DNA of 64,000 nt. Source: Hymenobacter oligotrophus. GTDB taxonomy: Bacteria; Bacteroidota; Bacteroidia; Cytophagales; Hymenobacteraceae. The position numbers were made by a program, and so were the translations under genes. The notes under the pieces are model-generated. The model saw only the letters and a list, made by a program, of their open reading frames with translations, did no database searches and was not told the DNA's origin. The DNA lies in NCBI RefSeq assembly GCF_003574965.1, contig NZ_CP032317.1:2604001-2668000 (forward strand), given 5' to 3'. This document shows positions 1 through 64,000 of the stretch, piece by piece. Positions within the stretch are counted from its first letter, which is position 1. Each line of letters opens with the position of its first letter.

Positions 1-117
1 GGGCTTGCCGGGCGAGCTAAGTGCCACCGACATCTGCTCTTTGTTTTGGGCGGCCAGCGGGCCGGCCCAACCTAGGCAAAGCAGGGCCAGCAAGAATTTA
101 TAGGCGAAGGATTTCAT
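1..117 (-). CDS. Secreted protein, N-terminal fragment (runs off the window start)
   Basis: Only the first 39 codons are visible. They begin MKSFAYKFLLALLCLGWAG and continue to a likely signal-peptidase site after LAAQ, so the product is exported. Its ATG overlaps the TGA of the preceding DUF4097 gene as ATGA, so the two are probably translationally coupled and belong to the sigma/anti-sigma operon. In related operons a second DUF4097-type beta-strand repeat protein often follows the first, and the visible mature start (NKEQMSVALSSPGKP) would suit that, but this is inference because the body of the protein is missing. The leader contains CTAGGT as a Leu-Gly codon pair, part of the CCTAGG bias described in the findings. 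Confidence 0.75.
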   Translation of the reverse strand, partial: MKSFAYKFLLALLCLGWAGPLAAQNKEQMSVALSSPGKP

Positions 118-1022
118 CGGGTTTGTTGCTTAACGGTAACGTTACCGTTGATGGTCTCGAAGCGGAAATCGGCACCGCCCTTGCCCAGCCGCACGGCTGT
201 TTCGCGGCTCAGTTTGTATTTGGTGCCGTTGCCGTTGGCCTGCTGGTTTTGCGACACGCGGGCGGGCAGCACCTCGGTTTTCGGAAAGTCGGTGTACATC
301 TCCCCGTGCATGCTCTTGAAGTACAAGTCGCCGGAGGTATTGCTGGGGTAGCTCACCACAATGTCGCCGTTGATGGTGTGGTAGGAGGCCGAGGTGGTGG
401 GCGCCGCGGCGTAGCTTACCTCCACTTTGCCGTTCACGGTGTGGGCCAGCCTCAGGGCATTGGCGTTGCTGATGCGGATGCTGCCATTTACGTTGCGGGC
501 CTGTAGCGGCCCCGATACATCCTGCACCACCACTTCGCCGCCGTTTACGGTACTCACGCGCACCTCCATGCTGGCGGGCACTTTCAGCACGTAATCGAAC
601 TCGTACTGGTAGTTGGGGCGGTCGGAGCTATTGCGGTTGTTCCAGTTGTCGCTGAAGCGGCCGCCCGAGGGTTGGTTGCGGCGGTTGGGGCGCGAGTCGT
701 GCGGGCCGGCTACGTACAGCAGCACGCTGTCGCCGCGCTGCTCAAAGCCGGGTTGGGCTTCCTTCTTGCCTTGCTCAAGCAGCTCGGGCGTATCGGCCTT
801 GATGGTTTTGGTGATTTCGACCACCACGCTCTTGCCGCTGTAGCCCTGCACCGATACGGAGCCCATGATGTTGTAGAGGGCCAGCGTGGCGCGGCTCGCG
901 TCGCCGCTTAGGGCAAACTCGCGCTTGATCTGCTCTTTGCTTTCGCGGCCTTGCGCAAGCAACGAGCCGCTAGGCAGAAACAGAAGTGTCAGAGCCAGGC
1001 TGAATATGGATGCGGTTTTCAT
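114..1022 (-). CDS. DUF4097-family beta-strand repeat exported protein
   Basis: A signal peptide (MKTASIFSLALTLLFLPSG, cleavage after LLAQ) is followed by about 280 residues rich in short beta-strand repeats with recurring Val/Ile-Asn-Gly turns (STVNGG, RNVNGS, HTVNGK, HTINGD, ETINGN). This pattern is typical of DUF4097, a family predicted to form a right-handed beta solenoid. I chose the start at 1022 because the longer upstream reading would place 18 non-signal residues before the signal peptide. With this start the gene overlaps the end of the anti-sigma gene by 53 bp, which suggests coupled translation. It is the third gene of an ECF sigma, anti-sigma, DUF4097 operon, so it may be a target or sensor of that envelope-stress-type circuit. 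The biochemical role of the family is unknown. Confidence 0.85.
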   Translation of the reverse strand: MKTASIFSLALTLLFLPSGSLLAQGRESKEQIKREFALSGDASRATLALYNIMGSVSVQGYSGKSVVVEITKTIKADTPELLEQGKKEAQPGFEQRGDSVLLYVAGPHDSRPNRRNQPSGGRFSDNWNNRNSSDRPNYQYEFDYVLKVPASMEVRVSTVNGGEVVVQDVSGPLQARNVNGSIRISNANALRLAHTVNGKVEVSYAAAPTTSASYHTINGDIVVSYPSNTSGDLYFKSMHGEMYTDFPKTEVLPARVSQNQQANGNGTKYKLSRETAVRLGKGGADFRFETINGNVTVKQQTR

Positions 1023-1902
1023 TGGTTTTCGGTTGGGCTGAGGGGTCGTTGGGCCGACCGGTGGACAAAGACTCAATGCTTTGCTCGATTTTGCTTTTTA
1101 CTTGCTCGTTCAGGTCGTCCTGCTTCAGGAGCTTGCGCAGCTGGCGCACCGAGCGGGGGTCTTGCAGTTGCACCATCACATCGGCCATGGCAGCCTGCAC
1201 GAGCGGCGACTCTTGGCGAGCCAGCGAGCGTACCAGCCCTTGGCGCACGATGGGGTCGTTGGCGAGGCTGGCCAGCACCTCCAGCGTGGCGAGGCGCACG
1301 TTCACGTTGGGGTCGTGGTTGAGGGTACTGAGCAGGGCCTGCACCACCCGTTCGTTGCTGGGAGCCAGCTCTTCGGCGTAGCTCACGGCCCGCAGCCGCT
1401 GCACGGCCGAGGGATTATCCAGAAGGGCCAGTAGTTGGGCTTGCTCGGCCGATTGTTGCGGCGCGGGCGCCGTGGCCACGGCTTCGGTGTTGGGGCCTAG
1501 GTCGGTGGGTTCGGTGCGGGCTTTCAGGAGGTAGCCGCCAGCCAAGCCTACCACCAGCAGCACCAGGCTGTAGGCGAGGCGCAGGCCGTACTCGGGCTGC
1601 CACCACTCGCGCAGGCGCTGCACCACGGCCTGCACCGACCACCGCTGCTTGCGCTCCGCCTCGGCCCTGAACTCGGCCAGCATGTTGTAGAAACCGGGGC
1701 GCAGTCGCTCGCTGGGCTCGGGCACGGGCAGGCTGCCCATGGTTTGCCACAGCTGCCACAGGGCGGCTTGCTGCTGGCGGCAGTCGGGGCAATGGGCCAG
1801 GTGGGCCGCCATTACCTGCGCTTCGGCGGGGGATAATTCGTTGGCAAGCCAGTCCATCAACCCCTCTTGCACGCTCTCGCAGTTAGTGAACTTTGCTTCC
1901 AT
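970..1902 (-). CDS. Anti-sigma factor with zinc-finger, one TM helix and HEAT repeats
   Basis: Residues 1-45 hold a zf-HC2-type zinc-binding anti-sigma domain with the H-x3-C-x2-C core HLAHCPDC. A single membrane helix (about residues 108-126, YSLVLLVVGLAGGYLL) follows, and the periplasmic part (about 150-290) contains HEAT-like helical repeats (RLRAVSYAEEL, NVRLATLEVLASLAN, PLVQAAMADVMVQL). The start codon overlaps the end of the sigma-factor gene by 20 bp, and the C-terminus overlaps the DUF4097 gene. The family binds and holds its partner ECF sigma factor at the membrane. The periplasmic HEAT array is an unusual sensor part and could bind the co-encoded DUF4097 protein; that link is inference. 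Confidence 0.88.
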   Translation of the reverse strand: MEAKFTNCESVQEGLMDWLANELSPAEAQVMAAHLAHCPDCRQQQAALWQLWQTMGSLPVPEPSERLRPGFYNMLAEFRAEAERKQRWSVQAVVQRLREWWQPEYGLRLAYSLVLLVVGLAGGYLLKARTEPTDLGPNTEAVATAPAPQQSAEQAQLLALLDNPSAVQRLRAVSYAEELAPSNERVVQALLSTLNHDPNVNVRLATLEVLASLANDPIVRQGLVRSLARQESPLVQAAMADVMVQLQDPRSVRQLRKLLKQDDLNEQVKSKIEQSIESLSTGRPNDPSAQPKTNENRIHIQPGSDTSVSA

Positions 1903-2449
1903 TTTCCAGGGTCAGATATATGTTTTTGAGTTGGTTGAGGGCCCGGTGCGCGCGCACCTTCACGGCCCCCACCGTGGTATCGAGCAGCTGCGCTATCTGC
2001 TCGTATTTCAGCTCCTGAAAGCGGCTCAGCACGAGCACTTCCCGCTGATCGGCACTTAGCCGTGCCATGGCTTTGTGCAGCAGGTCTACCTCCTGCTCCT
2101 TGTGCAGGCTGGCGTCGGCCGCCGTGCCGCCTGCAATTTTCTCGGCGTAATCGGCCACGTCGTGGTGGTGCGCCGAGGGCTTGTTCTTCTTCGCGGCATC
2201 GGCTAGCACGTTGCGCGCGAGGTGGTACATCCAGGTCCGGAACTCGCCCTCGCCGGTAAAGGTGTGCCGGTACTTGAGCATGCGATAGAACACGGTTTGC
2301 ACCAAGTCTTCGCTCGTGGTGGAGTTGCCGCTCGAGTGGTAGAAAAAAGCAAACAACGGCCGGTGGTAGCGCTCGAATAGCAACCCCATCTTATCGACCT
2401 GCCCCTCCTTCACTTGGAGCATTAGCGCATTGTCGGTCAGCGAGTTCAA
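1883..2449 (-). CDS. ECF-type RNA polymerase sigma factor
   Basis: At 188 residues this has the usual ECF sigma length. Region 2 spans about residues 22-90 (RYHRPLFAFF, SEDLVQTVFYRML, EFRTWMYHLARNVLAD) and region 4 about 125-180 (LSADQREVLVLSRF, KYEQIAQLLDTTVGAVKVR), the latter being the -35-element helix-turn-helix. The next gene starts inside the last 20 bp and encodes the membrane anti-sigma factor, so this is a cognate pair. It is the first gene of a minus-strand operon with a DUF4097 protein and a further exported protein. The promoter is not obvious; ECF operons are usually autoregulated. Confidence 0.93.
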   Translation of the reverse strand: MNSLTDNALMLQVKEGQVDKMGLLFERYHRPLFAFFYHSSGNSTTSEDLVQTVFYRMLKYRHTFTGEGEFRTWMYHLARNVLADAAKKNKPSAHHHDVADYAEKIAGGTAADASLHKEQEVDLLHKAMARLSADQREVLVLSRFQELKYEQIAQLLDTTVGAVKVRAHRALNQLKNIYLTLENGSKVH

Positions 2450-2720
2450 GGATCAGAGCGATGAGTAGGTGTCGTATTCGGGTGTGGAAACTTCGCCTTT
2501 TGGGCAAGGTTACAGCCCGAGTATAGATTTTTTTTGACGCGTGCTGTAGCGCGACGTCCAGTTGCAGCTCTCAGATAGTAAAATCGACAACGGCTCGAGG
2601 CACCTGCCCCGAGCCGTTGAAGTATCTAACATAGGATCAACCGTGCTGGTAAACGCGGACTGAACTGAAAGTCGGCGTAGCCAAATCCGCGCTACACCGC
2701 CGCAGGTGCCTATAAAGCAC
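2450..2720. other. Intergenic region with a hairpin and a degenerate palindromic repeat
   Basis: No convincing gene lies between the sigma gene and the fasciclin terminator. A hairpin with a 10-bp stem (CAACGGCTCG) spans 2588-2619. Around 2540-2560 and 2655-2700 there are eroded matches to the palindromic repeat that is intact at 27.45-27.61 kb (GTAGCGCGGACT, CCGCGCTACA). A 74-codon ORF here (2510-2734) has no recognisable features and I do not call it. Confidence 0.4.
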
Positions 2721-2754
2721 AAGCCCGCCGGCAACCTAGGTTGCCGGCGGGCTT
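2721..2754 (-). terminator. Perfect 34-bp palindrome, terminator of the fasciclin gene
   Basis: A 14-bp arm AAGCCCGCCGGCAA and its exact complement surround the central palindrome CCTAGG, so the whole 34 bp is self-complementary. It lies 35 bp beyond the fasciclin stop codon. T-rich sequence follows on both sides, so it could act in both directions. Confidence 0.75.
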
Positions 2755-2788
2755 AGTGTTTTTGTGAGCGTGTGGTGCCTAAGCAGAA

Positions 2789-3361
2789 TTACTTCGGCAG
2801 CATCACTTTGTCGATTACGTGAATCACGCCGTTGCTCTGGTTCACGTCGTAAGTCGAGATAGTAGCTACGTTGCCCGATTCGTCGGTGATTACCACGTTG
2901 TTTTTGCCGTTCATTTGGGCTACCAGCGTGCCGCCGCTAACGGTTTTCAGCGAAGCTTTGCCTTTGCCGGCCTTGATAGCTGCCATCAGCTTATCAGCCG
3001 TCATGTTGCCGGCTACTACGTGGTAGGTGAGCACCTTGGTAAGGGTGGCTTTGTTTTCGGGCTTCAGCAGGTTATCAACGGTGCCGGCAGGCAGGTTTTC
3101 GAAGGCATCGTTTACCGGCGCGAATACCGTGAAGGGGCCTTTGCCTTGCAGCGTCTCAACGAGGCCAGCTGCTTTTACGGCGGCTACCAGCGTGGTGTGG
3201 TCGGCTGAGTTCACGGCGTTTTCTACGATGTTCTTGCTCGGCAACATGGCCTTGCCACCTACCATTACGCTGTTGGGCGACATCATGGCTTGGGCCGAAG
3301 CCGAGTGAGCAGCTACACCAAGAAGGGCTACCAGGGCGAGAGAGAAGAAGTTCTTTTTCAT
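2789..3361 (-). CDS. Secreted fasciclin (FAS1) domain protein
   Basis: A signal peptide (cleaved near SASAQ, residue 24) precedes one FAS1 domain of about 135 residues. The typical H1 motif is visible as GPFTVFAPVNDAFENLPAG, with YHVVAGNMT after it and the H2-like end NGVIHVIDKVMLP. FAS1 proteins are adhesive or cell-surface-associated and have no enzymatic activity in known bacterial members. The gene is monocistronic on the minus strand, with a strong palindromic terminator 35 bp downstream. The 190-residue length is normal for single-domain bacterial members. Confidence 0.93.
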   Translation of the reverse strand: MKKNFFSLALVALLGVAAHSASAQAMMSPNSVMVGGKAMLPSKNIVENAVNSADHTTLVAAVKAAGLVETLQGKGPFTVFAPVNDAFENLPAGTVDNLLKPENKATLTKVLTYHVVAGNMTADKLMAAIKAGKGKASLKTVSGGTLVAQMNGKNNVVITDESGNVATISTYDVNQSNGVIHVIDKVMLPK

Positions 3362-3477
3362 GGTTTGGAACAGGAGAGAATGAATGTGCCGGAACCTACG
3401 GGGGCCGCTTTGCTAGCGGATTTCGATGCCCCGAAAATTCTTGGCACAAACCTCTTCAGCGCCTCGCCATCAGCTGT

Positions 3478-6354
3478 TTAAATTCCTATATCGAGCACCA
3501 GTGGCTGCAGCACCCAGCCTCCGGTACGGGTATCGTACACAAAGCGCAGGCCCGTTTCGAGGGGGGTACGCAGGCGCAGCACGTTGAACACCACCGTGGC
3601 GCTGAGTCCTAGGTTTTGGTACGAGCGCGAGCCCACGAAGCGCCCCTCCACGTTGCGGCCATGTGCCCAGTCGGCAAAGCCCGAGCCCGTGAAGCGCTGC
3701 ACGTACAGCCAGCGGCCAAGCGCCCAGTGCGTGTCGGCCAAGGGCAGGCGGTACTCGATGCTGGCCGTGCGTAGCCGATCGAAGCTGACGTAGCCCGAAC
3801 CGCGCGGGAAAAACACGGCCGGCGCAAACTGGTACTCGCGCTGCTGCTGCCACTGGTAGCCGCCGCGCACCCGAATGTTGTGGTGCTTGCCGATGCCAGG
3901 AAAATACACGCTGCCCTGCACCGCCCACTGCGAGGCCTCGAGCCCGCGGCCAAACGGCGTGGTGCGCCCCGTGGCCAGCAGGCTTTGCCCCCACCTAGGA
4001 CCCACATCGCGGGTGCTTTGCTTGAGCACGCGGGCGTAGCTTATGCTGCCCTGCACGCCGTTGAGCGGACTGTTGGGCCCAACCTCGGTAATGCGCCGCA
4101 CGGGCAGGTTATAGTCGCGCACTTGCTCGTGCAGGTAGTAGGCACCTAGGGTAAGTGCCTGCAGGTACTTGGAGCGCGTGAGCGTGAGCGGCAAGCGTAG
4201 GCCGGTGGTTAGGCGGGTGTAGCGCCACCGGTCGCGGTACACGTCGCCTTCGTACAGAATGCCGGCGTTGCGGCCGCCGTGCTCAATATCGAGGTCGAAA
4301 ACGGGGTAACGCCCTTGGTAGCTCACGCCCCCGAAAAAGCCCGCTGTGCGCTCGGCCTGGTCGAACGACACGCCGGCAATGGCTTGCGTGGTGTTCAGGA
4401 AATCCTGCGACCGAACACCTAGGCTGAGGCTATTGCCCGCGGGGCTTTGCACCAACCCCCAACCAAATACATTGAACGCGTGGCGCAGCGGCGAGTAGGG
4501 CCGCACGGCGTAGGCCTTGCCCGAGTCGGCGGGGGCTGCGAGCTGGGGCAGCAAGCGCCGGGCGCCGGGCTCTTGCGCCGCGAGTTGCGCCGAGTACAAG
4601 CGGGCCGGATCGGCAGTGGCTGCGGGTACCTCGCGCCAGGTGGCGGGGTCGAGCGGCATTTCCATCACGCGGGCACCCTGTGCGCGGTAATCGTGGAAAG
4701 CCAGGCGGCGCCCGTCGGGCGACACGGCCGCGTGGTAGGCGCCAAATGGCCGGCTGGTAACCTGGTAGGTGCGCCCCGTGCCGGTGTGCACGGCGTGCAC
4801 GTTATCGAGGCCCGACTGTGGCGCGTTGTACAGCACGTACTCGCCCCAAGGCTGCGGGTTGCTGAGGTTTACGTTGGCTACCGGCAGCAGCTCCCGCACT
4901 TGGTTGGTGGCGGGGTTTATCAGCTCAAGGGTTTTGCCCTCGGCCCGCAGCACTACCGCCACCAATTGCTGGCCATCGGGGGTAAAGCGGGGCTGGATGT
5001 AGAGCTGATTTTTCGGGTTAGGCAGGGTTTGCAGCACCTTGCCTGTGGCGGCATCGAGCAGCACCAGCGCGTGGCGGTAGCTTTCGTCGGTTTGCGTGGC
5101 TACAAGGCGGGTGCCGTCGGGCGAGAGGGCCGCGGCGGTGTAGCGGCTGCCTTGGGTGAGGCGCGTGAGGCGGCCGGTGCCCAGGTCGAGCAGGCGCAAC
5201 TCGGTAAAGATGCGCTGCCCCCACCGCGGGTCGAAACCGTACTCGGGCCACACGGCTTTGCCCGCCGCCACCGACAGCATTTCGGGCCAGTTCAGCTGCC
5301 CCAGCACAAACACTTTTTGCTCGCGGCCATTCCGGCCGAGGCGCACCAGCTGGGCAATGTCGCCGAGGCCGGTTTTCAGGGCCAGCACGGTGCTATCGGA
5401 GAGGTACTGCGGAAACTCGTACTGCGTGAACACTTTTTCGGTGGCCTCCACGGGCAGGTCGCGGCCAGTGGTGAGCACCAGCTCGCGCTGCTGGGCGCGC
5501 CACGTCGAGTCGGCCTCCTGCATGCTGCGCTGGTACAGTTGCTCCACGCGCAGGCCGGTTTCGCGGCGGATGCTGCGCGAAAACGAATACGGGTAGAACG
5601 GAAAGCGGTAGTACCGATCGAGCACCCGGTCCCACACGTCGGGGCCGTGGTGGTTTTTCAGGTACGAAGTCATGAAGTACCCGAGCACGTACCAGTTGGG
5701 CACAAAGTCGCGGTACGAGCCATTCACGGCTTTGGGGTAGCTGTAGCGCCGCCCCGAAAGCAAGTTGGCGCGCATGCCCACATCGAAGCTCGGAATGCGC
5801 CCGCGGCCGCTGCGCGTGAGGGCCGTTTCGGTGCCCACGGCGTCGCCCTCAAAAAACCACGGCGGCACGCCTACCGAGGCTACACCTAGGGCGCCCTGGC
5901 CAAGCAGCGGCACCAGCAAGCGACCAACGCCCTGCCGGGCCTTATCGAACTGGCCCACGTGCCGAAACTCGTGCACGGCCAGCTGATCAAGCCAATCCAA
6001 GGTACCCAAGCTCATGTCCTGCGGCGGCACCACAAAAAACTCGGAGTGGCGCGGCAGAAACGTAACAAACCCGTTGCTGACGGTGGTTTGGTTTTGCAGC
6101 ACCACGGTAATGGGCCGCGCCGTTACGCCCAGCGTGGCCGAGCCCACGGCGTGCACCTGCTCGAGGCGGCGGGCGGTGCGCTGCGCAGCCGAGTCGAAGC
6201 CCTGCGGATAGAGCACGCTGAAGTGCGGCGTGCGCACCTGCCGCCACTGCAGCGAGGGCGGGTTTTGCTCGAGGATAGGCAGCGACTGCGCCGAGGCCGA
6301 AAACGCGGCTACCGCGGCCAGGCCGCAAGCGCCGAAAAAGGAGAAGCGAAGCAT
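3478..6354 (-). CDS. Exported HExxH protein with TolB-like propeller and C-terminal beta barrel
   Basis: A signal peptide (cleavage after SASAQ) is followed by a gluzincin-like N-terminal domain. The motif HEFRH at residues 128-132 matches the HExxH zinc site, and the preceding LDWLDQLAVHEF and the later FFEGDAVGTE resemble the peptidase-MA arrangement. About residues 300-560 contain WD40/TolB-like propeller blades (SPDGTRLVATQ, TPDGQQLVAV, SPDGRRLAFHDY). From about 640 to the end the protein is dominated by alternating aromatic-rich strands typical of an outer-membrane barrel, ending VLDIGI. I infer a surface-exposed outer-membrane protein that may be a peptidase; activity is unproven. The gene stands alone between the fasciclin and lipoprotein genes. 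Confidence 0.8.
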   Translation of the reverse strand: MLRFSFFGACGLAAVAAFSASAQSLPILEQNPPSLQWRQVRTPHFSVLYPQGFDSAAQRTARRLEQVHAVGSATLGVTARPITVVLQNQTTVSNGFVTFLPRHSEFFVVPPQDMSLGTLDWLDQLAVHEFRHVGQFDKARQGVGRLLVPLLGQGALGVASVGVPPWFFEGDAVGTETALTRSGRGRIPSFDVGMRANLLSGRRYSYPKAVNGSYRDFVPNWYVLGYFMTSYLKNHHGPDVWDRVLDRYYRFPFYPYSFSRSIRRETGLRVEQLYQRSMQEADSTWRAQQRELVLTTGRDLPVEATEKVFTQYEFPQYLSDSTVLALKTGLGDIAQLVRLGRNGREQKVFVLGQLNWPEMLSVAAGKAVWPEYGFDPRWGQRIFTELRLLDLGTGRLTRLTQGSRYTAAALSPDGTRLVATQTDESYRHALVLLDAATGKVLQTLPNPKNQLYIQPRFTPDGQQLVAVVLRAEGKTLELINPATNQVRELLPVANVNLSNPQPWGEYVLYNAPQSGLDNVHAVHTGTGRTYQVTSRPFGAYHAAVSPDGRRLAFHDYRAQGARVMEMPLDPATWREVPAATADPARLYSAQLAAQEPGARRLLPQLAAPADSGKAYAVRPYSPLRHAFNVFGWGLVQSPAGNSLSLGVRSQDFLNTTQAIAGVSFDQAERTAGFFGGVSYQGRYPVFDLDIEHGGRNAGILYEGDVYRDRWRYTRLTTGLRLPLTLTRSKYLQALTLGAYYLHEQVRDYNLPVRRITEVGPNSPLNGVQGSISYARVLKQSTRDVGPRWGQSLLATGRTTPFGRGLEASQWAVQGSVYFPGIGKHHNIRVRGGYQWQQQREYQFAPAVFFPRGSGYVSFDRLRTASIEYRLPLADTHWALGRWLYVQRFTGSGFADWAHGRNVEGRFVGSRSYQNLGLSATVVFNVLRLRTPLETGLRFVYDTRTGGWVLQPLVLDIGI

Positions 6355-6539
6355 CGGTAGTAAAGCTGCGGCGCAGCGGCGGCATTTGCAACCTAGGCGC
6401 CGGGCTTGGGCCTCTTAGGCACGCAAGCAAGTGGTTGCCCCCGGCGGCCTAACTTGCGGGCCGCGCCGGGCGCACCATTCGGGGGCGGCCGGCGTTGGCT
6501 TGCTACCATACGCATTTTCCTTTTTCGTCTTTTCGTCGC

Positions 6540-7031
6540 ATGAAAAACTGGTTTGCCTTTTTGCCTTTGCTGGCCGCTTTCGGCTGCTCCACGCCCGAGC
6601 TGCCGCAACCCCAGCCTGGCGGCGCCCTCGAGCAAAGCCAAGTGTACTCGATCAGCTACAGCAAGCAAGCCGCCAACGGCCAGCCCGTGCAGCTCGACGA
6701 CGCCCGCATTGAGGTGTATACCGCCGAGCCCGAAGCAAGCAACGGCACTTTTACGCTGAAACCCTACGCGCTGCGCACCACCTACACCAACGCGTCGGCC
6801 TCGCCCGTGCTGATTGATTTGCCCGCCGTAACCACGTACGCCGGCGGCCCGGCGGCCAAGCTGCGCTTGGTGCTCTCGAGCAGCGCCCGGCCCGCCGCTG
6901 GCCAGGTGCTCGATGTGCACGTGTACCAAGGCCGCACCGAGGTGTTTGCCGCCCAGCACACCGGCGCTTCGGCCCAGCAAAACGGCAGCCGCTACGAAAC
7001 CATTGCCGACTACAGCATTGCGCCGCTGTAG
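6540..7031 (+). CDS. Small lipoprotein of unknown function
   Basis: The start at 6540 gives a short leader (MKNWFAFLPLLAAFGC) with lipobox AAFGC, so the product is probably lipidated at Cys16. The mature part (about 148 residues) is predicted to be beta-rich (YTNASASPVLIDLPAV, RLVLSSSARPAAG) and resembles small immunoglobulin-like lipoproteins, but I recognise no family. An in-frame upstream ATG at 6495 would put 15 extra residues before the leader, and I rejected it. A strong bidirectional terminator follows. Confidence 0.75.
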   Translation: MKNWFAFLPLLAAFGCSTPELPQPQPGGALEQSQVYSISYSKQAANGQPVQLDDARIEVYTAEPEASNGTFTLKPYALRTTYTNASASPVLIDLPAVTTYAGGPAAKLRLVLSSSARPAAGQVLDVHVYQGRTEVFAAQHTGASAQQNGSRYETIADYSIAPL

Positions 7032-7053
7032 GCCCGGTGCTGCCGCTTACGCA

Positions 7054-7096
7054 ACCGCCCCGCGCGGCGCTGTTTAACGGCGCTGCGCGGGGCGGT
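7054..7096. terminator. Bidirectional terminator hairpin between convergent genes
   Basis: The 12-bp arm ACCGCCCCGCGC at 7054-7065 pairs exactly with 7085-7096. It separates the convergent lipoprotein (plus) and STAS-like (minus) genes. Confidence 0.7.
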
Positions 7097-7107
7097 GTCC
7101 TAGGTGG

Positions 7108-7503
7108 CTACATGTGGCGCAGCCACGAGGAGGCTGTGTCCAGGTTGTCGAAGGTCATCACGATGGGCTTGGTGGTGTGCTGCAGCGTGAGGTCGGTGGA
7201 GAGGCGGCTGTAGACGTTGGGCGAGTACACCCAGGCGAAGTACTCCAGGCCGGCCGCGGCCATGGCCGGAAACCACACCTTGCCGCCCCACTCCGCCGCG
7301 TCGGCCCAAATGGTTTGCACCTGCCGGTTGTCGTTGAGCACCTTGCGGCAGCGCTCCTGCTTCAGGCACTCGAGCATTTGCAGCGCCCCGGCTTGCACGC
7401 TGGTCAAATCCTGATCGGGGCCCCAGTCAACGTACAGCCAATCGTTCCCAAAATCGTAGTAAATGCTGATGGTAGCATCCTCGTAAAGAGTGCGGAGGGC
7501 CAT
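7108..7503 (-). CDS. STAS/SpoIIAA-like small cytoplasmic protein
   Basis: At 131 residues with no signal peptide, the protein begins with alternating short strands and helices (YDFGNDWLYVDWG, LTSVQAGALQMLECL, RCRKVLNDNRQV) that resemble the SpoIIAA-like/STAS-like single-domain proteins common in Hymenobacter. The family assignment comes from this pattern and the length, not from a diagnostic motif. Its reading frame is intact, and codon use matches the neighbours. It faces the multi-PAS histidine kinase gene divergently across 180 bp, so a link to signalling is possible but not shown. Confidence 0.65.
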   Translation of the reverse strand: MALRTLYEDATISIYYDFGNDWLYVDWGPDQDLTSVQAGALQMLECLKQERCRKVLNDNRQVQTIWADAAEWGGKVWFPAMAAAGLEYFAWVYSPNVYSRLSTDLTLQHTTKPIVMTFDNLDTASSWLRHM

Positions 7504-7616
7504 GGAGCAGGCTAAAAACGAGACGAATCTGCTTTAAACGGAATAGTTGAGCTAAGGTTGCGCCGCTGCAGGCGCTGGCCGCGAATTTTAGCCCGTCAAG
7601 CCTCGCCGAAATACCG

Positions 7617-7644
7617 TTGGTGGGCCGGCAGCATGCTATATTTG
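7617..7644 (+). promoter_or_regulatory. Bacteroidota-type promoter of the multi-PAS kinase gene
   Basis: TTG at 7617-7619 and TATATTTG at 7637-7644 are separated by 17 bp. This fits the known Bacteroidota primary-sigma consensus TTG-N17-23-TAnnTTTG and lies 40 bp before the start codon. Confidence 0.75.
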
Positions 7645-7683
7645 GCTGAAACGAGCTCATTGCACCTCGGGCTCGTTTAGCAT

Positions 7684-10600
7684 ATGGCAACTCTTCCAAC
7701 CGCCGACTTTGCGCTGCTGTTCAATGCGTTGCCAGCACCCTATTGGGCCATTTGCCCCGCTTCGGGCCGCATTATAGCGGCAAACGAGGCCGCGGCCCAG
7801 TTACTTGGCCGCTCGCCCGAGCAACTGGCCGGCCAACCCGCAACCGAGGCTTTTGCCGCCCACGGCCTAGCACCCGATGCCTGGGTCCAAGCCCTGGCCG
7901 CGGCGCAACAAGCCCCGGCCGGCACGCGCCTTGCCCTAGGTGCGCTGCAACTTGCCCTTACGCCCGTAGCCGAGCCCGGCGGCCAACAACCGCGCTACCT
8001 GCTGTGCCGGGCCGAGGCTACCACTCCACCCCAGGCTACCGCCCCAACCGCCCCGCTGCACTTGCGCCTGCAGCGCTTGCTGCGGCAGTTCGATCAGCTG
8101 CCCATGCACTTGGTGGTGCTGCGCGGCCCCGATCACGTAATCGACTATTTATCGGCGCAGGCACGCCCGTTTATTGCTGATAATTCGCTGGGCAAGCCGG
8201 CCCGCGACTCGCACCCCAGCCCAGGCCCGGCCATGCTGGCTTTGTTTGACGAGGTGTACCGCACAGGCGAGCTGCAACGCGTCGATAACGTGCCCGTTGC
8301 GCCGCTCAACGGCGGAGCCGGCGCGCGCTACATCAACATATCCTTGCACCCGCTCCACGATTCGCACGGGCGCATTGAGGGCGTACTGATGGCGGGCCTC
8401 GACGTAACGGAGCAGTTGCGCACCCAGCAGGCTGCGGCCTCTGCCTCGGCCGAAACCCGCCGCCAGCAAGAGGAATTTCGGTTTCTGGCGGAGTTTATTC
8501 CGCAGCTGGTGTGGGCCACCGATGCTGCCGGCCAGCAGCAGTACGCCAACGGCCGCTGGCACCGCTACACCGGCCAGGCCCCAGCCGAAGCCGCGCCGCG
8601 CTCCTGGACAGCCTTTTTGCACCCCACCGAAGCCGCCGCGGCCGAGCAACACTGGCAGGACTCGCTGCGCAGCGGCATGCCCTACAAAGCCGAGTGCCGC
8701 ATCGGCAACCCCGAGGGCCACTACCGCTGGTACTTAGTGCAGGCATTGCCCCTGCGCGACGGCAACGGCAGCATTACCAGGTGGTTTGGCACCTGCACCG
8801 ACATCGACGACGCCAAGCGCGTACAGCAACGCATGCTGGAGAAAGACCGGCAGCTGCAGCAAATCCTAGGTCAGGTGCCAGCCTACGTGGCCAGCCTGCT
8901 GGGGCCGCAACACATTTGCGCGTTTGCCACGCCCAACTTTGCCGAGCTGCTGGGTGGGCGCCTGCGCGTAGGAAAGCCGGTGGGCAGCAGCGTGCCCGAG
9001 CTGCTGGAGCAAGGCCTGGTGCCCATGCTCAACGAGGTGTTTGCCTCCGGCACCACCATCCGGCAGCACAACTACCCGCTTACGCTGCCCCAGCAGCCCG
9101 CCCCGCGCTACTTCGATTTCACGCTGCAGGCCTTGCTCGACGAGCAGGGCCGCACCCAGGGCGTGCTGCTTTTCGCCATCGAGGTTACGGAGCGCGTACG
9201 CACGCAGCAGCGCAGCGAGCAGCTGGCCGCCGAGGTAAGCCGCCGCGATGAGCAGATCCGGACCATGACGGAGGCCCTGCCGCTGATCAGCTACATTCAG
9301 CAAGCCGATGGGCACCCGGCCTACATCAGCCCGCAGTGGTACGCCTACACGGGCTGCAATCCCAACGATGCGGCCGCTGCTTGGCCGCAGTACCTGCACC
9401 CAGCCGAGCGCCTTGCTTGCATGGCCAGCTTCGAGCGGGCGCGCCGCCAACAAACCCCCTGGACGGGTAAGTTGCGCCTGCGCCGCCACGACGGCCAGTA
9501 CCGCTGGCACCTAGGGCGCACGCTGCCCATGCACGACGAGCAGGGACGCGTAACGCAGTGGTACGGCTCCGTAATTGATGTGCACGAGCAACTGGAGTTG
9601 CAGGAGCGCCTGGCCCGCTCCGAGGAGCGTTTTCGTTTCCTCACGCACAGCATTCCGCAAATCATCTGGACGGCCAACGCCCAGGGCCACCTGGATTACC
9701 TGAGCCCGCAGTGGTTCCGCCTTACGGGCCAAGACCCGCTCGACCCTACCCTGCTTGGCCCCGATAAAGGCTGGGCACAGGCCGTACACCCCGACGACCT
9801 AGGACCGGTGCAGCAACGCCTGGCCCAAGCCCTGGCCGACCGCCTGCCTTACGCCCTGGAAATACGCCTGCGCCGCCGCGACGGCCAGTACCGTTGGCAC
9901 CTGGCGCGGGGCATCCCCGAAATAGATTCGCGCGGCGCGGTGCTGCGCCTCTACGGCTCCTCCACCGACATTCACGAGCAGTACGAGCTGCACGAAGAGC
10001 TGCGCGCCTCCGAGGCGAAGTTTCGCTTTCTGGCCGATAGTATTCCGCAGCTGGTTTGGACGCTGGAGCCCGACGGCAGCGTTGATTTCCTGAACGAGGG
10101 CTGGCTGGAGTACACGGGCATGGGCGTGACCGAAGTGCGCAACGACGGCTGGGCTGGCCTGGTGCCCCCAACCGAGCGCGACAAAGCCATGGGCGTGCTC
10201 AACGAAAACATTCGGCTGGGGCGCTACCACCAGCAGGAAAACCGCCTGCGCCGCCACGCCGACGGCCAGTACCGCTGGTTTTTGCACCGCGCCCGCCCCA
10301 TGCGCGATGCCGAGGGCCGCATCCTGAAGTGGTTTGGCACCAGCACCGACATCGACGATTACAAGCGGTTTCAGCAAGAGCTGGAGGAGCGCAACGCCGA
10401 TCTGATGCGCATCAACCAGGACCTCGACAACTTCGTGTACACGGCCTCGCACGACCTCAAGCAGCCCATCGACAACATGGCGGGCATTTTTGCCGAGCTC
10501 ACGCGCATGGCCCGCTACGACGACCCCGATGCCCCCGGCCTGGCCGCCATGTTTGAGCACTCGCTGGAGCAGATTTACGACACCATCAACGACCTGAGCG

Positions 10601-11109
10601 AGCTGGTACAGGTGCAGAAGCTAAGCCAGCAGGTGCCGGCCGAGCGCGTAAACCTGGAGCTGCTAACGCAGGAAGTACTGCAGAGCATTCGGGAGCAGGT
10701 GCGCAGCACGGGCGCCGTCGTCGAAACCGATTTTTCGGCGCTGCCGGTGGTGTTGTTTGTGCGCCCCAACCTGCAAAGCGTATTGTACAACCTCATCAGC
10801 AACGCCGTTAAGTACGCCTCGCCCGAGCGCGCCCCGCGCATTCGGGTGTACTCGGCCCTGGAAAACGAGCAGGCCGTGCTGGTGGTGCAAGACAACGGCT
10901 TGGGCATTGATTTGGAACGCTACGGGGCCGAGCTGTTTCAGATGTTCCGGCGTTTTCACGACCACGTGGAGGGCTCGGGCATGGGCCTGTACTTGGTGCA
11001 GCGCATTGTACAGATGCACGGCGGCCGCCTGGAGGTGCAAAGCCAGGTGGGCCAGGGCACCACTTTCTGCATTCGGCTGCCGCAGCGGTTGGCGGGTGCG
11101 GCAACCTAG
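7684..11109 (+). CDS. Multi-PAS sensor histidine kinase
   Basis: This 1141-residue soluble kinase has about seven PAS-type modules, starting near residues 8, 127, 264, 390, 520, 650 and 780. At least four share the template FRFL..SIPQ(L/I)(V/I)W...YTG and end in G(S/T)xxDI(D/H). A HisKA domain follows with phospho-acceptor His923 in YTASHDLKQP. The HATPase domain has its N-box at NLISNAVKY (Asn1040), DNGLGI and GSGMGLYLV. No membrane segment or HAMP domain is visible, so it probably senses an internal signal. No response regulator is adjacent; an orphan CheY-like protein lies far away at 42.6 kb. The repeated PAS modules look like recent internal duplications. Confidence 0.95.
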   Translation: MATLPTADFALLFNALPAPYWAICPASGRIIAANEAAAQLLGRSPEQLAGQPATEAFAAHGLAPDAWVQALAAAQQAPAGTRLALGALQLALTPVAEPGGQQPRYLLCRAEATTPPQATAPTAPLHLRLQRLLRQFDQLPMHLVVLRGPDHVIDYLSAQARPFIADNSLGKPARDSHPSPGPAMLALFDEVYRTGELQRVDNVPVAPLNGGAGARYINISLHPLHDSHGRIEGVLMAGLDVTEQLRTQQAAASASAETRRQQEEFRFLAEFIPQLVWATDAAGQQQYANGRWHRYTGQAPAEAAPRSWTAFLHPTEAAAAEQHWQDSLRSGMPYKAECRIGNPEGHYRWYLVQALPLRDGNGSITRWFGTCTDIDDAKRVQQRMLEKDRQLQQILGQVPAYVASLLGPQHICAFATPNFAELLGGRLRVGKPVGSSVPELLEQGLVPMLNEVFASGTTIRQHNYPLTLPQQPAPRYFDFTLQALLDEQGRTQGVLLFAIEVTERVRTQQRSEQLAAEVSRRDEQIRTMTEALPLISYIQQADGHPAYISPQWYAYTGCNPNDAAAAWPQYLHPAERLACMASFERARRQQTPWTGKLRLRRHDGQYRWHLGRTLPMHDEQGRVTQWYGSVIDVHEQLELQERLARSEERFRFLTHSIPQIIWTANAQGHLDYLSPQWFRLTGQDPLDPTLLGPDKGWAQAVHPDDLGPVQQRLAQALADRLPYALEIRLRRRDGQYRWHLARGIPEIDSRGAVLRLYGSSTDIHEQYELHEELRASEAKFRFLADSIPQLVWTLEPDGSVDFLNEGWLEYTGMGVTEVRNDGWAGLVPPTERDKAMGVLNENIRLGRYHQQENRLRRHADGQYRWFLHRARPMRDAEGRILKWFGTSTDIDDYKRFQQELEERNADLMRINQDLDNFVYTASHDLKQPIDNMAGIFAELTRMARYDDPDAPGLAAMFEHSLEQIYDTINDLSELVQVQKLSQQVPAERVNLELLTQEVLQSIREQVRSTGAVVETDFSALPVVLFVRPNLQSVLYNLISNAVKYASPERAPRIRVYSALENEQAVLVVQDNGLGIDLERYGAELFQMFRRFHDHVEGSGMGLYLVQRIVQMHGGRLEVQSQVGQGTTFCIRLPQRLAGAAT

Positions 11110-11153
11110 GCGCGCCGGCCGTACTTTGCGGGCTCGAAACGTATTCAGCTGCC

Positions 11154-12311
11154 ATGCCCGCCCCCACGCTTTCCTCCAAACTGCCCGACGTAGGCACCAG
11201 TATTTTCGCCGTGATGACGCAGCTGGCTGCGGAGCACGGCGCCATCAACCTGGCCCAAGGTTTCCCCGATTTCAACCCGCCCGCCGCGCTTACCGAGGCC
11301 CTGCAGCGCCATACCCTAGGTGCCCAGCACCAGTACGCGCCCATGCCCGGCCTGCCCCGCCTGCGCGAGCTGATTGCCGCCAAAACCGCTGTCGTGTACG
11401 GCGTACCTGCTCCCGACCCCGCAACCGACGTAACTGTAACCACCGGCGCTACCGAGGCCCTGTACGCCGTGCTGGCCGCCGTGGTGCAGCCCGGCGACGA
11501 GGTGGTGGTGCTGGAGCCGGCCTACGACCTCTACGGCCCAGCCATTCGGCTGCAGGGCGGCACGCCCGTGTACGTACCGCTTACGCTGCCCGATTTTCGG
11601 CCCGATTGGGACCGGATCAAAGCCGCCATTACGCCCAGCACGCGCCTCGTGATGGTGAACACGCCGCACAACCCCACCGGGGCGGTTTTCAGCCACGCCG
11701 ATTGGCAGCAGCTGGCCGAAATTCTGGCGCCCACGCAGGCGTTTTTGCTGAGCGACGAGGTGTACGAGCACATGGTGTTCGACGAGCGGCCGCACCGCTC
11801 GGCGCTGCAATACCCCGAGTTGCGCGAGCGGGCTTTCGTGCTGTCGTCGTTTGGCAAAACCTACCACGCCACCGGCTGGAAGGTGGGGTACTGCGTGGCC
11901 CCGCCGGCCCTGAGCGCCGAGGTGCGCCGCGTGCACCAGTTTGTTACGTTCAGCGTGAGCACGCTTTCGCAGCTGGCCATTGCCGATGTGCTGGGCGACG
12001 AGGCCTCGTACGACTACCTGCCCGCGTTTATGCAGCAAAAACGCGACTTGTTTGGCGAGCTGATGCGCGAGACGCGCTTTGAGCTGCTGCCCTCCGAGGG
12101 CTCGTACTTTCAGCTGGCCCGTTACCACCGCATTGCCCCCACCGAGGACGACGTAAAGTTTGCGCGCCGCCTTACCACCGAGGCCGGCGTAGCCGTGGTG
12201 CCCGTATCGGCCTTTTACCACAACCAAACCGACCACGGCCTCGTGCGCTTTTGCTTCGCGAAGCAAGACAGCACCCTGCGCGCCGCCGCCGAGCGCCTGC
12301 GCCAGTTGTAG
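11154..12311 (+). CDS. Class I/II PLP aminotransferase, YbdL/glutamine-transaminase type
   Basis: The 385 residues are collinear with fold-type I aminotransferases. The PLP lysine is Lys235 in SSFGKTYHATGWKVG, with the NPTG motif in VNTPHNPTGAVF and the usual Asp/Tyr pair in LSDEVYEHMVF. The N-terminal INLAQGFPDFNPP and the tetramer-type QYAPMPG region are characteristic of the methionine aminotransferase/kynurenine aminotransferase group (E. coli YbdL). The next gene downstream encodes an omega-amidase-like nitrilase. Together they suggest the glutamine transaminase-omega-amidase route, in which the 2-oxo acid of methionine is re-aminated from glutamine and the resulting 2-oxoglutaramate is hydrolysed. 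Substrate choice is inferred from this pairing. A TACTTTG box at 11122-11128 is a possible -7 element. Confidence 0.9.
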   Translation: MPAPTLSSKLPDVGTSIFAVMTQLAAEHGAINLAQGFPDFNPPAALTEALQRHTLGAQHQYAPMPGLPRLRELIAAKTAVVYGVPAPDPATDVTVTTGATEALYAVLAAVVQPGDEVVVLEPAYDLYGPAIRLQGGTPVYVPLTLPDFRPDWDRIKAAITPSTRLVMVNTPHNPTGAVFSHADWQQLAEILAPTQAFLLSDEVYEHMVFDERPHRSALQYPELRERAFVLSSFGKTYHATGWKVGYCVAPPALSAEVRRVHQFVTFSVSTLSQLAIADVLGDEASYDYLPAFMQQKRDLFGELMRETRFELLPSEGSYFQLARYHRIAPTEDDVKFARRLTTEAGVAVVPVSAFYHNQTDHGLVRFCFAKQDSTLRAAAERLRQL

Positions 12312-12332
12312 CACACGCGCTAATGTCCGCCC

Positions 12333-12382
12333 ACCGGCCGCGCCACACTGCTTGCACTGTGGCGCGGCCGGTTTGCTTTTTT
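12333..12382 (+). terminator. Intrinsic terminator after the aminotransferase gene
   Basis: A 15-bp stem (ACCGGCCGCGCCACA at 12333-12347 with 12358-12372) is followed by a T-rich tract including TTTTTT. It separates the aminotransferase from the nitrilase gene, so the latter may have its own promoter or depend on read-through. Confidence 0.85.
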
Positions 12383-12434
12383 CGTGGATGATTGCTTTGG
12401 CCCGAAATTGTGTTTGCGCCCAGTATTAGGTAAC

Positions 12435-13256
12435 ATGCCGGATATTCCGCTACGCTCTACCTCACCATCACCTGTGCCCGACCTAACCGTTTCATTTGTT
12501 CAGGCTTCGCTGCAATGGCACAAGCCCGAAGACAACCGCGCCGAGCTGGCCTCGCACATCGACGCCATTTCTATTGCCACCGACTTACTGGTGCTGCCCG
12601 AAATGTTCACGACGGGCTTTAGCATGAACGCCGCCCAACTGGCCGAGCCGGTAGAGGGCCCCACCTTGGCCTGGATGCGCAACCTGGCCGCCTCGCGCGA
12701 TGCCGTGGTTACCGGCAGCGTAATTACCGAAGACGACGGCCGCTATTACAACCGCTTGCTGTGGGTGCGGCCCGATGGCACCTTCAGCCACTACAACAAG
12801 CGCCATTTGTTTCGGATGGCCGGCGAGCACGAGGTGTACACCCCGGGCCAGCACCGCTTGGTGGAGGAGTGGCGCGGCTGGCGCATTTGCCCCCTGATTT
12901 GCTACGACTTGCGCTTCCCGGTGTGGAGCCGCAACAACGCCACCGAACCCTACGACCTGCTGCTGTACATGGCCAACTGGCCCGCCGCCCGCCGCACCGC
13001 CTGGATTACCCTGCTGCGCGCCCGCGCCATGGAAAACCTGGCTTACACCATGGGCGTGAACTGCCTCGGAACCGACTTGCGTGGCCAAACCTACGAAGGC
13101 GACTCGGCCCTGCTCGACATGAAAGGCGAGTACCTGGTAGAAGTAGGCAACCAAGAAACCAGCATTACGCGCACCCTGCGCCGCGCCGACCTCGAGGCCT
13201 ACCGCATGCGCTTTCCGGCCCTGCTGGATGGCGACACCTATGAACTAGGAGCATAG
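12435..13256 (+). CDS. Omega-amidase-like nitrilase (YafV/Nit2 type)
   Basis: The carbon-nitrogen hydrolase fold is evident. The catalytic triad is Glu56 (VLPEMFTTGF), Lys122 (HYNKRHLF) and Cys156 (PLICYDLRFP). The Cys-Tyr-Asp-Leu-Arg sequence and the following WPAARRTAWITLLRARAMEN are typical of omega-amidases such as YafV and Nit2. These enzymes hydrolyse 2-oxoglutaramate or 2-oxosuccinamate to ammonia and the oxo acid. The preceding aminotransferase would produce that substrate, which supports the assignment. I used the ATG at 12435; an upstream ATG at 12384 would add 17 residues overlapping the terminator flank, and a start nearer DLTVSFVQ is also possible. Confidence 0.9.
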   Translation: MPDIPLRSTSPSPVPDLTVSFVQASLQWHKPEDNRAELASHIDAISIATDLLVLPEMFTTGFSMNAAQLAEPVEGPTLAWMRNLAASRDAVVTGSVITEDDGRYYNRLLWVRPDGTFSHYNKRHLFRMAGEHEVYTPGQHRLVEEWRGWRICPLICYDLRFPVWSRNNATEPYDLLLYMANWPAARRTAWITLLRARAMENLAYTMGVNCLGTDLRGQTYEGDSALLDMKGEYLVEVGNQETSITRTLRRADLEAYRMRFPALLDGDTYELGA

Positions 13257-13352
13257 CAGCACCGCGCCGTGCGCGGGTGCCCGCTGATCCTACATGGTTT
13301 TGGACCTAGGCGCCCAACCCTGCGGCTGGTTTGGCTCACGAGCTGCCAGCTG

Positions 13353-15623
13353 CTACTCAGCAACCGAAAACCGCTGTACCCCGCGGCGGCCTTCGGCATC
13401 GGTGACTTCGAGTAGGTACACCCCCGCCGCCAACGCCCGTACGCTGAGCTGATGCTTGCGTGCGGGCGTGCGGGCTTGCAGCACCAACCGCCCCCGCAAA
13501 TCGCGCACTAGCACGCTTGTGGGTGCGGCGGTTTCAACTACCACTTCGGTGGTGGCGGGGCTGGGGTATAGCTGCAGCTGCAGCACGGCGGCCTGGTTGC
13601 GGGTGCTGGTAACGCGGTTGCGCGTGCCGTAAAGCAACAAACCGCCCGTTTCGAGGCCCACTACAATTTCGGGCGCGCCGTCGTTGCCAAGGTCGGCGGC
13701 TACCACGTGGTTGCGGGCGCGGTTGTTGGCGCCTAGGTGGGTTGTCTCGTACTGCCCGGTGCGGCTGTTGAGCACCAAATCGGTGCGCTCCACAAAGGTG
13801 CCGTTTTGGGCGCGGTAGTTGGCGTACATCCGCAGCACGCCGGTGTGGTCGATGGTAAGCAGGTCGGGGGTGCCGTCGCCGTCGGCATCGGTTACGGTGG
13901 GCGCTAGGGTAAACGGCCGCTCGCCGTTGGCCATTCTGATGCGGCCGAAATCATCGTTCAGCAAGCTAAAGCTCTCCTCGAAGGGCTGCGCGGGATTGCG
14001 GCGGTAGTACAGCAGCGAGCCAACGGTGTTGTTGGAGTTGGTACCGAGCAGCAAATCGAGGTTGCCGTCGCCGTCCACGTCGGTAAAGCAGGGCGTATCG
14101 CCAGCGGTGTTGCCTAGGTTGCGCAGGTAGGTAAGCTGCGCGGCATTGAAGGCGGCCGGCTGGTTAGCAGCGGCCGTGTTCAGGAAATAAAACACAAACG
14201 AGGCGCCCTGGTGGGTAGCGCCAAAGGCCAGGTCCACGGCTCCGTCGCGGTTGAGGTCGGTGAGGGTGGGGCGCAGGCCGCGGAAGTTGCGCGCCGACAG
14301 CCCTAGGTAGTCGGCGTTGGCGAGGCTGAACACCGGCCGGCTGCGCGTACCCACGTTGCGGTAAAAGGCCATGGTGGCGCGGTAGTTCGTTTCGGTGAAC
14401 GGCGCGCCGTACTGCTCGCCGTGGTTGGCCACGAGCATATCTACCAGGCCATCGGCGTCGAGGTCGGCAAACGCGGCGGCAGCGCCCTCGCTCACGTCAA
14501 GCATTTCGTCGGTCAGGAAACCCGCCGGGCGGCGCACGTAATTGGGTGCAGCGGCCGTGCCCGTATTCTCGAACAGCAACACGTTGTTGCGCAGGCTTAC
14601 GCGGTCGGTGTTATCGAGCAAACCCGAGGCTACCACCAAATCGGGCTTGCCATCCTGCGTGGCATCGAGGCTGAAAGCCACCGGGTAGTTCACCAACGAA
14701 ACCGCACCTAGGCCGTTGGGCAACGTGGCCAGTTGGCTGCTGCTGTTGGTGGCGGCCAGCTGGGCGGTGCCGGTGTTGCGCAAGCCCACGAGCTCGGGGC
14801 ACCCATCACGGCCCAGAAGCAAATCTTGGTCGCCATCCTGGTCGAAATCCTGCAGCAACAAGCCAAAGCCGCCGGTGTGGTTGGTGCCGTTGGGCCGGCA
14901 GGCTACCCCGCCCGTGGCGTAGCCCGTGCAGGTGCTAAAGCACGACATGATGCCGCCCCAGTAGTCGCTTTCCTGCCGAAATTGCAAGCCACCGCAACTG
15001 CCGCTGGTGTTGCGGAAATACTGCAAGTAGCTGCCGCTGGCAAAGTCGAACGACAGGATATCGAGCCGCCCGTCGCCGTCCACGTCCTGTATGGCCGGAA
15101 TATCGTAGCCACCTAGGCGAATGTTGAAATTGCTTGGCCCCGAGCCCAGGCTGTAAGTTAGCTGGTTGCTGATGAGCTGAAACGCGGGCCGCCCGGCAGC
15201 ATCGGGCACGTTGCGAAACACCCGCACGTCGCCGCCCCCAATCTGCGTCCAGAGGTCGGGGCGGTTGTCGCAGTCGTAGTCGCGCAGCAAGGCCCAGTTC
15301 TGCAGGTCGCCGGGGAACAGGCTTTCGTACTCGGGGGCGTATTGCCAGCCGCGCCCGCCGCTGACGGTGGGCACGCTCAGGTAGGTTTGCACGCGGTTGG
15401 TCATCCGCTCGAACACAAACAAATCCTGCTGGCCGTCGGCGTTCAAATCGATGCTGGAGAACTGCGGACTATTCAGCCCGCCTGCCCAGGCCAGCGGCAG
15501 CTCGCCCGCGCCGTTGCTAATGCCCGCCGCTTGCGGCTGGTACTCGAGGCCAAACTGGGCGGTTTGGGCCAGGGCACCTAGGGGCAGCAGCAAGGCCAAT
15601 ACGGCAGGTAGCAATCGGGGCAT
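13353..15623 (-). CDS. Secreted FG-GAP/VCBS-repeat protein with T9SS sorting domain
   Basis: The start at 15623 opens a signal peptide (MPRLLPAVLALLLPLGALAQ). The body contains many FG-GAP/VCBS-like units with calcium-binding D-x-D-x-D-G loops (DLNADGQQDLF, DVDGDGRLDIL, DFDQDGDQDLL, DLDADGLVDML, DLNRDGAVDLA, DVDGDGNLDLL, DADGDGTPDLL), which usually build a beta-propeller. The last 75 residues (LQLYPSPATTEVVVE ... GVYLLEVTD) form a type A C-terminal sorting domain for the type IX secretion system. The product is therefore expected outside the cell or on its surface. Its ligand is unknown. It is convergent with the omega-amidase gene and divergent from murF. Confidence 0.9.
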   Translation of the reverse strand: MPRLLPAVLALLLPLGALAQTAQFGLEYQPQAAGISNGAGELPLAWAGGLNSPQFSSIDLNADGQQDLFVFERMTNRVQTYLSVPTVSGGRGWQYAPEYESLFPGDLQNWALLRDYDCDNRPDLWTQIGGGDVRVFRNVPDAAGRPAFQLISNQLTYSLGSGPSNFNIRLGGYDIPAIQDVDGDGRLDILSFDFASGSYLQYFRNTSGSCGGLQFRQESDYWGGIMSCFSTCTGYATGGVACRPNGTNHTGGFGLLLQDFDQDGDQDLLLGRDGCPELVGLRNTGTAQLAATNSSSQLATLPNGLGAVSLVNYPVAFSLDATQDGKPDLVVASGLLDNTDRVSLRNNVLLFENTGTAAAPNYVRRPAGFLTDEMLDVSEGAAAAFADLDADGLVDMLVANHGEQYGAPFTETNYRATMAFYRNVGTRSRPVFSLANADYLGLSARNFRGLRPTLTDLNRDGAVDLAFGATHQGASFVFYFLNTAAANQPAAFNAAQLTYLRNLGNTAGDTPCFTDVDGDGNLDLLLGTNSNNTVGSLLYYRRNPAQPFEESFSLLNDDFGRIRMANGERPFTLAPTVTDADGDGTPDLLTIDHTGVLRMYANYRAQNGTFVERTDLVLNSRTGQYETTHLGANNRARNHVVAADLGNDGAPEIVVGLETGGLLLYGTRNRVTSTRNQAAVLQLQLYPSPATTEVVVETAAPTSVLVRDLRGRLVLQARTPARKHQLSVRALAAGVYLLEVTDAEGRRGVQRFSVAE

Positions 15624-15729
15624 AACGGGCAGAAAAACAGAAGAACGACGACAAATGCAGAACGAGCACAAACAAATAACAAAATTTGCTGCCGGGGTTT
15701 CTCGCCCCTGCTACGTTTAATCCTGCCGT

Positions 15730-17037
15730 ATGCTGCTTTCCGACACCACCGCCGACCTTTACGCCCGCTTTCAGCAGTGCCGCGCCGTAAGCACCGACAC
15801 GCGCCAGCCGCAAGACGGCACCTTGTTTTTTGCCCTGAACGGCCCCTCTTTCCGGGGCGCGGCGTTTGCGCCGCAAGCCCTCGAAAAAGGCGCGTTATTT
15901 GCCGTGGTAGACGATGCCGAGCTGGCCGCCGCCAACCCCGAGCGGTACTTCTACGCCCCCGATACCCTGCTGGCGCTTCAGCAGTTGGCCTTGTTTCACC
16001 GCCGCCAGCTGGGCAGCATGCCCATCGTTGCCATTACCGGCTCGAACGGCAAAACCACCACCAAGGAGCTGCTGCACGCCGTGCTCAGCCGCCGCTTTCG
16101 AGTGCAGTACACCCGCGGCAACCTCAACAATCACATCGGCGTGCCGCTTACCTTGCTCACCATCAGTCCCGAAGCGCACGACATGGCCGTGGTGGAAATG
16201 GGCGCCAACCACCAAGGCGAAATCGACAGCTATTGCCAATATGCCGAGCCCACCCACGGCCTCATCACCAACATCGGCAAAGCCCACCTCGAAGGCTTTG
16301 GCGGGATTGAAGGCGTGGCCAAAGGCAAAAGCGAGCTGTTCCGCTACCTAGCGGCGCACTGCGGCACAGCTTTCGTGAACACCGCCGATGCCCGCCTGCC
16401 CGAGCTGAGCACGCCCGTAGCCCAACGCATTACTTATCCTAGCGCCGGCGACACGTACCCCGCCAAGCTGGTGGCCGCTGCCCCGCACGTAAGCCTGCGC
16501 TTGTTCGATGGCACTCCCATCGAGGCTGCTATCACCGGTGCTTACAACTTCGTAAACTTGGCCGCTGCCGCCGCCGTAGGAGCCCACTTCGGCGTACCTA
16601 CGGCCGATATTGCCGCGGCCCTGGCTAGTTACGACCCTACCAACAACCGCTCGCAGCTGGTGCGCACCGAGCGCAACCAGGTAATTCTGGATGCTTACAA
16701 CGCCAACCCCAGCAGCATGGCGGCGGCCATTCTCAGCCTGGCGGCCCGCCCGGGCGAGGCCAGCCAAAAAGTGGCTCTGCTGGGCGATATGTTCGAGCTA
16801 GGGGCCGAGAGCGAAGCCGAGCACAGCGCCCTAGGTGATTTGCTAGCCCAGCAGCAGTTTGGCACCGTGGTGTTGGTGGGCAAGGATATGCACCACGCCC
16901 TGCGCCCCGGCTTTCAGCACTTCGTCACCAAAGCCGAAGCCACCGACTGGCTGCGCCAACATCCACTCGCCGAGCGCCAAATTCTGGTAAAAGGCTCGCG
17001 CGGCATGGGCTTGGAAACCCTGATGGAGCTGCTGTAA
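15730..17037 (+). CDS. murF: UDP-N-acetylmuramoyl-tripeptide--D-alanyl-D-alanine ligase
   Basis: MurF joins D-Ala-D-Ala to the UDP-MurNAc tripeptide, the last cytoplasmic step of peptidoglycan precursor synthesis. The N-terminal uridine-binding domain includes STDTRQPQDGTLFFAL. The P-loop is AITGSNGKTTTKELL, followed by RGNLNNHIGVPLTLL and the conserved VVEMGANHQGEI. The C-terminal domain contains DAYNANPSSMAAAI, a signature of MurF, and LLGDMFELG. Length (435 residues) is normal. It is not in a dcw cluster here but stands alone, which is common in Bacteroidota. A TACGTTTA box just upstream is a possible -7 element, and a very strong terminator follows. Confidence 0.96.
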   Translation: MLLSDTTADLYARFQQCRAVSTDTRQPQDGTLFFALNGPSFRGAAFAPQALEKGALFAVVDDAELAAANPERYFYAPDTLLALQQLALFHRRQLGSMPIVAITGSNGKTTTKELLHAVLSRRFRVQYTRGNLNNHIGVPLTLLTISPEAHDMAVVEMGANHQGEIDSYCQYAEPTHGLITNIGKAHLEGFGGIEGVAKGKSELFRYLAAHCGTAFVNTADARLPELSTPVAQRITYPSAGDTYPAKLVAAAPHVSLRLFDGTPIEAAITGAYNFVNLAAAAAVGAHFGVPTADIAAALASYDPTNNRSQLVRTERNQVILDAYNANPSSMAAAILSLAARPGEASQKVALLGDMFELGAESEAEHSALGDLLAQQQFGTVVLVGKDMHHALRPGFQHFVTKAEATDWLRQHPLAERQILVKGSRGMGLETLMELL

Positions 17038-17045
17038 GGTTTACT

Positions 17046-17095
17046 CCCCAAACAAGAACGCCCGCACAAACTTGTGCGGGCGTTCTTGTTTGGGG
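17046..17095. terminator. Strong bidirectional terminator after murF
   Basis: A 24-bp perfect stem (CCCCAAACAAGAACGCCCGC and onward, 17046-17069 with 17072-17095) with a minimal loop lies between convergent murF and rfbC. A and T tracts inside the arms supply the U-tract in either direction. Confidence 0.85.
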
Positions 17096-17135
17096 CAGGC
17101 TGTGCTCAAAAACCTAGGGCAACGTTGGGAGTTGC

Positions 17136-17681
17136 CTAAAATGGCGAGTCGAAATTGGCCAGCAGCGGGTGCACCTCGTCTTTGGGCGACACGTTCGGGT
17201 TCTCAACCCCCCACACAATGCCCAGCTTGGGGTCGTTCCACATCAAGCCGCCTTCGGAAGCCGGGTGGTAGTAGTTCGAGCATTTGTAGAGGAAGATGGT
17301 ATCATCTTCGAGAGCCAAGAAGCCGTGGGCAAAGCCTGTGGGTACATACAGCATGTTGGCCCGCGCGGCATCGAGCACCACCTTGGTGTGCTGGCCGTAA
17401 GTCGGCGAATCGCGGCGGATATCCACCACCACATCGAGGGCGCGGCCTTTGGCTACGCGCACCAGCTTGGCCTGCGCATAGGGCGGGCGCTGAAAATGCA
17501 GCCCACGCAGCACGCCAGCCGCCGACGACGATTGGTTGTCCTGCACCCAGTCGTCCTCGATGCCGGCTTTTTCGGCCAACAACCGGGCGCTAAACGATTC
17601 AAAAAAGGCGCCGCGGGCATCGCCAAAAACACGCGGAACAAGCTCGATTACACCAGCCAGCGGGTGCTTAATTACTTCCAT
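17136..17681 (-). CDS. rfbC: dTDP-4-dehydrorhamnose 3,5-epimerase
   Basis: The protein is a 181-residue RmlC-type cupin. Family hallmarks are VFGDARGAFFESF, VQDNQSSSAAGVLRGLHFQ (the catalytic His in GLHF), KLVRVAKGRALDVVVDIR, and YVPTGFAHGFLAL. The Tyr of LYKCSNYYHP is in the usual catalytic-acid region, and the protein ends with VSPKDEVHPLL. It epimerises dTDP-4-keto-6-deoxyglucose on the way to dTDP-rhamnose or related deoxysugars. It lies 60 bp downstream of a glycosyltransferase gene on the same strand, so both probably serve a surface polysaccharide. Other rml genes are not in the window. Confidence 0.95.
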   Translation of the reverse strand: MEVIKHPLAGVIELVPRVFGDARGAFFESFSARLLAEKAGIEDDWVQDNQSSSAAGVLRGLHFQRPPYAQAKLVRVAKGRALDVVVDIRRDSPTYGQHTKVVLDAARANMLYVPTGFAHGFLALEDDTIFLYKCSNYYHPASEGGLMWNDPKLGIVWGVENPNVSPKDEVHPLLANFDSPF

Positions 17682-17740
17682 CGGGGGAGTAGAATACAGG
17701 AGTCGGTAAATACAGGGGCTCGTACGTACGCGGCAGCAAG

Positions 17741-18883
17741 TTAGGCAGTTTGACGGCTGCCTTGGCGCCGCAGGCCCACTTTGTCCACTATCTGCAGGTA
17801 CTTCTGCAATACAATACGTTCGTCAAATTTTTGCTCGGCGAGCTGGCGCGAGGCTTCGCCCATGCGGCGCAACTCGGCATCGGGCAGGCGCAGCACCTGC
17901 AGCATCTTGGCCCCTAGGTCGTCGGCCGAGCGCACCTGGCACAGGTAGCCGTTGTGGCCATCGAGCACGGTTTCGCGGCAGCCGGGCACATCGGTGGTAA
18001 CCAGCGGCTTGCCCATGGCGGCGGCTTCGAGCAGGGTTTTTGGCGTGCCTTCGCGGTACGAGGGCAGCACCACACAGTTAGCTTGCCGAATGTGGGCCGG
18101 CACATCGTCGGAGGTGCCTAGGTACTCTATGTTGCCGGCCTGCAGCCACTCCTCGAACACGGCGCGCTTCACGCCTACGCCGCCCGATTCGTCGATACCA
18201 CCTAGGAGTTGAAAGCGCGTGCCGGGCACTTGCGCGCGCACCTGCCGGGCAGCCTCGAAGTACTCCTCCACGCCTTTTTCATACAGCACGCGGGCAATCA
18301 TCAGGAACACGAACGGCTCGTGGCGCACGGGCGCAGCCGGGTCGGGCCGGTACTTATCTACATCGATGCCCGAGCCGGGCAGCAAGTCGGTAATTTCCTG
18401 GCGCACCAAGTTGTGCTGCAGAAACAGCTGCCGGTCGTCGTCGTTCTGGAAAAATACGCGCTTCGGGAATTGAAACGCGAAGCGGTACAGCCCCAACGCC
18501 ACCTTGCTCACGAGGTTCTTCACGATAAACACCGTGCCCAGGCCCGATACGTTGTTGACGCTGGGCACGCCCGCCAGCTTGGCCGCAATGGTGCCGTAGA
18601 TGTTGGGCTTGATGGTGTACTGCAGCACCACGTCGGGCCGCTCGCGGCGGTAGATGTCGTAAAAGCGTTTGGTAAGCAGGGCGTCTTTCGCGGGGTTGGT
18701 GCCCTTGTTTTCCATGGCAATGGGCACGTAGCGGCAGCCCAGCTCGGTTTCGAGCCGTGCGGAGTAGGCATCGGGCGGGGCTATGGCCAGCACCTCGTGG
18801 CCGGCTGCCTGCAGGGCCCGCACCAGGTTGCGCCGGAAATTCCAGATGTTCCAGCTGGTATTGATAACGATGGCAACACGCAT
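17741..18883 (-). CDS. GT4-family glycosyltransferase
   Basis: The two-domain GT-B fold is visible. The N-terminal half starts MRVAIVINTSWNIWNFRRNL and includes LQYTIKPNIYGTIAAKLAGVP and NNVSGLGTVF. The C-terminal donor-binding half has LMIARVLYEKGVEEYFEA, YLGTSDDVPAHI, and the E-x7-E region SYREGTPKTLLEAAAMGKPLV. This combination resembles bacillosaminyl-undecaprenyl transferases of the PglA type, but sugar specificity cannot be read from sequence. The start at 18883 matches the family N-terminus; a 67-codon upstream extension has no similarity. A terminator-like hairpin with a T6 tract sits directly against this start codon (see separate entry). rfbC follows in the same direction. Confidence 0.9.
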   Translation of the reverse strand: MRVAIVINTSWNIWNFRRNLVRALQAAGHEVLAIAPPDAYSARLETELGCRYVPIAMENKGTNPAKDALLTKRFYDIYRRERPDVVLQYTIKPNIYGTIAAKLAGVPSVNNVSGLGTVFIVKNLVSKVALGLYRFAFQFPKRVFFQNDDDRQLFLQHNLVRQEITDLLPGSGIDVDKYRPDPAAPVRHEPFVFLMIARVLYEKGVEEYFEAARQVRAQVPGTRFQLLGGIDESGGVGVKRAVFEEWLQAGNIEYLGTSDDVPAHIRQANCVVLPSYREGTPKTLLEAAAMGKPLVTTDVPGCRETVLDGHNGYLCQVRSADDLGAKMLQVLRLPDAELRRMGEASRQLAEQKFDERIVLQKYLQIVDKVGLRRQGSRQTA

Positions 18884-18911
18884 AAAAAAGCCGGCGCTAG
18901 GGGGCGCCGGT
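18884..18911 (-). terminator. Terminator-like hairpin abutting the glycosyltransferase start codon
   Basis: Read on the minus strand, a CCGGCGC/GCGCCGG stem (18904-18910 with 18891-18897) is followed by TTTTTT and then immediately ATG. It has the form of an intrinsic terminator in a 5' leader, so it may act as an attenuator or end upstream transcription. There is no ribosome-binding sequence between it and the ATG. Confidence 0.55.
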
Positions 18912-19047
18912 TTGCAAAGGTAGGCAGTTCCAGTTTGGTGGGTAGCACGGCTACATGCGGAATGCTGCCTTGAAAACGAGTGTTCATACCTAGCAATACG
19001 TTGCCTTTGGGCTGCATTCACCATTCCCCGGCCACGACTGTTGCCGT

Positions 19048-19055
19048 ATTTTTGT
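19048..19055 (+). promoter_or_regulatory. Candidate -7 element of the cytochrome c gene
   Basis: TATTTTTG matches TAnnTTTG and lies 18 bp before the ATG at 19074. It argues against the earlier in-frame ATG at 19041, which would lie upstream of the expected transcript. No clear TTG is found at the expected distance. Confidence 0.5.
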
Positions 19056-19073
19056 CCGCTCACCTCCTTACCT

Positions 19074-19481
19074 ATGCTTACCATCGCCTTTTATGGCCTT
19101 TTCTGCGTCACTTTTTCGGCTGTCGCTCGCATCCTGCGCCCTGCCTATGGTGTGGCGGCCCTGCTGGCCCTAGGTGCCTGCACCGACAGCGCCTCGTCGG
19201 AGGCCACGGCCCCGCAGGCCCAACCCGAAGCCGCGGCTCCGGCCGAAGCCGCCCTGGCCGATGCCGGCAAAACCCTGTTTCTGCAAAACTGCGCCCTTTG
19301 CCACGGCGAAAACGGCAAGCTGGGCCTCAACGGCGCCCACGACCTTACCAAGAGCAACCTCAACCAAATGGGCCGCGAGTACATGGTAACCAACGGCTTG
19401 GGCAAGATGCCCGGTTTCAAAGGCCAGCTCACGCCCGAGCAAATTTCGCAGGTAGCCGCCTACTCCCTTACGCTGCGCTAG
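19074..19481 (+). CDS. Lipoprotein c-type cytochrome
   Basis: The leader ends in a lipobox (ALLALGAC), giving a lipidated Cys, followed by an Ala/Pro/Glu-rich linker. The haem-binding motif CALCH appears in LFLQNCALCHGENGKLG. The likely axial methionine is in GLGKMPGFKGQLT, the usual position for a small class I cytochrome c. The final helix is ISQVAAYSLTL. It is a single-haem electron carrier tethered to the periplasmic side of a membrane. The ATG at 19074 is preferred because of the promoter element 18 bp upstream. The N-terminal leader is long (about 35 residues), so the start is somewhat uncertain. Confidence 0.88.
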   Translation: MLTIAFYGLFCVTFSAVARILRPAYGVAALLALGACTDSASSEATAPQAQPEAAAPAEAALADAGKTLFLQNCALCHGENGKLGLNGAHDLTKSNLNQMGREYMVTNGLGKMPGFKGQLTPEQISQVAAYSLTLR

Positions 19482-19536
19482 CCCGCCGCACCTAGGGACG
19501 CCGCCCGGCTGGCCGCCATTGCCGTATACTTACCGT

Positions 19537-19568
19537 ACCGCAAGCCCGCCGCCCGGCGGGCTTGCGGT
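19537..19568. terminator. Hairpin between cytochrome c and hflX
   Basis: A 14-bp perfect stem (ACCGCAAGCCCGCC with 19555-19568) and a 4-base loop follow the cytochrome gene. There is no clear T-tract on the plus strand. Confidence 0.5.
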
Positions 19569-19601
19569 GTTCCCATCCTTCTCTCTCCCGAACCTGCAAC
19601 C

Positions 19602-20966
19602 ATGGGCAACCCCTCTTCCAAACGCCGCCAAAACAGCACCCGCCACCCCGGCGCCACCGACTCGGTAAAGGGCCGCGTGGGCCGCATGCTGGCCAAAGGC
19701 AACAAAACCCCTACTTACGAAACCGCCCACGAGGCCGAAAAAGCCGTGCTGGTGGCCGTGCCCGACAAGCGCGAAGACGACGCCCGCATCACGGAGTCGC
19801 TCGACGAACTGGCGTTTCTCACCGAAACAGCCGGCACCGTACCCATCAAGCGCTTTGTGCAAAAGCTCGAAAAGCCCGACATCCGCACGTTTGTGGGCTC
19901 GGGCAAGCTCGAGGAAATCCGGGCCTACGTACAGCACGCCGGCGCCACCACCGTCATCTTCGACGACGACCTTTCGCCCTCGCAGCTGCGCAACCTCGAG
20001 AAGGAGCTAAAGGTGAAAATCCTCGACCGCACGCTGCTCATCCTCGATATTTTTGCCCTGCGCGCCAAAACCGCCACGGCCCGCACGCAGGTAGAGCTGG
20101 CCCAGTACCAGTACTTACTGCCCCGCCTCACCGGCCTCTGGACGCACTTGGAGCGCCAGCGCGGCGGCGTAGGCATGCGCGGCCCCGGCGAACGGGAAAT
20201 TGAAACCGACCGCCGCGTGGTGCGCGACCGGATTTCCTTGCTGAAAGAGCAGCTCAAGGATTTTGATAAGCAAAGCCAAACGCAGCGCAAATCGCGCACG
20301 GGCATTGTGCGCGTGGCCCTGGTGGGCTATACCAACGTGGGCAAGAGCACGCTTATGAACCTGCTGAGCCGCGCCGACGTGTTTGCCGAAAACAAGCTGT
20401 TCGCCACCGTCGACTCGACGGTGCGCAAGGTGGTGCTCGAAAACGTGCCCTTTTTGCTCTCCGACACCGTTGGGTTTATCCGGAAGTTGCCCACGCGCCT
20501 GATCGAGAGCTTTAAATCGACGCTCGACGAGATTCGCGAGGCCGATTTGCTTCTGCACGTGGTGGATATTTCGCACCCCATGTTCGAGGAGCACATCCAG
20601 GTCGTCAACGACACGCTCAAGGACATCGGCGCCGTTGACAAGCGCACGATTCTGGTGTTCAACAAAATCGACCAGTACAGCACCGACGTGGATATTGCCC
20701 AGCACCTACACGAGGTGGAACCCGACCACGACGAAGACCTAGTAATGCGCGAGGAGCACCAGCACCGCCCTTCGCTGGAGCAGCTTAAAAGCTCGTACAT
20801 GGCCCGCATGCACGACCCGGTCATTTTTGTGTCGGCGCAGGAGCGCGTCAACATCGACGAGCTGCGCGACATGGTGGCCCGCCACGTGCGCACCCTCTAC
20901 GAGCAACAGTACCCCGGCCAAGCGCCCTTCGCCGATTTATCGGCGTACACAGCGGAAACCGAATAG
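19602..20966 (+). CDS. hflX: GTPase HflX (ribosome-associated)
   Basis: HflX is a translational GTPase that splits stalled or heat-damaged 70S ribosomes. The N-terminal HflX domain covers about residues 45-200 and includes FVGSGKLEEI and VIFDDDLSPSQLRNLE. The linker helices contain the family signature GGVGMRGPGEREIETDRR. The G domain shows G1 GYTNVGKST, G3 DTVGFIRKLP and G4 NKID. At 454 residues it is normal in length, with a slightly extended C-terminal tail (SAYTAETE). The gene is monocistronic, with a hairpin before and an intrinsic terminator after it. Confidence 0.97.
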   Translation: MGNPSSKRRQNSTRHPGATDSVKGRVGRMLAKGNKTPTYETAHEAEKAVLVAVPDKREDDARITESLDELAFLTETAGTVPIKRFVQKLEKPDIRTFVGSGKLEEIRAYVQHAGATTVIFDDDLSPSQLRNLEKELKVKILDRTLLILDIFALRAKTATARTQVELAQYQYLLPRLTGLWTHLERQRGGVGMRGPGEREIETDRRVVRDRISLLKEQLKDFDKQSQTQRKSRTGIVRVALVGYTNVGKSTLMNLLSRADVFAENKLFATVDSTVRKVVLENVPFLLSDTVGFIRKLPTRLIESFKSTLDEIREADLLLHVVDISHPMFEEHIQVVNDTLKDIGAVDKRTILVFNKIDQYSTDVDIAQHLHEVEPDHDEDLVMREEHQHRPSLEQLKSSYMARMHDPVIFVSAQERVNIDELRDMVARHVRTLYEQQYPGQAPFADLSAYTAETE

Positions 20967-20987
20967 GCTTTTTACCAGACGTTTGCA

Positions 20988-21023
20988 CGAGCCGCGGCCT
21001 TAGGTCTGCGGCTCGTTTGCTTT
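20988..21023 (+). terminator. Intrinsic terminator of hflX
   Basis: CGAGCCGC at 20988-20995 pairs with 21008-21015 and is followed by TTTGCTTT. Confidence 0.75.
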
Positions 21024-21206
21024 AGTGGAGCACCCCAACAGATAACGCGACCGGCTAGTTGACGACTCTACAAAAGATTAACTTTCTATTAAACAGTTAT
21101 ATATTATTTATCTAATTAAAAATTTCTTAACCTATTCTTTGCAATACTGTAAAATACTCGTCTATTAACAGACCACTTTCTTACTCTTTTAACCAAACAC
21201 CTCTGT

Positions 21207-22436
21207 ATGAAGAAAACTTTCTACGCATTTGCCCTGCTGGGCTTGAGCTTTGGTACCTCCCTGACGGCTGCCGCGCAAGGTACCCGCGATAAAGAAGTAC
21301 GCCAGCCCGTAGTGCGCGGCGGCGAAGAGTTGCCCGAGCGCTCCTGCGCCTCGATGGATGTGCTGGCCGCTCAAATGGCCGCCGACCCCTCGCTAGGTCA
21401 GCGCATGGCCAACATCGAAGCCCACACGCGCTCGTTTGTGGCCAACGCGGCCGGCCGCCGCACTGCCAATACCACGCCCATCACCATTCCGGTAGTGGTA
21501 CACGTGGTGTACAACACGGCTGCCCAAAACGTATCGGACCAGGCCATTGCCAACCAAATTGCGGTACTAAACCAGGACTTTAGCAAAACCAACGCCGATG
21601 CCAGCCTCACGCCCGGCATTTACGCTGGTGTAGCCTCGGCCGTAAACGTGCGCTTTACGCTGCAGCAAGTAGTGCGTCGCCAAACGCGCACTTCCTCGTT
21701 CAGCAGCAACGACGCCGTGAAGCAAACCAAGCGCGGCGGCAGCGACCCGGTGCTGCCCAGCAAGTACCTCAACCTGTGGGTGTGCAACCTGTCGGGCGGC
21801 CTGCTGGGCTACGCCCAGTTCCCCGGCGGTGCCCCCGCCACCGACGGCGTAGTGGTGCTGTACTCCTCGCTGCCCAACGGCACGGCGGCCAACTACAACC
21901 TAGGCCGCACCGCTACCCACGAAGTGGGCCACTGGCTAAACCTGCGCCACATTTGGGGCGACGCCACCTGCGGCAACGACTTTGTAGGCGATACGCCCAC
22001 GCAGCAAACCAGCAACGGCGGCTGCCCGGCTTTCCCGAAAATCACCTGCAACAACCAAGGTGATATGTCGATGAACTACATGGACTACACCTACGATAAG
22101 TGCATGTACATGTTCACGGCAGGCCAGGCCGCCCGCATGGAGGCCGTGTTTGCCGCCGGTGGGCCGCGCGCCGCAATGGCCACTACCACCGCCACGACTG
22201 CCGCCACCAAAACCGCGGTTTACCCCAACCCCGCTACCGATGTGCTGAACATTGGCGTGCGTACCTCTGAGCACGCCACCGTTACCGTGTACGACATCCA
22301 CGGCCAGGAAATGCGCGGTGCCCGCTTCGACGCTGCCACCGGCCAAGTACACGTAGAGGGCCTGAACAAAGGCCTGTACCGCATTGCCATTACCGATGGC
22401 CAGCAGGTAACGCAGCAGAGCTTCGTAAAGGAGTAA
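21207..22436 (+). CDS. Secreted M43-family zinc metalloprotease with T9SS sorting domain
   Basis: A signal peptide (cleaved near TAAAQ, residue 25) and a propeptide precede a pappalysin-like (M43B) catalytic domain. The zinc site is [11 protein letters not shown], with His238, Glu239, His242 and His248. The region after it contains disulfide-type cysteines (DATCGNDFVGDTP, GGCPAFPKITC) and a Met-turn in MSMNYMDY. Residues from about 335 (AVYPNPATDVLNIG ... GLYRIAITDG) form a type A C-terminal sorting domain. The product is expected to be an extracellular gelatinase-like protease. A paralogue with an extra domain follows at 22.8 kb. The 230-bp upstream region is strikingly AT-rich, with a TATTCTTTG box near 21135. 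Confidence 0.94.
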   Translation: MKKTFYAFALLGLSFGTSLTAAAQGTRDKEVRQPVVRGGEELPERSCASMDVLAAQMAADPSLGQRMANIEAHTRSFVANAAGRRTANTTPITIPVVVHVVYNTAAQNVSDQAIANQIAVLNQDFSKTNADASLTPGIYAGVASAVNVRFTLQQVVRRQTRTSSFSSNDAVKQTKRGGSDPVLPSKYLNLWVCNLSGGLLGYAQFPGGAPATDGVVVLYSSLPNGTAANYNLGRTATHEVGHWLNLRHIWGDATCGNDFVGDTPTQQTSNGGCPAFPKITCNNQGDMSMNYMDYTYDKCMYMFTAGQAARMEAVFAAGGPRAAMATTTATTAATKTAVYPNPATDVLNIGVRTSEHATVTVYDIHGQEMRGARFDAATGQVHVEGLNKGLYRIAITDGQQVTQQSFVKE

Positions 22437-22464
22437 GCGCAACGCTACATCTGGCTGAAAACAC

Positions 22465-22496
22465 AAGAGCCCGCCTTGGTAACAGGGCGGGCTCTT
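22465..22496. terminator. Terminator after the first M43 protease
   Basis: An 11-bp stem (AAGAGCCCGCC with 22486-22496) and a 10-base loop lie 30 bp past the stop codon. Confidence 0.75.
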
Positions 22497-22803
22497 ACAT
22501 GGCGCAAATTCGTGAGAAAAAGATTTTACGTGGTTGCGCTATCGAATTAACCATCTGAGACACAATAAATAACATAGTATAATAATTACTTAAATAAGTA
22601 CAATTTATAATTATCACTAGCAAAAGTACAGAATTGGATCAACTAATCCATACCCAATCCGATCCACAATACAAATTTTTATCAATTTTGAATTTATTGT
22701 AATATTTAGTTGCGAATCCGTGTCCTATTAGCATAATTGTCAGCCCTTAATTTCGATTTTATTATTTCCCTGCCCCTCTTTCTCCACAACCAAACCATTT
22801 TTC
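22497..22803. other. AT-rich leader/promoter region of the second M43 protease
   Basis: This 300-bp spacer is very AT-rich (runs such as TATAATAATTACTTAAATAAG) in an otherwise GC-rich genome, like the spacer before the first protease. It contains no ORF. It presumably holds the promoter and possibly nucleoid-protein or regulator binding sites. I could not fix a TAnnTTTG element. Confidence 0.45.
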
Positions 22804-24531
22804 ATGAAGAAAACCTTTTACGCTGCATTGGCCTGCTTGGGCCTGCTCGCATCGGGAGCCAAGGCACAAACGACACCCGTTCGTCAGTGTGCCACCATGG
22901 AAAACCTGGCTAGCCAACTAGCCGCCGACCCCACGCTGGCGCAGCGCCGTGAGGCAATCGAGGCCCAGGCGCAATCTTTTGCGGCGCGCCCGCAAACCAC
23001 GGCCCAGCGCGGCACCGCCGTTACGGTAACCATTCCGGTGGTGGTGCACGTGTTGTACAACACCACCGCCCAAAACATTTCGGATGCCCAGATTCAGTCG
23101 CAGATTGCGGTGCTGAACGAGGACTTCCGTAAGCTGAACGCCGATGCCTCGAAAGTGCCCGCCGCCTTTGCTGGCCTGGCCGCCGACGCCGGTATTCAGT
23201 TTACGCTCGCCAAGCAAGACCCCAACGGCAACCCCACCACGGGCATTCAGCGCAAGCAAACCACGCGCACCTCCTGGGGCACCGACGACCAGATGAAGAG
23301 CGCCGCTACGGGCGGCCTGAGCGCCTGGCCGGCGGGCAAGTACCTCAACCTGTGGGTGTGCAACCTGTCGGGCGGCGTGCTCGGCTACGCCCAGTTCCCG
23401 GGCGGCCCGGCCTCTACCGACGGCGTGGTAATCCTGACGACGGCATTCGGCAAGGGTGGCTCGGCTACGGCGCCGTTTAACCTAGGCCGCACCGGCACGC
23501 ACGAGGTAGGCCACTGGCTGAACCTGAACCACATTTGGGGCGACGACAACGGCGCCTGCACCGGTACCGACAACGTTTCGGACACGCCCAACCAAGGTGG
23601 CCAGAACTACGGCTGCCCCAGCTTCCCGAAGGCTTCGTGCTCGAACGGCCCGAACGGCGACATGTTCATGAACTACATGGACTACACCGACGACGCCTGC
23701 ATGTACATGTTCAGCACGGGTCAATCGACGCGCATGAACGCGCTGTTTGCCACGGGCGGTGCCCGCGCTTCGTTGCTCACCTCTACCGGCGGCACGGCCC
23801 CCGGCACCACGCCTACCCCCACCACGCCCACCTACTGCGCCTCCAAGGGTACCAACACCAGCTACGAGTGGGTTGACCTGGTGCAGCTGGGCTCGATTAA
23901 CCGCAGCTCGGGCAAGGATGCCGGCTACTACAACGGCACGGCTCTGAGCACCACGGTGGCCGCGGGCTCAACGCAAACCATCTACTACTCGGCGGGCTTT
24001 GCTTCTTCGGCTTACACCGAGTACTGGAAGATCTACATCGACTACAACCAGGACGGCGACTTCGCCGACGCGGGCGAACTGGTGGCCAACCGCTCGAGCA
24101 GCAGCAGCTCTACCCTGAGCAGCGCCTTTACGGTGCCCACCTCGGCCAAGAGCGGCAAAACCCGCCTGCGCGTGGTAATGAGCGACAACTCGGCCACCAC
24201 CAGCTGCAACGGCTACAGCTACGGCGAAACCGAGGACTACTCCATCAGCATCAGCGGGGGCCTACGTACCTCGGGTGCCAGCGCGGCTACCGCCGCCGAC
24301 TACAAACTGTTCCCGAACCCGGCCGCCGACGTGCTGAACCTGGTACTGCCGGCCGAGCACAGCCCCGCCAATGTGCAGGTGGAAGTGCTCGACGTGCGCG
24401 GCGCGGCCATGAAGCAAGTGCGCTACGATGGCTCGGGCATGCTGCAGGTACAAAGCCTGCCGGCCGGCGTATACACCCTGCGCGTGCAGGATGGCGGCAC
24501 CGTGGTGCACCAGCGCTTTGTGAAGCAATAA
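22804..24531 (+). CDS. Secreted M43 metalloprotease with GEVED domain and T9SS sorting domain
   Basis: This is a paralogue of the preceding protease: the leader (MKKTFYAAL), the motif [13 protein letters not shown] and the block [13 protein letters not shown] are shared. The zinc site is [11 protein letters not shown] with His233, Glu234, His237 and His243, and the Met-turn region is [13 protein letters not shown]. About residues 340-480 form a GEVED domain ([37 protein letters not shown]), a beta-sandwich often found on secreted Bacteroidota enzymes. A type A sorting domain ends the protein ([15 protein letters not shown] ... [10 protein letters not shown]). It therefore differs from its neighbour by the added GEVED module, consistent with tandem duplication and domain gain or loss. 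Confidence 0.94.
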
Positions 24532-24559
24532 CCCAGGGCACCCGCCCCGACAACCGATC

Positions 24560-24592
24560 AGCCCGCTCCGCCCTAGGCGAAGCGGGCTTTTT
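24560..24592 (+). terminator. Intrinsic terminator of the second M43 protease
   Basis: AGCCCGCT at 24560-24567 pairs with 24581-24588, followed by TTTTT. The loop contains CCTAGG. Confidence 0.8.
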
Positions 24593-24718
24593 CGTGCCTG
24601 GCAGGCAGCACCGAACGGGTTTTGGAGCAGCCCGCTCCTAGCCCCTAGGTGCTTCCGATAACTATTTTGCCAAGGCAGCAGTAGAGCAGAGTTGCACCCC
24701 GAAGCTCCGGCATTCCCG

Positions 24719-25219
24719 ATGAAAACCCTTTACCTAATGCGCCACGCCAAGTCGAGTTGGAACTTCGACGGGCTGAGCGACAACGAGCGCCCCCTCAACA
24801 ACCGCGGCCGCACCGATGCTCCGCAAATGGGGCAGGCCCTGGCCGGCCGCAACATCCAGCCCGATATGCTGGTGAGCAGCCCGGCCGTGCGCGCCCTAAG
24901 CACCGCCGCCCTGGTGGCCAAGGAGCTGAACTACCCGCCCGACAGCATTCGGGTGATACCGGGCATTTACGAAGCCGACGCCGAGCACCTCATCGACATC
25001 ATCAGGGAGCTACCCGACGAAGCCAGCAGCGTACTGCTTGTGGGCCACAACCCTACCCTCACCGATACGGTAAACAGGCTGTCGGCGCACAGCCTGAACG
25101 ACCTGCCCACGGCCGCGGTGGTGTGCCTGCACTTTCATACCGAGCGCTGGGCCGAGGTGCATCGTACCAACTCCGAGTTCTATTTCTACGACTACCCCAA
25201 AAACCACCACGATGAGTAG
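24719..25219 (+). CDS. sixA: SixA-type phosphohistidine phosphatase
   Basis: The N-terminal LYLMRHAKSSW carries the RHG/RHA catalytic histidine of the histidine-phosphatase superfamily. Other family residues are in SSPAVRALSTA and in LLVGHNPTLTDTVN (second catalytic His). The short length (about 166 residues) and the RHAKS form place it in the SixA subgroup, which removes phosphate from phosphohistidine proteins. I chose the ATG at 24719, which begins directly at MKTLYLMRHAKS; a TTG reading frame extends nine codons upstream. Polyphosphate kinase follows 69 bp downstream on the same strand, an association seen in other Bacteroidota, so co-transcription is likely. Confidence 0.92.
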   Translation: MKTLYLMRHAKSSWNFDGLSDNERPLNNRGRTDAPQMGQALAGRNIQPDMLVSSPAVRALSTAALVAKELNYPPDSIRVIPGIYEADAEHLIDIIRELPDEASSVLLVGHNPTLTDTVNRLSAHSLNDLPTAAVVCLHFHTERWAEVHRTNSEFYFYDYPKNHHDE

Positions 25220-25287
25220 CTGAGCGCGTAAGTACGGCAACCGCGTTGTCTTCTTCCCGTTCGTTTGCCCGGCTGCTTTTGCTTGTT

Positions 25288-27390
25288 ATGCCGCACCCTG
25301 CCACTTCCCCTTCGGCCCCACCACCTGCCGAGCCCACCCTGCACAACCGCGAGCTAAGCTGGCTAACCTTTAATGCGCGGGTGCTGCAAGAGGCGCAGTG
25401 CCCCGATGTACCCTTGCTGGAGCGGCTGAAGTTTTTGGCCATCTTCTCCTCCAACCTCGACGAGTACTTTAAGGTACGGGTGGCCACGCTGCGGCGCCTG
25501 CAAAAGCTCAAGCGCAAAACCCGCGCAAAGCTCGGCAACGACGACCCCGCCGCCGAGCTGCAGCAAGTGCTGGAGGAAGTGCGCCGGCAGCAGGAGTTGT
25601 TTGGTGCCACGTTTCGCGAGCAGCTGCTGCCCGAGCTGCACCGCCACCACATTCATCTGATTACGGAGCGCGACCTCGACGAGGAACAGCGCCGCTGGGT
25701 GCAGCACTACTTCCGGGAGCAAGTGCAGGATTTGCTTTCGCCCATGGTGCTCGACGACAACCTGCACTACCTGTTTCTGAAGGACCAGACGGTGTACCTC
25801 ACGCTGTACCTCACGCAGCCCGCCAAAGGCAAAAAAACCGACGACGAAGAGCGCGTGCTGGTGATGGAGCTGCCCACCAAGCGCCACGGCGGCCGGTTTG
25901 TTGAGCTGCCCGCACGCGGGCCGGAGCGCTACGTAATGTTTCTGGACGATGTAATCCGGTGCTGCGCGGCCGGGCTGTTTCCGAAGTTCCGCGCAGTAGA
26001 GGTGCACAGCATTAAGATTTCGCGCGATGCCGAGCTCGACATTCAGGAGGAAGTATCGGACAACGTGCTGGCCAAGATTAAGAGCAGCCTGAAAAAGCGC
26101 GAAACCGGCTACCCCGCCCGCTTGCTCTACGACCCTACCATGCCCAAGCCGGTGCTGCGCGCCGTGATGCAGAAAACGGGCATCGGGCGCGAGGAGCTGG
26201 TAGAGGGCAGCCGCTACCACAACTTCCGCGACTTTTTCGGATTTCCGGGGTTTGGCCTGAAAGAGCTGCAGTACGCGCCGCAGCCGACCCTGCCCCACCC
26301 CACCTTGCCGCGCAAAGACGAGCCGATGCTGGCGGCCATTGCCCGCCACGACCACCTTATTCACTTCCCGTACCACTCGTTTGATTACGTAACGCGGCTG
26401 CTGCGCGAAGCCGCCAAAGACCCCGACGTAACCGACGTGGCCGTTACGCTGTACCGCGTGGCCGACAAAAGCGCCGTAGCCAAAGCCCTGTTGAAAGCCG
26501 CCCAGCACGGCAAGCGCGTAACGGTGGTGGTTGAGCTGAAGGCACGTTTCGACGAAGAATCGAACATCCGGTGGGCCGAAAAGCTGGAGCGAGCCGGGGC
26601 CACCGTTATTTACGGCGTGCCCGAGCTGAAAGTACATGCCAAGCTGCTGGTGCTCACCCGCCAGGAGGATGGCCAGCCGCGGCACTACGCCTACCTAAGC
26701 ACCGGCAATTTCAACGAAGACACCTCGCAGATATACGCCGACCACGGCCTGTTTACGGCCGATGCGCGGCTTACCGGCGAGGCGCTGCGCTTGTTCGATT
26801 TTTTCCGGAGCCGCACCCCGCCGCAGGGCTTCGAGCACTTGCTGGTAGCGCCCTTCGAGCTGCGCCAGCGCCTGCACCAGCTCATCGATACCGAAATTGG
26901 CAACGCGCAGGCTGGGCAAGAGGCGTACATTATTTTGAAGCTGAACGCGCTACAAGACGAGGAAATGATCCGGAAGCTGTACGCGGCCAGCCAGGCCGGC
27001 GTGCGCGTGGAGCTACTCATCCGGGGCATTTCGTGCTTGGTGCCGGGCCAGCCCGGCCAAAGCGAAAACATTTCGCAGCGCGGCATCGTGGATCGGTACC
27101 TCGAGCACGCCCGGGTTTACGTGTTTGCCAACGGCGGCGAGGAGCGGGTGTACATCGCCTCGTCGGACTGGATGACGCGCAACCTCGACCGCCGCGTGGA
27201 GGTGGCCTTTCCGGTGTACGACACGGCCGTACAGGAAGAAGTGCGGCACCTCTTGGATTTGCAGCGGCAGGACAACACCAAATCGCGCGATTGGCAGAAC
27301 GAGCTGCTGCGCGGCCCCGCCGACGCCAAACCCGTGCGGGCGCAATTTGCTACCTACGAGTACCTGCGCAAAAAACGCCGCAAAAAGTAG
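25288..27390 (+). CDS. ppk1: Polyphosphate kinase 1
   Basis: Ppk1 reversibly makes inorganic polyphosphate from ATP through a phosphohistidine intermediate. The N-terminal domain starts with the signature NRELSWLTFNARVL and continues with LLERLKFLAIFSSNLDEYF. The head domain includes LEKIKSS-like and YPARLLYDP stretches. The two C-terminal PLD-like catalytic domains carry HFPYHSFDYV, VHAKLLVL with His450 (the autophosphorylated histidine position) and EHARVYVFANGGEERVYIASSDWM with His607 as the second conserved histidine. Length (about 700 residues) is typical. The start at 25288 is the only ATG before the conserved NRELSW block. It probably forms an operon with sixA. Confidence 0.97.
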   Translation: MPHPATSPSAPPPAEPTLHNRELSWLTFNARVLQEAQCPDVPLLERLKFLAIFSSNLDEYFKVRVATLRRLQKLKRKTRAKLGNDDPAAELQQVLEEVRRQQELFGATFREQLLPELHRHHIHLITERDLDEEQRRWVQHYFREQVQDLLSPMVLDDNLHYLFLKDQTVYLTLYLTQPAKGKKTDDEERVLVMELPTKRHGGRFVELPARGPERYVMFLDDVIRCCAAGLFPKFRAVEVHSIKISRDAELDIQEEVSDNVLAKIKSSLKKRETGYPARLLYDPTMPKPVLRAVMQKTGIGREELVEGSRYHNFRDFFGFPGFGLKELQYAPQPTLPHPTLPRKDEPMLAAIARHDHLIHFPYHSFDYVTRLLREAAKDPDVTDVAVTLYRVADKSAVAKALLKAAQHGKRVTVVVELKARFDEESNIRWAEKLERAGATVIYGVPELKVHAKLLVLTRQEDGQPRHYAYLSTGNFNEDTSQIYADHGLFTADARLTGEALRLFDFFRSRTPPQGFEHLLVAPFELRQRLHQLIDTEIGNAQAGQEAYIILKLNALQDEEMIRKLYAASQAGVRVELLIRGISCLVPGQPGQSENISQRGIVDRYLEHARVYVFANGGEERVYIASSDWMTRNLDRRVEVAFPVYDTAVQEEVRHLLDLQRQDNTKSRDWQNELLRGPADAKPVRAQFATYEYLRKKRRKK

Positions 27391-27399
27391 CTTGGTTGG

Positions 27400-27419
27400 C
27401 AGCTAACAGCTGTTAGCTG
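27400..27419. repeat. 20-bp perfect palindrome after ppk1
   Basis: CAGCTAACAG followed by its exact complement CTGTTAGCTG lies 10 bp past the ppk1 stop. There is no T-tract, so its role as a terminator is uncertain. Confidence 0.5.
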
Positions 27420-27453
27420 ATAGCTATTAGTTGGCACCTAGGGCTAGTCGAAC

Positions 27454-27612
27454 AGTGTAGCGCGGACTTTGTAGTCCGCGTCCACGGATAGTATTCTTAA
27501 TCATTGCGCACTGTAGCGCGGACTTCAGTCCGCGCTACAGTGCGCTACGTCCCTAGGTTCGAAAATAGAAATTACTATCTGCGGACGCGGACTACAAAGT
27601 CCGCGCTACACT
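27454..27612. repeat. Nested palindromic repeat (REP-like, family A)
   Basis: A 30-bp left arm (27454-27483, containing GTAGCGCGGACTTTGTAGTC) is the exact complement of the right arm at 27583-27612, and near-matching sequence extends the arms further inward. Inside lies a second, independent palindrome at 27506-27545 with a 19-bp stem (GCGCACTGTAGCGCGGACT) and a 2-base loop. The block GGCACCTAGGGCT occurs just outside both ends as a direct repeat. It has no coding capacity and sits between convergent ppk1 and the DUF6268 gene. Eroded pieces occur near 2.55-2.70 kb. Confidence 0.85.
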
Positions 27613-27617
27613 GGCAC

Positions 27618-28736
27618 CTAGGGCTGCCGCCCGAATGCTTTTACGATGGCCGGCGTGATGAACAGCTCGAGGCTGCCGTAGGGCGCCCCGGCAAATCTAG
27701 AATCGATGATTTTGAGGCGGTCGGAGTTGGTGCGATCGAAGGCATCGAAGGCGTAGTTGTAGCGGTAACCGGCCTCGGCGCCCAGCCACAGAAAATCGAA
27801 GATGGCCCGCTCCCACCGGCCCCGAAATTTCACCTCGGTTTCGCGCAGCTCCAGGGTGCGCAAGGCCCGGGTGTTGGGGTCGGGTTGCCCGTCGCCGTTG
27901 CGGCGGCTCAGCGGGGTGCGCAGCTTGATGATGTAGTTGAAGCCGTCGACGGAGTAACCCGCGTAGAAGATGGATTTGGGCGAGCCGTTGTAGCGCACCG
28001 TTACGCGGGCCGGAAACAGCGCCTCAATGCCAAACCGCGGGTTGAAGGTGCGGTTGTAAAGCACGGCCGGGTAAATGCTTTGGCGGCCAAAGGTGTAGCC
28101 CAGCTGCACGCCCACGCCCCACGAAAACGAAGGGCTGCGCTTCCAACCGTACAAAAACTCCGACGACACGCGCAGGTAATCGCGCAGCGAAAGCTCCGAC
28201 GACGTGTAGTCGCCGCTCAGCTCGCCTTTCGCCCGAAAAATATACCAGTTTACCTCGTTTATCGGCCGAATTACGGCCAGCTGCGCGCCCAAGGTTTTCA
28301 GGCCCTTGTTCTCAATGTTGTCGTAGAGTTCGTACTCAGTGGGCGGGCTTCTGAACTGAAACTCCTCGCGCTCGTAGTTCACCCCCAAAATCATCTTCAG
28401 GTGTGGGTTGTTGAGCATCGGAATATAGCCCTTGATGATAAGGCGGGCGTTTTTCTCGGCGTCGGTGGTGTAGTCGCGCAGGCCCACTACCTGGGCGTTC
28501 GACTCGGCCCGGAAGCGCGGCATGCGCTCGTAGTGGAAAATGAGGCCCTTGCTGGGGCCCATGCCCACCACCGAGGGCGTGGCAAACTCCTGCTCGTCGG
28601 TGGCCGAATCGGGTTGGGCGGGCAAAGGGCGCGGATACACCTGCCCCGGCGGCATAATTTGCGCCTGAGCCGAGGCGGCGGCCAGCAGCAGCGCCACAAC
28701 GGCCCCGCCGCCCAGAGGAAGCAAACGTGAAAGCAT
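27618..28736 (-). CDS. DUF6268-type outer-membrane beta-barrel protein
   Basis: A signal peptide (cleaved near SAQAQ, residue 26) and a short proline-rich linker precede about 300 residues of alternating strands with aromatic girdles (MILGVNYEREEFQF, NWYIFRAKGELSG, FLYGWKRSPSFSWGVGVQLGYTF, WLGAEAGYRYNYAF). The pattern and length match the DUF6268 outer-membrane family. It has no predicted enzymatic motif. It lies downstream of the phosphoesterase-Omp85 gene on the same strand, with a terminator-like hairpin between them, so co-transcription is doubtful. Its function is unknown; a porin-like or structural barrel is likely. Confidence 0.75.
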   Translation of the reverse strand: MLSRLLPLGGGAVVALLLAAASAQAQIMPPGQVYPRPLPAQPDSATDEQEFATPSVVGMGPSKGLIFHYERMPRFRAESNAQVVGLRDYTTDAEKNARLIIKGYIPMLNNPHLKMILGVNYEREEFQFRSPPTEYELYDNIENKGLKTLGAQLAVIRPINEVNWYIFRAKGELSGDYTSSELSLRDYLRVSSEFLYGWKRSPSFSWGVGVQLGYTFGRQSIYPAVLYNRTFNPRFGIEALFPARVTVRYNGSPKSIFYAGYSVDGFNYIIKLRTPLSRRNGDGQPDPNTRALRTLELRETEVKFRGRWERAIFDFLWLGAEAGYRYNYAFDAFDRTNSDRLKIIDSRFAGAPYGSLELFITPAIVKAFGRQP

Positions 28737-28855
28737 AGGTGAGGAAAGCGGCTGGTTGCCGATGAATCAGTACTGGGGGCGCCGGCGGCGCCTTGCTTGT
28801 AACGGTGCCAAGCCCGAAAAGGCTGCTACCAGAGTTATTTTTCGACACCAATCAG

Positions 28856-28918
28856 AAGGCCCGCCCGCTCAGCCCCGGCTGCCCTAGGTGGGTAGCGGTA
28901 GCTGGGCAGGCGGGCCTT
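28856..28918 (-). terminator. Hairpin downstream of the phosphoesterase-Omp85 gene
   Basis: AAGGCCCGCC at 28856-28865 pairs with 28909-28918 around a structured loop. A second, wider inverted repeat (AGTTGCCGGTTG at 28960-28971 with 29032-29043) lies between it and the stop codon. The region 28737-29046 otherwise holds no gene, only low-complexity GGTTG/CAACC repeats. Confidence 0.5.
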
Positions 28919-29046
28919 GGGGTTAACTGTCGGTTGTCGGATGCCGGTTGCGAATTGCGAGTTGCCGGTTGAGTGCGCCCGGTGTTGACCCGTGGTCTTC
29001 CCTAGGTCGTGCACCGCTAACTATCAACTGGCAACCGGCAACTGAA

Positions 29047-32000
29047 TTAGAACAGGAAGTCGAAACCGACGTTGACGAGCCGCTCCTCGCCCACCGAGTA
29101 GGTAGCGTTGATGACGGCTTGCTTGAGGACGTCGATCCAAATGCCGCCGCCCACGCCCGTATGAAAGGCGCGCAGGCCCGTGCGGGTGTCCTGCGAGCTG
29201 TACACGCGGCCCGCATCGGCCAGGCCCAGGATGCCAAACTTGCCCGGCACCAGGTAGGCGTTGAACGTGAAGAGCTGAATACGCGCCTCGGCGTTGGCGT
29301 AGGTAACGCTGCGGCCGGCAAAGCGCGTGCGGCGGTAGCCGCGCAGGTTGGTGGTGCCACCCAGGGTGTTGGCCTGGTAAAAGCGGTAGTCGCCGAGGTT
29401 GCGCGCTGCCCCAATGCGGCCGGCCCAGGTAAGCTGGAACGGGAAGTTGGGCGAGATGTAGAAGCGCACCTCCGAGGCCAGGCGCCCGTACTGCAGCTGC
29501 TCGCCGTTGAGTTGGCGGTTGTATTCGGCCGAGCCCGTAATGCGCAGGCCAATGCGCGGGTTTTTCGGCGACGAGCTGGCATCGAGGTTAAAGTAAGCCC
29601 TGCCGCCGGCGTAGCGGTTCAGCTGAAAGTCGGAGGCCCGCACGCCCGTGGCCGCACCGCTTACGCCGTTGCCGGTGAAGGGGTCGAGGCCGTTCACAAT
29701 TTCGCTCCCTAGGTCTTCGCGGCTGATGCGCCACTGGTCGTACTGCGGCCCGAAGCCCACCTTCAGGAAGCTAAACAAATCGCGCTCGAGCGTGGGCGCA
29801 AACGAGAAGCGCGAGAAACGAATGCGGTAGGTTTCGTTGATGACGCGGTTGCCCAAGGGGTTGCCGCTGCCTTCGCTCTGGGCTACGTTGCGGGTATCGT
29901 TGCCCTTACCGAAGTAGTTGTAGAGCAGCTGCGGGCCGTAGAGCTGCGAGCTAACGAGCAGGTCGTACTTGCCCAGCACGTTTACAAAAGTGCCGTTGTA
30001 GCGCACGTTGTAGGCGCGGCGGGCGGGGGCATAGTTGGCCACCAGCGTTTGCTCGGTGGCGAATGGCTCGCGCCGGAACCCGTAGGTGCGCAGCGTAGCC
30101 CCGCCACCCACAAAAATGCCGTCGTCGATGTTGTAGCCAAAATAGGCAGCCGGCCCAAAGTAGGGCAGCTTGTAGTCTTTGCGGTCGGTGCGCGAGGCGT
30201 AGTCGTACTGGCTTACCTCGATGCCGGGCTCGAGGCGCAGGCGGGTTTCGCGGCCGGGCACAATTACGTTGCCGGTATCGGCGTCGTACACCTGCACGGA
30301 GTGCGGGCGCAGCAGCGAGCCGCCCACGCGGCTTTCGTCCACAATGGTGTCGCGGTCGGTGCCGCCGATGATGCGCAGCCGGATGCCGCTGGGCGCGTTG
30401 CCCGTTACGCGGTAGCTGTCGTTGCCGGCAAAGCCGTACAGGCGGATTTCCTTGGTGGTTTTGCCGTCGTAGGTTTGGTCCCAGAGGGTTTTGCTGGTTT
30501 GGCCCTCCTTGTTCACCTTTTTCACCAGCACGCGGGTTTTGTTGCCCGCCAGGCGCTGCACGATAAACCGTTCCTGCTTTTCGCTGCCTTTCACCTCCAC
30601 TTTGTTGTTGACTACCTCGTAGTAGTCGGCCGCCAGTTCGGGCAGCAGTTCGCGGCGGCTTTTCAGCTTGCGTGCAATTTCGGGGCCGTGCAGCTGGTAA
30701 ATTTCGGCGGGCCAGCGGCTGCGCAAAGCCGAGTCGATAACGGCATCGGTGAGGCGGGCTTTCAGGTCTTCGGCCGTTTTCACCCAGTCCTCCTTCGACA
30801 CCTCGCCCAGGAACACCCGGTCGTTGGCCAAGGCCGTCAGGTTCAGGCCTTTCCAGTCGGCGTAGTCGTCGCCGAAGTTCTGGAAGTTGCGAATGGCCCA
30901 CTTGCGGCGCGCCAGCCACGGGAAAAACCCGTCGCCTTTAAAGAAAGCAATGTCGCGGTCTTCGGGCACGGCCGTAAAGGTTCGGTCGCCTTCTTCGTCC
31001 TTGTTCTCCGCCCAGCGCCACTGGTCTTCGTGCCGGTCCCAGTCGCCAATCCACATATCAAACAAGCGCGAGCGAACGAAGGCCTTTGCGCGAACCTTGT
31101 TGTCGTTGTCCTGGCGCAGGCGCTCCAGCACGCGGTCGGTGCCCACGAGGTTTTGCGCGTACCCCAACGAGGCCACGTTGGCCTGGTTGTCCTTGGCGTC
31201 TTCCTCAATCATGGCCGGCGTGTTCTCGAAGCGGGCCAGGTATTGGCCCAGCAGCGGGTCGCGCGGCACAAAACGGCGCTCGGGGTTGGTGTGCAGAATG
31301 CCAGCGGCCTGGGCCAGCGGCGGAATCACAAACGCTCCGTAGGGGTGCTGCGCCGAAATCTGATCTTGCAGAATGTCCTTGGCGGCGGTTTCGCGCAGGG
31401 CTTCGGGCAGCACCGCCGCGGGGTCTTTGTCGAGCGAGCGGATGGTGTAGTTGCGGCCTTCTTCGTTGCGCACTTTCAGCGAGGCCGTTTGCTTGCCACC
31501 GCCAATCTTATAGGGCTCGAGGCCGCCTTTTTCGGTGGCGAGGTCGAGCACCGGAAACTTAACGGGCGTGGCCCACTCCTGGCGGTAGTGCTGGCCAAAC
31601 AGCGCCTTGTGCAGCCCGCCGCGTTTGGCGTAGCGCGGGTTGATGGCCACGGTAACGGTGGAGTCGCTGAATTTGGGGCGGCCGGCCACGTTCACGTTAA
31701 AGGGGTCGGTGGGGGTAGTGGGCGCATCGCCGGCTTCGGCCTGCTTGGCGTAGAGCGACTGCCGGAACACCAAGCGGCCCGATTGGCCCTGCTCGTTGGG
31801 CACCCAGTACTCCACCCACACTTCGCCGTTCTGGTAGTAGTTCACGCGGGCAAAACCTTTCTCTTTGTCGGAGAAGATGGCCTCGCCGTTGCGGCCGGGT
31901 TTTACGTGCTGGGTTTTGCAGCCCGAGCCGCTCACGATGTGGTGCAGGTTTTCGGCTTTGAAGTACTGCAGGTTGTGCTCGTGGCCGGCGGCGTAAATCG

Positions 32001-32982
32001 TGTTGGGGTATTTGGTGAAGATGTCCATCAGCCCCTTTTTGTACTGCTGGTACAAGGGGTGCGGAATATCCTGCGAAATGCCGCCGTACTTGCGCGCAAA
32101 CGGGTAGATGGAGCCAATAATGGGCAGCGGTACAAAAGCGTATTTGTACACGATGCTCAGCGGAAAGAAGTGGTCGGCGAGGGTGAAATAGCCGCCGTGG
32201 ATGCCATCGGAAAAGATGGGGTGATGGCCCACCACAATCACGTTTTTGTTGCGGTGCTTGGCCATCAAATCCTCGAGCTGCACGAAGAAGTCGGTTTCGT
32301 TGGCTACGCCACAGCCGCTGTTGGCGCCGTAGGGCCGCTCGCGGGTTTGCAAAAACCACTGCGAGTTGATGGCAATGATGGCGAGGTTATCCTGCACCAG
32401 AATTTCGTAGGGGCCGGGGCAGCCGTTGCCGGGCACGTAAAACGGCCCCGTGCGCGTGAAAGCGGCCGAGTCGCGGTTCATGAACTCCTCGGCAAATACC
32501 TGCGCCCGAATTACCTGCTCGAGCGAGCCGGGCAAGCCCTGCTTCCAGTCGTGGTTGCCGGGTATCATGTACTTCTCGCCCTTGTAGTCGCGCAGCACGT
32601 TGATTTGCTCGATGAGGCGCTGCTCCGACACTTTGCGGTCGTAGGCGCCCACGGGGGGCAGGCCGTACTCGTAAATGTTGTCGCCGAGGTACACGGTGGT
32701 GCTTCGCTCACCCGCTTTCAAAATTTCGCGGCGCATGAAGTTGAGCGACGGCTCGCCGCCTTTTTCGGGCAGGGCGGGCGCGCCCACGTCGCCGATCAGG
32801 AACACGGAGTAGCGCAATTTGGCGCTGTCGGGCGGGGTTTGCTGCTGCCAGTCGCGGCCGATGCCGCGGTAGTTGGGGCGCTCGGGGTGGGCAGCCTGGG
32901 TTTTGCCTTCCTGGGCTACGGCGGGCCTCAGAAACAGGCTACCGACCAGCAGCAACAGGCCAGTCAGGAAAGGTCGGGTCAT
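29047..32982 (-). CDS. Calcineurin-like phosphoesterase fused to an Omp85-type barrel
   Basis: The 1311-residue protein starts with a signal peptide (cleavage after PAVAQ). A metallophosphoesterase domain covers about residues 45-380 and shows all metal-binding blocks: LIGDVGAP, YLGDNIYEYG, IPGNHDWKQG, VVGHHPIFSDG and AAGHEHNLQYF. A middle region of about 450 residues follows. The last 400 residues form a surface-antigen/Omp85-like barrel (YFGYNIDDGIFVGGGA, LRGYRRTRFAGRS, GILGLADAGRVY) ending in the aromatic VGFDFLF, a usual barrel-insertion signal. The enzyme domain would face the periplasm or cell surface. Substrate and role are unknown. The upstream region is shared with the divergent HD-PycTM gene. 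Confidence 0.9.
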   Translation of the reverse strand: MTRPFLTGLLLLVGSLFLRPAVAQEGKTQAAHPERPNYRGIGRDWQQQTPPDSAKLRYSVFLIGDVGAPALPEKGGEPSLNFMRREILKAGERSTTVYLGDNIYEYGLPPVGAYDRKVSEQRLIEQINVLRDYKGEKYMIPGNHDWKQGLPGSLEQVIRAQVFAEEFMNRDSAAFTRTGPFYVPGNGCPGPYEILVQDNLAIIAINSQWFLQTRERPYGANSGCGVANETDFFVQLEDLMAKHRNKNVIVVGHHPIFSDGIHGGYFTLADHFFPLSIVYKYAFVPLPIIGSIYPFARKYGGISQDIPHPLYQQYKKGLMDIFTKYPNTIYAAGHEHNLQYFKAENLHHIVSGSGCKTQHVKPGRNGEAIFSDKEKGFARVNYYQNGEVWVEYWVPNEQGQSGRLVFRQSLYAKQAEAGDAPTTPTDPFNVNVAGRPKFSDSTVTVAINPRYAKRGGLHKALFGQHYRQEWATPVKFPVLDLATEKGGLEPYKIGGGKQTASLKVRNEEGRNYTIRSLDKDPAAVLPEALRETAAKDILQDQISAQHPYGAFVIPPLAQAAGILHTNPERRFVPRDPLLGQYLARFENTPAMIEEDAKDNQANVASLGYAQNLVGTDRVLERLRQDNDNKVRAKAFVRSRLFDMWIGDWDRHEDQWRWAENKDEEGDRTFTAVPEDRDIAFFKGDGFFPWLARRKWAIRNFQNFGDDYADWKGLNLTALANDRVFLGEVSKEDWVKTAEDLKARLTDAVIDSALRSRWPAEIYQLHGPEIARKLKSRRELLPELAADYYEVVNNKVEVKGSEKQERFIVQRLAGNKTRVLVKKVNKEGQTSKTLWDQTYDGKTTKEIRLYGFAGNDSYRVTGNAPSGIRLRIIGGTDRDTIVDESRVGGSLLRPHSVQVYDADTGNVIVPGRETRLRLEPGIEVSQYDYASRTDRKDYKLPYFGPAAYFGYNIDDGIFVGGGATLRTYGFRREPFATEQTLVANYAPARRAYNVRYNGTFVNVLGKYDLLVSSQLYGPQLLYNYFGKGNDTRNVAQSEGSGNPLGNRVINETYRIRFSRFSFAPTLERDLFSFLKVGFGPQYDQWRISREDLGSEIVNGLDPFTGNGVSGAATGVRASDFQLNRYAGGRAYFNLDASSSPKNPRIGLRITGSAEYNRQLNGEQLQYGRLASEVRFYISPNFPFQLTWAGRIGAARNLGDYRFYQANTLGGTTNLRGYRRTRFAGRSVTYANAEARIQLFTFNAYLVPGKFGILGLADAGRVYSSQDTRTGLRAFHTGVGGGIWIDVLKQAVINATYSVGEERLVNVGFDFLF

Positions 32983-33218
32983 ATAGAAAGACGAGAAAGA
33001 AACGTGCGGGTAAGTGGCGCTGCCGCGGCAGGCACCTAGGCGTGTGAGAGACGCGTACGAGGTACAATAGTAGCCGATACGCAGCTCAACGCTTTGGCGT
33101 TGGGTTGCCGCCGATACGCACCGGGGCCCTAGGTGGTTGGGCGGCTTTTAGAACCCGGCGGCCGCGCTTGCGTTGTAAAGCCATTGGGCCCCGCTGCGGG
33201 CCGCACCTTCCGCCCTCA

Positions 33219-34442
33219 ATGGAAACGACTCCTACTCTCAAACCGGCAAAGGCCGAAATTGTAAAGCAGGCCAAAGCCTACATCGAGCAGCTATTTGCGC
33301 AGCAACTGCCGCCGCAGCTCGTTTACCACTCGTTTAAGCATACCAACACCGTAGCCAAAGAAGCCGCCGCCCTAGGTGAGGCGGCCGGCCTGCCGCCGCA
33401 AGACCTGGAGGCCCTGATCCTGGCGGCGTGGTTTCACGACGCGGGCTACATCGACCGCTACGACGGCCACGAGTACCGCAGCATGGAGCTGGCCGAGCAG
33501 TGGCTGCAAGGCAAGGACTACCCCGCCGAGCGCATTGCCGTGGTGAAGGACATCATCCGGGCTACGCACCGCGACGAGCCCCGCAAAACCGAGCTCCACA
33601 AACTGATGGTGGACGCCGACATGAGCAACCTCGGCCGCGACAACTGCCTGGCCGACGCCGAGTTGCTGCGCACCGAGTGGGAGGCCACGCAAGGCCGCGT
33701 GTTCAGCAACAAGGAGTGGGCCGAGTACCAGCTCGATTTTTTGCTGCAGCACAAGTTTTTGTCGGAGGCCGGCAAAGCCCGCTATAAAGACGCGCTCAAA
33801 GACAATGTAAAAGAGCAGCACAAGCAGCTGAAAAAAATCGAGAAGAAAAGCAAGAAGCAACAGGAGGAAGCTGAGGGCTTTGCCGAGGGCAAGCGCGGCG
33901 TGGAGACCATGTTTCGCTCCACGTACAGCAACCACATTCAGCTTTCGGGCATGGCCGACCAAAAGGCCAACATGATGATCAGCCTGAACGCGGTGCTGCT
34001 GTCGGTTATCATTACGTACCTGGGGGCCAAAACCTCCACCCTAGGTCCGGCCTTCACTAAGAACCCCGTACTGGCCGTGCCCATGGGCTTGCTGGTGGCC
34101 ACGTCGCTGGGCTCGGTGGTTACGGCCATCCTGTCGGCGCAGCCCGATGTAACCAGCTTTAAGTGGCTTCGCCGCTCGCCCCAAATTGCCACCAACCGCC
34201 GCGTAAACCTGCTGTTCTTCGGCAACTTTACCCGCCTCAGCCTCGACCACTTTCAGGACGGCATGCACGAGCTGATGCGCAACCGCGAAATGCTGTACAC
34301 CAACATGGTGACGGACATTTACTACCTAGGCGAGGTGCTCTCGCGCAAGTACCGTTTGCTGCGCGTGAGCTACACCATTTTCATGGTGGGCTTGATCCTG
34401 ACCGCCTTGGCCTTCGGCATTGTGATGTTGTATAAGGCGTAG
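33219..34442 (+). CDS. HD-domain phosphohydrolase fused to a PycTM (Pycsar effector-type) membrane domain
   Basis: Residues 20-170 form an HD domain: His36/His41 in YHSFKHT, His73-Asp74 in WFHDAGY and Asp132/Asp134 in VDADMSNLG complete the metal set. A charged, lysine-rich coiled segment (about 195-225) links it to a C-terminal domain with membrane helices ISLNAVLLSVIITYLG, VPMGLLVATSLGSVV and IFMVGLILTALAFGIVML, interrupted by RLSLDHFQDGMHELM. This C-terminal arrangement (PF18967, formerly DUF5706) is the PycTM domain found in effectors of the cyclic-pyrimidine Pycsar antiphage system. I used the ATG at 33219; the longer upstream frame is arginine-rich and non-homologous. A class III cyclase-like gene converges on it from 34.7-35.8 kb. 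Confidence 0.88.
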   Translation: METTPTLKPAKAEIVKQAKAYIEQLFAQQLPPQLVYHSFKHTNTVAKEAAALGEAAGLPPQDLEALILAAWFHDAGYIDRYDGHEYRSMELAEQWLQGKDYPAERIAVVKDIIRATHRDEPRKTELHKLMVDADMSNLGRDNCLADAELLRTEWEATQGRVFSNKEWAEYQLDFLLQHKFLSEAGKARYKDALKDNVKEQHKQLKKIEKKSKKQQEEAEGFAEGKRGVETMFRSTYSNHIQLSGMADQKANMMISLNAVLLSVIITYLGAKTSTLGPAFTKNPVLAVPMGLLVATSLGSVVTAILSAQPDVTSFKWLRRSPQIATNRRVNLLFFGNFTRLSLDHFQDGMHELMRNREMLYTNMVTDIYYLGEVLSRKYRLLRVSYTIFMVGLILTALAFGIVMLYKA

Positions 34443-34472
34443 GCTTTGAGGCTCGGAATGGCAGCACGAAAA

Positions 34473-34637
34473 GCTCCCCTCCTCAGATGAGGAGGGGAAG
34501 CGGCCACGCAGTGGACGCTGGGGTGGTTGACGGGCGTCGGATAGTAATTACCTAGGCAAACAACGTCAACAACGATTGTCAACCACCCCCGTTGCTGCTA
34601 AAGCAGCAACATCGCCTCCTCATCTGAGGAGGGGAGT
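34473..34637. repeat. Composite inverted repeat, family B, copy 1
   Basis: The outer arms are CTCCCCTCCTCAGATGAGG at 34474 onward and its complement ending near 34637; each arm is itself a palindrome. Inner arms GGGGTGGTTGAC (34520-34531) and GTCAACCACCCC (34578-34589) add a second pairing, with CCTAGG near the centre. T-rich flanks on both sides would let it terminate both convergent genes. Related copies are at 58.96-59.25 kb and, eroded, at 41.29 kb. Confidence 0.8.
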
Positions 34638-34665
34638 TTTTCTTTCCTGCCTTGCCCTATCTGCC

Positions 34666-35817
34666 CTACCCCACCTGCTCGCAGAGCGCTGTGAGCTGAC
34701 GGATGGAGTAGGCAAGCCAGCGGCGCAGGCGGCGGAGCTGGCCACGCCGAATCGTGCGCAGGGGGCTGGCCACGTGGCCGTAGCGGAACTCCATGCTGAT
34801 GAGGCAGTGCCGGTCGTCTACTTGCTCGAGGTAGTAAATGAGCATGGCGTTCGGGAACAGGCGCCAGTGCGACACTTTCTCCACGTACTCGATGTGGTCG
34901 TCGGCCACGATGCGTTGCACGGCTTGCAGCCCGATTTGGCCGTTGTACAGATCGAGGGTGTAGCTGGTGCCGGGGCGAAAAGCCTTGGTAACGTCGTAGT
35001 GCACGGCGGCGGTGCCGGCCAGCCAGCGCGGCCGCAGCCGAAAGTTGCTGAGCACCCGAAAAGCCAGCGCGGCCGGTACCGCCGCCACGCGCCGCACCTT
35101 AATGCGGCAGGTAACGGGCAGCTTGCCGTCGTCGGATTCCGACTGCAGCAGCAAGCGCAGCGGCGTGAGGTAAGCGTAGCGGTACTGGATTTCGCCTAGG
35201 TAGTCGTACACGGTGGCCGAGTGCTGCAGGCGCGTCCAGGCAAAGCAGCGGGCCAATTCCTCGGCGGGTTGGGTGCGCAGGTAATCCTCGGTCAGCAAAA
35301 TGTACTCCGAGCCCGACACGTTGTTTTTGAGCAGGCGGTGGGCCACTATCACGTCGCGGCCCAGCAGCTTGGTGAAGCTCCGGATTTGCGACACGCTCAC
35401 GCGCCCGTAGTGCACCACGATTTTCAGCGTGAGGTCGGCTTGCTGCAGGGCCGCCGTGAGCTCTGAGCCGGTGTCGCGCGCTACCAGCTTAAGGTAGTTC
35501 TGAAAATCAAGGAAAATGCGCCGGCACTGCTCCACCAACTCGGCAACGGTGGGCGGCTCGCCGAGGCGGTAAAACAAAATGGCATCGCCCTGGATTTCGG
35601 CCACCTCCAGGTCAAGGGTATTGGCCTCCACCAGTATCTCGAGCAAATCGGCCACGAGGTGGGGCGCCTGCGGGTGGTTTGCTTCTTCGATAAAGCGCGT
35701 GAAGCCGCTGATGTCGGGGATGAACAGCAGGGCGGGCTCGGCGTCATCGGGGAGGGCGGCCCTAGGCCGCATGCCGGCCAGGCGGCGGGCGGCGCGCAAA
35801 TCTTCCAGTAAACTCAT
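34666..35817 (-). CDS. DUF2652 class III cyclase-like protein with SRPBCC-like C-terminus
   Basis: Residues 28-150 form a class III nucleotidyl-cyclase-like domain. The first metal-binding aspartate is Asp35 in LLFIPDISGFTRFIEE and the second is Asp79 in EIQGDAILFYRLG. The 44-residue spacing is the same as in mammalian adenylyl cyclases. I cannot identify the usual substrate-specifying and transition-state residues, so activity is open. Residues from about 215 (KVRRVAAVPAALAFRVLSNF ... GYVTSPL-like strands) resemble a SRPBCC/START-type lipid- or ligand-binding fold. It has no signal peptide. It converges on the HD-PycTM gene, which makes a nucleotide-signalling pair possible. The start at 35817 gives 27 residues before the domain. 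Confidence 0.82.
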   Translation of the reverse strand: MSLLEDLRAARRLAGMRPRAALPDDAEPALLFIPDISGFTRFIEEANHPQAPHLVADLLEILVEANTLDLEVAEIQGDAILFYRLGEPPTVAELVEQCRRIFLDFQNYLKLVARDTGSELTAALQQADLTLKIVVHYGRVSVSQIRSFTKLLGRDVIVAHRLLKNNVSGSEYILLTEDYLRTQPAEELARCFAWTRLQHSATVYDYLGEIQYRYAYLTPLRLLLQSESDDGKLPVTCRIKVRRVAAVPAALAFRVLSNFRLRPRWLAGTAAVHYDVTKAFRPGTSYTLDLYNGQIGLQAVQRIVADDHIEYVEKVSHWRLFPNAMLIYYLEQVDDRHCLISMEFRYGHVASPLRTIRRGQLRRLRRWLAYSIRQLTALCEQVG

Positions 35818-35917
35818 ATATCAGCGCTAGCGGGGTGGGCCGCAGAGCAACAGGTGCCCGTACGGCTATACGGCCGCCGGCCCCGGCAGGATGTTGGCGC
35901 CGCCGAGCGCCTGCCGT

Positions 35918-35948
35918 TTGGGCTGCTGCCCCTTTCGGCGTACCTTTG
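35918..35948 (+). promoter_or_regulatory. Original tRNA-Arg promoter, now separated from the intact tRNA gene
   Basis: TTG at 35918-35920 and TACCTTTG at 35941-35948 are 20 bp apart, a good Bacteroidota promoter, and sit 9 bp before the tRNA 5' end. The element inserted inside this tRNA gene, so the promoter now transcribes only the 5' half and reads into the element. Confidence 0.75.
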
Positions 35949-35957
35949 CGGGCAACG

Positions 35958-35988
35958 GGCTGCGTAGTTCAACGGATAGAATAGGCGT
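35958..35988 (+). repeat. attL: tRNA-Arg 5' half (31-bp direct repeat)
   Basis: GGCTGCGTAGTTCAACGGAT and the next 11 bases are identical to positions 1-31 of the intact tRNA at 41073. After GGCGT the sequence diverges into element DNA. It keeps the acceptor 5' strand, the D-arm and the 5' anticodon stem but lacks the anticodon and 3' half, so it cannot make a tRNA. Confidence 0.9.
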
Positions 35989-36051
35989 ATCTTAGTATAA
36001 GTCAATTCAACTATTTGATAGTTAGTCAATTGACCTTGTTAAAAATGGAAT

Positions 36052-36108
36052 GTTAACAAAAACGTTAACAAGTTTAATAGAAACAATATTCATTAAGTTA
36101 TTAACAAA
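36052..36108. repeat. Left-end GTTAACAA repeats (candidate integrase arm sites)
   Basis: GTTAACAA occurs at 36052-36059 and 36064-36071, 12 bp apart, with a variant ATTAACAA near 36100. The same motif recurs at the right end of the element. Confidence 0.55.
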
Positions 36109-36111
36109 CAG

Positions 36112-36756
36112 TTACTTAACTATCAATCTTTGTACAGCAGCAGCGGTATAGGAACAGCCCCGGCGCGTCTTGTAACCACTGGCATTCAGCACATTAGCTA
36201 TTTCCCGTAGACTTTTGCCTTTTTCGCGGAGTAGTTCAATAAGCATAGCCGCTTGCACGTTGGCGGCGTTGGTTTTGGCGTTTTCTTGGCGTACCTGCTG
36301 ACCTTTCAGGCGTCCGGCGTCGGTTAGGTTGGATACGTTGCCGAGGGCTTCACCACGTTGCTTTTTAGCCTGCAATGCGGCTTTCGTGCGGGTGGAAATC
36401 AGTTCGCGTTCGTGTTGTGCCATTGAAGCGAAAATGCCTTTCGTCAGGGTGTTGAGTTCGGGCATATCGACTGCCACGAACGGAACATCCAACGTCATGA
36501 TATAAGCAGCATCCCGGCTTAGGCGGTCTAATTTTGCAATTAGCAGCGTAGCCCCGGCTGCTTTGGATTCGGCAATAGCAGAAGCCAGTTGCGGGCGGCT
36601 ATTGTTCTTGCCGCTTTCCACCTCAACAAATTCAGATACGATACTGCCAGCATTCTTAACGTAGCCTTGTACGCTGGCTTGCTGCGCTTCTAAACCTAAA
36701 CCAGACTGACCTTGCTTAGCGGTCGAAACGCGGTAGTAGGCTACGTACTTTTTCAT
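36112..36756 (-). CDS. Small serine recombinase (resolvase/invertase family)
   Basis: The start at 36756 gives MKKYVAYYRVSTAKQGQSG with the nucleophile Ser11 in YRVST. The resolvase catalytic domain continues through LLIAKLDRLSRD (conserved arginines) and FASMAQHERELISTRT. The C-terminal helix-turn-helix is recognisable at KSLREIANVLNASGYKTRRG. At about 214 residues it is a typical small serine recombinase. In this element a tyrosine integrase presumably does the chromosomal integration, so this enzyme may resolve multimers or invert DNA. An inverted repeat 45-82 bp upstream is a candidate crossover or operator site. Confidence 0.92.
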   Translation of the reverse strand: MKKYVAYYRVSTAKQGQSGLGLEAQQASVQGYVKNAGSIVSEFVEVESGKNNSRPQLASAIAESKAAGATLLIAKLDRLSRDAAYIMTLDVPFVAVDMPELNTLTKGIFASMAQHERELISTRTKAALQAKKQRGEALGNVSNLTDAGRLKGQQVRQENAKTNAANVQAAMLIELLREKGKSLREIANVLNASGYKTRRGCSYTAAAVQRLIVK

Positions 36757-36800
36757 CTTGGCTGGGCTTACAAGTGAACCGATAGCCAAAGATAACGAAG

Positions 36801-36838
36801 TGTATCATTACTGCAAGGGATGTTATAGAAATGATACA
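36801..36838. promoter_or_regulatory. Inverted repeat upstream of the serine recombinase
   Basis: TGTATCATT at 36801-36809 is the exact complement of AATGATACA at 36830-36838, with a 20-bp spacer. The 38-bp layout resembles a serine-recombinase binding site or an operator. The rest of 36839-37069 is AT-rich with no gene. Confidence 0.5.
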
Positions 36839-37069
36839 GCCGCATGGACACAATGCGCGCTTAGCTGGTTATACAGTGCTATTTGACTTATTTTCAATAC
36901 TTTATACTGTTTTTAAGCTATAAAAGCGAATAGGCGCGAATCCAAACAGGTCAGAGGCTGATACTTACCTTCACATTACCACCATTTTCCATTTGACTTA
37001 GTTAAACACTTGACTTTGACCATGTTGCTTAATATTCGAAGGTATTGAATTATTTGATTGAGTGTGGAT

Positions 37070-37100
37070 TAGAGGCGTTTTGGACTACTATAGTTATGCG
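37070..37100. repeat. 31-bp direct repeat flanking rep, copy 1
   Basis: TAGAGGCGTTTTGGACTACT and the next 11 bases are identical to 38414-38444. This copy lies downstream of rep and upstream of the serine recombinase gene. Confidence 0.85.
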
Positions 37101-37133
37101 TAACAACTACACTGGTTAGATAAAACAATAAAA

Positions 37134-37187
37134 GCGTAGGATATACCGTCCTGAACTGCTACGAAACAGGACGGTATACACCTACGC
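37134..37187 (-). terminator. Intrinsic terminator of the rep gene
   Basis: GCGTAGG-TATACCGTCCTG (37134 onward) pairs with CAGGACGGTATA-CCTACGC (ending 37187) with small bulges. On the minus strand it is followed by TTTTATT. It lies about 20 bp beyond the rep stop codon. Confidence 0.8.
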
Positions 37188-37208
37188 TTTCGCGGCGGGT
37201 TTCGGCAA

Positions 37209-38387
37209 TTAGGCGAAACAATCGACGCTTTTTGAGGCAGCGGAAACAGGCTGCTTCACACGTAACTTTATTAGTTGTTGGTTAAAGTATTCCATCAATT
37301 CGTAGGCAAGGGATACAGACAATGCCCGTTCCCAATCTTCAAGGCGTTTGGCTATCTTATAGTTTTCGAGACAATTTTTAATCAGTCGTTTTTGGTAGTT
37401 GGTATCTTGTTTCATGCTTGGCGAAGTAGTTTCGTTTGCTTTATATGTATTCACGTGTTGAAAATCGATTAGGCTAATTCTAGTACACTTTTCTTTTTTG
37501 GCTTTGTCCTTCAAGCGAAAATCTACTAAGCGTGTGAACGTACGCTTAAACAGTGAAAGCAGCTTGGCGGGGTCGGTAAGGTCGGACAGCGCAGGTTCTA
37601 CTTTCGTATGCTTCGTGCTTTTCGTAAAGTGTCGCTGCGTAAGATGGTCTAGTTTATTATACTGGTATTCGGTTATGCTTGCATCAAGATTATCCACGTA
37701 CACTGACCGGCTTTTTACCATTGCTTTACGACTTTCGCGGACTTCAATCCTGTATATATTTTGGCTTATGTCGAGTCCGTTATTTTTATGAAATTGTTTG
37801 ATAAAACCAGTATGTCCTTTGAGGCTTTTGTTATAGAAAGCTACTTGCGAATAGGACCGCTTGCCAACGTAAAACGTAGCATCTTCTTGACCAGTACGAT
37901 ACAGCGTAGATACTTTCTGAATGTTATTCGTTATTTGGTTACGAACAATGAACCATTTGGCATGGTCAAAAAAGTTGTCGAGTAGCATAGCAATAGCGTC
38001 TGCGTTTGTGTCGAGGGCTATTTCATAGCTGCTAATATTGTTCAGCGACAGGCTTAGCGCATCCAATACGATGTTGAGGTCGGGCAACCAAACAGAGTAT
38101 AACAGGCGTTTGGCAACCTTGAACGCCAACATGGGTTTGCCAGCGTAGAACGCCGTTGGCGAAGTAGGCAGCAAACGTATAAAACCTATTTCCAGACCAT
38201 TGTAGACAACTTCGTAACGCAACTGGTAATGACCTTCGGTTTCTACTTTGTATAGCGTTACGCTGCCTAGTTCGTACGATTCGCGGGCATTCTCTAAGGT
38301 AATCGAGTGCAGGTTTAAGTTGTTGTTTGGTTGTTGAATAAGCATCAATTCGAGACGGTCAAGAACGACCGTATAATTTGTAATCAT
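37209..38387 (-). CDS. Replication initiation protein, Rep_trans (rolling-circle) type
   Basis: At 392 residues, the central part matches the layout of the replication-initiation-factor family (Rep_trans/MobT, phage RstA type). FYVGKRSYSQVAFYNKSLKG resembles the family block with the conserved Tyr-x-Gly and the Tyr-Asp/Asn-Lys, and IYRIEVRES follows as the Arg-Ile-Glu-x-Arg block. The N-terminal IALDTN and VLDRLEL fit strands of the HUH-like fold. These proteins nick a double-strand origin or oriT and start rolling-circle replication or transfer. The family call rests on these motifs only. The gene is flanked by 31-bp direct repeats and followed by its own terminator. Codon use is AT-rich compared with the host. 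Confidence 0.7.
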   Translation of the reverse strand: MITNYTVVLDRLELMLIQQPNNNLNLHSITLENARESYELGSVTLYKVETEGHYQLRYEVVYNGLEIGFIRLLPTSPTAFYAGKPMLAFKVAKRLLYSVWLPDLNIVLDALSLSLNNISSYEIALDTNADAIAMLLDNFFDHAKWFIVRNQITNNIQKVSTLYRTGQEDATFYVGKRSYSQVAFYNKSLKGHTGFIKQFHKNNGLDISQNIYRIEVRESRKAMVKSRSVYVDNLDASITEYQYNKLDHLTQRHFTKSTKHTKVEPALSDLTDPAKLLSLFKRTFTRLVDFRLKDKAKKEKCTRISLIDFQHVNTYKANETTSPSMKQDTNYQKRLIKNCLENYKIAKRLEDWERALSVSLAYELMEYFNQQLIKLRVKQPVSAASKSVDCFA

Positions 38388-38413
38388 TGTAGCAGTTTTA
38401 TTTTATTTAAGAA

Positions 38414-38444
38414 TAGAGGCGTTTTGGACTACTATAGTTATGCG
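38414..38444. repeat. 31-bp direct repeat flanking rep, copy 2
   Basis: This exact copy of 37070-37100 lies 27 bp upstream of the rep start codon. Its position suggests a promoter/operator or a Rep-binding origin segment. Confidence 0.85.
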
Positions 38445-38602
38445 CATCTATCTTATATAATCTGCAACGTTGGCTGAGTTTGCAGTCAGCAAACGGTCAA
38501 ACAGCTAAAACACTAATAATCAGGTAGAATAAATTTTATAAAAAAGAACGCCGTTAAGCGCCCAAAAAACTATTCAAACATATTGGTAATAGCCGTAGCT
38601 AT

Positions 38603-39487
38603 TTAGTCAATACCGTGTTTCTTGGCTTCCTGCGAAACCAACAAGTGTATTGCGGTCAAATCCATATTTGTATCGAGGAAGTGCTTAGTAATCGTCGTTT
38701 GCTTTTCAGCGTCCTTAACAAATAATGCTAACTGAACTGCTACCCAGTAACAACTTGTAGTTACAGCCTTTATCAATTTCAGGAATTGAGTTACATCCCT
38801 AAATTCCCTTCCGTTCGGTACGTTGTCACGTAGCCGAATAGCATTCAGCCCTACTTTATCGCCGTGGGCTACGTGCGAAGCCATTTTCCAGAAGAACTGC
38901 AACACCTCTAACGCTATCAACGGGTTAAGGTCTTTGTTCTTTTCAAGGCTAAGTATAATGCCATTAAAAGACCAATCGTTAGACAATAGTTTCCGCTTGT
39001 CTTTTGGAACCTTTGATTCCAATTCACTTCTTTCTTCATCAGTAAGGATAGTCTTTTTGAATGTGTCTATATCATTCATATTTCCATGCTTCACAAGCTT
39101 TTCAACCGCCGCAGAGTAACGCAAATATTCCATGTCGCTAATCTGCGACCAAAATTCGTTTAGCTTTATTTTTAGCTGTGCTTCATCTTTCTGCGTGGTT
39201 ATTATCAGGAACTTAGACAATACTTCTAACACTGAACGGAATATAATTTCAGCATCCCATAGCTTATCCTGCTGCACAAGTAGTGCTACGGTCGAACTTC
39301 TATCGATAATGAATTTAGCCAAGGGGAATATATCATCGATAATTTCGGCATTAGCATCAAAAATCGACTGCACTTCATCAACCAAATATTCAAAAGCTTT
39401 GGCAGATATATTAAACGCCGTAACTCTAACCTTTTCAAAGTCTAGCTGTCCTTCCATGTGAATTATGCTGCGTGAACCACACTCCAT
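38603..39487 (-). CDS. DUF5677-like protein, element cargo
   Basis: This mostly helical soluble protein of 294 residues matches the pattern of DUF5677. The helix containing LLVQQDKLWDAEIIFRSVLEVLSKFLI corresponds to the family block with an Arg-Ser-x-x-Glu core, and the later MASHVAHGDKVGLNAIRL carries the conserved His/Gly-Asp region. DUF5677 proteins are found on mobile elements and near defence genes, and their function is unknown. A second in-frame ATG at 39457 (MEGQLDFEKV) is an alternative start. The gene follows the integrase by 10 bp on the same strand, so it may share its transcript. It is the only gene here not obviously needed for mobility or replication. Confidence 0.7.
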   Translation of the reverse strand: MECGSRSIIHMEGQLDFEKVRVTAFNISAKAFEYLVDEVQSIFDANAEIIDDIFPLAKFIIDRSSTVALLVQQDKLWDAEIIFRSVLEVLSKFLIITTQKDEAQLKIKLNEFWSQISDMEYLRYSAAVEKLVKHGNMNDIDTFKKTILTDEERSELESKVPKDKRKLLSNDWSFNGIILSLEKNKDLNPLIALEVLQFFWKMASHVAHGDKVGLNAIRLRDNVPNGREFRDVTQFLKLIKAVTTSCYWVAVQLALFVKDAEKQTTITKHFLDTNMDLTAIHLLVSQEAKKHGID

Positions 39488-39497
39488 TACTTAAACG

Positions 39498-40931
39498 CTA
39501 CCAGTCGAGGCGTTTGGCTATTGCTTCGTTTATCTTGCCCGTATGGCTTTTAGAAAACGTACCTATATACGACTCCGTAATCTTCAAGCTGCTATGCCCT
39601 AGCGCTTTCGAAATGTCGTACACATCGTATCCTTCGCGGTCGGTTAGCAGCAAGTTTGTATAGGCGTGTCGGGCTAAATGGCTGGTTATATTGGTGCTAA
39701 TCTTGGCTAGCTTTTGAATTTCTTTGAGGTGACGGTTATACACCACCTTGGCGTTGTGCATGGTCTTATACTGCTTATCCGCAATACTAATGCTGGTAAT
39801 AGGTTTGGGAAAATCGGTGGTTGACAGGAACGAGAATATATGTTCGTTCGCGTATTTGGGATGGGTTGCCAAGGACGAAAGCGCACGTGTTAGACTGTCA
39901 CGCAACCAACGCAAGTTGTTCTGGTAATCGACAACTAGTTCATTATCTATGAATGTTTCGTCATGCAAATAACCAATCGGCAACGTTTGTATGGTTTTAT
40001 CCATCATAACAGAGTCAATAGCTTTTTCTTGGCTAATTCGTAGCGTTTCACGAATCTTGTTTAAGTCCTTATGTTGTTTAAGCGCAGGTAGTTGTTCGGC
40101 TATTTCTATCAGTATCGAGTACATTTTATCATTGATAAAAACGGACATTTCTTTACCAGTTTTGAACATGGTATAAGCAATGTGACCGTCCGGCTGAATG
40201 TTAGACCAACGTAGCCGCATCATATCACTTACGCGCATACCTTGCGCTAGTAGCTGGAATAGAAAAGCGTTTTGGGCAAGGCGTAAACGGTCGGGAACAA
40301 CCGCTAAGCGAAAGGCTTTAATTTCTGATTCGGACAGTATTTCACGTTTCTTATTGGTACGTGTATAGTCTACAGAAATGTACGGGTGTATCGCGTACGT
40401 ATGCTTGCGTTCCTTAATAGCGCGGTTAATAATTTGGCTATACATTTTCATGTAATGGTTAGCAGTGTTTCGTTCAATTGTTTTGAGTAGGTAAGTATGT
40501 AGTTCGCGTACCAGTTCAGGCGTTAATTCTTCAAAGCGTAGTGTTAGCTGGTTACGCTGCTTTAGAAACGCTTTCAGCTTGTTGTACACCGTTTGGTACT
40601 TCGTGCGGCTGCCGTGGCTTGTAATGCTATTTATGAAGCTTTCAGCGTAGCTAGTGAAACTGCCAGCGGCGGGGGAAACGTCGGCTAGGTTGTTCACCTC
40701 TGCCACTTCTGCCAGCTTCGTCGTAATCGTACTGTTAATGGTCTTGTAGTCGAGTGCATCGGTACGCTTGACACGTTGGCTTGCTTCATCCCAATACTTG
40801 GCAGGTATGCGTACGCCAAGGCTTTTGTATGTGCGTTTGCCGTTACGGTCTTCGCGTAGGCTTATCATGCCCTCCGCATCCGTACGCTTACGTTTCCACA
40901 ACACCACGTCAGTCACAGTACCTGTTTTCAT
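39498..40931 (-). CDS. int: Tyrosine recombinase (site-specific integrase)
   Basis: An N-terminal arm-type domain (SLREDRNGKRTYKSLGVRIP) is followed by a SAM-like core-binding domain (FTSYAESFI ... TIERNTANHYMKMYSQIIN). The catalytic domain has Arg in LLAQGMRVSDMMRLRW, His-x-x-Arg in SHLARHAYTNLL, the second His in ALGHSSLKITESYIG and the nucleophile Tyr in that last block. The stretch between the first Arg and the HxxR box is unusually long (about 190 residues). It is the obvious agent of integration into the tRNA. A GTTAACAC motif 12 bp upstream of the start suggests autoregulation by arm-site binding. Confidence 0.95.
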   Translation of the reverse strand: MKTGTVTDVVLWKRKRTDAEGMISLREDRNGKRTYKSLGVRIPAKYWDEASQRVKRTDALDYKTINSTITTKLAEVAEVNNLADVSPAAGSFTSYAESFINSITSHGSRTKYQTVYNKLKAFLKQRNQLTLRFEELTPELVRELHTYLLKTIERNTANHYMKMYSQIINRAIKERKHTYAIHPYISVDYTRTNKKREILSESEIKAFRLAVVPDRLRLAQNAFLFQLLAQGMRVSDMMRLRWSNIQPDGHIAYTMFKTGKEMSVFINDKMYSILIEIAEQLPALKQHKDLNKIRETLRISQEKAIDSVMMDKTIQTLPIGYLHDETFIDNELVVDYQNNLRWLRDSLTRALSSLATHPKYANEHIFSFLSTTDFPKPITSISIADKQYKTMHNAKVVYNRHLKEIQKLAKISTNITSHLARHAYTNLLLTDREGYDVYDISKALGHSSLKITESYIGTFSKSHTGKINEAIAKRLDW

Positions 40932-40942
40932 GCTATTTTTGT

Positions 40943-41022
40943 GTTAACACGTGTTCGTTTTTAAACTGTTAACAAGGTAGCGTTAACGAATCCGTTAACA
41001 AAATGGTCATTTTTGTTAACAA
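40943..41022. repeat. Right-end GTTAACAA repeats (candidate integrase arm sites)
   Basis: Five motifs lie in the same orientation: GTTAACAC at 40943, GTTAACAA at 40968, GTTAACGA at 40982, GTTAACAA at 40994 and GTTAACAA at 41015. Spacings of 12-14 bp between neighbours resemble integrase arm-site arrays. Confidence 0.6.
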
Positions 41023-41072
41023 AAGTTTAGGAATAAACCGACGCAAAACGTTCAAAAACAGCGTTTTATACT

Positions 41073-41147
41073 GGCTGCGTAGTTCAACGGATAGAATAGG
41101 CGTTTCCTAAACGCTTGATATGGGTTCGATTCCCGTCGCGGCTACCA
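41073..41147 (+). tRNA. tRNA-Arg (anticodon CCT)
   Basis: A 75-nt cloverleaf is present. The acceptor stem is GGCTGCG with CGCGGCT (G1-U72 and U4-G69 wobbles), the D-arm is GTTC...GAAT, and the anticodon stem is GGCGT/ACGCT with loop TTCCTAA (anticodon CCT at 41106-41108). The T-arm is ATGGG TTCGATT CCCGT, with discriminator A and an encoded CCA. It reads AGG codons. Its first 31 nt come from the integrated element (attR), and the host promoter now lies 5.1 kb upstream at attL. Confidence 0.93.
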
Positions 41148-41151
41148 CTGC

Positions 41152-41232
41152 TTAGGGCTTAGGATTTAGGTTTTGGGGCTTGGTAGCCCGCGGCTTGTTG
41201 CCAAAACCTAACGCCTAAGCCCTAACGCTTTT
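41152..41232 (+). terminator. Terminator of tRNA-Arg
   Basis: TTAGGGCTTAGGATTTAGG (41152 onward) pairs with CCTAACGCCTAAGCCCTAA ending 41225, 25-bp arms with two mismatches, followed by CGCTTTTTGG. Confidence 0.7.
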
Positions 41233-41291
41233 TGGGGCAGTTAGTTGGTATCGGGTAAACGAGGGCCATAATTTATAGGAGGCGCGAGGAG

Positions 41292-41352
41292 CATGCTCTT
41301 CAGTTGAGCAGGGGATGCGGCGGCTACCACCGCTGGGGCAGTTGGCTTCGCA
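41292..41352. repeat. Degenerate family B repeat, copy 3
   Basis: The stretch GCTCTTCAGTTGAGCAGGGG, then GCGGCGGCT, CCGCTGGGG and AGTTGGC, aligns with the reverse complement of the right half of the family B copy at 59.2 kb, with scattered substitutions and a small deletion. Nothing else of note lies between the tRNA terminator and the LLM gene. Confidence 0.55.
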
Positions 41353-41424
41353 GCTAAGAGCCTCACTCGCCAAAAGCAACCATCCGAAGCTGCCGTCTGT
41401 TACGCTTGCTCGTATTCGAACGAG

Positions 41425-42471
41425 ATGAAGAAAAACCTCGCGCAGCTGCCGGTTTCGATACTCGACTTGGCTGTTATACTCGACGGCCACACGCCGGCCG
41501 ATACTTTTCGCAATACCCTTGCGCTGGCCCAGCACGCCGAGCGGTGGGGCTACCGCCGTTTTTGGCTGGCCGAGCACCACAACATGGCCAGCATTGCCAG
41601 CTCGGCCACCGCAGTGCTTATTGGCCACGTGGCCGGTGGCACCTCGCGCATTCGGGTGGGCTCGGGTGGTGTTATGTTGCCCAACCATGCTCCCCTGGTG
41701 GTGGCCGAGCAGTTTGGCACCCTGGCTACCCTGTACCCCGACCGCATCGACCTAGGGCTGGGCCGCGCCCCGGGCACCGACCCACTTACGGCCCAAGCCT
41801 TGCGCCGCGATTTGCAGGGCTCGGTAGAGGATTTCCCGGCCCACGTGCAGGAGTTGCTGCAGTACTTCTCGGCCGACAACCGCACCAGCCGCGTGCGCGC
41901 TATTCCCGGCGAAGGCCTCGACATACCGGTGTGGCTGCTGGGCTCGAGCACGTACAGCGCGCAGCTGGCCGGGTTGCTGGGTCTGCCGTTTGCTTTTGCC
42001 AGCCATTTTGCTCCGGCGCAACTGCAAGCGGCGCTGCATTTGTACCGCGAAAACTTCCGGCCCTCGGCGTACTTGGCCGAGCCCTACGCGGCAGCCTGCG
42101 TAAACGTAATTGCCGCCGACACCGGCGCCGAAGCCGAGCACCTTGCTACTTCGTTTTACCAACTGGCCCTGAACATTATCCGCGGCACCAGCCGCCCGCT
42201 GCAGCCGCCCGTGGCCAGCATGCAGGGCGTTTGGTCGGATATGGAACGCGAAGCCGTGGGTCAAATGATGGCGTACTCGTTTGTGGGGGGGCCGGCCAAG
42301 CTCGAGCGTCAGCTTCAAACCTTCCTCGACGCCACCGGCATCGACGAGCTACTGGCCGTTTCGCACATTTACGACCACCCGGCCCGCTTGCGCTCCTATG
42401 CGCTGCTCGGTAGCCTTTGCCAGCCAGCGGCTGTGGCCGAGCCGGCGCCCGACGCTGCCCGGCTGGTTTAG
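41425..42471 (+). CDS. LLM-class (luciferase-like) flavin-dependent oxidoreductase
   Basis: The TIM-barrel luciferase-like family is recognised by [46 protein letters not shown] and [11 protein letters not shown], which match the single-subunit YhbW/MsnO8-like subgroup. The C-terminal region [27 protein letters not shown] is the usual end of the fold. These enzymes use reduced FMN (or F420 in other groups) and oxygen; here FMN is more likely. The substrate is unknown. It stands alone, directly right of the tRNA and its integrated element. The start follows a poorly conserved region with repeat remnants. Confidence 0.92.
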
Positions 42472-42618
42472 CCGCAGCTGTGCCCGCCCGCTTTTGTAGC
42501 TTTCAATTCACCGCCCATTTCGAACTCATGCGTAGCTGCGGCCGGACGTGGGCACCGCCCTGGTGCACTTTCGGCGCCCGCGTGCGTATACCCCGTGCCT
42601 TTCCCTTACGCGTAGCTT

Positions 42619-43050
42619 ATGACTCCCTTGCCGAGCGTGTTGTTGGTAGACGACGACACCACCACCAACTTTCTCAACCAAACGTTGCTTACTCGACTGG
42701 GAGTGGCCAAGCACATTTACGTGGCCCTGAACGGCGAACAGGCCCTTGCGCGCGTGCAGGAGCATTGCGCCGAACTTACCCCTACCCCCGAGTGCCCGAC
42801 CCTGATTTTGCTGGACGTGAACATGCCCGGCATGAACGGCATTCAGTTTTTGGAGGCCTACCGCCAGCTGCCGCAAGCTCAGCAACAAGCCTCGGTGGTG
42901 GTGATGCTGACGACCTCGATGCACCCGCGCGATGTGGAGCGCGTGCAGCAGCTGCGCGTGGATGGCTTCGTGAACAAACCCCTCACCGCCGAAAAGGTGC
43001 AGGAGTTGCTGCGCACCCACTTCCCCGAACAAATCAGCGCTGCCGGGTAG
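42619..43050 (+). CDS. Single-domain response regulator (CheY-like)
   Basis: The 143 residues form one receiver domain with no output module. The acidic pocket is in VLLVDDDTTTNF, the phospho-acceptor is Asp66 in LILLDVNMPGMNG, the switch Thr is in MLTTSM and the Lys in GFVNKPL. A 20-residue insertion relative to CheY lies before the phosphorylation loop (AELTPTPECPT). No kinase gene is adjacent. Regulators of this type in Bacteroidota often receive phosphate from hybrid or multi-PAS kinases, so the orphan kinase at 7.7 kb is one possible partner, which is conjecture. Confidence 0.93.
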   Translation: MTPLPSVLLVDDDTTTNFLNQTLLTRLGVAKHIYVALNGEQALARVQEHCAELTPTPECPTLILLDVNMPGMNGIQFLEAYRQLPQAQQQASVVVMLTTSMHPRDVERVQQLRVDGFVNKPLTAEKVQELLRTHFPEQISAAG

Positions 43051-43101
43051 GCACCTTGGGTGGGGCCTACCCGGCACAGGTGTGCTTTTGGCTACCTAGG
43101 C

Positions 43102-46100
43102 TTACTTACCGGGCGCCAGGGCGCGCAGGTTGTCGTCGAGGTTGCCGTCGATGAGCAGGTGCCGCGGGTCGATGCCGGCCTGAGCAGGCTTACGCGGCAC
43201 CGTGATGGTAATGGTTTGCCGGCCCGCTTGGATGCGGTGCTTGCCGAGGTACAGTTGCTCGCCGCGCAGGTCGCCGGGCGCTGGGGCGTAGGCTCCTATT
43301 TCAACTACATCGTGCATGGGCAGCTGCTTTTCGGTGCCGGTTTGGCTTACGCTTAACTTGCGCGCCCGCACCCCAATGCTTACTTGCCACTTGCCGCCGG
43401 TTAGCGGCTTGGCCTCTACTCTTTCGGCCGCAAGCTCCCAAAAGGTGTTCTGGGCAAACAAATCGTGCAGCAGGTAGCGCAACGAATCGGGCGTGGCAGT
43501 CTGCAGCTCGCGGTATAGGTGCAAGGAGGTAGGCAGCGGCGCTTGGCCGCCGCGGTACTGCTTAAACAAGCGCTGCAAAGCCGCGTTTACCGGCGCAGGG
43601 CCCAGGTACTCGCGCAGGGCATACATGGCAAACGGCCCTTTGCGGTACACGCCAAAGTGGTCGGTTTCGCGCAGCAGCGGCACATCGGCCTCGGGGCGCG
43701 GACTGATGTACTCGCGCCGCATCATGCGCAGCAAGCGCCCTAGGTGCTCGGCGCCCAAGGTGCCTTCGACCACGCCCATGGCACTGTACCACGCCAAGCT
43801 TTCGGAAAGCACCGGGCCGCCTTCTACCATGGCCGGCACCACTTGGTTGCCCCACCATTGGTGCGCTACTTCGTGCGCCATCACAGCAAAGGGCAAGTCC
43901 AAGTCGCGGTCGTCGCGCTGGGGGTTCACGAAGGCAAAGCCCTCGGTGTAACGAATGGTGCCCGGGAACGAGGTTAGCCGCAAGCCGCTTGCCGCACTCG
44001 GCACCTCAATCAGGCGCAACTGCTGGTGCGGGTACGGCCCAAACTGCTTGGTGCAGTACGCCAACGACGCCTCCACGCTGCGCAGCAAGCGCCCTAGGTT
44101 TTGGGTATGGCCGGGGTGGTGCAGCACCTGGATTTGCACGTTGCGCCAGCGCGTTTCCTTCAGGGCGTAGCGTGCCGAAAACACCGCGTAGCCGTTGCGA
44201 ATGGGCGCATCGGTGCGGTAATGGAAATAGCGGCGGCCGCCGGCTTGCCACGTGCGCAGCAGAGCACCCGGCGCCACGGCCGTTTGCTCGGGCGTGGTGC
44301 CCACAACGGTTTCCAAGGCAATGTGTTCGCGGCCGCGCACGTCGTGGCGGGCGGCACTGTCTTCGAGGGCCCGGGTGGCGGGGCGCGACGCCAAGCCGTG
44401 CTGCCGCCGCACGCCGGCGTTGCTTAGCTCGTGGGCGGGTTGGTAGCCCACCGAAGGCAGCCAGCTTTCTTCGAGGCAGGTGCCATTGGCTACTACTACG
44501 GAGCTGGCCCCGCGTGCGGCAAAGCCCCTAGGTGCCAATGCCTGCCGGAAGTGCATGCGCAGCGTATCGCCGGGTTGCAGCGCGGTGCGCAAGACGTAGA
44601 TGCGGTAGCCCAACTCGTCGTCGGACAGGGCCAGCTTGGCGGGTTGGCCGAACTGCACCTTGCCCGGCGCTACTTCGGGATGAAACACCACGTGCACCGA
44701 GTCGATGGCGCGCGAGGTGGAATTGCGCAGCTGATAGCTGCCCTGCACATCGGCGGCTTGGCGCTCGGGGTACAGCTCTACCCGCAGCTTGGTAGCCAGC
44801 AGCACGGGTTGCGGGGCATTGCGGAAGCGCCCGTAGCGCCGCTCGTAAGTGGCTCGCTGGGCGGTTTGAGCGGCCCCCGATACGTAGGCCTGCTGCACGT
44901 AGGTGTGATAGAAGATGTACCCGCCAGCCCCCAGCACCAGGCCCACGCCGAGGGCAGGCAGCACCCAAGGCAAGCGCCGCCCCCGTTGCGCGGCTTGCTG
45001 CAGGCGGGCGCGCAACGGGGGCGGCGCTTGGCCGTGCGGCCACGCTACCAGGCCGGCCAACCCAATCAGCAAAGCCCAGCCGGCCCAATACAACTTGTAC
45101 CAGCCCCAAGCACCTAGGGCGCTGCCAAAGCCGTTCATATCGGTGTAGCGCCAACCCAAGTCGGAGCCGAAAACCAGGAGTTGGTGCTCGAGGCCAAGAT
45201 CGGCCGCGAATACCGTGCACAGGTAAAACAAGAAGACGAGCAGGTGCCCCACGTATTTGGCTTGCACCAAGGCGTGCCCGGCCAAGGCCACCGCCGCAAA
45301 CAACAGGTAGTTGGCCAGGTGCAGCCCGAAGAGGATTTGCAGGTACAAGCCCAGCTCGAACGTAAAGTAATCTTGCTGGGCTTGCAGGGCTATGCCCGAG
45401 AGCATAATTACCGCTTGCAGCGCCAACAGCATCAGCCACAAGCCTAGCAGCTTGCCCACAAACAGCACCCACACCGGTACGGGGGTGGCATCGGTTATGG
45501 CACCTAGGCCGGCATCTCGCTCGCGCCACACCAGCTCGCCGGCGTACACGGTAACCAGGCCTACCACAAACACACCAATGGCGAAATGCCCCGACATTGC
45601 TGCCAAGCGCCCCGTTACGGGCAGGCTGGGCGTGCCCAATTCGCCCTCGAGCAACTCGGGACCCATGAGTTGCATGAGCACGAACACGGCCGGAAACACC
45701 AACCAGCTTTTGTTGCCCGCAATTGCCCGGAACGAATGGAGCGCCACGCGCCCCACTTGCCGCAACTGAGCGGCGCGGCCAAACGCCCGCGGCACGCGCG
45801 GCAACGCAACGGGCACACTCCACGGTTGCTCCGCGGCGGGTGCAGTACCTAGGGCTGGGGTGGTGCCGGCGACCCGGGCACGGCGCCCGCCCACGCTGTG
45901 GTGCGCAAACCGAAAGCGCAGGTGCGCCACGGCCAGGGCCAGCAGCCCCACGCCAAGCCACAGCAAACGGTTGGTAAGCATCGCGCCTTCGAGGGCAATA
46001 AGCTGGGTGTTTTTTTGCAGCGGCGTCCAGGCCCGCCACAGGGCACTCAGGGCAGTAAAGCCGGTTGGGTCGAGGTGTTTGCCGAGCGTCCAGTAACCCA

Positions 46101-46695
46101 TAATATCGGCCACAAACTCGCGGCTGAAAAGCACAAGCAAGAAAAGCAGCACCGCCACCAAGTAGCTTACCACCGGCCGCCGGCTTAGCACGGCCGCCAC
46201 AAACAGCAAGGCCGTGCTGATAAACGCGTTGGGTAGCGCAATTACAACAAACGGCCCTAGGTATGCCATCGGCTCGAAGGGCCCGATAAGCGCGCGCTCG
46301 AGGCCCAGCACATGCGTAGCCACCCACAGGGCCACCGGCACCGCCACCAAGCACATGCTGTTGAGAACAAACGCGGCCCCAAAACGCCCCACCAAGTAGG
46401 CAAAGCGGGTTTGCGGTGCGGTGTAGAGCAGCGGCGCCATGCGCGTTTGGGCGTCGCGGGTGGCGGCATCGGCGGCAATGGCCGCACTCACCAGCAAGTC
46501 CATTAGGCTGGCAATGATGGTGACGGAGCCGATGATAATGGGGGCGTTGAAGTAGATGCCTCCGCGCCGGGCATCGTCCACGAACCCTACGGACATCCAA
46601 AAAGCCAAACCCAGCAGCGCGAGCATATACACCCAAGTAGTGTAGCGCCGCAGCTGGTAGGCAAGCTCAAATTGCATTACTCCCCAGGTCTTCAT
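43102..46695 (-). CDS. ABC transporter permease fused to an M1-family aminopeptidase
   Basis: The N-terminal ~560 residues hold two ABC-2-type permease bundles with many hydrophobic segments (WVYMLALLGLAFWMSVGF, ALPNAFISTALLFVAAVL, YLVAVLLFLLVLF and others). The C-terminal part is a gluzincin peptidase of the M1 family facing the other side of the membrane. It has HEVAHQWWGNQ with His941, Glu942 and His945, and the third ligand Glu965 in LSESLAWYS. It overlaps the upstream ATPase gene by 4 bp (ATGA), so the two are one transporter. This permease-M1 fusion is a known but uncharacterised architecture in Bacteroidota. A role in exporting or trimming peptides is plausible, not shown. Confidence 0.92.
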   Translation of the reverse strand: MKTWGVMQFELAYQLRRYTTWVYMLALLGLAFWMSVGFVDDARRGGIYFNAPIIIGSVTIIASLMDLLVSAAIAADAATRDAQTRMAPLLYTAPQTRFAYLVGRFGAAFVLNSMCLVAVPVALWVATHVLGLERALIGPFEPMAYLGPFVVIALPNAFISTALLFVAAVLSRRPVVSYLVAVLLFLLVLFSREFVADIMGYWTLGKHLDPTGFTALSALWRAWTPLQKNTQLIALEGAMLTNRLLWLGVGLLALAVAHLRFRFAHHSVGGRRARVAGTTPALGTAPAAEQPWSVPVALPRVPRAFGRAAQLRQVGRVALHSFRAIAGNKSWLVFPAVFVLMQLMGPELLEGELGTPSLPVTGRLAAMSGHFAIGVFVVGLVTVYAGELVWRERDAGLGAITDATPVPVWVLFVGKLLGLWLMLLALQAVIMLSGIALQAQQDYFTFELGLYLQILFGLHLANYLLFAAVALAGHALVQAKYVGHLLVFLFYLCTVFAADLGLEHQLLVFGSDLGWRYTDMNGFGSALGAWGWYKLYWAGWALLIGLAGLVAWPHGQAPPPLRARLQQAAQRGRRLPWVLPALGVGLVLGAGGYIFYHTYVQQAYVSGAAQTAQRATYERRYGRFRNAPQPVLLATKLRVELYPERQAADVQGSYQLRNSTSRAIDSVHVVFHPEVAPGKVQFGQPAKLALSDDELGYRIYVLRTALQPGDTLRMHFRQALAPRGFAARGASSVVVANGTCLEESWLPSVGYQPAHELSNAGVRRQHGLASRPATRALEDSAARHDVRGREHIALETVVGTTPEQTAVAPGALLRTWQAGGRRYFHYRTDAPIRNGYAVFSARYALKETRWRNVQIQVLHHPGHTQNLGRLLRSVEASLAYCTKQFGPYPHQQLRLIEVPSAASGLRLTSFPGTIRYTEGFAFVNPQRDDRDLDLPFAVMAHEVAHQWWGNQVVPAMVEGGPVLSESLAWYSAMGVVEGTLGAEHLGRLLRMMRREYISPRPEADVPLLRETDHFGVYRKGPFAMYALREYLGPAPVNAALQRLFKQYRGGQAPLPTSLHLYRELQTATPDSLRYLLHDLFAQNTFWELAAERVEAKPLTGGKWQVSIGVRARKLSVSQTGTEKQLPMHDVVEIGAYAPAPGDLRGEQLYLGKHRIQAGRQTITITVPRKPAQAGIDPRHLLIDGNLDDNLRALAPGK

Positions 46696-47603
46696 GATGC
46701 AACCTCGAGTGTGGGGTGAGCCGCCAGCCGGCCACGGTGCCCGGCCATCACGCTGAAGTACACGTCTTCCAGATCGGGTTCGATAGCCTCGAACCCGTTA
46801 CCTGGCTTGCCCTCGCTGTACACGTGCACCACGGTGCGCCCCGCCTGCAGCTTGGTGGATATGACGGCGTGCTCATGCATCAGCGTCGGCAGCTCGTCGC
46901 GGGCAATTATGCGCCGCCAAATGTGGCCGTGCAGCTCGGCAACTTCGCGCAGCGGTTCGCCCTCGAGCAGTATTTCGCCTTGGTTGATGATGGCCATGCG
47001 CGTGCACAGCTCGGCCACGTCTTCCACGATGTGGGTAGAAAGCAGCACCACGCTTTGCTCGCCCAGCTCGCTGAGCAGGTTCAGGAAACGCACCCGCTCG
47101 GCCGGGTCGAGGCCGGCTGTGGGCTCGTCCACAATCATCAACCTAGGGTTGCCGAGCAGGGCTACCGCCACACCAAAGCGCTGCTTCATGCCCCCCGAAA
47201 AGCCGCCCAGCTTTTGCCGGCGCACCTCCCACAGGTTGGTTTGCCGCAGCAGTGCTTCTACCACTTGGCGGCGGTCGGCGCGCCTGGCGATGCCCTCAAG
47301 CATGGCAAAGTAATCGAGCAGATCTTCGGCCGTCGATTTGGGGTACACGCCGAACTCCTGGGGCAGGTAGCCCAGCGTGCGGCGCAGCGCTTCTTTCTGA
47401 CGCCGCACATCAATGTCGCCGAGGCTGATTTCGCCCGCGTCGGGTTGCTGCAGGCCAGCCAGTATGCGCATGAGCGTGCTTTTGCCCGCTCCGTTCGGGC
47501 CGAGCAAGCCGTACATGCCCGGCGGAATGGTGAGCGACACATTGCGCAAGGCTTGCTTGCCGTTGGCGTAGGTTTTGGAAACGTTGCGGATAGTTAAGTC
47601 CAT
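46692..47603 (-). CDS. ABC transporter ATP-binding protein, partner of the M1-fused permease
   Basis: A standard ABC ATPase with Walker A GPNGAGKST, Q-loop YLPQEFGVYP, signature FSGGMKQRFG, Walker B LMIVDEPTAGLD and the H-loop His in LLSTHIVED. The last ~90 residues are the regulatory extension seen in drug- and peptide-export ATPases. Its stop overlaps the permease start by 4 bp. The operon is probably transcribed from upstream of 47603, where I see no clear promoter consensus. Substrate is unknown. Confidence 0.95.
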   Translation of the reverse strand: MDLTIRNVSKTYANGKQALRNVSLTIPPGMYGLLGPNGAGKSTLMRILAGLQQPDAGEISLGDIDVRRQKEALRRTLGYLPQEFGVYPKSTAEDLLDYFAMLEGIARRADRRQVVEALLRQTNLWEVRRQKLGGFSGGMKQRFGVAVALLGNPRLMIVDEPTAGLDPAERVRFLNLLSELGEQSVVLLSTHIVEDVAELCTRMAIINQGEILLEGEPLREVAELHGHIWRRIIARDELPTLMHEHAVISTKLQAGRTVVHVYSEGKPGNGFEAIEPDLEDVYFSVMAGHRGRLAAHPTLEVAS

Positions 47604-47778
47604 GCGGATTGCCCGTTGAGTGTTGCACCTGAGCGTGCCTGCCGCGGCAAGTGGCGCACTCGGTGTAAGGCAAGGTTAGGCAACCCCGCAGCCAGCCAGA
47701 ATTAAATGTGATGGAACCCGCAAAAGATGGGACGAACCACTCGCCAGCCCGTGCAAATTCTGCCTAGGTGTGGCTAGG

Positions 47779-47829
47779 CCCAAAGCAAAAAGCCGGCTGC
47801 TAATGCTAGCAGCCGGCTTTTTGCTTTGG
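47779..47829. terminator. Strong terminator of the phosphoglucose isomerase gene
   Basis: A 23-bp stem (CCAAAGCAAAAAGCCGGCTG onward) with loop ATGC; A and T tracts in the arms make it functional in both directions. Confidence 0.85.
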
Positions 47830-47843
47830 CTATTACTGAGTGC

Positions 47844-49580
47844 TTACTTACCTGCGCCCAAAGCAGCCAGTACCGTGCGCAGGCCTTGCTCCGCATCGTT
47901 GCCGAGGTGGACGCGCAGCGTACGGCGGTTGTAGTTCTGCAGCGCCTCCAAATCGCCCTGGGCTTGGGCGTTTTTGAACGTGCCGAAGGTGTACGAGCGG
48001 CCGGGCAGCTGCAGGTCCTGCGGGTGGTCGACGGTGAACTGCACGAACAAGCCCGTGTCGGGGCCGCCTTTGTGGTATTGGCCCGTGGAGTGCAAAAAGC
48101 GCGGACCGTAACCCGAGGTAGTGGCAATGTGGTGCTGTTGCTGCACCTGGGCGCGCAGTTGTTGCAGGCTCTCGTTCAGGGCGGGCGTTTCGGTTAGGTA
48201 CGCCTGAATGTTGAGGAAGTCGCCGGCTTTGGCCTGGCCGAAAAAGGCAGTTAGCAGTTCGGCCGCGTTGCCGCCGCTTACCTGGGTGTAGTAGGTAACG
48301 CCGTTTTCCTGCACTTTGGGCTCCTCGGTTTGGGGCAGCTTGCCTTGCTCCTGCACCACCTTCATGAGGCGGTCGGTAGCGGTTTTGCTTTCCTGCACGT
48401 TGGGCTGATCGAAGGGGTTGATTTCGAGCACCGCGCTGGCTACGGCCGTGGCCACCTCCCAGCGGAAAAACTCCTGCCCTAGGTCGAGCGGGTCGTTCAT
48501 CAGGATGGTGATAACCGGGTGGCCGGCCTGCTCGAGGCGCTCCAGCTTTTGGCGGTTTTCTGCGTCGGGCTGGTTGCGGTAACCCACGTACACGAACACG
48601 CGGTCGTGGCCGTACAACGCCGGCTCGCCGGCCGGTTCGCCGGCTACCGGCAAAATGCCTTTGCCTTCTTTGCCGGTGCTTTCGGCAATCAGTTGCTCCA
48701 GCCACAGCCCTAGGTCGCTCAACGACTGGGGCACGATGAGGGTGAGCTTGTCGCGGCCTTGCTGGGCCAGCACACCTAGGGCCACGCCCAGCTCCAGGCC
48801 GGGGTTGTGCTCCACGTTGCCGTTGCTGCCGCAGGCCTGCATCATGGCCACGGAGCGCTCCAGCACCTCGCGGATGTTGATGCCGTACAGCGCAGCCGGT
48901 ACCAACCCGAAGTACGACAAGGCCGAGAAACGGCCGCCCACCTCGGCAAAGTTCAGGAAGATGCGGCGGTAGCCTTCGTGCGTGGCCTGCTCCACAAACT
49001 TGGAGCCCGGGTCGGTAATGGCCACAAAGTTCTCGCCCACCTTATCGCCCTTCAGCTGCCGCACGCGGTCGTAGAAGTAGTCGCCGAAAGCCAGCGGCTC
49101 GGCCGTAGTGCCCGATTTGCTGGCCACGATAAACAGCGTATCGGCCAGCGGCACCGATTCCTCAATCTGACGCACCGTGCCGGGGTCGGTGGTATCGAGC
49201 ACCGACATGGGCAAGCCGTTCGGGGTTTGCTCGAACGACGACTTGAACACGATGGGCGCCATGGTGCTGCCGCCCATGCCCATTACCACCACGTGCTTAA
49301 AACCGGCCTGCTTAACTTCCTGCACAAACTGCTCGATTTCGGGCACGGCCTCCAGCATGGTTTCGGCCACGCGCAGCCAGCCCATAAAGCTGCGCAGGTT
49401 TTGCTGCGCCTGGGCATCCTGCACCCACAGGGAGGCTTCTTTGTTCCAGAAACCTTGGGTAAAGTTCTTGGCGTTGAACTCCTGAATCTTTGCGTCGATG
49501 TCGGCCTGGTAGCGGCCTAGGTGCAAGGTGGCAGCGGGCACTACCGCAGCGGGGTTGGCTGGCTGGTTTTGGTTTGCCAT
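47844..49580 (-). CDS. pgi: Glucose-6-phosphate isomerase
   Basis: Two SIS-type sugar-isomerase domains are visible. The conserved blocks are VVVMGMGGSTMAP, FIVASKSGTTAEP, VGGRFSALSYFGLVPAAL and the C-terminal LPGRSYTFGTF. It interconverts glucose-6-phosphate and fructose-6-phosphate. The sequence style (about 578 residues, GGRFSALS) resembles the PGI half of bifunctional transaldolase-PGI proteins rather than E. coli Pgi. No transaldolase domain is present here. I used the ATG at 49580 (MANQNQPANP); a longer frame adds 24 arginine- and serine-rich residues without similarity. The gene is alone with its own terminator. Confidence 0.9.
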   Translation of the reverse strand: MANQNQPANPAAVVPAATLHLGRYQADIDAKIQEFNAKNFTQGFWNKEASLWVQDAQAQQNLRSFMGWLRVAETMLEAVPEIEQFVQEVKQAGFKHVVVMGMGGSTMAPIVFKSSFEQTPNGLPMSVLDTTDPGTVRQIEESVPLADTLFIVASKSGTTAEPLAFGDYFYDRVRQLKGDKVGENFVAITDPGSKFVEQATHEGYRRIFLNFAEVGGRFSALSYFGLVPAALYGINIREVLERSVAMMQACGSNGNVEHNPGLELGVALGVLAQQGRDKLTLIVPQSLSDLGLWLEQLIAESTGKEGKGILPVAGEPAGEPALYGHDRVFVYVGYRNQPDAENRQKLERLEQAGHPVITILMNDPLDLGQEFFRWEVATAVASAVLEINPFDQPNVQESKTATDRLMKVVQEQGKLPQTEEPKVQENGVTYYTQVSGGNAAELLTAFFGQAKAGDFLNIQAYLTETPALNESLQQLRAQVQQQHHIATTSGYGPRFLHSTGQYHKGGPDTGLFVQFTVDHPQDLQLPGRSYTFGTFKNAQAQGDLEALQNYNRRTLRVHLGNDAEQGLRTVLAALGAGK

Positions 49581-49843
49581 TAGGTCTGTCGTATTAGCTG
49601 ATGATGAACGTCGGGAACTGTACCGCTGAGAGCAGCAGCGCACGGGCGGCAAACCGGCTGTTGGTTTGCGGAGCGCCGCCCGAAACGGCGAATATCTACG
49701 TTCCGGCGCAATGCCAGTATACCCGCACTCGCATTCCGGCCTAGGTACTGCGCGTTATGCGCTTAGCAAACAGCTGTTTACCACAGCCAAGTTAGCCTGC
49801 GCAAAATTTAGCCGGTACCCAGCGGCGGGTGCGTTTCTGGCAA

Positions 49844-49895
49844 AGCAGCCCGCGCCGGGCAGCACCTGTTTGGGCACTGCCCGGCGCGGGCTGCT
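49844..49895. terminator. Terminator between pgi and the cupin gene region
   Basis: A 19-bp stem (AGCAGCCCGCGCCGGGCAG with 49877-49895) lies just downstream of the minus-strand cupin gene stop. Confidence 0.75.
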
Positions 49896-49916
49896 GGGTT
49901 GGGCATAAGCGCGGGC

Positions 49917-50423
49917 TTAGCGGCCGAAGTCGTCCTGCACCCGCACAATGTCGTCTTCGTTCGAGGGGTTGGTGGCGTCGGTGTGCTGCCAAATTTCGGC
50001 TACCACGCCCCAGTCGTCGAGGCCTACCAAGCGGTGCCGCTCGCCTTGCTTTAGGGTTATTTGCTCGCCGGGGCCGTAGGTTTTGGCTGGCGCTTCGGCA
50101 TCGGTGAGGCTGGTGGCTATGCCCACCGGGCCTTCCACCACGCGCCAGATTTCGGCGCGGCGGTGGTGGTACTGCCACGATAATCGCTTGTGCGGCGCCA
50201 CCAACAACATTTTGGGGCTCAGCTTGCCGGCAATCTTCAGCTCATCCACCGGCAGCCCGGCGAAGTAGGTGTCGGCAAACTCCTGGGCCTGCGCCTCGTC
50301 GATAACGAAGAACCCTCCCCACGGCCGGCCTGGGTCGTGCGCCACAATTGTGAAACCCCGCTCCTGAAGCTGGCTGGCAATTTCCTCGAAGAGCATTTCC
50401 TGGTGAGTGACGGTGGAGTTCAT
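49917..50423 (-). CDS. Cupin sugar-phosphate isomerase-like protein
   Basis: The product is 168 residues and cytoplasmic. The cupin core resembles the mannose-6-phosphate isomerase type II domain: RPWGGFFVID, LVAPHKRLSWQYHHRRAEIWRVVEG and GPGEQITLKQGERHRLVG hold the metal-binding His residues and the sugar-binding Glu. It is annotated in relatives as phosphoheptose or mannose-6-phosphate isomerase-like, but substrate is not established. The ATG at 50423 begins the conserved region; the 29-codon upstream extension crosses the probable 5' leader. A TTG-N20-TAATTTG promoter lies 118 bp upstream. Confidence 0.85.
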   Translation of the reverse strand: MNSTVTHQEMLFEEIASQLQERGFTIVAHDPGRPWGGFFVIDEAQAQEFADTYFAGLPVDELKIAGKLSPKMLLVAPHKRLSWQYHHRRAEIWRVVEGPVGIATSLTDAEAPAKTYGPGEQITLKQGERHRLVGLDDWGVVAEIWQHTDATNPSNEDDIVRVQDDFGR

Positions 50424-50540
50424 AGCAGAGGCGAAATTTAGTTGTGGCGGATGGAGCAAGTTGGGCCGCGCACCGGCGCTTCCCAAAACGCAAGCGGCCG
50501 AGCCCAACAATTGAATCTACCAAAAAAATCTTAGCTAGAT

Positions 50541-50570
50541 CAAATTATTCACCTTTTCGTTTCGCGGCAA
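50541..50570 (-). promoter_or_regulatory. Candidate promoter of the cupin gene
   Basis: On the minus strand, TTG (50568-50570), 20 bp, then TAATTTG (50541-50547). The spacing fits the Bacteroidota consensus, but the -7 element has one N instead of two. Confidence 0.45.
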
Positions 50571-51019
50571 TTCGCAAACTTACTGCGGCGCTGCCCTCGG
50601 TAGGCTACAAGCCACAAAGCAGCACCTAGGGCCCGTGCGTGCTTTGCAGGGCCGGTGCCACTACACGCAAGCCAAGATAGCGGCTGCCCGCGGTGCCAAA
50701 GGTGCACGTAGCAAGTTAGTGCCGGCGCTTGGTCTGCCACCGCCGGGCCGCACTGGTGCCGGGCGGGCAGGCGCGCAAGCAACCCAATAGGCTTGGCGCG
50801 GCTGCTTCGGTTTGTTCTATTTTCGGGCAAACAGCAATTAGCAGCAACAGAATGCATTAGCGGCACAATTGTTGAGCTTGCAGCCCGGCGCGGTTACCCT
50901 TCCGCGCGTATGAAAATTCCATTGTTCAAAGCCTCGTGGCCATGCTGCGGGGCTTTTTTGGCTGATTCAGGAACTGGTTTGCGGCGGCGGCTGTTGCGCG
51001 CCCAACCTACCAGCCGCCT
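50571..51019. other. Intergenic region with one possible upstream micro-ORF
   Basis: No established gene lies here. A 37-codon plus-strand ORF (50910-51023, starting MKIPLFKASWPCCGAF) ends with a TGA that overlaps the ATG of the next gene as ATGA. Such an arrangement could couple translation, but the ORF has no other support. The rest is GC-rich, with a CCTAGG at 50625. Confidence 0.35.
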
Positions 51020-51268
51020 ATGATTTCAACTCAACTCACCGCCATGGGTTTTGTACCAACCAAGCACGTGAAGGCCGGCGGCGCGCGGCCGGCGGGCGTG
51101 CAGTACGAACGCAAAGGCCCCTTCGAGCCGATGTGCGTGTTTGTAGCCCTCGACGAAACCTTTGCCGAAATTGTGCTGGGTCCGGGCCAGCGCCCGCGCG
51201 TGTACGGCCGGGGGCGTTTCAGCACGGCCGAAGACCTGGGCAACTTCCTGCGGCTGCACGCTAACTAA
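51020..51268 (+). CDS. Small conserved-looking protein of unknown function
   Basis: An 82-residue protein with no signal peptide or membrane segment, starting MISTQLTAMGFVPTKHV. It has a compact beta-rich middle (GVQYERKGPFEPMCVFVALDE, EIVLGPGQRPRVYGRGRF) and a helical end (STAEDLGNFLRLH). Codon use matches the host, and the frame is open in a region without competing ORFs. I do not recognise a family. Its ATG overlaps the stop of a 37-codon upstream ORF. A short hairpin-like GC-rich stretch (GGGCCGCCCCTAGG) follows. Confidence 0.65.
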   Translation: MISTQLTAMGFVPTKHVKAGGARPAGVQYERKGPFEPMCVFVALDETFAEIVLGPGQRPRVYGRGRFSTAEDLGNFLRLHAN

Positions 51269-51437
51269 ACGGCACGGCTTTGTGGCGAGCGGGCCGCCCC
51301 TAGGTAGGGGCGGCCCGCTCGCCGTTTGGCAGGGGTGCAGCGGCGCAACGGGCGCGGTCTTTCGGTGTCAGTGGCTCAGTCATACCGCCCGACGTGGTAG
51401 ATTCGGGCTTCCGCACACCTCCTCTCCTTCTTTCTCT

Positions 51438-53495
51438 ATGACGCGTTCTTTTGCCTTCGGCAAATGGCTGTTGGCTTTTCCGCTACTTGGCGCGGCCCTA
51501 GGTAGCTGCAGCCCCTCGGGCGGCTCGGGCACGGCCCAAACCGACATCCTGCAAAGCAGCCTCGACACCACCGTTCACCCCGGCGACGACTTTTTCACCT
51601 ACGCCAACGGCGGCTGGCTGAAGCGCCACCCCATTCCGAATTCGGAAAGCTCGTGGGGCATTGGCCGCGAGGTGCAAAACGAGGTGTACGCCCGCTTGCG
51701 CGCCCTGAGCGAAGAGGCCGCCAAAGCCAATGCCGCACCAGGCAGCAATCAGCAGAAGATTGGCGACTTCTACGCCACCGGCATGGATTCGGCGCGTATA
51801 GAGCAGCAAGGCATTGCGCCGCTGAAGCCCGAGCTCGACCGCATTGCCGCCATCCGTACGCCGCAAGAGGTAATGGCCACCGTGGCGCACCTGCAGCCCC
51901 TAGGTGTAAATGCCCTGATGGGCATGTACGTAACGCAGGATGCCAAAAACAGCGAGAAAATGGCGCTGTACCTGTATCAGGGCGGCCTAGGCTTGCCCAA
52001 CCGCGACTACTACTTCAACACGGACAAGCGCACGGCGGGCATCCGGCAGCAGTACGGGCACCACGTGGCGCGCATGTTTCAGCTGCTGGGGCAGGACTCG
52101 GTTACGGCCCGCCAGAACAGCAACCGCGTGGTGCGGCTGGAAACGGCTTTGGCTAAGTCGTCGCGCAAGCTCGAAGACCTGCGCGACCCCTACGCCAACT
52201 ACAACAAACTGGCAGTGGCCGACCTAGGCAAGCTGGCTAGCAACGTGGAGTGGCGCGCCGTGCTCAACCAAATGGAGCTGCAGAAGGCCGACACCGTGAT
52301 TGTGGGCCAGCCCGAGTTTTACCGCACGGCCGGGCAGCTGCTGAAAACCGCATCGGTGGACGACTGGAAGGCCTACCTGCAGTGGCATGTGGTGCACACC
52401 TTCGCGCCCAACCTCAGCAGCAACTTCGACAACGAGAACTTCCGCTTCTACGGCACGGTGCTGCAGGGCAGCAAGCAGCAGCGCCCCCGCTGGAAGCGCG
52501 TGCTCGACCGCGAAGAAGACGCCATGGGCGAAATGCTGGGTCAGCTGTTCGTGAAGGAATACTTCCGGCCCGAAACCAAACAGCGCTACGAGAAGCTCGT
52601 CGAAAACGTAACGGCGTCGTTCCGCGAGCATATTCAGCAGCTCGATTGGATGAGCGACTCGACCAAGCAAAAAGCCTTGGTGAAGCTGAGCAAGATCACC
52701 AAGAAGGTAGGCTACCCCGATAAATGGAAGGACTACTCCTCGCTAAAGGTCGACCGCAGCTCGTACGTGCAAAACGTGATGCGCGCCAACCAGTGGGCCT
52801 ACCGCTACCGCGTAAACAAGCTGGGCCGCCCCGTCGACCGCACCGAGTGGGACATGACGCCCCAGACCTACAACGCCTACTACAACCCCTCGAACAACGA
52901 GATTGTGTTGCCGGCGGCCATCTTCGCCATACCGGGCCTGAAGGACGAAGACGCCGACGACGCCACCATTTACGGCTACGCCGGAGCCAGCACCATCGGC
53001 CACGAGCTTACCCACGGTTTCGACGACGAAGGCAGCCAGTACGACGAAAAAGGCAACTTGCGCAACTGGTGGACGAAGCAAGACCGCGCCGAGTTTAAGA
53101 AGCGCGTAAACCAGATTGTGCGCCAGTTCAACGGCTACACCGTGCTCGATTCGTTGCGCATCAACGGCAAGGCCACGGCCGGCGAAAACATTGCCGACTT
53201 GGGCGGCATCGTCATTGCCTACGACGCCTTCAAGAAAACCGAGCAGTACAAAAAAGGCGAAAAGCTGGCGGGCCTCACGCCCACGCAGCGCTACTTGTTG
53301 GGCTACGCCCTAGGTTGGCAAAGCCACCAACGCCCCGAGGACCTGGCCCAGCGCATTATGACGGACGTGCACTCGCCGGCGCAATACCGCGTAAACGGCC
53401 CCATGGCCGATGTGCCCGCGTTCTACGAGGCCTTTAAGGTGCAGCCCACGCACAAGCTGTTTCGGCCCGATAGCGCCCGCGTGCGCATTTGGTAA
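51438..53495 (+). CDS. M13-family (neprilysin/PepO-like) metallopeptidase, lipoprotein
   Basis: A lipobox (LGAALGSC) follows a short leader, so the enzyme is probably anchored by a lipidated Cys. The N-terminal M13 domain begins DDFFTYANGGWLKRHPIP. The catalytic domain holds HELTH with His522, Glu523 and His526, and GENIADLGG with Glu583 as third zinc ligand and Asp587. Substrate-binding NAYYNPSNNEIVLPAAI is also present. Length (about 685 residues) and the C-terminal RVNGPMADVPAFYEAF are standard. It cleaves oligopeptides in the periplasm or at the cell surface. I used the ATG at 51438; the longer open frame upstream crosses the preceding small gene. Confidence 0.95.
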   Translation: MTRSFAFGKWLLAFPLLGAALGSCSPSGGSGTAQTDILQSSLDTTVHPGDDFFTYANGGWLKRHPIPNSESSWGIGREVQNEVYARLRALSEEAAKANAAPGSNQQKIGDFYATGMDSARIEQQGIAPLKPELDRIAAIRTPQEVMATVAHLQPLGVNALMGMYVTQDAKNSEKMALYLYQGGLGLPNRDYYFNTDKRTAGIRQQYGHHVARMFQLLGQDSVTARQNSNRVVRLETALAKSSRKLEDLRDPYANYNKLAVADLGKLASNVEWRAVLNQMELQKADTVIVGQPEFYRTAGQLLKTASVDDWKAYLQWHVVHTFAPNLSSNFDNENFRFYGTVLQGSKQQRPRWKRVLDREEDAMGEMLGQLFVKEYFRPETKQRYEKLVENVTASFREHIQQLDWMSDSTKQKALVKLSKITKKVGYPDKWKDYSSLKVDRSSYVQNVMRANQWAYRYRVNKLGRPVDRTEWDMTPQTYNAYYNPSNNEIVLPAAIFAIPGLKDEDADDATIYGYAGASTIGHELTHGFDDEGSQYDEKGNLRNWWTKQDRAEFKKRVNQIVRQFNGYTVLDSLRINGKATAGENIADLGGIVIAYDAFKKTEQYKKGEKLAGLTPTQRYLLGYALGWQSHQRPEDLAQRIMTDVHSPAQYRVNGPMADVPAFYEAFKVQPTHKLFRPDSARVRIW

Positions 53496-53527
53496 GCCGG
53501 CCGCAACCCAAGCTACTTAACTTGCTT

Positions 53528-53563
53528 AAATGCCCGTTGGCCCCGCGCCGCGGGCATTTTTGT
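53528..53563 (+). terminator. Intrinsic terminator of the M13 peptidase gene
   Basis: AAATGCCCG at 53528-53536 pairs with 53551-53559, followed by TTTTTGTT. Confidence 0.8.
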
Positions 53564-53655
53564 TGGCGGCCCTAGGTGGCCAAACCCCAAAGCAAGCCGT
53601 GGGCAACCAGCCGCCGCGTTGTAGGTTTGGGGTTGTAGCCCGCCCCCTTCCAGTT

Positions 53656-54402
53656 ATGCACTCCGCTGCCCCTGCGCCCCACCACCTAGCCGCTGCTCCG
53701 GATTCGGTAAGTATTATTATTCCGGCGTACCAGGAGGCCGAGGCCATTGGCCCGTTGGTGCACTACCTGCGCCAGGCCTGCGGCGAGCAAGCCGGCGTGG
53801 AAATTATTGTGGCCGATGGGCAAAGCCCCGACGCCACGGCCGCCGTGGCCGAAGCCGCCGGAGCGCGCGTGCTCGTTTGCCCGCGCAAGGGCCGCGCCGC
53901 CCAAATGAACCACGGCGCCAGCGCAGCCCAAGGGCAAACCCTGTACTTTTTGCACGCCGACAGCTACCCACCGCCGGGCTTCCTGGCCGACATCCGGCGG
54001 GCAGTGCAGCAGGGCTACGGCAGCGGCTGCTACCGCCTCGCCTTCGACCACCCGCACTGGTTTTTGCGGGCCAGTGCGTGGTTTACCCGCTTCGATTGGG
54101 ACGCGGTGCGCTTCGGCGACCAAAGCCTGTTTGTGCGGCGTGCGGTGTTCGAGCAAGCCGGCGGATTTCGCGAGGAAATGATTGTGCTCGAAGACCAGGA
54201 AATCATCGGGCGGCTGCGGCGCTTCGGGCGGTTTGCCCTATTGCCGGGCCGCGTAACCACCTCGGCCCGCAAGTACCTCGAAAACGGCGTTTTCCGGCTG
54301 CAGAGTATCTTTTTTATCATCTGCCTGCTGTACCGTTTGGGCGTATCGCAGCCCAACCTCAAGCGCGTGTACCGCGCCCTGATTCGGCAAAACAAAATCT
54401 GA
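53656..54402 (+). CDS. Family-2 glycosyltransferase (TIGR04283-like)
   Basis: The GT-A fold begins SVSIIIPAYQEAEAIGPLVHYL. The nucleotide-binding region is VEIIVADGQSPDATAAVAEAAGA, then CPRKGRAAQMNHGASAAQGQTLYFLHADS, which is the hallmark of the TIGR04283 group. Later blocks are FDWDAVRFGDQSLFVRRAVFEQAGGF and EDQEIIGRLRRFGRF. The C-terminal IFFIICLLYRLGVS is hydrophobic and could associate with the membrane. The acceptor is unknown. I chose the ATG at 53656 since the upstream extension overlaps the terminator. Its stop codon lies inside a hairpin shared with the convergent gene. Confidence 0.92.
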   Translation: MHSAAPAPHHLAAAPDSVSIIIPAYQEAEAIGPLVHYLRQACGEQAGVEIIVADGQSPDATAAVAEAAGARVLVCPRKGRAAQMNHGASAAQGQTLYFLHADSYPPPGFLADIRRAVQQGYGSGCYRLAFDHPHWFLRASAWFTRFDWDAVRFGDQSLFVRRAVFEQAGGFREEMIVLEDQEIIGRLRRFGRFALLPGRVTTSARKYLENGVFRLQSIFFIICLLYRLGVSQPNLKRVYRALIRQNKI

Positions 54403-54451
54403 CCTAGGGGCGCGGGCGACACCGCTCGGCAACGCCCGCGCCCCTAGGTCA
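54400..54451. terminator. Shared hairpin containing both convergent stop codons
   Basis: A 19-bp perfect stem (TGACCTAGGGGCGCGGGCG with 54433-54451). The outermost TGA is the stop codon of the glycosyltransferase on the plus strand and, symmetrically, of the small gene on the minus strand. CCTAGG lies in both arms. Confidence 0.75.
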
Positions 54452-54721
54452 GTTGAGCCACATGGAGCACACCATCCGGAAGCGGTGCGGGGCAAAACCA
54501 TTGAAGTGGGGCGCCGAAGCGCTAAACCCCAGAATGTAAATCATTTGGGCGCCGGTTTTGGCATCTTGCACCAGGCGCACGGGGTACACCGAGCCCTCGG
54601 TGGGCCAGTCGCCCTCGTGCTGGGGCGGGCGGCCGGAGGCATCGGTGCAACGGGCGTAATCCAAAACAGGACTGCGCTGAATGGCGTCGGTCCAGGATAA
54701 GTTTGCGTGTGGGAATGACAT
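54449..54721 (-). CDS. Small protein of unknown function
   Basis: A 90-residue protein starting MSFPHANLSWTDAIQRSPVL, without signal peptide or membrane segment. It is rich in Pro, Trp and aromatic residues, with a central beta-type stretch (GSVYPVRLVQDAKTGAQMIYI) and an end FAPHRFRMVCSMWLN. No known family is recognised. Support comes from host-like codon use, a clean start and a stop codon built into a terminator stem shared with the convergent glycosyltransferase gene. Confidence 0.65.
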   Translation of the reverse strand: MSFPHANLSWTDAIQRSPVLDYARCTDASGRPPQHEGDWPTEGSVYPVRLVQDAKTGAQMIYILGFSASAPHFNGFAPHRFRMVCSMWLN

Positions 54722-54980
54722 GCGGCAGGTGCGTTAGGGATGGAACGTAGAACGGCCGCGGCGGCCGCGGCCGGCATTGTTTTCCGTGCTCCTCAGCAAA
54801 ACAGCGCGGGCGGTGCCCGGGCTGCGTTGCCGCACTGGGCAGGCATGGGGTAATACGTAGGTAAGTGGCATTAAGGCTTGCCGCAGCCCACTAATCCGTC
54901 TATAATTCTGATAACCAGAATGTAGCAAAACCAACCACCAATCCGGCAGCCCCCGCCGCGTTGCGCGCAACACCCGCCAA
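54722..54980. other. Intergenic region, no gene seen
   Basis: It holds a GC-rich palindromic tract (GGCCGCGGCGGCCGCGGCC near 54755), and a small inverted repeat ATTCTG-N5-CAGAAT at 54905-54921 that could be an operator for the small gene. No ORF here is convincing. Confidence 0.35.
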
Positions 54981-55025
54981 AAACAACCCGACCGGACTCC
55001 TAAGCAGAATCCGGTCGGGTTGTTT
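54981..55025 (-). terminator. Strong terminator closing the micro-ORF transcription unit
   Basis: A 16-bp perfect stem (AAACAACCCGACCGGA with 55010-55025) starts 18 bp past the last micro-ORF stop. On the minus strand it is followed by TTTTTGG. Confidence 0.85.
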
Positions 55026-55042
55026 GTGCGGCGGGGCTAGGC

Positions 55043-55126
55043 TTAGAGCGTGGCGCGCAACCAGCGGCGCTGGGTGCGGCGCCAAGGCCGGGCCGCCAAA
55101 ACAGGGAAGCTAAGGATGGTTTTCAT
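55043..55126 (-). CDS. Arginine-rich micropeptide 1 (27 residues)
   Basis: The ORF starts MKTILSFPVLAARPWRR, is followed by TQRRWLRATL, and stops with TAA. Net charge is about +7 with no acidic residues. From the AARPWRR core to the C-terminal Leu it aligns without gaps with micropeptide 2; 13 of 17 positions are identical, and five further codons differ only synonymously, which suggests selection on protein. It is the last of three ORFs behind a sigma-54-like promoter and just before a strong terminator. It has no secretion signal of the standard type, although its first half is hydrophobic. The family is not one I know. Confidence 0.65.
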   Translation of the reverse strand: MKTILSFPVLAARPWRRTQRRWLRATL

Positions 55127-55186
55127 GGCTTGGGGTAGGGTTTGGAGCGGGTTGATACGTGGGGGCGGCCAGGAGCGCACGCGGCC

Positions 55187-55267
55187 TTACAGCGCGGCGC
55201 GCAGGTAGCGGCGGGTGGCGCGGCGCCAGGGGCGGGCGGCAGTGCGGAGGGTTTGGGCAGTTTTCAT
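55187..55267 (-). CDS. Arginine-rich micropeptide 2 (26 residues)
   Basis: The ORF starts MKTAQTLRTAARPWRR and ends ATRRYLRAAL followed by TAA. Net charge is about +8 with no acidic residues. It shares MKT at the start and AARPWRR-x-x-RR-(W/Y)-LRA-(T/A)-L at the end with micropeptide 1, 60 nt further downstream. Such a peptide could form a cationic amphipathic helix. It has no signal peptide. Whether it is exported by the nearby MacB-like ABC system, acts on the membrane, or acts inside the cell cannot be read from sequence. Confidence 0.65.
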   Translation of the reverse strand: MKTAQTLRTAARPWRRATRRYLRAAL

Positions 55268-55316
55268 AGCGGTACAGGGTTGAAGAGTGCGAAATAACAG
55301 TGGGCGCGTGCGGCTA

Positions 55317-55451
55317 TCAGCGGCCGCAAAGCGCGGAGTTGCGGGGAGTTGCCGGGTTTATCCGAACCCGCGTCTCGCCCGTGGCCCGCAGGGCCGGCAA
55401 GGGGCGGCGTTGGGGTTGGCTGGTGCTGCGGAGGGCGCGGTGCGTGTTCAT
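55317..55451 (-). CDS. Arginine-rich micro-ORF 3 (44 residues), first in the unit
   Basis: This is the first ORF after the sigma-54-like promoter, with an ATG about 27 nt from the predicted transcription start. It begins MNTHRALRSTSQPQRR and continues PLPALRATGETRV. Net charge is about +8. It agrees with micropeptide 2 at Met1, Thr3, Leu7, Arg8, Ser/Thr9, Pro13, Arg15 and Arg16, and has LRA five residues later, so it may be a diverged copy that lost its original stop. The similarity is weak, so translation is less certain than for the other two. Confidence 0.45.
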   Translation of the reverse strand: MNTHRALRSTSQPQRRPLPALRATGETRVRINPATPRNSALCGR

Positions 55452-55486
55452 TTTTGTGCCGGTTGTGTGTGTTCCTGACTAGTATT

Positions 55487-55504
55487 AGCCAATGGCCGTG
55501 CCAA
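55487..55504 (-). promoter_or_regulatory. Sigma-54-like promoter of the micro-ORF unit
   Basis: On the minus strand the site reads TTGGCACG-N4-TTGGCT. It resembles the sigma-54 consensus TGGCACG-N4-TTGC, with G instead of C at the -12 position. It is identical outside the N4 to the promoter at 62876-62893, and both have the same operator exactly 64 bp upstream. Confidence 0.75.
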
Positions 55505-55568
55505 ACTTGTAAAACATTGTTTTACAGCTATTTATAAGCTATTTTGATTTAACTAGATTCACAAAATG

Positions 55569-55594
55569 TGTCCGAAATCGAACACGGTGTTCGG
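55569..55594 (-). promoter_or_regulatory. Activator-binding site (UAS) of the micro-ORF unit
   Basis: A 26-bp site composed of TGTCCGAAATCGAACA and the overlapping GAACACGGTGTTCGG, two overlapping dyads. It matches the site at 62958-62983 at 23 of 26 positions. It is the probable target of the sigma-54 activator encoded at 57.5-58.9 kb. Confidence 0.75.
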
Positions 55595-55675
55595 TACTGC
55601 AACACCCCGCCTGCTGCCGCAGAAATAATTATTGCGGCGCACCTAGGTTGCGGCGGCGCTGGGTGCTAGAAAGTG

Positions 55676-55721
55676 CAAAAAGCCGGAGCCGCCGATCTGT
55701 ATCAAGATCGGCGGCTCCGGC
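55676..55721 (-). terminator. Intrinsic terminator of the histidine kinase gene
   Basis: A 17-bp stem (GCCGGAGCCGCCGATCT with 55705-55721) is followed by TTTTT on the minus strand. It isolates the kinase transcript from the micro-ORF unit. Confidence 0.85.
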
Positions 55722-55763
55722 GTTGGGGCACCGCTTGCGTGCCCTAGGTGCGGCGGCGTGGCA

Positions 55764-57131
55764 TCAGGCCGGGGTAGCGGGCACGGGGCTTTTGGCAACA
55801 GGGGCGCTGGGCACCGGAGCGCCGGTGGCGCTAGCCAGGCCAATGGAAAAGGCCGTGCGGCCGTTGGGCTGCGTGGCCAGGCTAAACGGAAAGCCGTGGT
55901 GCAGCAAAATGTCGCGAATCATGGTGAGGCCAATGCCCTGGCCGTCGCGCTTCGTGCTGAAGAAGGGCGTAAACAAGTGCGGCTGCACTTCGGCGGGTAT
56001 GCCGGGGCCGTCGTTCTCGATGACTACCGCGGGCGGCTGCGCGCTGGTGCGCACCCACAGGTGGCCGTCGTGGTCGATGGCTTCGAGGGCGTTTTTGCAG
56101 ATGTTCAGCAGGGCCTGCTCCATTTGCTGCGCATCGAGAGCCACGTACAACGGGCCGGGCGCCAGCTCCCAGTGCCACTTAATGTTGCGCTTCTCGCTTT
56201 GCACTTGCAACAGGCGGCACGTGGCTTTCAGCAGCTCATGCACGTCGGTGGGGCGCGGGGTGGGCGCGGGCAGCCGCACCAGGTTGGCAAAGCTGGCAAT
56301 AAAGTTGGCCAGGTGCGTATTGCGGTTTACCGATACATCCAGGGCTTCCTCAAAATCGGGGCGGTCGTCTTCGGCCAACTGCGGGGCATAGTACCGGAAC
56401 GACTGCAGAATGGAGTTGACGGCGCCGATGGAGTTGTTTATCTCGTGCGACATCATCCGGATGAGCTTTTCGTAGGCTTGCTTTTCCTGCCGAATGAGCT
56501 CTTGCGTCAGCTCTTCCAGCAAAATAAAGTAGCGTGTAAAACCCCGGTCGAGGAAGTGCGAGGTGCTGGCCCGGTACGTTTGCATGCCCGAAAGCTGCAC
56601 CACCTGCGGCTGCCCGGCCTGCAGCGCACCTAGGGCGCGGCCCCACTCGCCGGGCAGCTCGGCGGGCCGTCTGCCCAGCAGCTCGGCCGGAGGCAGCTGC
56701 AGGCAGCGCTCGGCCGCCGGGTTCAGCGACTCAATAGTGCCGTCGAAGCTCAGCAGCAGAATGCCCGCCGGCGAAGCCGCAATCAGCCGCTCCAACAGGT
56801 AGCTTTTTTCGTGCTGCGTGATGCGCTCCTGCCGCAACTCGTCGATCATGGTGTTGTAGGTGTCAATCAGCTGATCCATTTCCGTTTGGCCCACGGGCAA
56901 AAACTTCATGGTGAAATCGCGCGAGCGAATGGCCTGCGTGCCGGCCGCAATCAGGTTGAGGGGCCGCACAAAGCCACGGTACAGTTGAACGCTGATCCAG
57001 GCCGTAACGACCAACAGCCCCTCGGTGACAAAAAACAGCCAGGTTTTGGAGGCCAGAAACTGAACCGCCAGCACCGCAATGGCTACCTGAACCAGCGTAA
57101 CGAACAGAATGTACTTGGCGCGTAAGCTCAT
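55764..57131 (-). CDS. Membrane sensor histidine kinase (HAMP-PAS-HisKA-HATPase)
   Basis: Two N-terminal membrane helices (YILFVTLVQVAIAVLAVQFLA and WLFFVTEGLLVVTAWISV) lie close together, so there is almost no periplasmic domain and the signal is probably sensed within the membrane. HAMP follows (about 50-105), then a PAS domain (LLERLIAASPAGILLL). HisKA carries His229 in RMMSHEINNSIGAVNSIL. The ATPase domain has NICKNALEAI, ENDGPGIP and FFSTKRDGQGIGLTMI. This NtrB-like kinase pairs with the sigma-54 activator gene just upstream on the same strand. A proline/alanine-rich tail ends the protein. A family C repeat separates the two genes. Confidence 0.95.
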   Translation of the reverse strand: MSLRAKYILFVTLVQVAIAVLAVQFLASKTWLFFVTEGLLVVTAWISVQLYRGFVRPLNLIAAGTQAIRSRDFTMKFLPVGQTEMDQLIDTYNTMIDELRQERITQHEKSYLLERLIAASPAGILLLSFDGTIESLNPAAERCLQLPPAELLGRRPAELPGEWGRALGALQAGQPQVVQLSGMQTYRASTSHFLDRGFTRYFILLEELTQELIRQEKQAYEKLIRMMSHEINNSIGAVNSILQSFRYYAPQLAEDDRPDFEEALDVSVNRNTHLANFIASFANLVRLPAPTPRPTDVHELLKATCRLLQVQSEKRNIKWHWELAPGPLYVALDAQQMEQALLNICKNALEAIDHDGHLWVRTSAQPPAVVIENDGPGIPAEVQPHLFTPFFSTKRDGQGIGLTMIRDILLHHGFPFSLATQPNGRTAFSIGLASATGAPVPSAPVAKSPVPATPA

Positions 57132-57207
57132 GCGGAGTGGTTGAGAGGCGCTGCGGTGCGCCGTAAAATCGTATCAGCTGTCAGGCTGCCCCGTCGATCC
57201 TCGCAAC

Positions 57208-57398
57208 GGTCATGCCGAGCGCAGTCGAGACACATCTGGCGTGCTGACGGTAGATAGCATTGTCATCCTGACGAAGGAAGGACCTTATCACGTTAGGACC
57301 TCAAACGTGCCTCCTGCGGGGCAAGCCTCTCTACAAGACAGGTAAGCGGTTTGCACCTAATGTCAGCACCCCAGATGTCTCGCTCTGCTCGACATGAC
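57208..57398. repeat. Inverted-repeat element, family C, copy 1
   Basis: The left end GTCATGCCGAGCGCAGTCGA and the right end (complement of GTCATGTCGAGCAGAGCGAG) form imperfect terminal inverted repeats of about 37 bp. The interior includes TGTCATCCTGACGAAGGAAGG. It lacks coding capacity, like a miniature or REP-type element. Confidence 0.7.
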
Positions 57399-57473
57399 AA
57401 CACGATCGGGCGAGATGCCTCGACGGGGCTTGGCGTTACGTTCTTACTTCCTGGTTCAACGTCAGCAACGAAC

Positions 57474-57492
57474 GGGCGCGTGCAACGCGCCC
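57474..57492 (-). terminator. Short hairpin at the end of the sigma-54 activator gene
   Basis: GGGCGCG at 57474-57480 pairs with CGCGCCC at 57486-57492, immediately after the stop codon. There is no clear T-tract, so termination may be weak. Confidence 0.45.
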
Positions 57493-58881
57493 CTACTGAG
57501 CGTGGTCGAAGGGGATGTTAAATTTTTCGAGGCGGCGGTACAGGGCGCCGCGGCTCAGGCCCAGGGCTTTGGCCACGCGCGAGAGGTTGCCGGCATAAAA
57601 ATCCACGGTTTTGCGGATCATCTGAGCCTCCATCTCGTCGAGCGTCATCAAGCCTACTTCGGGCAGGGCGCCGGGCTCCGCAGCCTTGGTGCTGCGCTGC
57701 GCCTGCGCCTGAAACTCCTCGGGCCCGAGCTCATCCTTGCCGCTTACCAGCACGGCGCGCTCCACCAGGTTTTTCAGCTCCCGAATGTTGCCGGGCAAGG
57801 GCTGCTCGCGCAGCCAGTGCAGGGCGCGGGTGTTCACCTTCAGGGCCGGGCGGTTGTAGGCCGTGCGCAGGTTGTTCACAAAGTGCTGGGCCAGCAGCGG
57901 CACGTCGTCGGGCCGCTCGCGCAGGGCGGGCAGGCGCACCGTAATTAGGTTGATGCGGTAAAACAAATCCTCGCGGAAGCGGCCTTCGCGCACTTCCTGG
58001 GCCAGGTCGCGGTTGGTGGCGCAGATGACGCGGATGTCCAGGGAGCGGCTGCGCGAATCGCCGAGCACCTCGTAGGTACGGTCTTGCAGCACGCGCAGCA
58101 GCTTCACCTGCGAGCCCATGTCCAGCTCGCCAATTTCGTCGAGGAAAATGGTGCCGCCGTTGGCCATTTCGAAGCGGCCCTGGCGGTCGGCTTTGGCATC
58201 GGTGAAGGCGCCGCGGCGGTGGCCGAACATCTCGCTCTCGAACAACGAGGCCGAAATGCCGCCTAGGTTTACCTTCACAAAGGGCTTGTTGCGGCGGTGC
58301 GAGTTCAGGTGAATGGCCTCGGCAATGAGTTCCTTGCCCGTGCCCGATTCGCCCTCGATGAGCACCGAGGCATCGGTGGCGGCTACTTGCCCTACGCTGC
58401 GCAGCACCTGCAGCAGCTGGGCATCCTGGCCCACAATGTTCTTGAAGTTGTACTGCCGATCGAGCTGGCGGCGCGTGGGGCTCACTTCGTCGTCGGGGTG
58501 CGCGGCGTGGGCCTCGGCCAAACTGATGACGGTACGGATGGTTTGCAGCAGCGAGTCGTTGTTCCAGGGCTTGGTTACGAACTCGGCCGCGCCGGCCTTC
58601 ATGCCCTCCACAGCCAGCGAAATGGAGCCCCACCCCGTGATAAGAATTACAGGCACCTGCGGCGCTACCTCTTTAACCTGACCTAGGAGGCGCAGGCCGT
58701 CCTCGCCGGTGGTGGCCATGGAGTAGTTCATGTCCATGAGCGCCAGCTCGGGCGGCGTTTCGCGCACCACGCGCAGGGCTTCTTCGGGGGTGCCCACGGC
58801 CTTGGTGGCGTAGCCGGCTTGCTTCAGCAGCAGCCCCAGCGAGGTGCGCACGGCTATGTCGTCGTCGACAATAAGTATCAT
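57493..58881 (-). CDS. Sigma-54-dependent response regulator (NtrC family)
   Basis: The receiver domain starts MILIVDDDIAVRTSL, with Asp50 in LALMDMNYSM as phospho-acceptor and Lys in FVTKPW. The AAA+ domain has Walker A GESGTGKEL, the sigma-54 contact loop as GAFTDA (instead of GAFTGA), Walker B GTIFLDEIGEL and the arginine region LFYRINLITVRLPALRER. The C-terminal Fis-type helix-turn-helix is NLSRVAKALGLSRGALYRRLEKF. It is thus an activator that needs RpoN. The start at 58881 is the conserved beginning of the receiver. Its likely binding sites are the two 26-bp dyads at 55.57 and 62.96 kb. Confidence 0.96.
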   Translation of the reverse strand: MILIVDDDIAVRTSLGLLLKQAGYATKAVGTPEEALRVVRETPPELALMDMNYSMATTGEDGLRLLGQVKEVAPQVPVILITGWGSISLAVEGMKAGAAEFVTKPWNNDSLLQTIRTVISLAEAHAAHPDDEVSPTRRQLDRQYNFKNIVGQDAQLLQVLRSVGQVAATDASVLIEGESGTGKELIAEAIHLNSHRRNKPFVKVNLGGISASLFESEMFGHRRGAFTDAKADRQGRFEMANGGTIFLDEIGELDMGSQVKLLRVLQDRTYEVLGDSRSRSLDIRVICATNRDLAQEVREGRFREDLFYRINLITVRLPALRERPDDVPLLAQHFVNNLRTAYNRPALKVNTRALHWLREQPLPGNIRELKNLVERAVLVSGKDELGPEEFQAQAQRSTKAAEPGALPEVGLMTLDEMEAQMIRKTVDFYAGNLSRVAKALGLSRGALYRRLEKFNIPFDHAQ

Positions 58882-58954
58882 GGGAATGGCTGTTGAGAGA
58901 GAAGCGAAGGACGGAAATTCGGGCCGGAAAGCGAAGCCGCGCCGCAAAAACGAC

Positions 58955-59254
58955 AACTCCCCTGCTCAAACGAGGAGGGGTGCCCGCAGGGCGGGGTGGT
59001 TGATAGTCGTTGGCACGATACTACCTAGGGCAATTTGGCCGTCATGTGGAACTTCAAAACGGTCATGTCGAGCAACCAGCCTGTCTTGTCGAGACATCTC
59101 GCGTGCCGACGCTCGAGAATAATTACTGTCCGGCGAGATGTCTCGACAAGCTCGACATGACGGGCTATTGGTTGAGGTTGCTATCTGACGCGAGGCCAAC
59201 CACCCCAGCGGCAGCTGAAGCTGCCGCGTCCCCTCCTCAGCTGAGGAGGGGAGC
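58955..59254. repeat. Composite inverted repeat, family B, copy 2 (interrupted by family C)
   Basis: The left half (AACTCCCCTGCTCAAACGAG, then GGGGTGGTTGATAG) and the right half (CCAACCACCCC, then CCCCTCCTCAGCTGAGGAGG) match copy 1 at 34.47 kb. The two halves are separated by about 100 bp that is itself a family C element. It fills the spacer between the ABC permease and the activator gene. Confidence 0.8.
59062..59161. repeat. Inverted-repeat element, family C, copy 2, nested in family B
   Basis: The left end is GTCATGTCGAGC, an insertion of 12 bp, then TTGTCGAGACATCTCGC. The right end is the complement GCGAGATGTCTCGACAAGCT with CGACATGAC. It lies within the family B copy and interrupts it. 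Confidence 0.75.
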
Positions 59255-59265
59255 TTGCTGGGCGG

Positions 59266-60468
59266 CTACTCTTCGCGCAGGGCTACGGCGGGCTGAATGG
59301 CAGCAGCCAGGCGGCTGGGCTGCCAGGCGCAAATGGCCGTGAGCAGGTAAATGATGCCCGTGGCCATCAGCATAGCCAACAAGTACACGCGCACCGGCAC
59401 CTCGAAAGCAACGAGCAGCGGAAACTGCACCGCCAACACCAGCCCCAGCGCCACGCCCAGCGAGGTAAGCACCAGCATTTCGGTTAAAAACTGCGAGCTG
59501 ATGTCGGAGCCCGTGGCGCCCAACGCGCGGCGCAGGCCCACCTCGGCGCGGCGTTGGCTGATGTTGTACCACAACACCCCAAACAGACCTAGGGCCACGT
59601 TGATAATCAGGAACAACCCTACCACCGACAAAGCCACAATGGGTGCCACCGTTACCTTCAGCTTGTCGACGCGGTCGGCCTCCAGGGTGTACACCTCGGT
59701 GCTCCATTTGCGCGTTACGCCGGCCACGGTTTTCACGATCTTTTGCTGCAGCTCGGCGCCTTGGCCGGGGGCTACGCGCACGAGCACGGCGGCGCCCTCC
59801 CACTGCGTGGTATCGTGGGGCACGAGGCGCATCCACATGCTGGGGCTCACGTCGCTGAACTCGCTGTGCACGCGCACGTCTTCCACCACGCCCACCACCT
59901 GGTAATGTTCTTTGGCGGGGTCGCCGTAGCGGGCATCGGGGCGCACCACCTGGCCCAGCGCCGCCTTGGTGGTACCAAAGAGTTTTTCGCTCATGTTGCG
60001 CGTAATCACGGCGGGGCGGTGCGTGGCCGCGTCGTCGGTGCTCCGGAACCAGCGGCCCTCGAGCAGCTGCAGGCCCATGGTGGCCGCATAGTGGTCGTCG
60101 GCGTCGTAACGGTCTACGCTCTCCATTTTTACCTTGTTTTCGGCCACAAAGTCGCCGTTCATCGTGATAAAGCGGAAGGGCGTGTTGGGGCTGGTTAAGG
60201 TAAGCTCCTGCACGCCGGGCAACGCCCGCACTTGGCGCAGCACATCGTCGAGCACGGGGCGGGGCATTTTTTCGCCTTGGCCGGCGGCAATATTCAGGCG
60301 CCACACCTGCTCGTGGCGGAAGCCCGGCGGCAGCAGGTAGTTGTGGCCTACCGTAACGAGCACCACCCCGACGGCAAATAGCACGATAAACGAAAGGAAA
60401 ATTTCGCTGAGCAGCAGCACATTGGTGCGCTTGCGGTTCCAGATCAGGCGTAGCAGATGACGAAACAT
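59266..60468 (-). CDS. MacB-like ABC transporter permease (second)
   Basis: Topology is one N-terminal helix (VLLLSEIFLSFIVLFAVGVVLV), a large periplasmic MacB core domain (about residues 45-260), and three C-terminal helices of the FtsX type (VALSVVGLFLIINVALGLFG, MLVLTSLGVALGLVLAVQFPLL, MLMATGIIYLLTAICAW). The motif RRAEVGLRRALGAT is the usual cytoplasmic coupling segment, and the protein ends with QPAVALREE. I used the ATG at 60468; the 47-codon extension upstream is not membrane-like. It forms a heteromeric transporter with the next permease and the ATPase, acting as a periplasm-to-outside mechanotransducer or exporter. Confidence 0.93.
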   Translation of the reverse strand: MFRHLLRLIWNRKRTNVLLLSEIFLSFIVLFAVGVVLVTVGHNYLLPPGFRHEQVWRLNIAAGQGEKMPRPVLDDVLRQVRALPGVQELTLTSPNTPFRFITMNGDFVAENKVKMESVDRYDADDHYAATMGLQLLEGRWFRSTDDAATHRPAVITRNMSEKLFGTTKAALGQVVRPDARYGDPAKEHYQVVGVVEDVRVHSEFSDVSPSMWMRLVPHDTTQWEGAAVLVRVAPGQGAELQQKIVKTVAGVTRKWSTEVYTLEADRVDKLKVTVAPIVALSVVGLFLIINVALGLFGVLWYNISQRRAEVGLRRALGATGSDISSQFLTEMLVLTSLGVALGLVLAVQFPLLVAFEVPVRVYLLAMLMATGIIYLLTAICAWQPSRLAAAIQPAVALREE

Positions 60469-60574
60469 GGCCGGGAGGAGGGTTGTCAGGGGTAGGTAGT
60501 CAGTTGTGAGTTGGTGGCAGCGGAGCACGGCCGGGTTGGGCCGGCGCCGCTGCCCACGGTCCTTTTCGGCTTGC

Positions 60575-61834
60575 TTATTTGGGGCCGCTGCCACTGCCGC
60601 GCAGGGCATCCACCGGGTTTAGGCGGGCCATTTTCCAGGCGGGGTACACGCCGCTCATCAGCCCGAAAATTACCGTCAGACCTAGGCCCATCGCGAAGGC
60701 CCGCCAGCTCAGCCCGAAGTGCGAATGGGCAATAAACTGCGACTCGTTGAGCAGCTGCAGCACGCCCGCCGCCAAGGCCAGCCCGAGCAGCCCGCCCAAG
60801 GCCGTGAGCACCAGGTTTTCGGTCAGGAACTGCCCTACCAGCACCGAGCGCGAAGCGCCAAAGGCTTTGCGCACCCCTATTTCGCCGGCGCGCTCCATAA
60901 TGCGCGTCACGTTCAGGTTCACGAGGTTCAGGGCGGGCAACAGCATGAACAGCAGTGCCAGCACGCTGCACCCCGTCAGGAACAGGGCCATGCCGTCGTC
61001 GTCGGACTCCTGGTTGCCGGTAAACTGCCGCACCACGCTGGCCAGGGCGGGGTCGGCGTGCGCGTACAGCTTGTCGTAGCGGGCGGGGTCGGGCAGCGGC
61101 ACGCGCCGCATCATCTGCTCAAACTCTTGGCGCACGGCTGGCACGGCCGCCGTTGAGGGCGCCAGCAGAATAACAAAGTACTGGCCGTCGTAGCGCTTGT
61201 CCTCGATGCTGCTTGCGTTGAGGGTGTAGGGCAGCCACACATCGGCGCTGGTGTACAGCCGAATGGCCGGTACATCGGGCACTACGCCCGTTACGCGGTA
61301 GCGGTGCGGGCCGATTTCGAGCGTGCGCCCGGCGGCACCTTTTTCTGTGCCGAAAAACGAGCGCGCCGTGCGCCGGCTGATCACGCACACGCGGGCTTTC
61401 TGGTCGATTTCGGCGGCGCTGTAGGTGCGGCCCTCGAGGAAATCGAAATCCATTACGCGCCAGAAATTGTGGTCGGTGTGGCGCACACTCAGCGTAAGGG
61501 TTTTGTTGCCGGCAAAAGCGGTAGCGTTGCTGCCAAGCGACGCCATCGCCACGGTTTCGGGCGTCTTCATCGAGCGCACGTACGTGTCGACGAAGTGGGC
61601 GCTGGCGGGCGTGTTGCTGTAGCCGCCGTCCTTGAAGCGCTGGCAGAGCAGGTTCACGAACAGCATGCGGTCCATGTGCTTTTCGGGCTTGTGCGAGCCG
61701 TTAAAGTGGTCGATGGCGGCCACCAGCACGAGCATCACCATCAGGGTGAAGCTGATGCCAAACAGGCTGATGAAGGTGAAGAACTTGCGGCGCAAGAGCA
61801 CCTTCCAGGCAATTTTCAGGTAGCTAAGCAGCAT
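60575..61834 (-). CDS. MacB-like ABC transporter permease (first)
   Basis: Same architecture as its downstream neighbour: N-terminal helix (FISLFGISFTLMVMLVLVAAI), periplasmic MacB-PCD domain (VDTYVRSMKTPETVAMASLG ... FFGTEKGAAGRTLEIG), then three helices with the coupling motif RAGEIGVRKAFGAS and the C-terminal PAWKMARLNPVDALRG. The two permeases are only distantly alike, suggesting a heterodimer. Its start overlaps the end of the small membrane-protein gene by 11 bp. It belongs to the operon that begins at the sigma-54-like promoter at 62.88 kb. Confidence 0.95.
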   Translation of the reverse strand: MLLSYLKIAWKVLLRRKFFTFISLFGISFTLMVMLVLVAAIDHFNGSHKPEKHMDRMLFVNLLCQRFKDGGYSNTPASAHFVDTYVRSMKTPETVAMASLGSNATAFAGNKTLTLSVRHTDHNFWRVMDFDFLEGRTYSAAEIDQKARVCVISRRTARSFFGTEKGAAGRTLEIGPHRYRVTGVVPDVPAIRLYTSADVWLPYTLNASSIEDKRYDGQYFVILLAPSTAAVPAVRQEFEQMMRRVPLPDPARYDKLYAHADPALASVVRQFTGNQESDDDGMALFLTGCSVLALLFMLLPALNLVNLNVTRIMERAGEIGVRKAFGASRSVLVGQFLTENLVLTALGGLLGLALAAGVLQLLNESQFIAHSHFGLSWRAFAMGLGLTVIFGLMSGVYPAWKMARLNPVDALRGSGSGPK

Positions 61835-62027
61835 AAATCGTGGGGGCAGAAGAAGGTTGGGGGGTAACCTGAAGCGCGGGCATGGCTGCCGGGCGGGCCG
61901 CGGGCCGCTCCGGCCTAGGGGGCGCGGCCGGCCGCGCGCGGGCCGTGAGGTCGTAGAGGCCGGCGCCGGCCATTAGCAGCAGCAGGGCGGCCATCAGTAG
62001 CGCCGCGGCTTGCAGTACCCGTTTCAT
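61824..62027 (-). CDS. Small single-helix membrane protein in the ABC operon
   Basis: The 67-residue ORF begins MKRVLQAAALLMAALLLLMAG, a signal anchor or uncleaved helix, then a proline-, alanine- and arginine-rich tail (ARARPAAPPRPERPAARPAA). It lies between the ATPase gene (22 bp away) and the first permease (11-bp overlap), so it is tightly built into the operon. I do not know the family. It could be a periplasmic accessory peptide of the transporter or a secreted small protein. Translation is supported mainly by the tight spacing and the N-terminal hydrophobic design. Confidence 0.6.
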   Translation of the reverse strand: MKRVLQAAALLMAALLLLMAGAGLYDLTARARPAAPPRPERPAARPAAMPALQVTPQPSSAPTIYAA

Positions 62028-62048
62028 GGCAGTTGGGGGCCAGAGCCG

Positions 62049-62792
62049 TTAGTTTACTTGGCTGCCGTCGAAGAAGCGGATGACCCGCTCCGTTTTCAGG
62101 GCCATGTTCTCGTCGTGCGTTACCATCACAATGGTGGTGCCCTCTTCGCGGTGCAGGCTCAGCAGCAGGTCCATGATTTCCTCGCCCATCACCGAGTCGA
62201 GGTTGCCGGTAGGTTCGTCGGCTAGGATAATTTCGGGGGCGCCGGCCAAGGCGCGGGCAATGGCCACGCGCTGGCGCTGCCCGCCCGATAGCTGCGACGG
62301 AAAGTGCTTGGTGCGGGCGCTCAGGCCCACTTTCTCGAGGGCCGCGAGGGCGCGCTGGCGGCGCTCTTTGCCGCCCATGCCCGCGCGGTACAGCAGCGGC
62401 AGCTCCACGTTATCGAGCACCGAGAGGTCGTTGATCAGGTGGAAGCTCTGGAAGATGAACCCAATTTTGTGGTTGCGCAGCTTGGCCAGCTCCTTGTCGG
62501 AGTAGCTGGTTACGGCCCGCCCGCCTATCTCGATGGTGCCGCTGGTGGGCTCGTCGAGCAGGCCCATCAGGCTCAGCAGCGTTGACTTTCCGCAACCCGA
62601 CGGCCCCATAATAGACACGAACTCGCCCCGGTTAATCGTTAGGTTTACGCGGTTCAGCGCCACCGTCTCGATGGTATCGGTTTGGTACACCTTCTCCACG
62701 TCGGCGAGCTTGATCATGGGCGTGTTTTTCAACGACGTGGCGGCGCGCGGGCCGGTGGCGAGCGAGGGGCTTTGGGTCAGGGTCGGTTCCAT
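62049..62792 (-). CDS. ABC transporter ATP-binding protein (LolD/MacB type)
   Basis: Walker A is MGPSGCGKSTLL, the Q-loop FIFQSFHLINDLSV, the signature LSGGQRQRVAIARAL, Walker B IILADEPTGNLDS and the H-loop MVTHDENMA. This is the LolD/MacB subgroup that powers FtsX-like permeases. A 25-residue N-terminal extension precedes MIKLADVEKVY, where an alternative ATG (62717) exists. It is the first gene of a four-gene minus-strand operon (ATPase, small membrane protein, two permeases). It is preceded by a sigma-54-like promoter and an upstream activator site, so it is probably induced through the kinase/activator pair encoded downstream. Confidence 0.95.
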   Translation of the reverse strand: MEPTLTQSPSLATGPRAATSLKNTPMIKLADVEKVYQTDTIETVALNRVNLTINRGEFVSIMGPSGCGKSTLLSLMGLLDEPTSGTIEIGGRAVTSYSDKELAKLRNHKIGFIFQSFHLINDLSVLDNVELPLLYRAGMGGKERRQRALAALEKVGLSARTKHFPSQLSGGQRQRVAIARALAGAPEIILADEPTGNLDSVMGEEIMDLLLSLHREEGTTIVMVTHDENMALKTERVIRFFDGSQVN

Positions 62793-62875
62793 GGGCGGTC
62801 GGGGTTTGTTTTCAGTAAGTTGCGCCGGTGTGCTGTCCGGTTTTGTGCAGCAGCAAAGCGGGTTCCCATCACAGA

Positions 62876-62893
62876 AGCCAAGCGGCGTGCCAA
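62876..62893 (-). promoter_or_regulatory. Sigma-54-like promoter of the ABC operon
   Basis: On the minus strand TTGGCACG-N4-TTGGCT, identical outside the N4 to the site at 55487-55504. The expected start of transcription is near 62864, about 70 nt before the ATPase ATG. Confidence 0.75.
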
Positions 62894-62957
62894 TTGCAAA
62901 AGTTGTTGTTTATCAGCTTATTACCCCAACATCCCTTCATCAGCCCAACCAAAATAT

Positions 62958-62983
62958 TGTCCGGAACCGGACACGGTGTTCGG
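62958..62983 (-). promoter_or_regulatory. Activator-binding site (UAS) of the ABC operon
   Basis: TGTCCGGAACCGGACA is a perfect 16-bp palindrome that overlaps a second dyad GGACACGGTGTTCGG. The site ends 64 bp before the promoter, the same distance as at the micro-ORF unit. An extra half-site TGTCCGG occurs at 62834. Confidence 0.78.
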
Positions 62984-63075
62984 AAATGAAGCCCCTGGTG
63001 TGCGCCGGTGGCCATTGGCCGGCAAGCCAACCGCTTGCCCTTATCCGCGTACAGTACCAGATTGCCCTTTGATGT

Positions 63076-64000
63076 ATGCCCACGACTACCATGAGCCCCG
63101 ATAAAGCCTTAGTGGAAGAGGTTCATACTTTTCTGCAGGCCGAACACCTGAACGCCCTAGGTACCGCCCTCGACGAGGACCCCGGCACCATTGCGCGCAC
63201 GTTTGCCGAGGTGCTGCCGCTGGTGGTAAGTGCCCTGGCGGGGCGCGCGCGCCAGCCCAACGGCCCCGAGGTTATCCGAACGCTAACCCAGCAAGCCCAC
63301 CAGCACGCAGCCCTGCAGCAGCTGAGCACCGCCGGCCGGCAGCCCTGGCACGGCCGCGGCGTAACCCTGATGCAAGGCTTGCTTGGCGACGCCTACGCCG
63401 GCTCGGCTACGGCCATTGCCGCCCGCCACGGCCTGTCCGCTGCCGAGTTCGAGCACCTGCTCGATGTAGCGGTGGCCGCCGTGCTGGGTACTTTGGGCAA
63501 ACACGCAGCCGAGCACCAGCTAACCGCCGACGCATTAAGCGCGTGGCTGCAACGCCAACCAGCTGGCCCCCGCCTACCCACCCAGCCGCACGCAATGGCG
63601 GCCGTGGCCGAGCCCATCGACCGGCCCGTGGTGGGGCCAACGCCCAGCCCTGCCCCCGCGGCACAGGGGCAACCGGCAGCGGCGTCGCAGCTGCCACCCG
63701 CCCCTGCCGATGGCACCTGGGGCAGCGTGGGCGGCGGCATTACGTTTACGCCCACCCTTACCGGCGTGCGGCGGCGCAAACGCCCTAAGTGGCAGTGGGC
63801 GCTGCTGCTGCTGCCGGCGCTGGGCCTGGGCTTTGGCTTTGGGTACCGCTCCAAGCTGGTGCCCGCGCCGGTGCCGGCGGCAGTGCCCGCTCCGGTAGCG
63901 GCCCCCGAGGCCAGCGCACCGCGCCCGGTGCCCACGGCCAGCTCGTATCCGCCCTCGTACCCAGCCGGCTACTACGATGTGCTCACGGATACCTACATCC
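63076..64000 (+). CDS. DUF937-like protein, N-terminal part (runs off the window end)
   Basis: The frame stays open to the window end (308 codons visible). Residues 8-160 are helical with DUF937/YidB-like features (ALGTALDEDPGTIARTFAEVLPLVVSALAG, GVTLMQGLLGDAYAGSATAIAARHGLSAAEFEHLLDVAVAAVLGTLG). A Pro/Ala-rich linker follows, then one membrane helix (WQWALLLLPALGLGFGFGY) and another Pro/Ala-rich stretch. In related proteins an OmpA-like domain can follow such a layout, but it is beyond the window. The ATG at 63076 or 63091 may be the start. The gene is divergent from the ABC operon across 283 bp that contains the activator site. Confidence 0.8.
   Translation, partial: MPTTTMSPDKALVEEVHTFLQAEHLNALGTALDEDPGTIARTFAEVLPLVVSALAGRARQPNGPEVIRTLTQQAHQHAALQQLSTAGRQPWHGRGVTLMQGLLGDAYAGSATAIAARHGLSAAEFEHLLDVAVAAVLGTLGKHAAEHQLTADALSAWLQRQPAGPRLPTQPHAMAAVAEPIDRPVVGPTPSPAPAAQGQPAAASQLPPAPADGTWGSVGGGITFTPTLTGVRRRKRPKWQWALLLLPALGLGFGFGYRSKLVPAPVPAAVPAPVAAPEASAPRPVPTASSYPPSYPAGYYDVLTDTYI

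Follow-up and report, generated by a model that had tools for sequence, protein, structure and literature searches.

A unit of putative arginine-rich microprotein genes behind a sigma54-type promoter signal in Hymenobacter

One short unit in the window (the whole stretch of 64,000 nucleotides of Hymenobacter oligotrophus DNA analysed here) appears to consist of microprotein genes under selection, not merely of a small RNA. The evidence supports this reading because the frames are gap-free among relatives, dN/dS is low and amino-acid changes are few; two of the genes are clear paralogues and one is more distant. The evidence likewise supports the view that the unit is headed by a promoter signal that marks a regulon of sigma54/NtrC type. 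Both the microprotein family and the regulon outlined here appear to be new: among the matches listed from the open-licence PMC literature, no paper concerned these peptides or this regulon.

The micro-ORF unit and its coding evidence

Three ORFs on the minus strand, all with ATG starts, lie where the sequence-only reading had placed them: ORF1 (55317-55451; 44 aa, with the skeleton MNT...LRAxG...VR...LCGR), ORF2 (55187-55267; 26 aa, MKTAQTLRTAARPWRRATRRYLRAAL) and its paralogue ORF3 (55043-55126; 27 aa, MKTILSFPVLAARPWRRTQRRWLRATL). They are bounded on one side by a palindrome and a sigma54-type promoter, and on the other by a hairpin (54982-55024, minus strand); no additional gene lies inside the unit and no longer gene follows within it, so that it holds no immunity gene. 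The hairpin had been described as a terminator with a 16-bp stem. A hairpin is indeed present, but it has 20 pairs, with a T-rich stretch after it, and it can be called terminator-like by fold only, because a consensus terminator scan (seven sites listed) did not include it.

Codon reading confirmed that the block shared by ORF2 and ORF3 contains five synonymous codon differences. The kinship proposed for ORF1 holds in part: in three genomes it resembles the 26-mer (ORF2) beyond shuffles (P 0.004, 0.0005 and 0.0095), but not the 27-mer (ORF3; P 0.36, 0.095 and 0.82). The peptides are strongly basic, as had been said, with a computed charge of +7 to +8. Arginine makes up 16-27% of residues across 11 peptides (ORF1 and the ORF2- and ORF3-like MKT types) and 22-27% in the MKT peptides; because the DNA is GC-rich, arginine richness by itself is weak evidence. 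The MKT peptides have GRAVY values of -0.31 to -0.82, and inspection by eye found no long hydrophobic stretch in them. For the 14 C-terminal residues the hydrophobic moment is 0.65-0.78, a value reached by 3.4-7.6% of shuffles, which is a marginal signal of an amphipathic C-terminal helix.

Relatives were drawn from a genus sample of eight genomes (that of the window, G000, plus G001-G007) and a family sample of 204. Three of the eight (G000, G007 and G004) carry all three ORFs and were aligned. In this alignment each ORF is 70-89% identical with zero gaps, and the spacers between ORFs are 43-65% identical overall; taken in turn, spacer 1 is 43-57% identical and gap-free, spacer 2 is 57-65% identical with 3-12 gap columns, and spacer 3 is 47-74% identical with 1-3 gap columns. 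The spacer between palindrome and promoter is 44% identical, and the terminator region is 91% identical between G000 and G007 and 45-50% in the other pairs. The 5' leader, too, has stayed similar (63-80%, without gaps), so some of the conservation is non-coding; the palindrome region stands at 70-78%.

The pattern of substitution points the same way as the absence of gaps in the ORFs. Pooled dN/dS is 0.35, 0.40 and 0.37 for the three genome pairs, which share branches and hence are not independent. Amino-acid differences number 23, 26 and 22, against 34.8, 40.4 and 32.4 expected under random placement (P 0, 0 and 0.0002; that is, 0, 0 and 1 of 5000 draws). By the same test taken singly, ORF2 gives P 0.0014-0.016 and ORF3 P 0.007-0.027 (0 to 0.0042 against G006); ORF1 gives P 0.048, 0.0024 and 0.165, and taken alone is weakly supported as coding. 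Comparison of ORF2 with ORF3 inside one genome gives P 0.041, 0.005 and 0.20. No such signal appears in four of the five other frames (P 0.39-0.92). In the fifth, an antisense frame interrupted by stops, changes are again scarce (P 0 to 0.018), which would follow if this frame reflected the wobble positions. The sequence-only reading thus stands on two of the three counts that it had itself put at risk, conservation of the frames in relatives and a nonsynonymous rate below the synonymous.

Its remark that it knew of no described family agrees with the searches. The three window ORFs have no Pfam match at 0.1, and the seven MKT peptides match no Pfam family even with E allowed up to 10, a search in which the HMMER filters drop most weak matches. 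Neither NCBIfam nor PHROGs supplied a convincing family, the latter giving one ORF1 relative at E 0.17. A PDB profile search returned six weak matches (E 0.013 and up), judged unrelated.

The shared promoter signal and the neighbouring genes

The activator site and promoter proposed earlier were both found, on the minus strand. The palindrome CGAACA-CCG-TGTTCG (55568-55593), with a third half-site GGACA, lies 65 bp ahead of a sigma54-type promoter (55487-55503, TGGCACGGCCATTGGCT); the regulon signal is accordingly written as palindrome, 65 bp, TGGCACG-N4-TTGGCT. The usual sigma54 -12 element is TTGC (consensus TGGCACG-N4-TTGC); here it is TTGG. The promoter sequence occurs twice in the window, ahead of the micro-ORF unit and ahead of the ABC ATPase gene, and in both cases the palindrome is 65 bp upstream. 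This identical signal before the ABC operon (62876-62983, minus strand, with the promoter at 62876-62892) supports the co-induction with an ABC system that had been suggested. In the 65-bp spacer (55504-55568), short A/T motifs are conserved every 6-8 bp or so near the promoter, perhaps as a phased bend.

All the neighbouring genes considered are on the minus strand. They are a sensor histidine kinase with HAMP, PAS and HATPase domains (55764-57131), an NtrC-type response regulator (57493-58881), and the ABC operon, comprising an ATPase (62049-62792) and two FtsX/MacB-type permeases (60575-61834 and 59266-60468). The kinase has two N-terminal hydrophobic segments close together; its hydropathy profile is suggestive of two membrane segments joined by a very short loop, although the second of them is weak. 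Adjacency and the shared signal point to the response regulator as the presumed activator of the regulon. A sigma54 gene is present in the window's genome, and Sigma54_DBD scores over cut-off in 8/8 genus genomes. A small hydrophobic ORF (MKRVLQAAALLMAALLLL..., 61824-62027, minus strand) lies between the ABC ATPase and a permease, overlapping the permease start, and is present too in G004, G005, G006 and G007. Repeats of the form ATGTCGAG...GACATCT lie between genes (57150-57480 and 59050-59200) and resemble dispersed intergenic repeats.

With up to 3 mismatches allowed, a fixed pattern (two half-sites, 65 bp and the promoter, with TTGG required within its mismatches) found 35 sites in the eight genus genomes, 30 of which need no more than 2; the reversed control found 5. 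Some of the weakest of the 35 look like chance. The unit of G006 is missed because its spacing is 64 bp; its ATG comes one base earlier, and it lies outside the set of 67 sites described below. Sites that were followed lead into an HlyD-type adaptor, the ABC operon, a MarR gene then an outer-membrane receptor gene, and also small proteins with signal-peptide-like starts; a few lead elsewhere. Pfam supports MarR, receptor, HlyD and TolC-type protein (OEP) with one example each, and gave no family for the secreted-type example. In wider Hymenobacter-like genomes the signal stands ahead of HlyD, ABC and secreted-type genes; several matches there to the promoter sequence only fall inside genes or are without the palindrome. 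A group of paralogous genes for small secreted-type proteins, with no Pfam family, sits elsewhere in the window's genome (G000:C1:3023000-3034500); at least one of these genes follows a degenerate form of the signal (3 mismatches).

A further conserved element, G..C.AAA..GGACA, is found in the transcribed region, in the window at 55443-55460 (minus strand, AAAAATGAACA, where it takes in the ORF1 start codon) and at about 62834-62850; it could serve as an operator downstream of the promoter, or act in the mRNA. Of 67 distinct promoter sites, a set chosen from fetched loci, 49 have GRACA at a distance of precisely 55 bases from where the promoter starts. With promoter classes assigned by a loose pattern, the start codon is inside the element in 23/23 HlyD, 3/3 micro, 2/16 secreted-type, 0/18 ABC and 0/6 MarR cases.

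Distribution among relatives

In a DNA search of the eight genus genomes, G007 and G004 match across most of the unit (76% and 72% identity), G006 matches 63 bases, G002, G003 and G005 give only 30-41-base matches, and G001 gives none. On translation, G000, G007 and G004 each yield a pair of MKT peptides, against a single 27-mer in G006, where a stop two codons upstream leaves the MKT start as the sole possible ATG start; ORF1 is found in all four. A profile of the MKT peptides, run over the 204 family genomes, made seven matches, in four genomes, with E no higher than 2.1e-12. Since these seven rows are the ones from which the profile was built, high scores were to be expected; the informative figure is the next-best match, at only 4.4e-5. 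The ORF1 profile returned its own four rows at E 4.7e-18 or better, plus one weak match (7e-4). Judged by strong matches, then, the distribution of the microproteins is restricted, to 4 of 204 family genomes. The weak MKT-profile matches (E 4.4e-5 and up) were set aside: 26 loci were scanned, and none had the combined palindrome and promoter signal, even with 4 mismatches allowed.

In a sample of 390 genomes from the order, matches at 1e-5 were confined to G000 and G007; the draw was evidently without G004 and G006, because both match in the family search. A strict DNA pattern, applied to a named genome collection that may omit the genomes closest to the window's own, gave two records, Solirubrum puertoriconensis MC1A and Hymenobacter sp. 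15J16-1T3B; the named-genome search with tblastn confirmation found no relative.

The unit adjoins the kinase gene in all four genomes that carry it. Regulator and kinase, combined in one tree, place G000, G004 and G007 in a single clade (97/96) and G006 with G002 and G003 (100/99), both without the unit; at least two changes are therefore needed. In G002, G003 and G005 the kinase gene is directly followed by the apparent equivalent of the gene after the unit in G006, so that loss of the unit and separate gain are both possible. A tree that included the permeases was set aside because permease alleles seem to have been exchanged. The operon permeases (59266-61834) seemingly come in two allele types, one in G000, G005 and G007 and one in the others, in disagreement with the regulator-kinase tree, a pattern that suggests recombination.

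What the microproteins may do

The account to which we lean, tentatively and somewhat short of an even chance, is that these peptides are amphipathic, stay in the cytoplasm and adjust the membrane machinery of the two-component system next door; which component they would act on is guesswork. That is, once the kinase had been activated, envelope stress being one conceivable cause, the exporter genes and the micro unit would be turned on together by the response regulator and RpoN; the microproteins would remain in the cytoplasm, where the conserved C-terminal half, RPWRRxxRR[W/Y]LRxAL, would form a short cationic amphipathic helix; this helix would dock either on the inner membrane face or on a membrane protein that offers an acidic stretch, for which the neighbouring kinase and the FtsX-type pump are the likeliest candidates, and the activity of that protein would be tuned as feedback. 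We infer helix formation, docking and feedback from the helix moment, the kinase hydropathy and precedents in the DUF1127 proteins. With a kinase homologue (E<=1e-60) in 181/204 family genomes and the microproteins in 4/204, the system also works without them.

DUF1127 (PF06568) includes YjiS, three Agrobacterium proteins and CcaF1; its members are, like the MKT peptides, very short and arginine-rich, with several paralogues in some genomes, and some bind a sensor kinase or RNA. According to an excerpt of PMC12501420, the Agrobacterium sensor kinase PhoR, itself without a periplasmic sensor, is a binding partner of three small DUF1127 proteins that are rich in arginine, and arginine averages 14% in DUF1127 (16-27% in the peptides here). 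An excerpt of PMC11707872 describes inner-membrane association for YjiS, with a two-component system among its interactors. By sequence the peptides here are not DUF1127 members: none of the seven matches Pfam, they are shorter, and they occur in Bacteroidota, grouped in one unit that adjoins a kinase gene.

The same precedents allow for RNA as the partner. Arginine-rich helices might bind stress RNAs or mRNAs, in the manner of Rhodobacter CcaF1, termed a small RNA-binding protein in an excerpt of PMC10253847, and the arginine content of the MKT peptides agrees with this; but the conserved aromatics and the hydrophobic face would suit a membrane or protein surface equally, and we regard the idea as fairly unlikely. 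It is very unlikely that the unit is mainly a small regulatory RNA, or its ORFs leader peptides, with the coding signal secondary. The transcript is short, its folding z is -1.79 (5/100 shuffles as good) and the 5' leader is conserved without gaps; against this, the ORFs are gap-free and spacers 2 and 3 are gapped, the inter-ORF spacers are more diverged, selection sits in the sense frame, no longer gene follows in the unit, and the sole Rfam match in the window at gathering score is a tRNA elsewhere (41073-41144). Most improbable is that the ORFs are what decay has left of HlyD or secreted-protein genes, namely their N-terminal parts, with the promoter kept. The ATG does stand at position 53 in 3/3 micro units counted and in 23/23 HlyD promoters (ABC 0/18), and ORF3-type peptides resemble a profile of HlyD N-termini (one of 22, aberrant, dropped) with P 0.0065-0.021 in three of four cases; but ORF3 of G007 gives P 0.17, ORF2 P 0.16-0.27 and ORF1 P 0.44-0.66 (three genomes, the fourth unscored), and the low values of some single pairs, such as P 0.001 with one HlyD and 0.003 with one secreted protein, come from many pairs tried. 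Since the stop positions are kept in the genomes compared and the ORFs are under selection, they are not decaying at present. Descent from HlyD N-termini or from signal peptides was likewise set aside, since the tests, inconsistent across ORFs and genomes, did not show it.

Another proposal sends the peptides out of the cell: being cationic and leaderless, they would pass through the ABC/HlyD/TolC-type pump of the same regulon and either target other cells or serve as a signal. Tandem paralogues of 26-27 aa, Trp/Arg-rich, leaderless, with a charge of +7 to +8 and in the same regulon as an exporter, would be suited to this. The leaderless bacteriocins aureocin A70 and enterocin L50 likewise comprise several cationic peptides without leader; aureocin A70 has four, of 30-31 aa, in the part of PMC6131525 consulted. 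The ATPase does score for peptide-exporter models, though below cut-off and about as well for LolD. The MKT peptides, known here from sequence, are however far more hydrophilic than the multi-peptide leaderless bacteriocins (GRAVY -0.31 to -0.82, against 0.53 to 0.71 for aureocin A70 in the same excerpt), and their unit is without an immunity gene; the limit is not sharp, as the excerpt gives -0.109 for the two-peptide enterocin MR10B. The kinase, moreover, is far commoner than the peptides, and the ABC operon accompanies it in 13/13 neighbourhoods fetched. On balance export is unlikely. The phenol-soluble modulins of Staphylococcus offer a further likeness, as short leaderless amphipathic tandem peptides with two-component control and an ABC exporter; they are less basic and more hydrophobic. 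Quite unlikely is the fuller version, a Gram-negative leaderless multi-peptide system under sigma54 control, exported by the co-regulated pump and sensed by the nearly loopless kinase; if it were true, microproteins, pump and kinase would form a self-reinforcing peptide signal or weapon.

Whichever account holds, the signal, the likely activator, the kinase, the pump and genomes with and without the unit are all available, and microprotein function is therefore directly testable. Microproteins of fewer than 30 residues with comparative evidence of selection and a defined regulatory signal seem to be few in Bacteroidota. The analysis also outlines a putative sigma54-type regulon in Hymenobacter-like bacteria.
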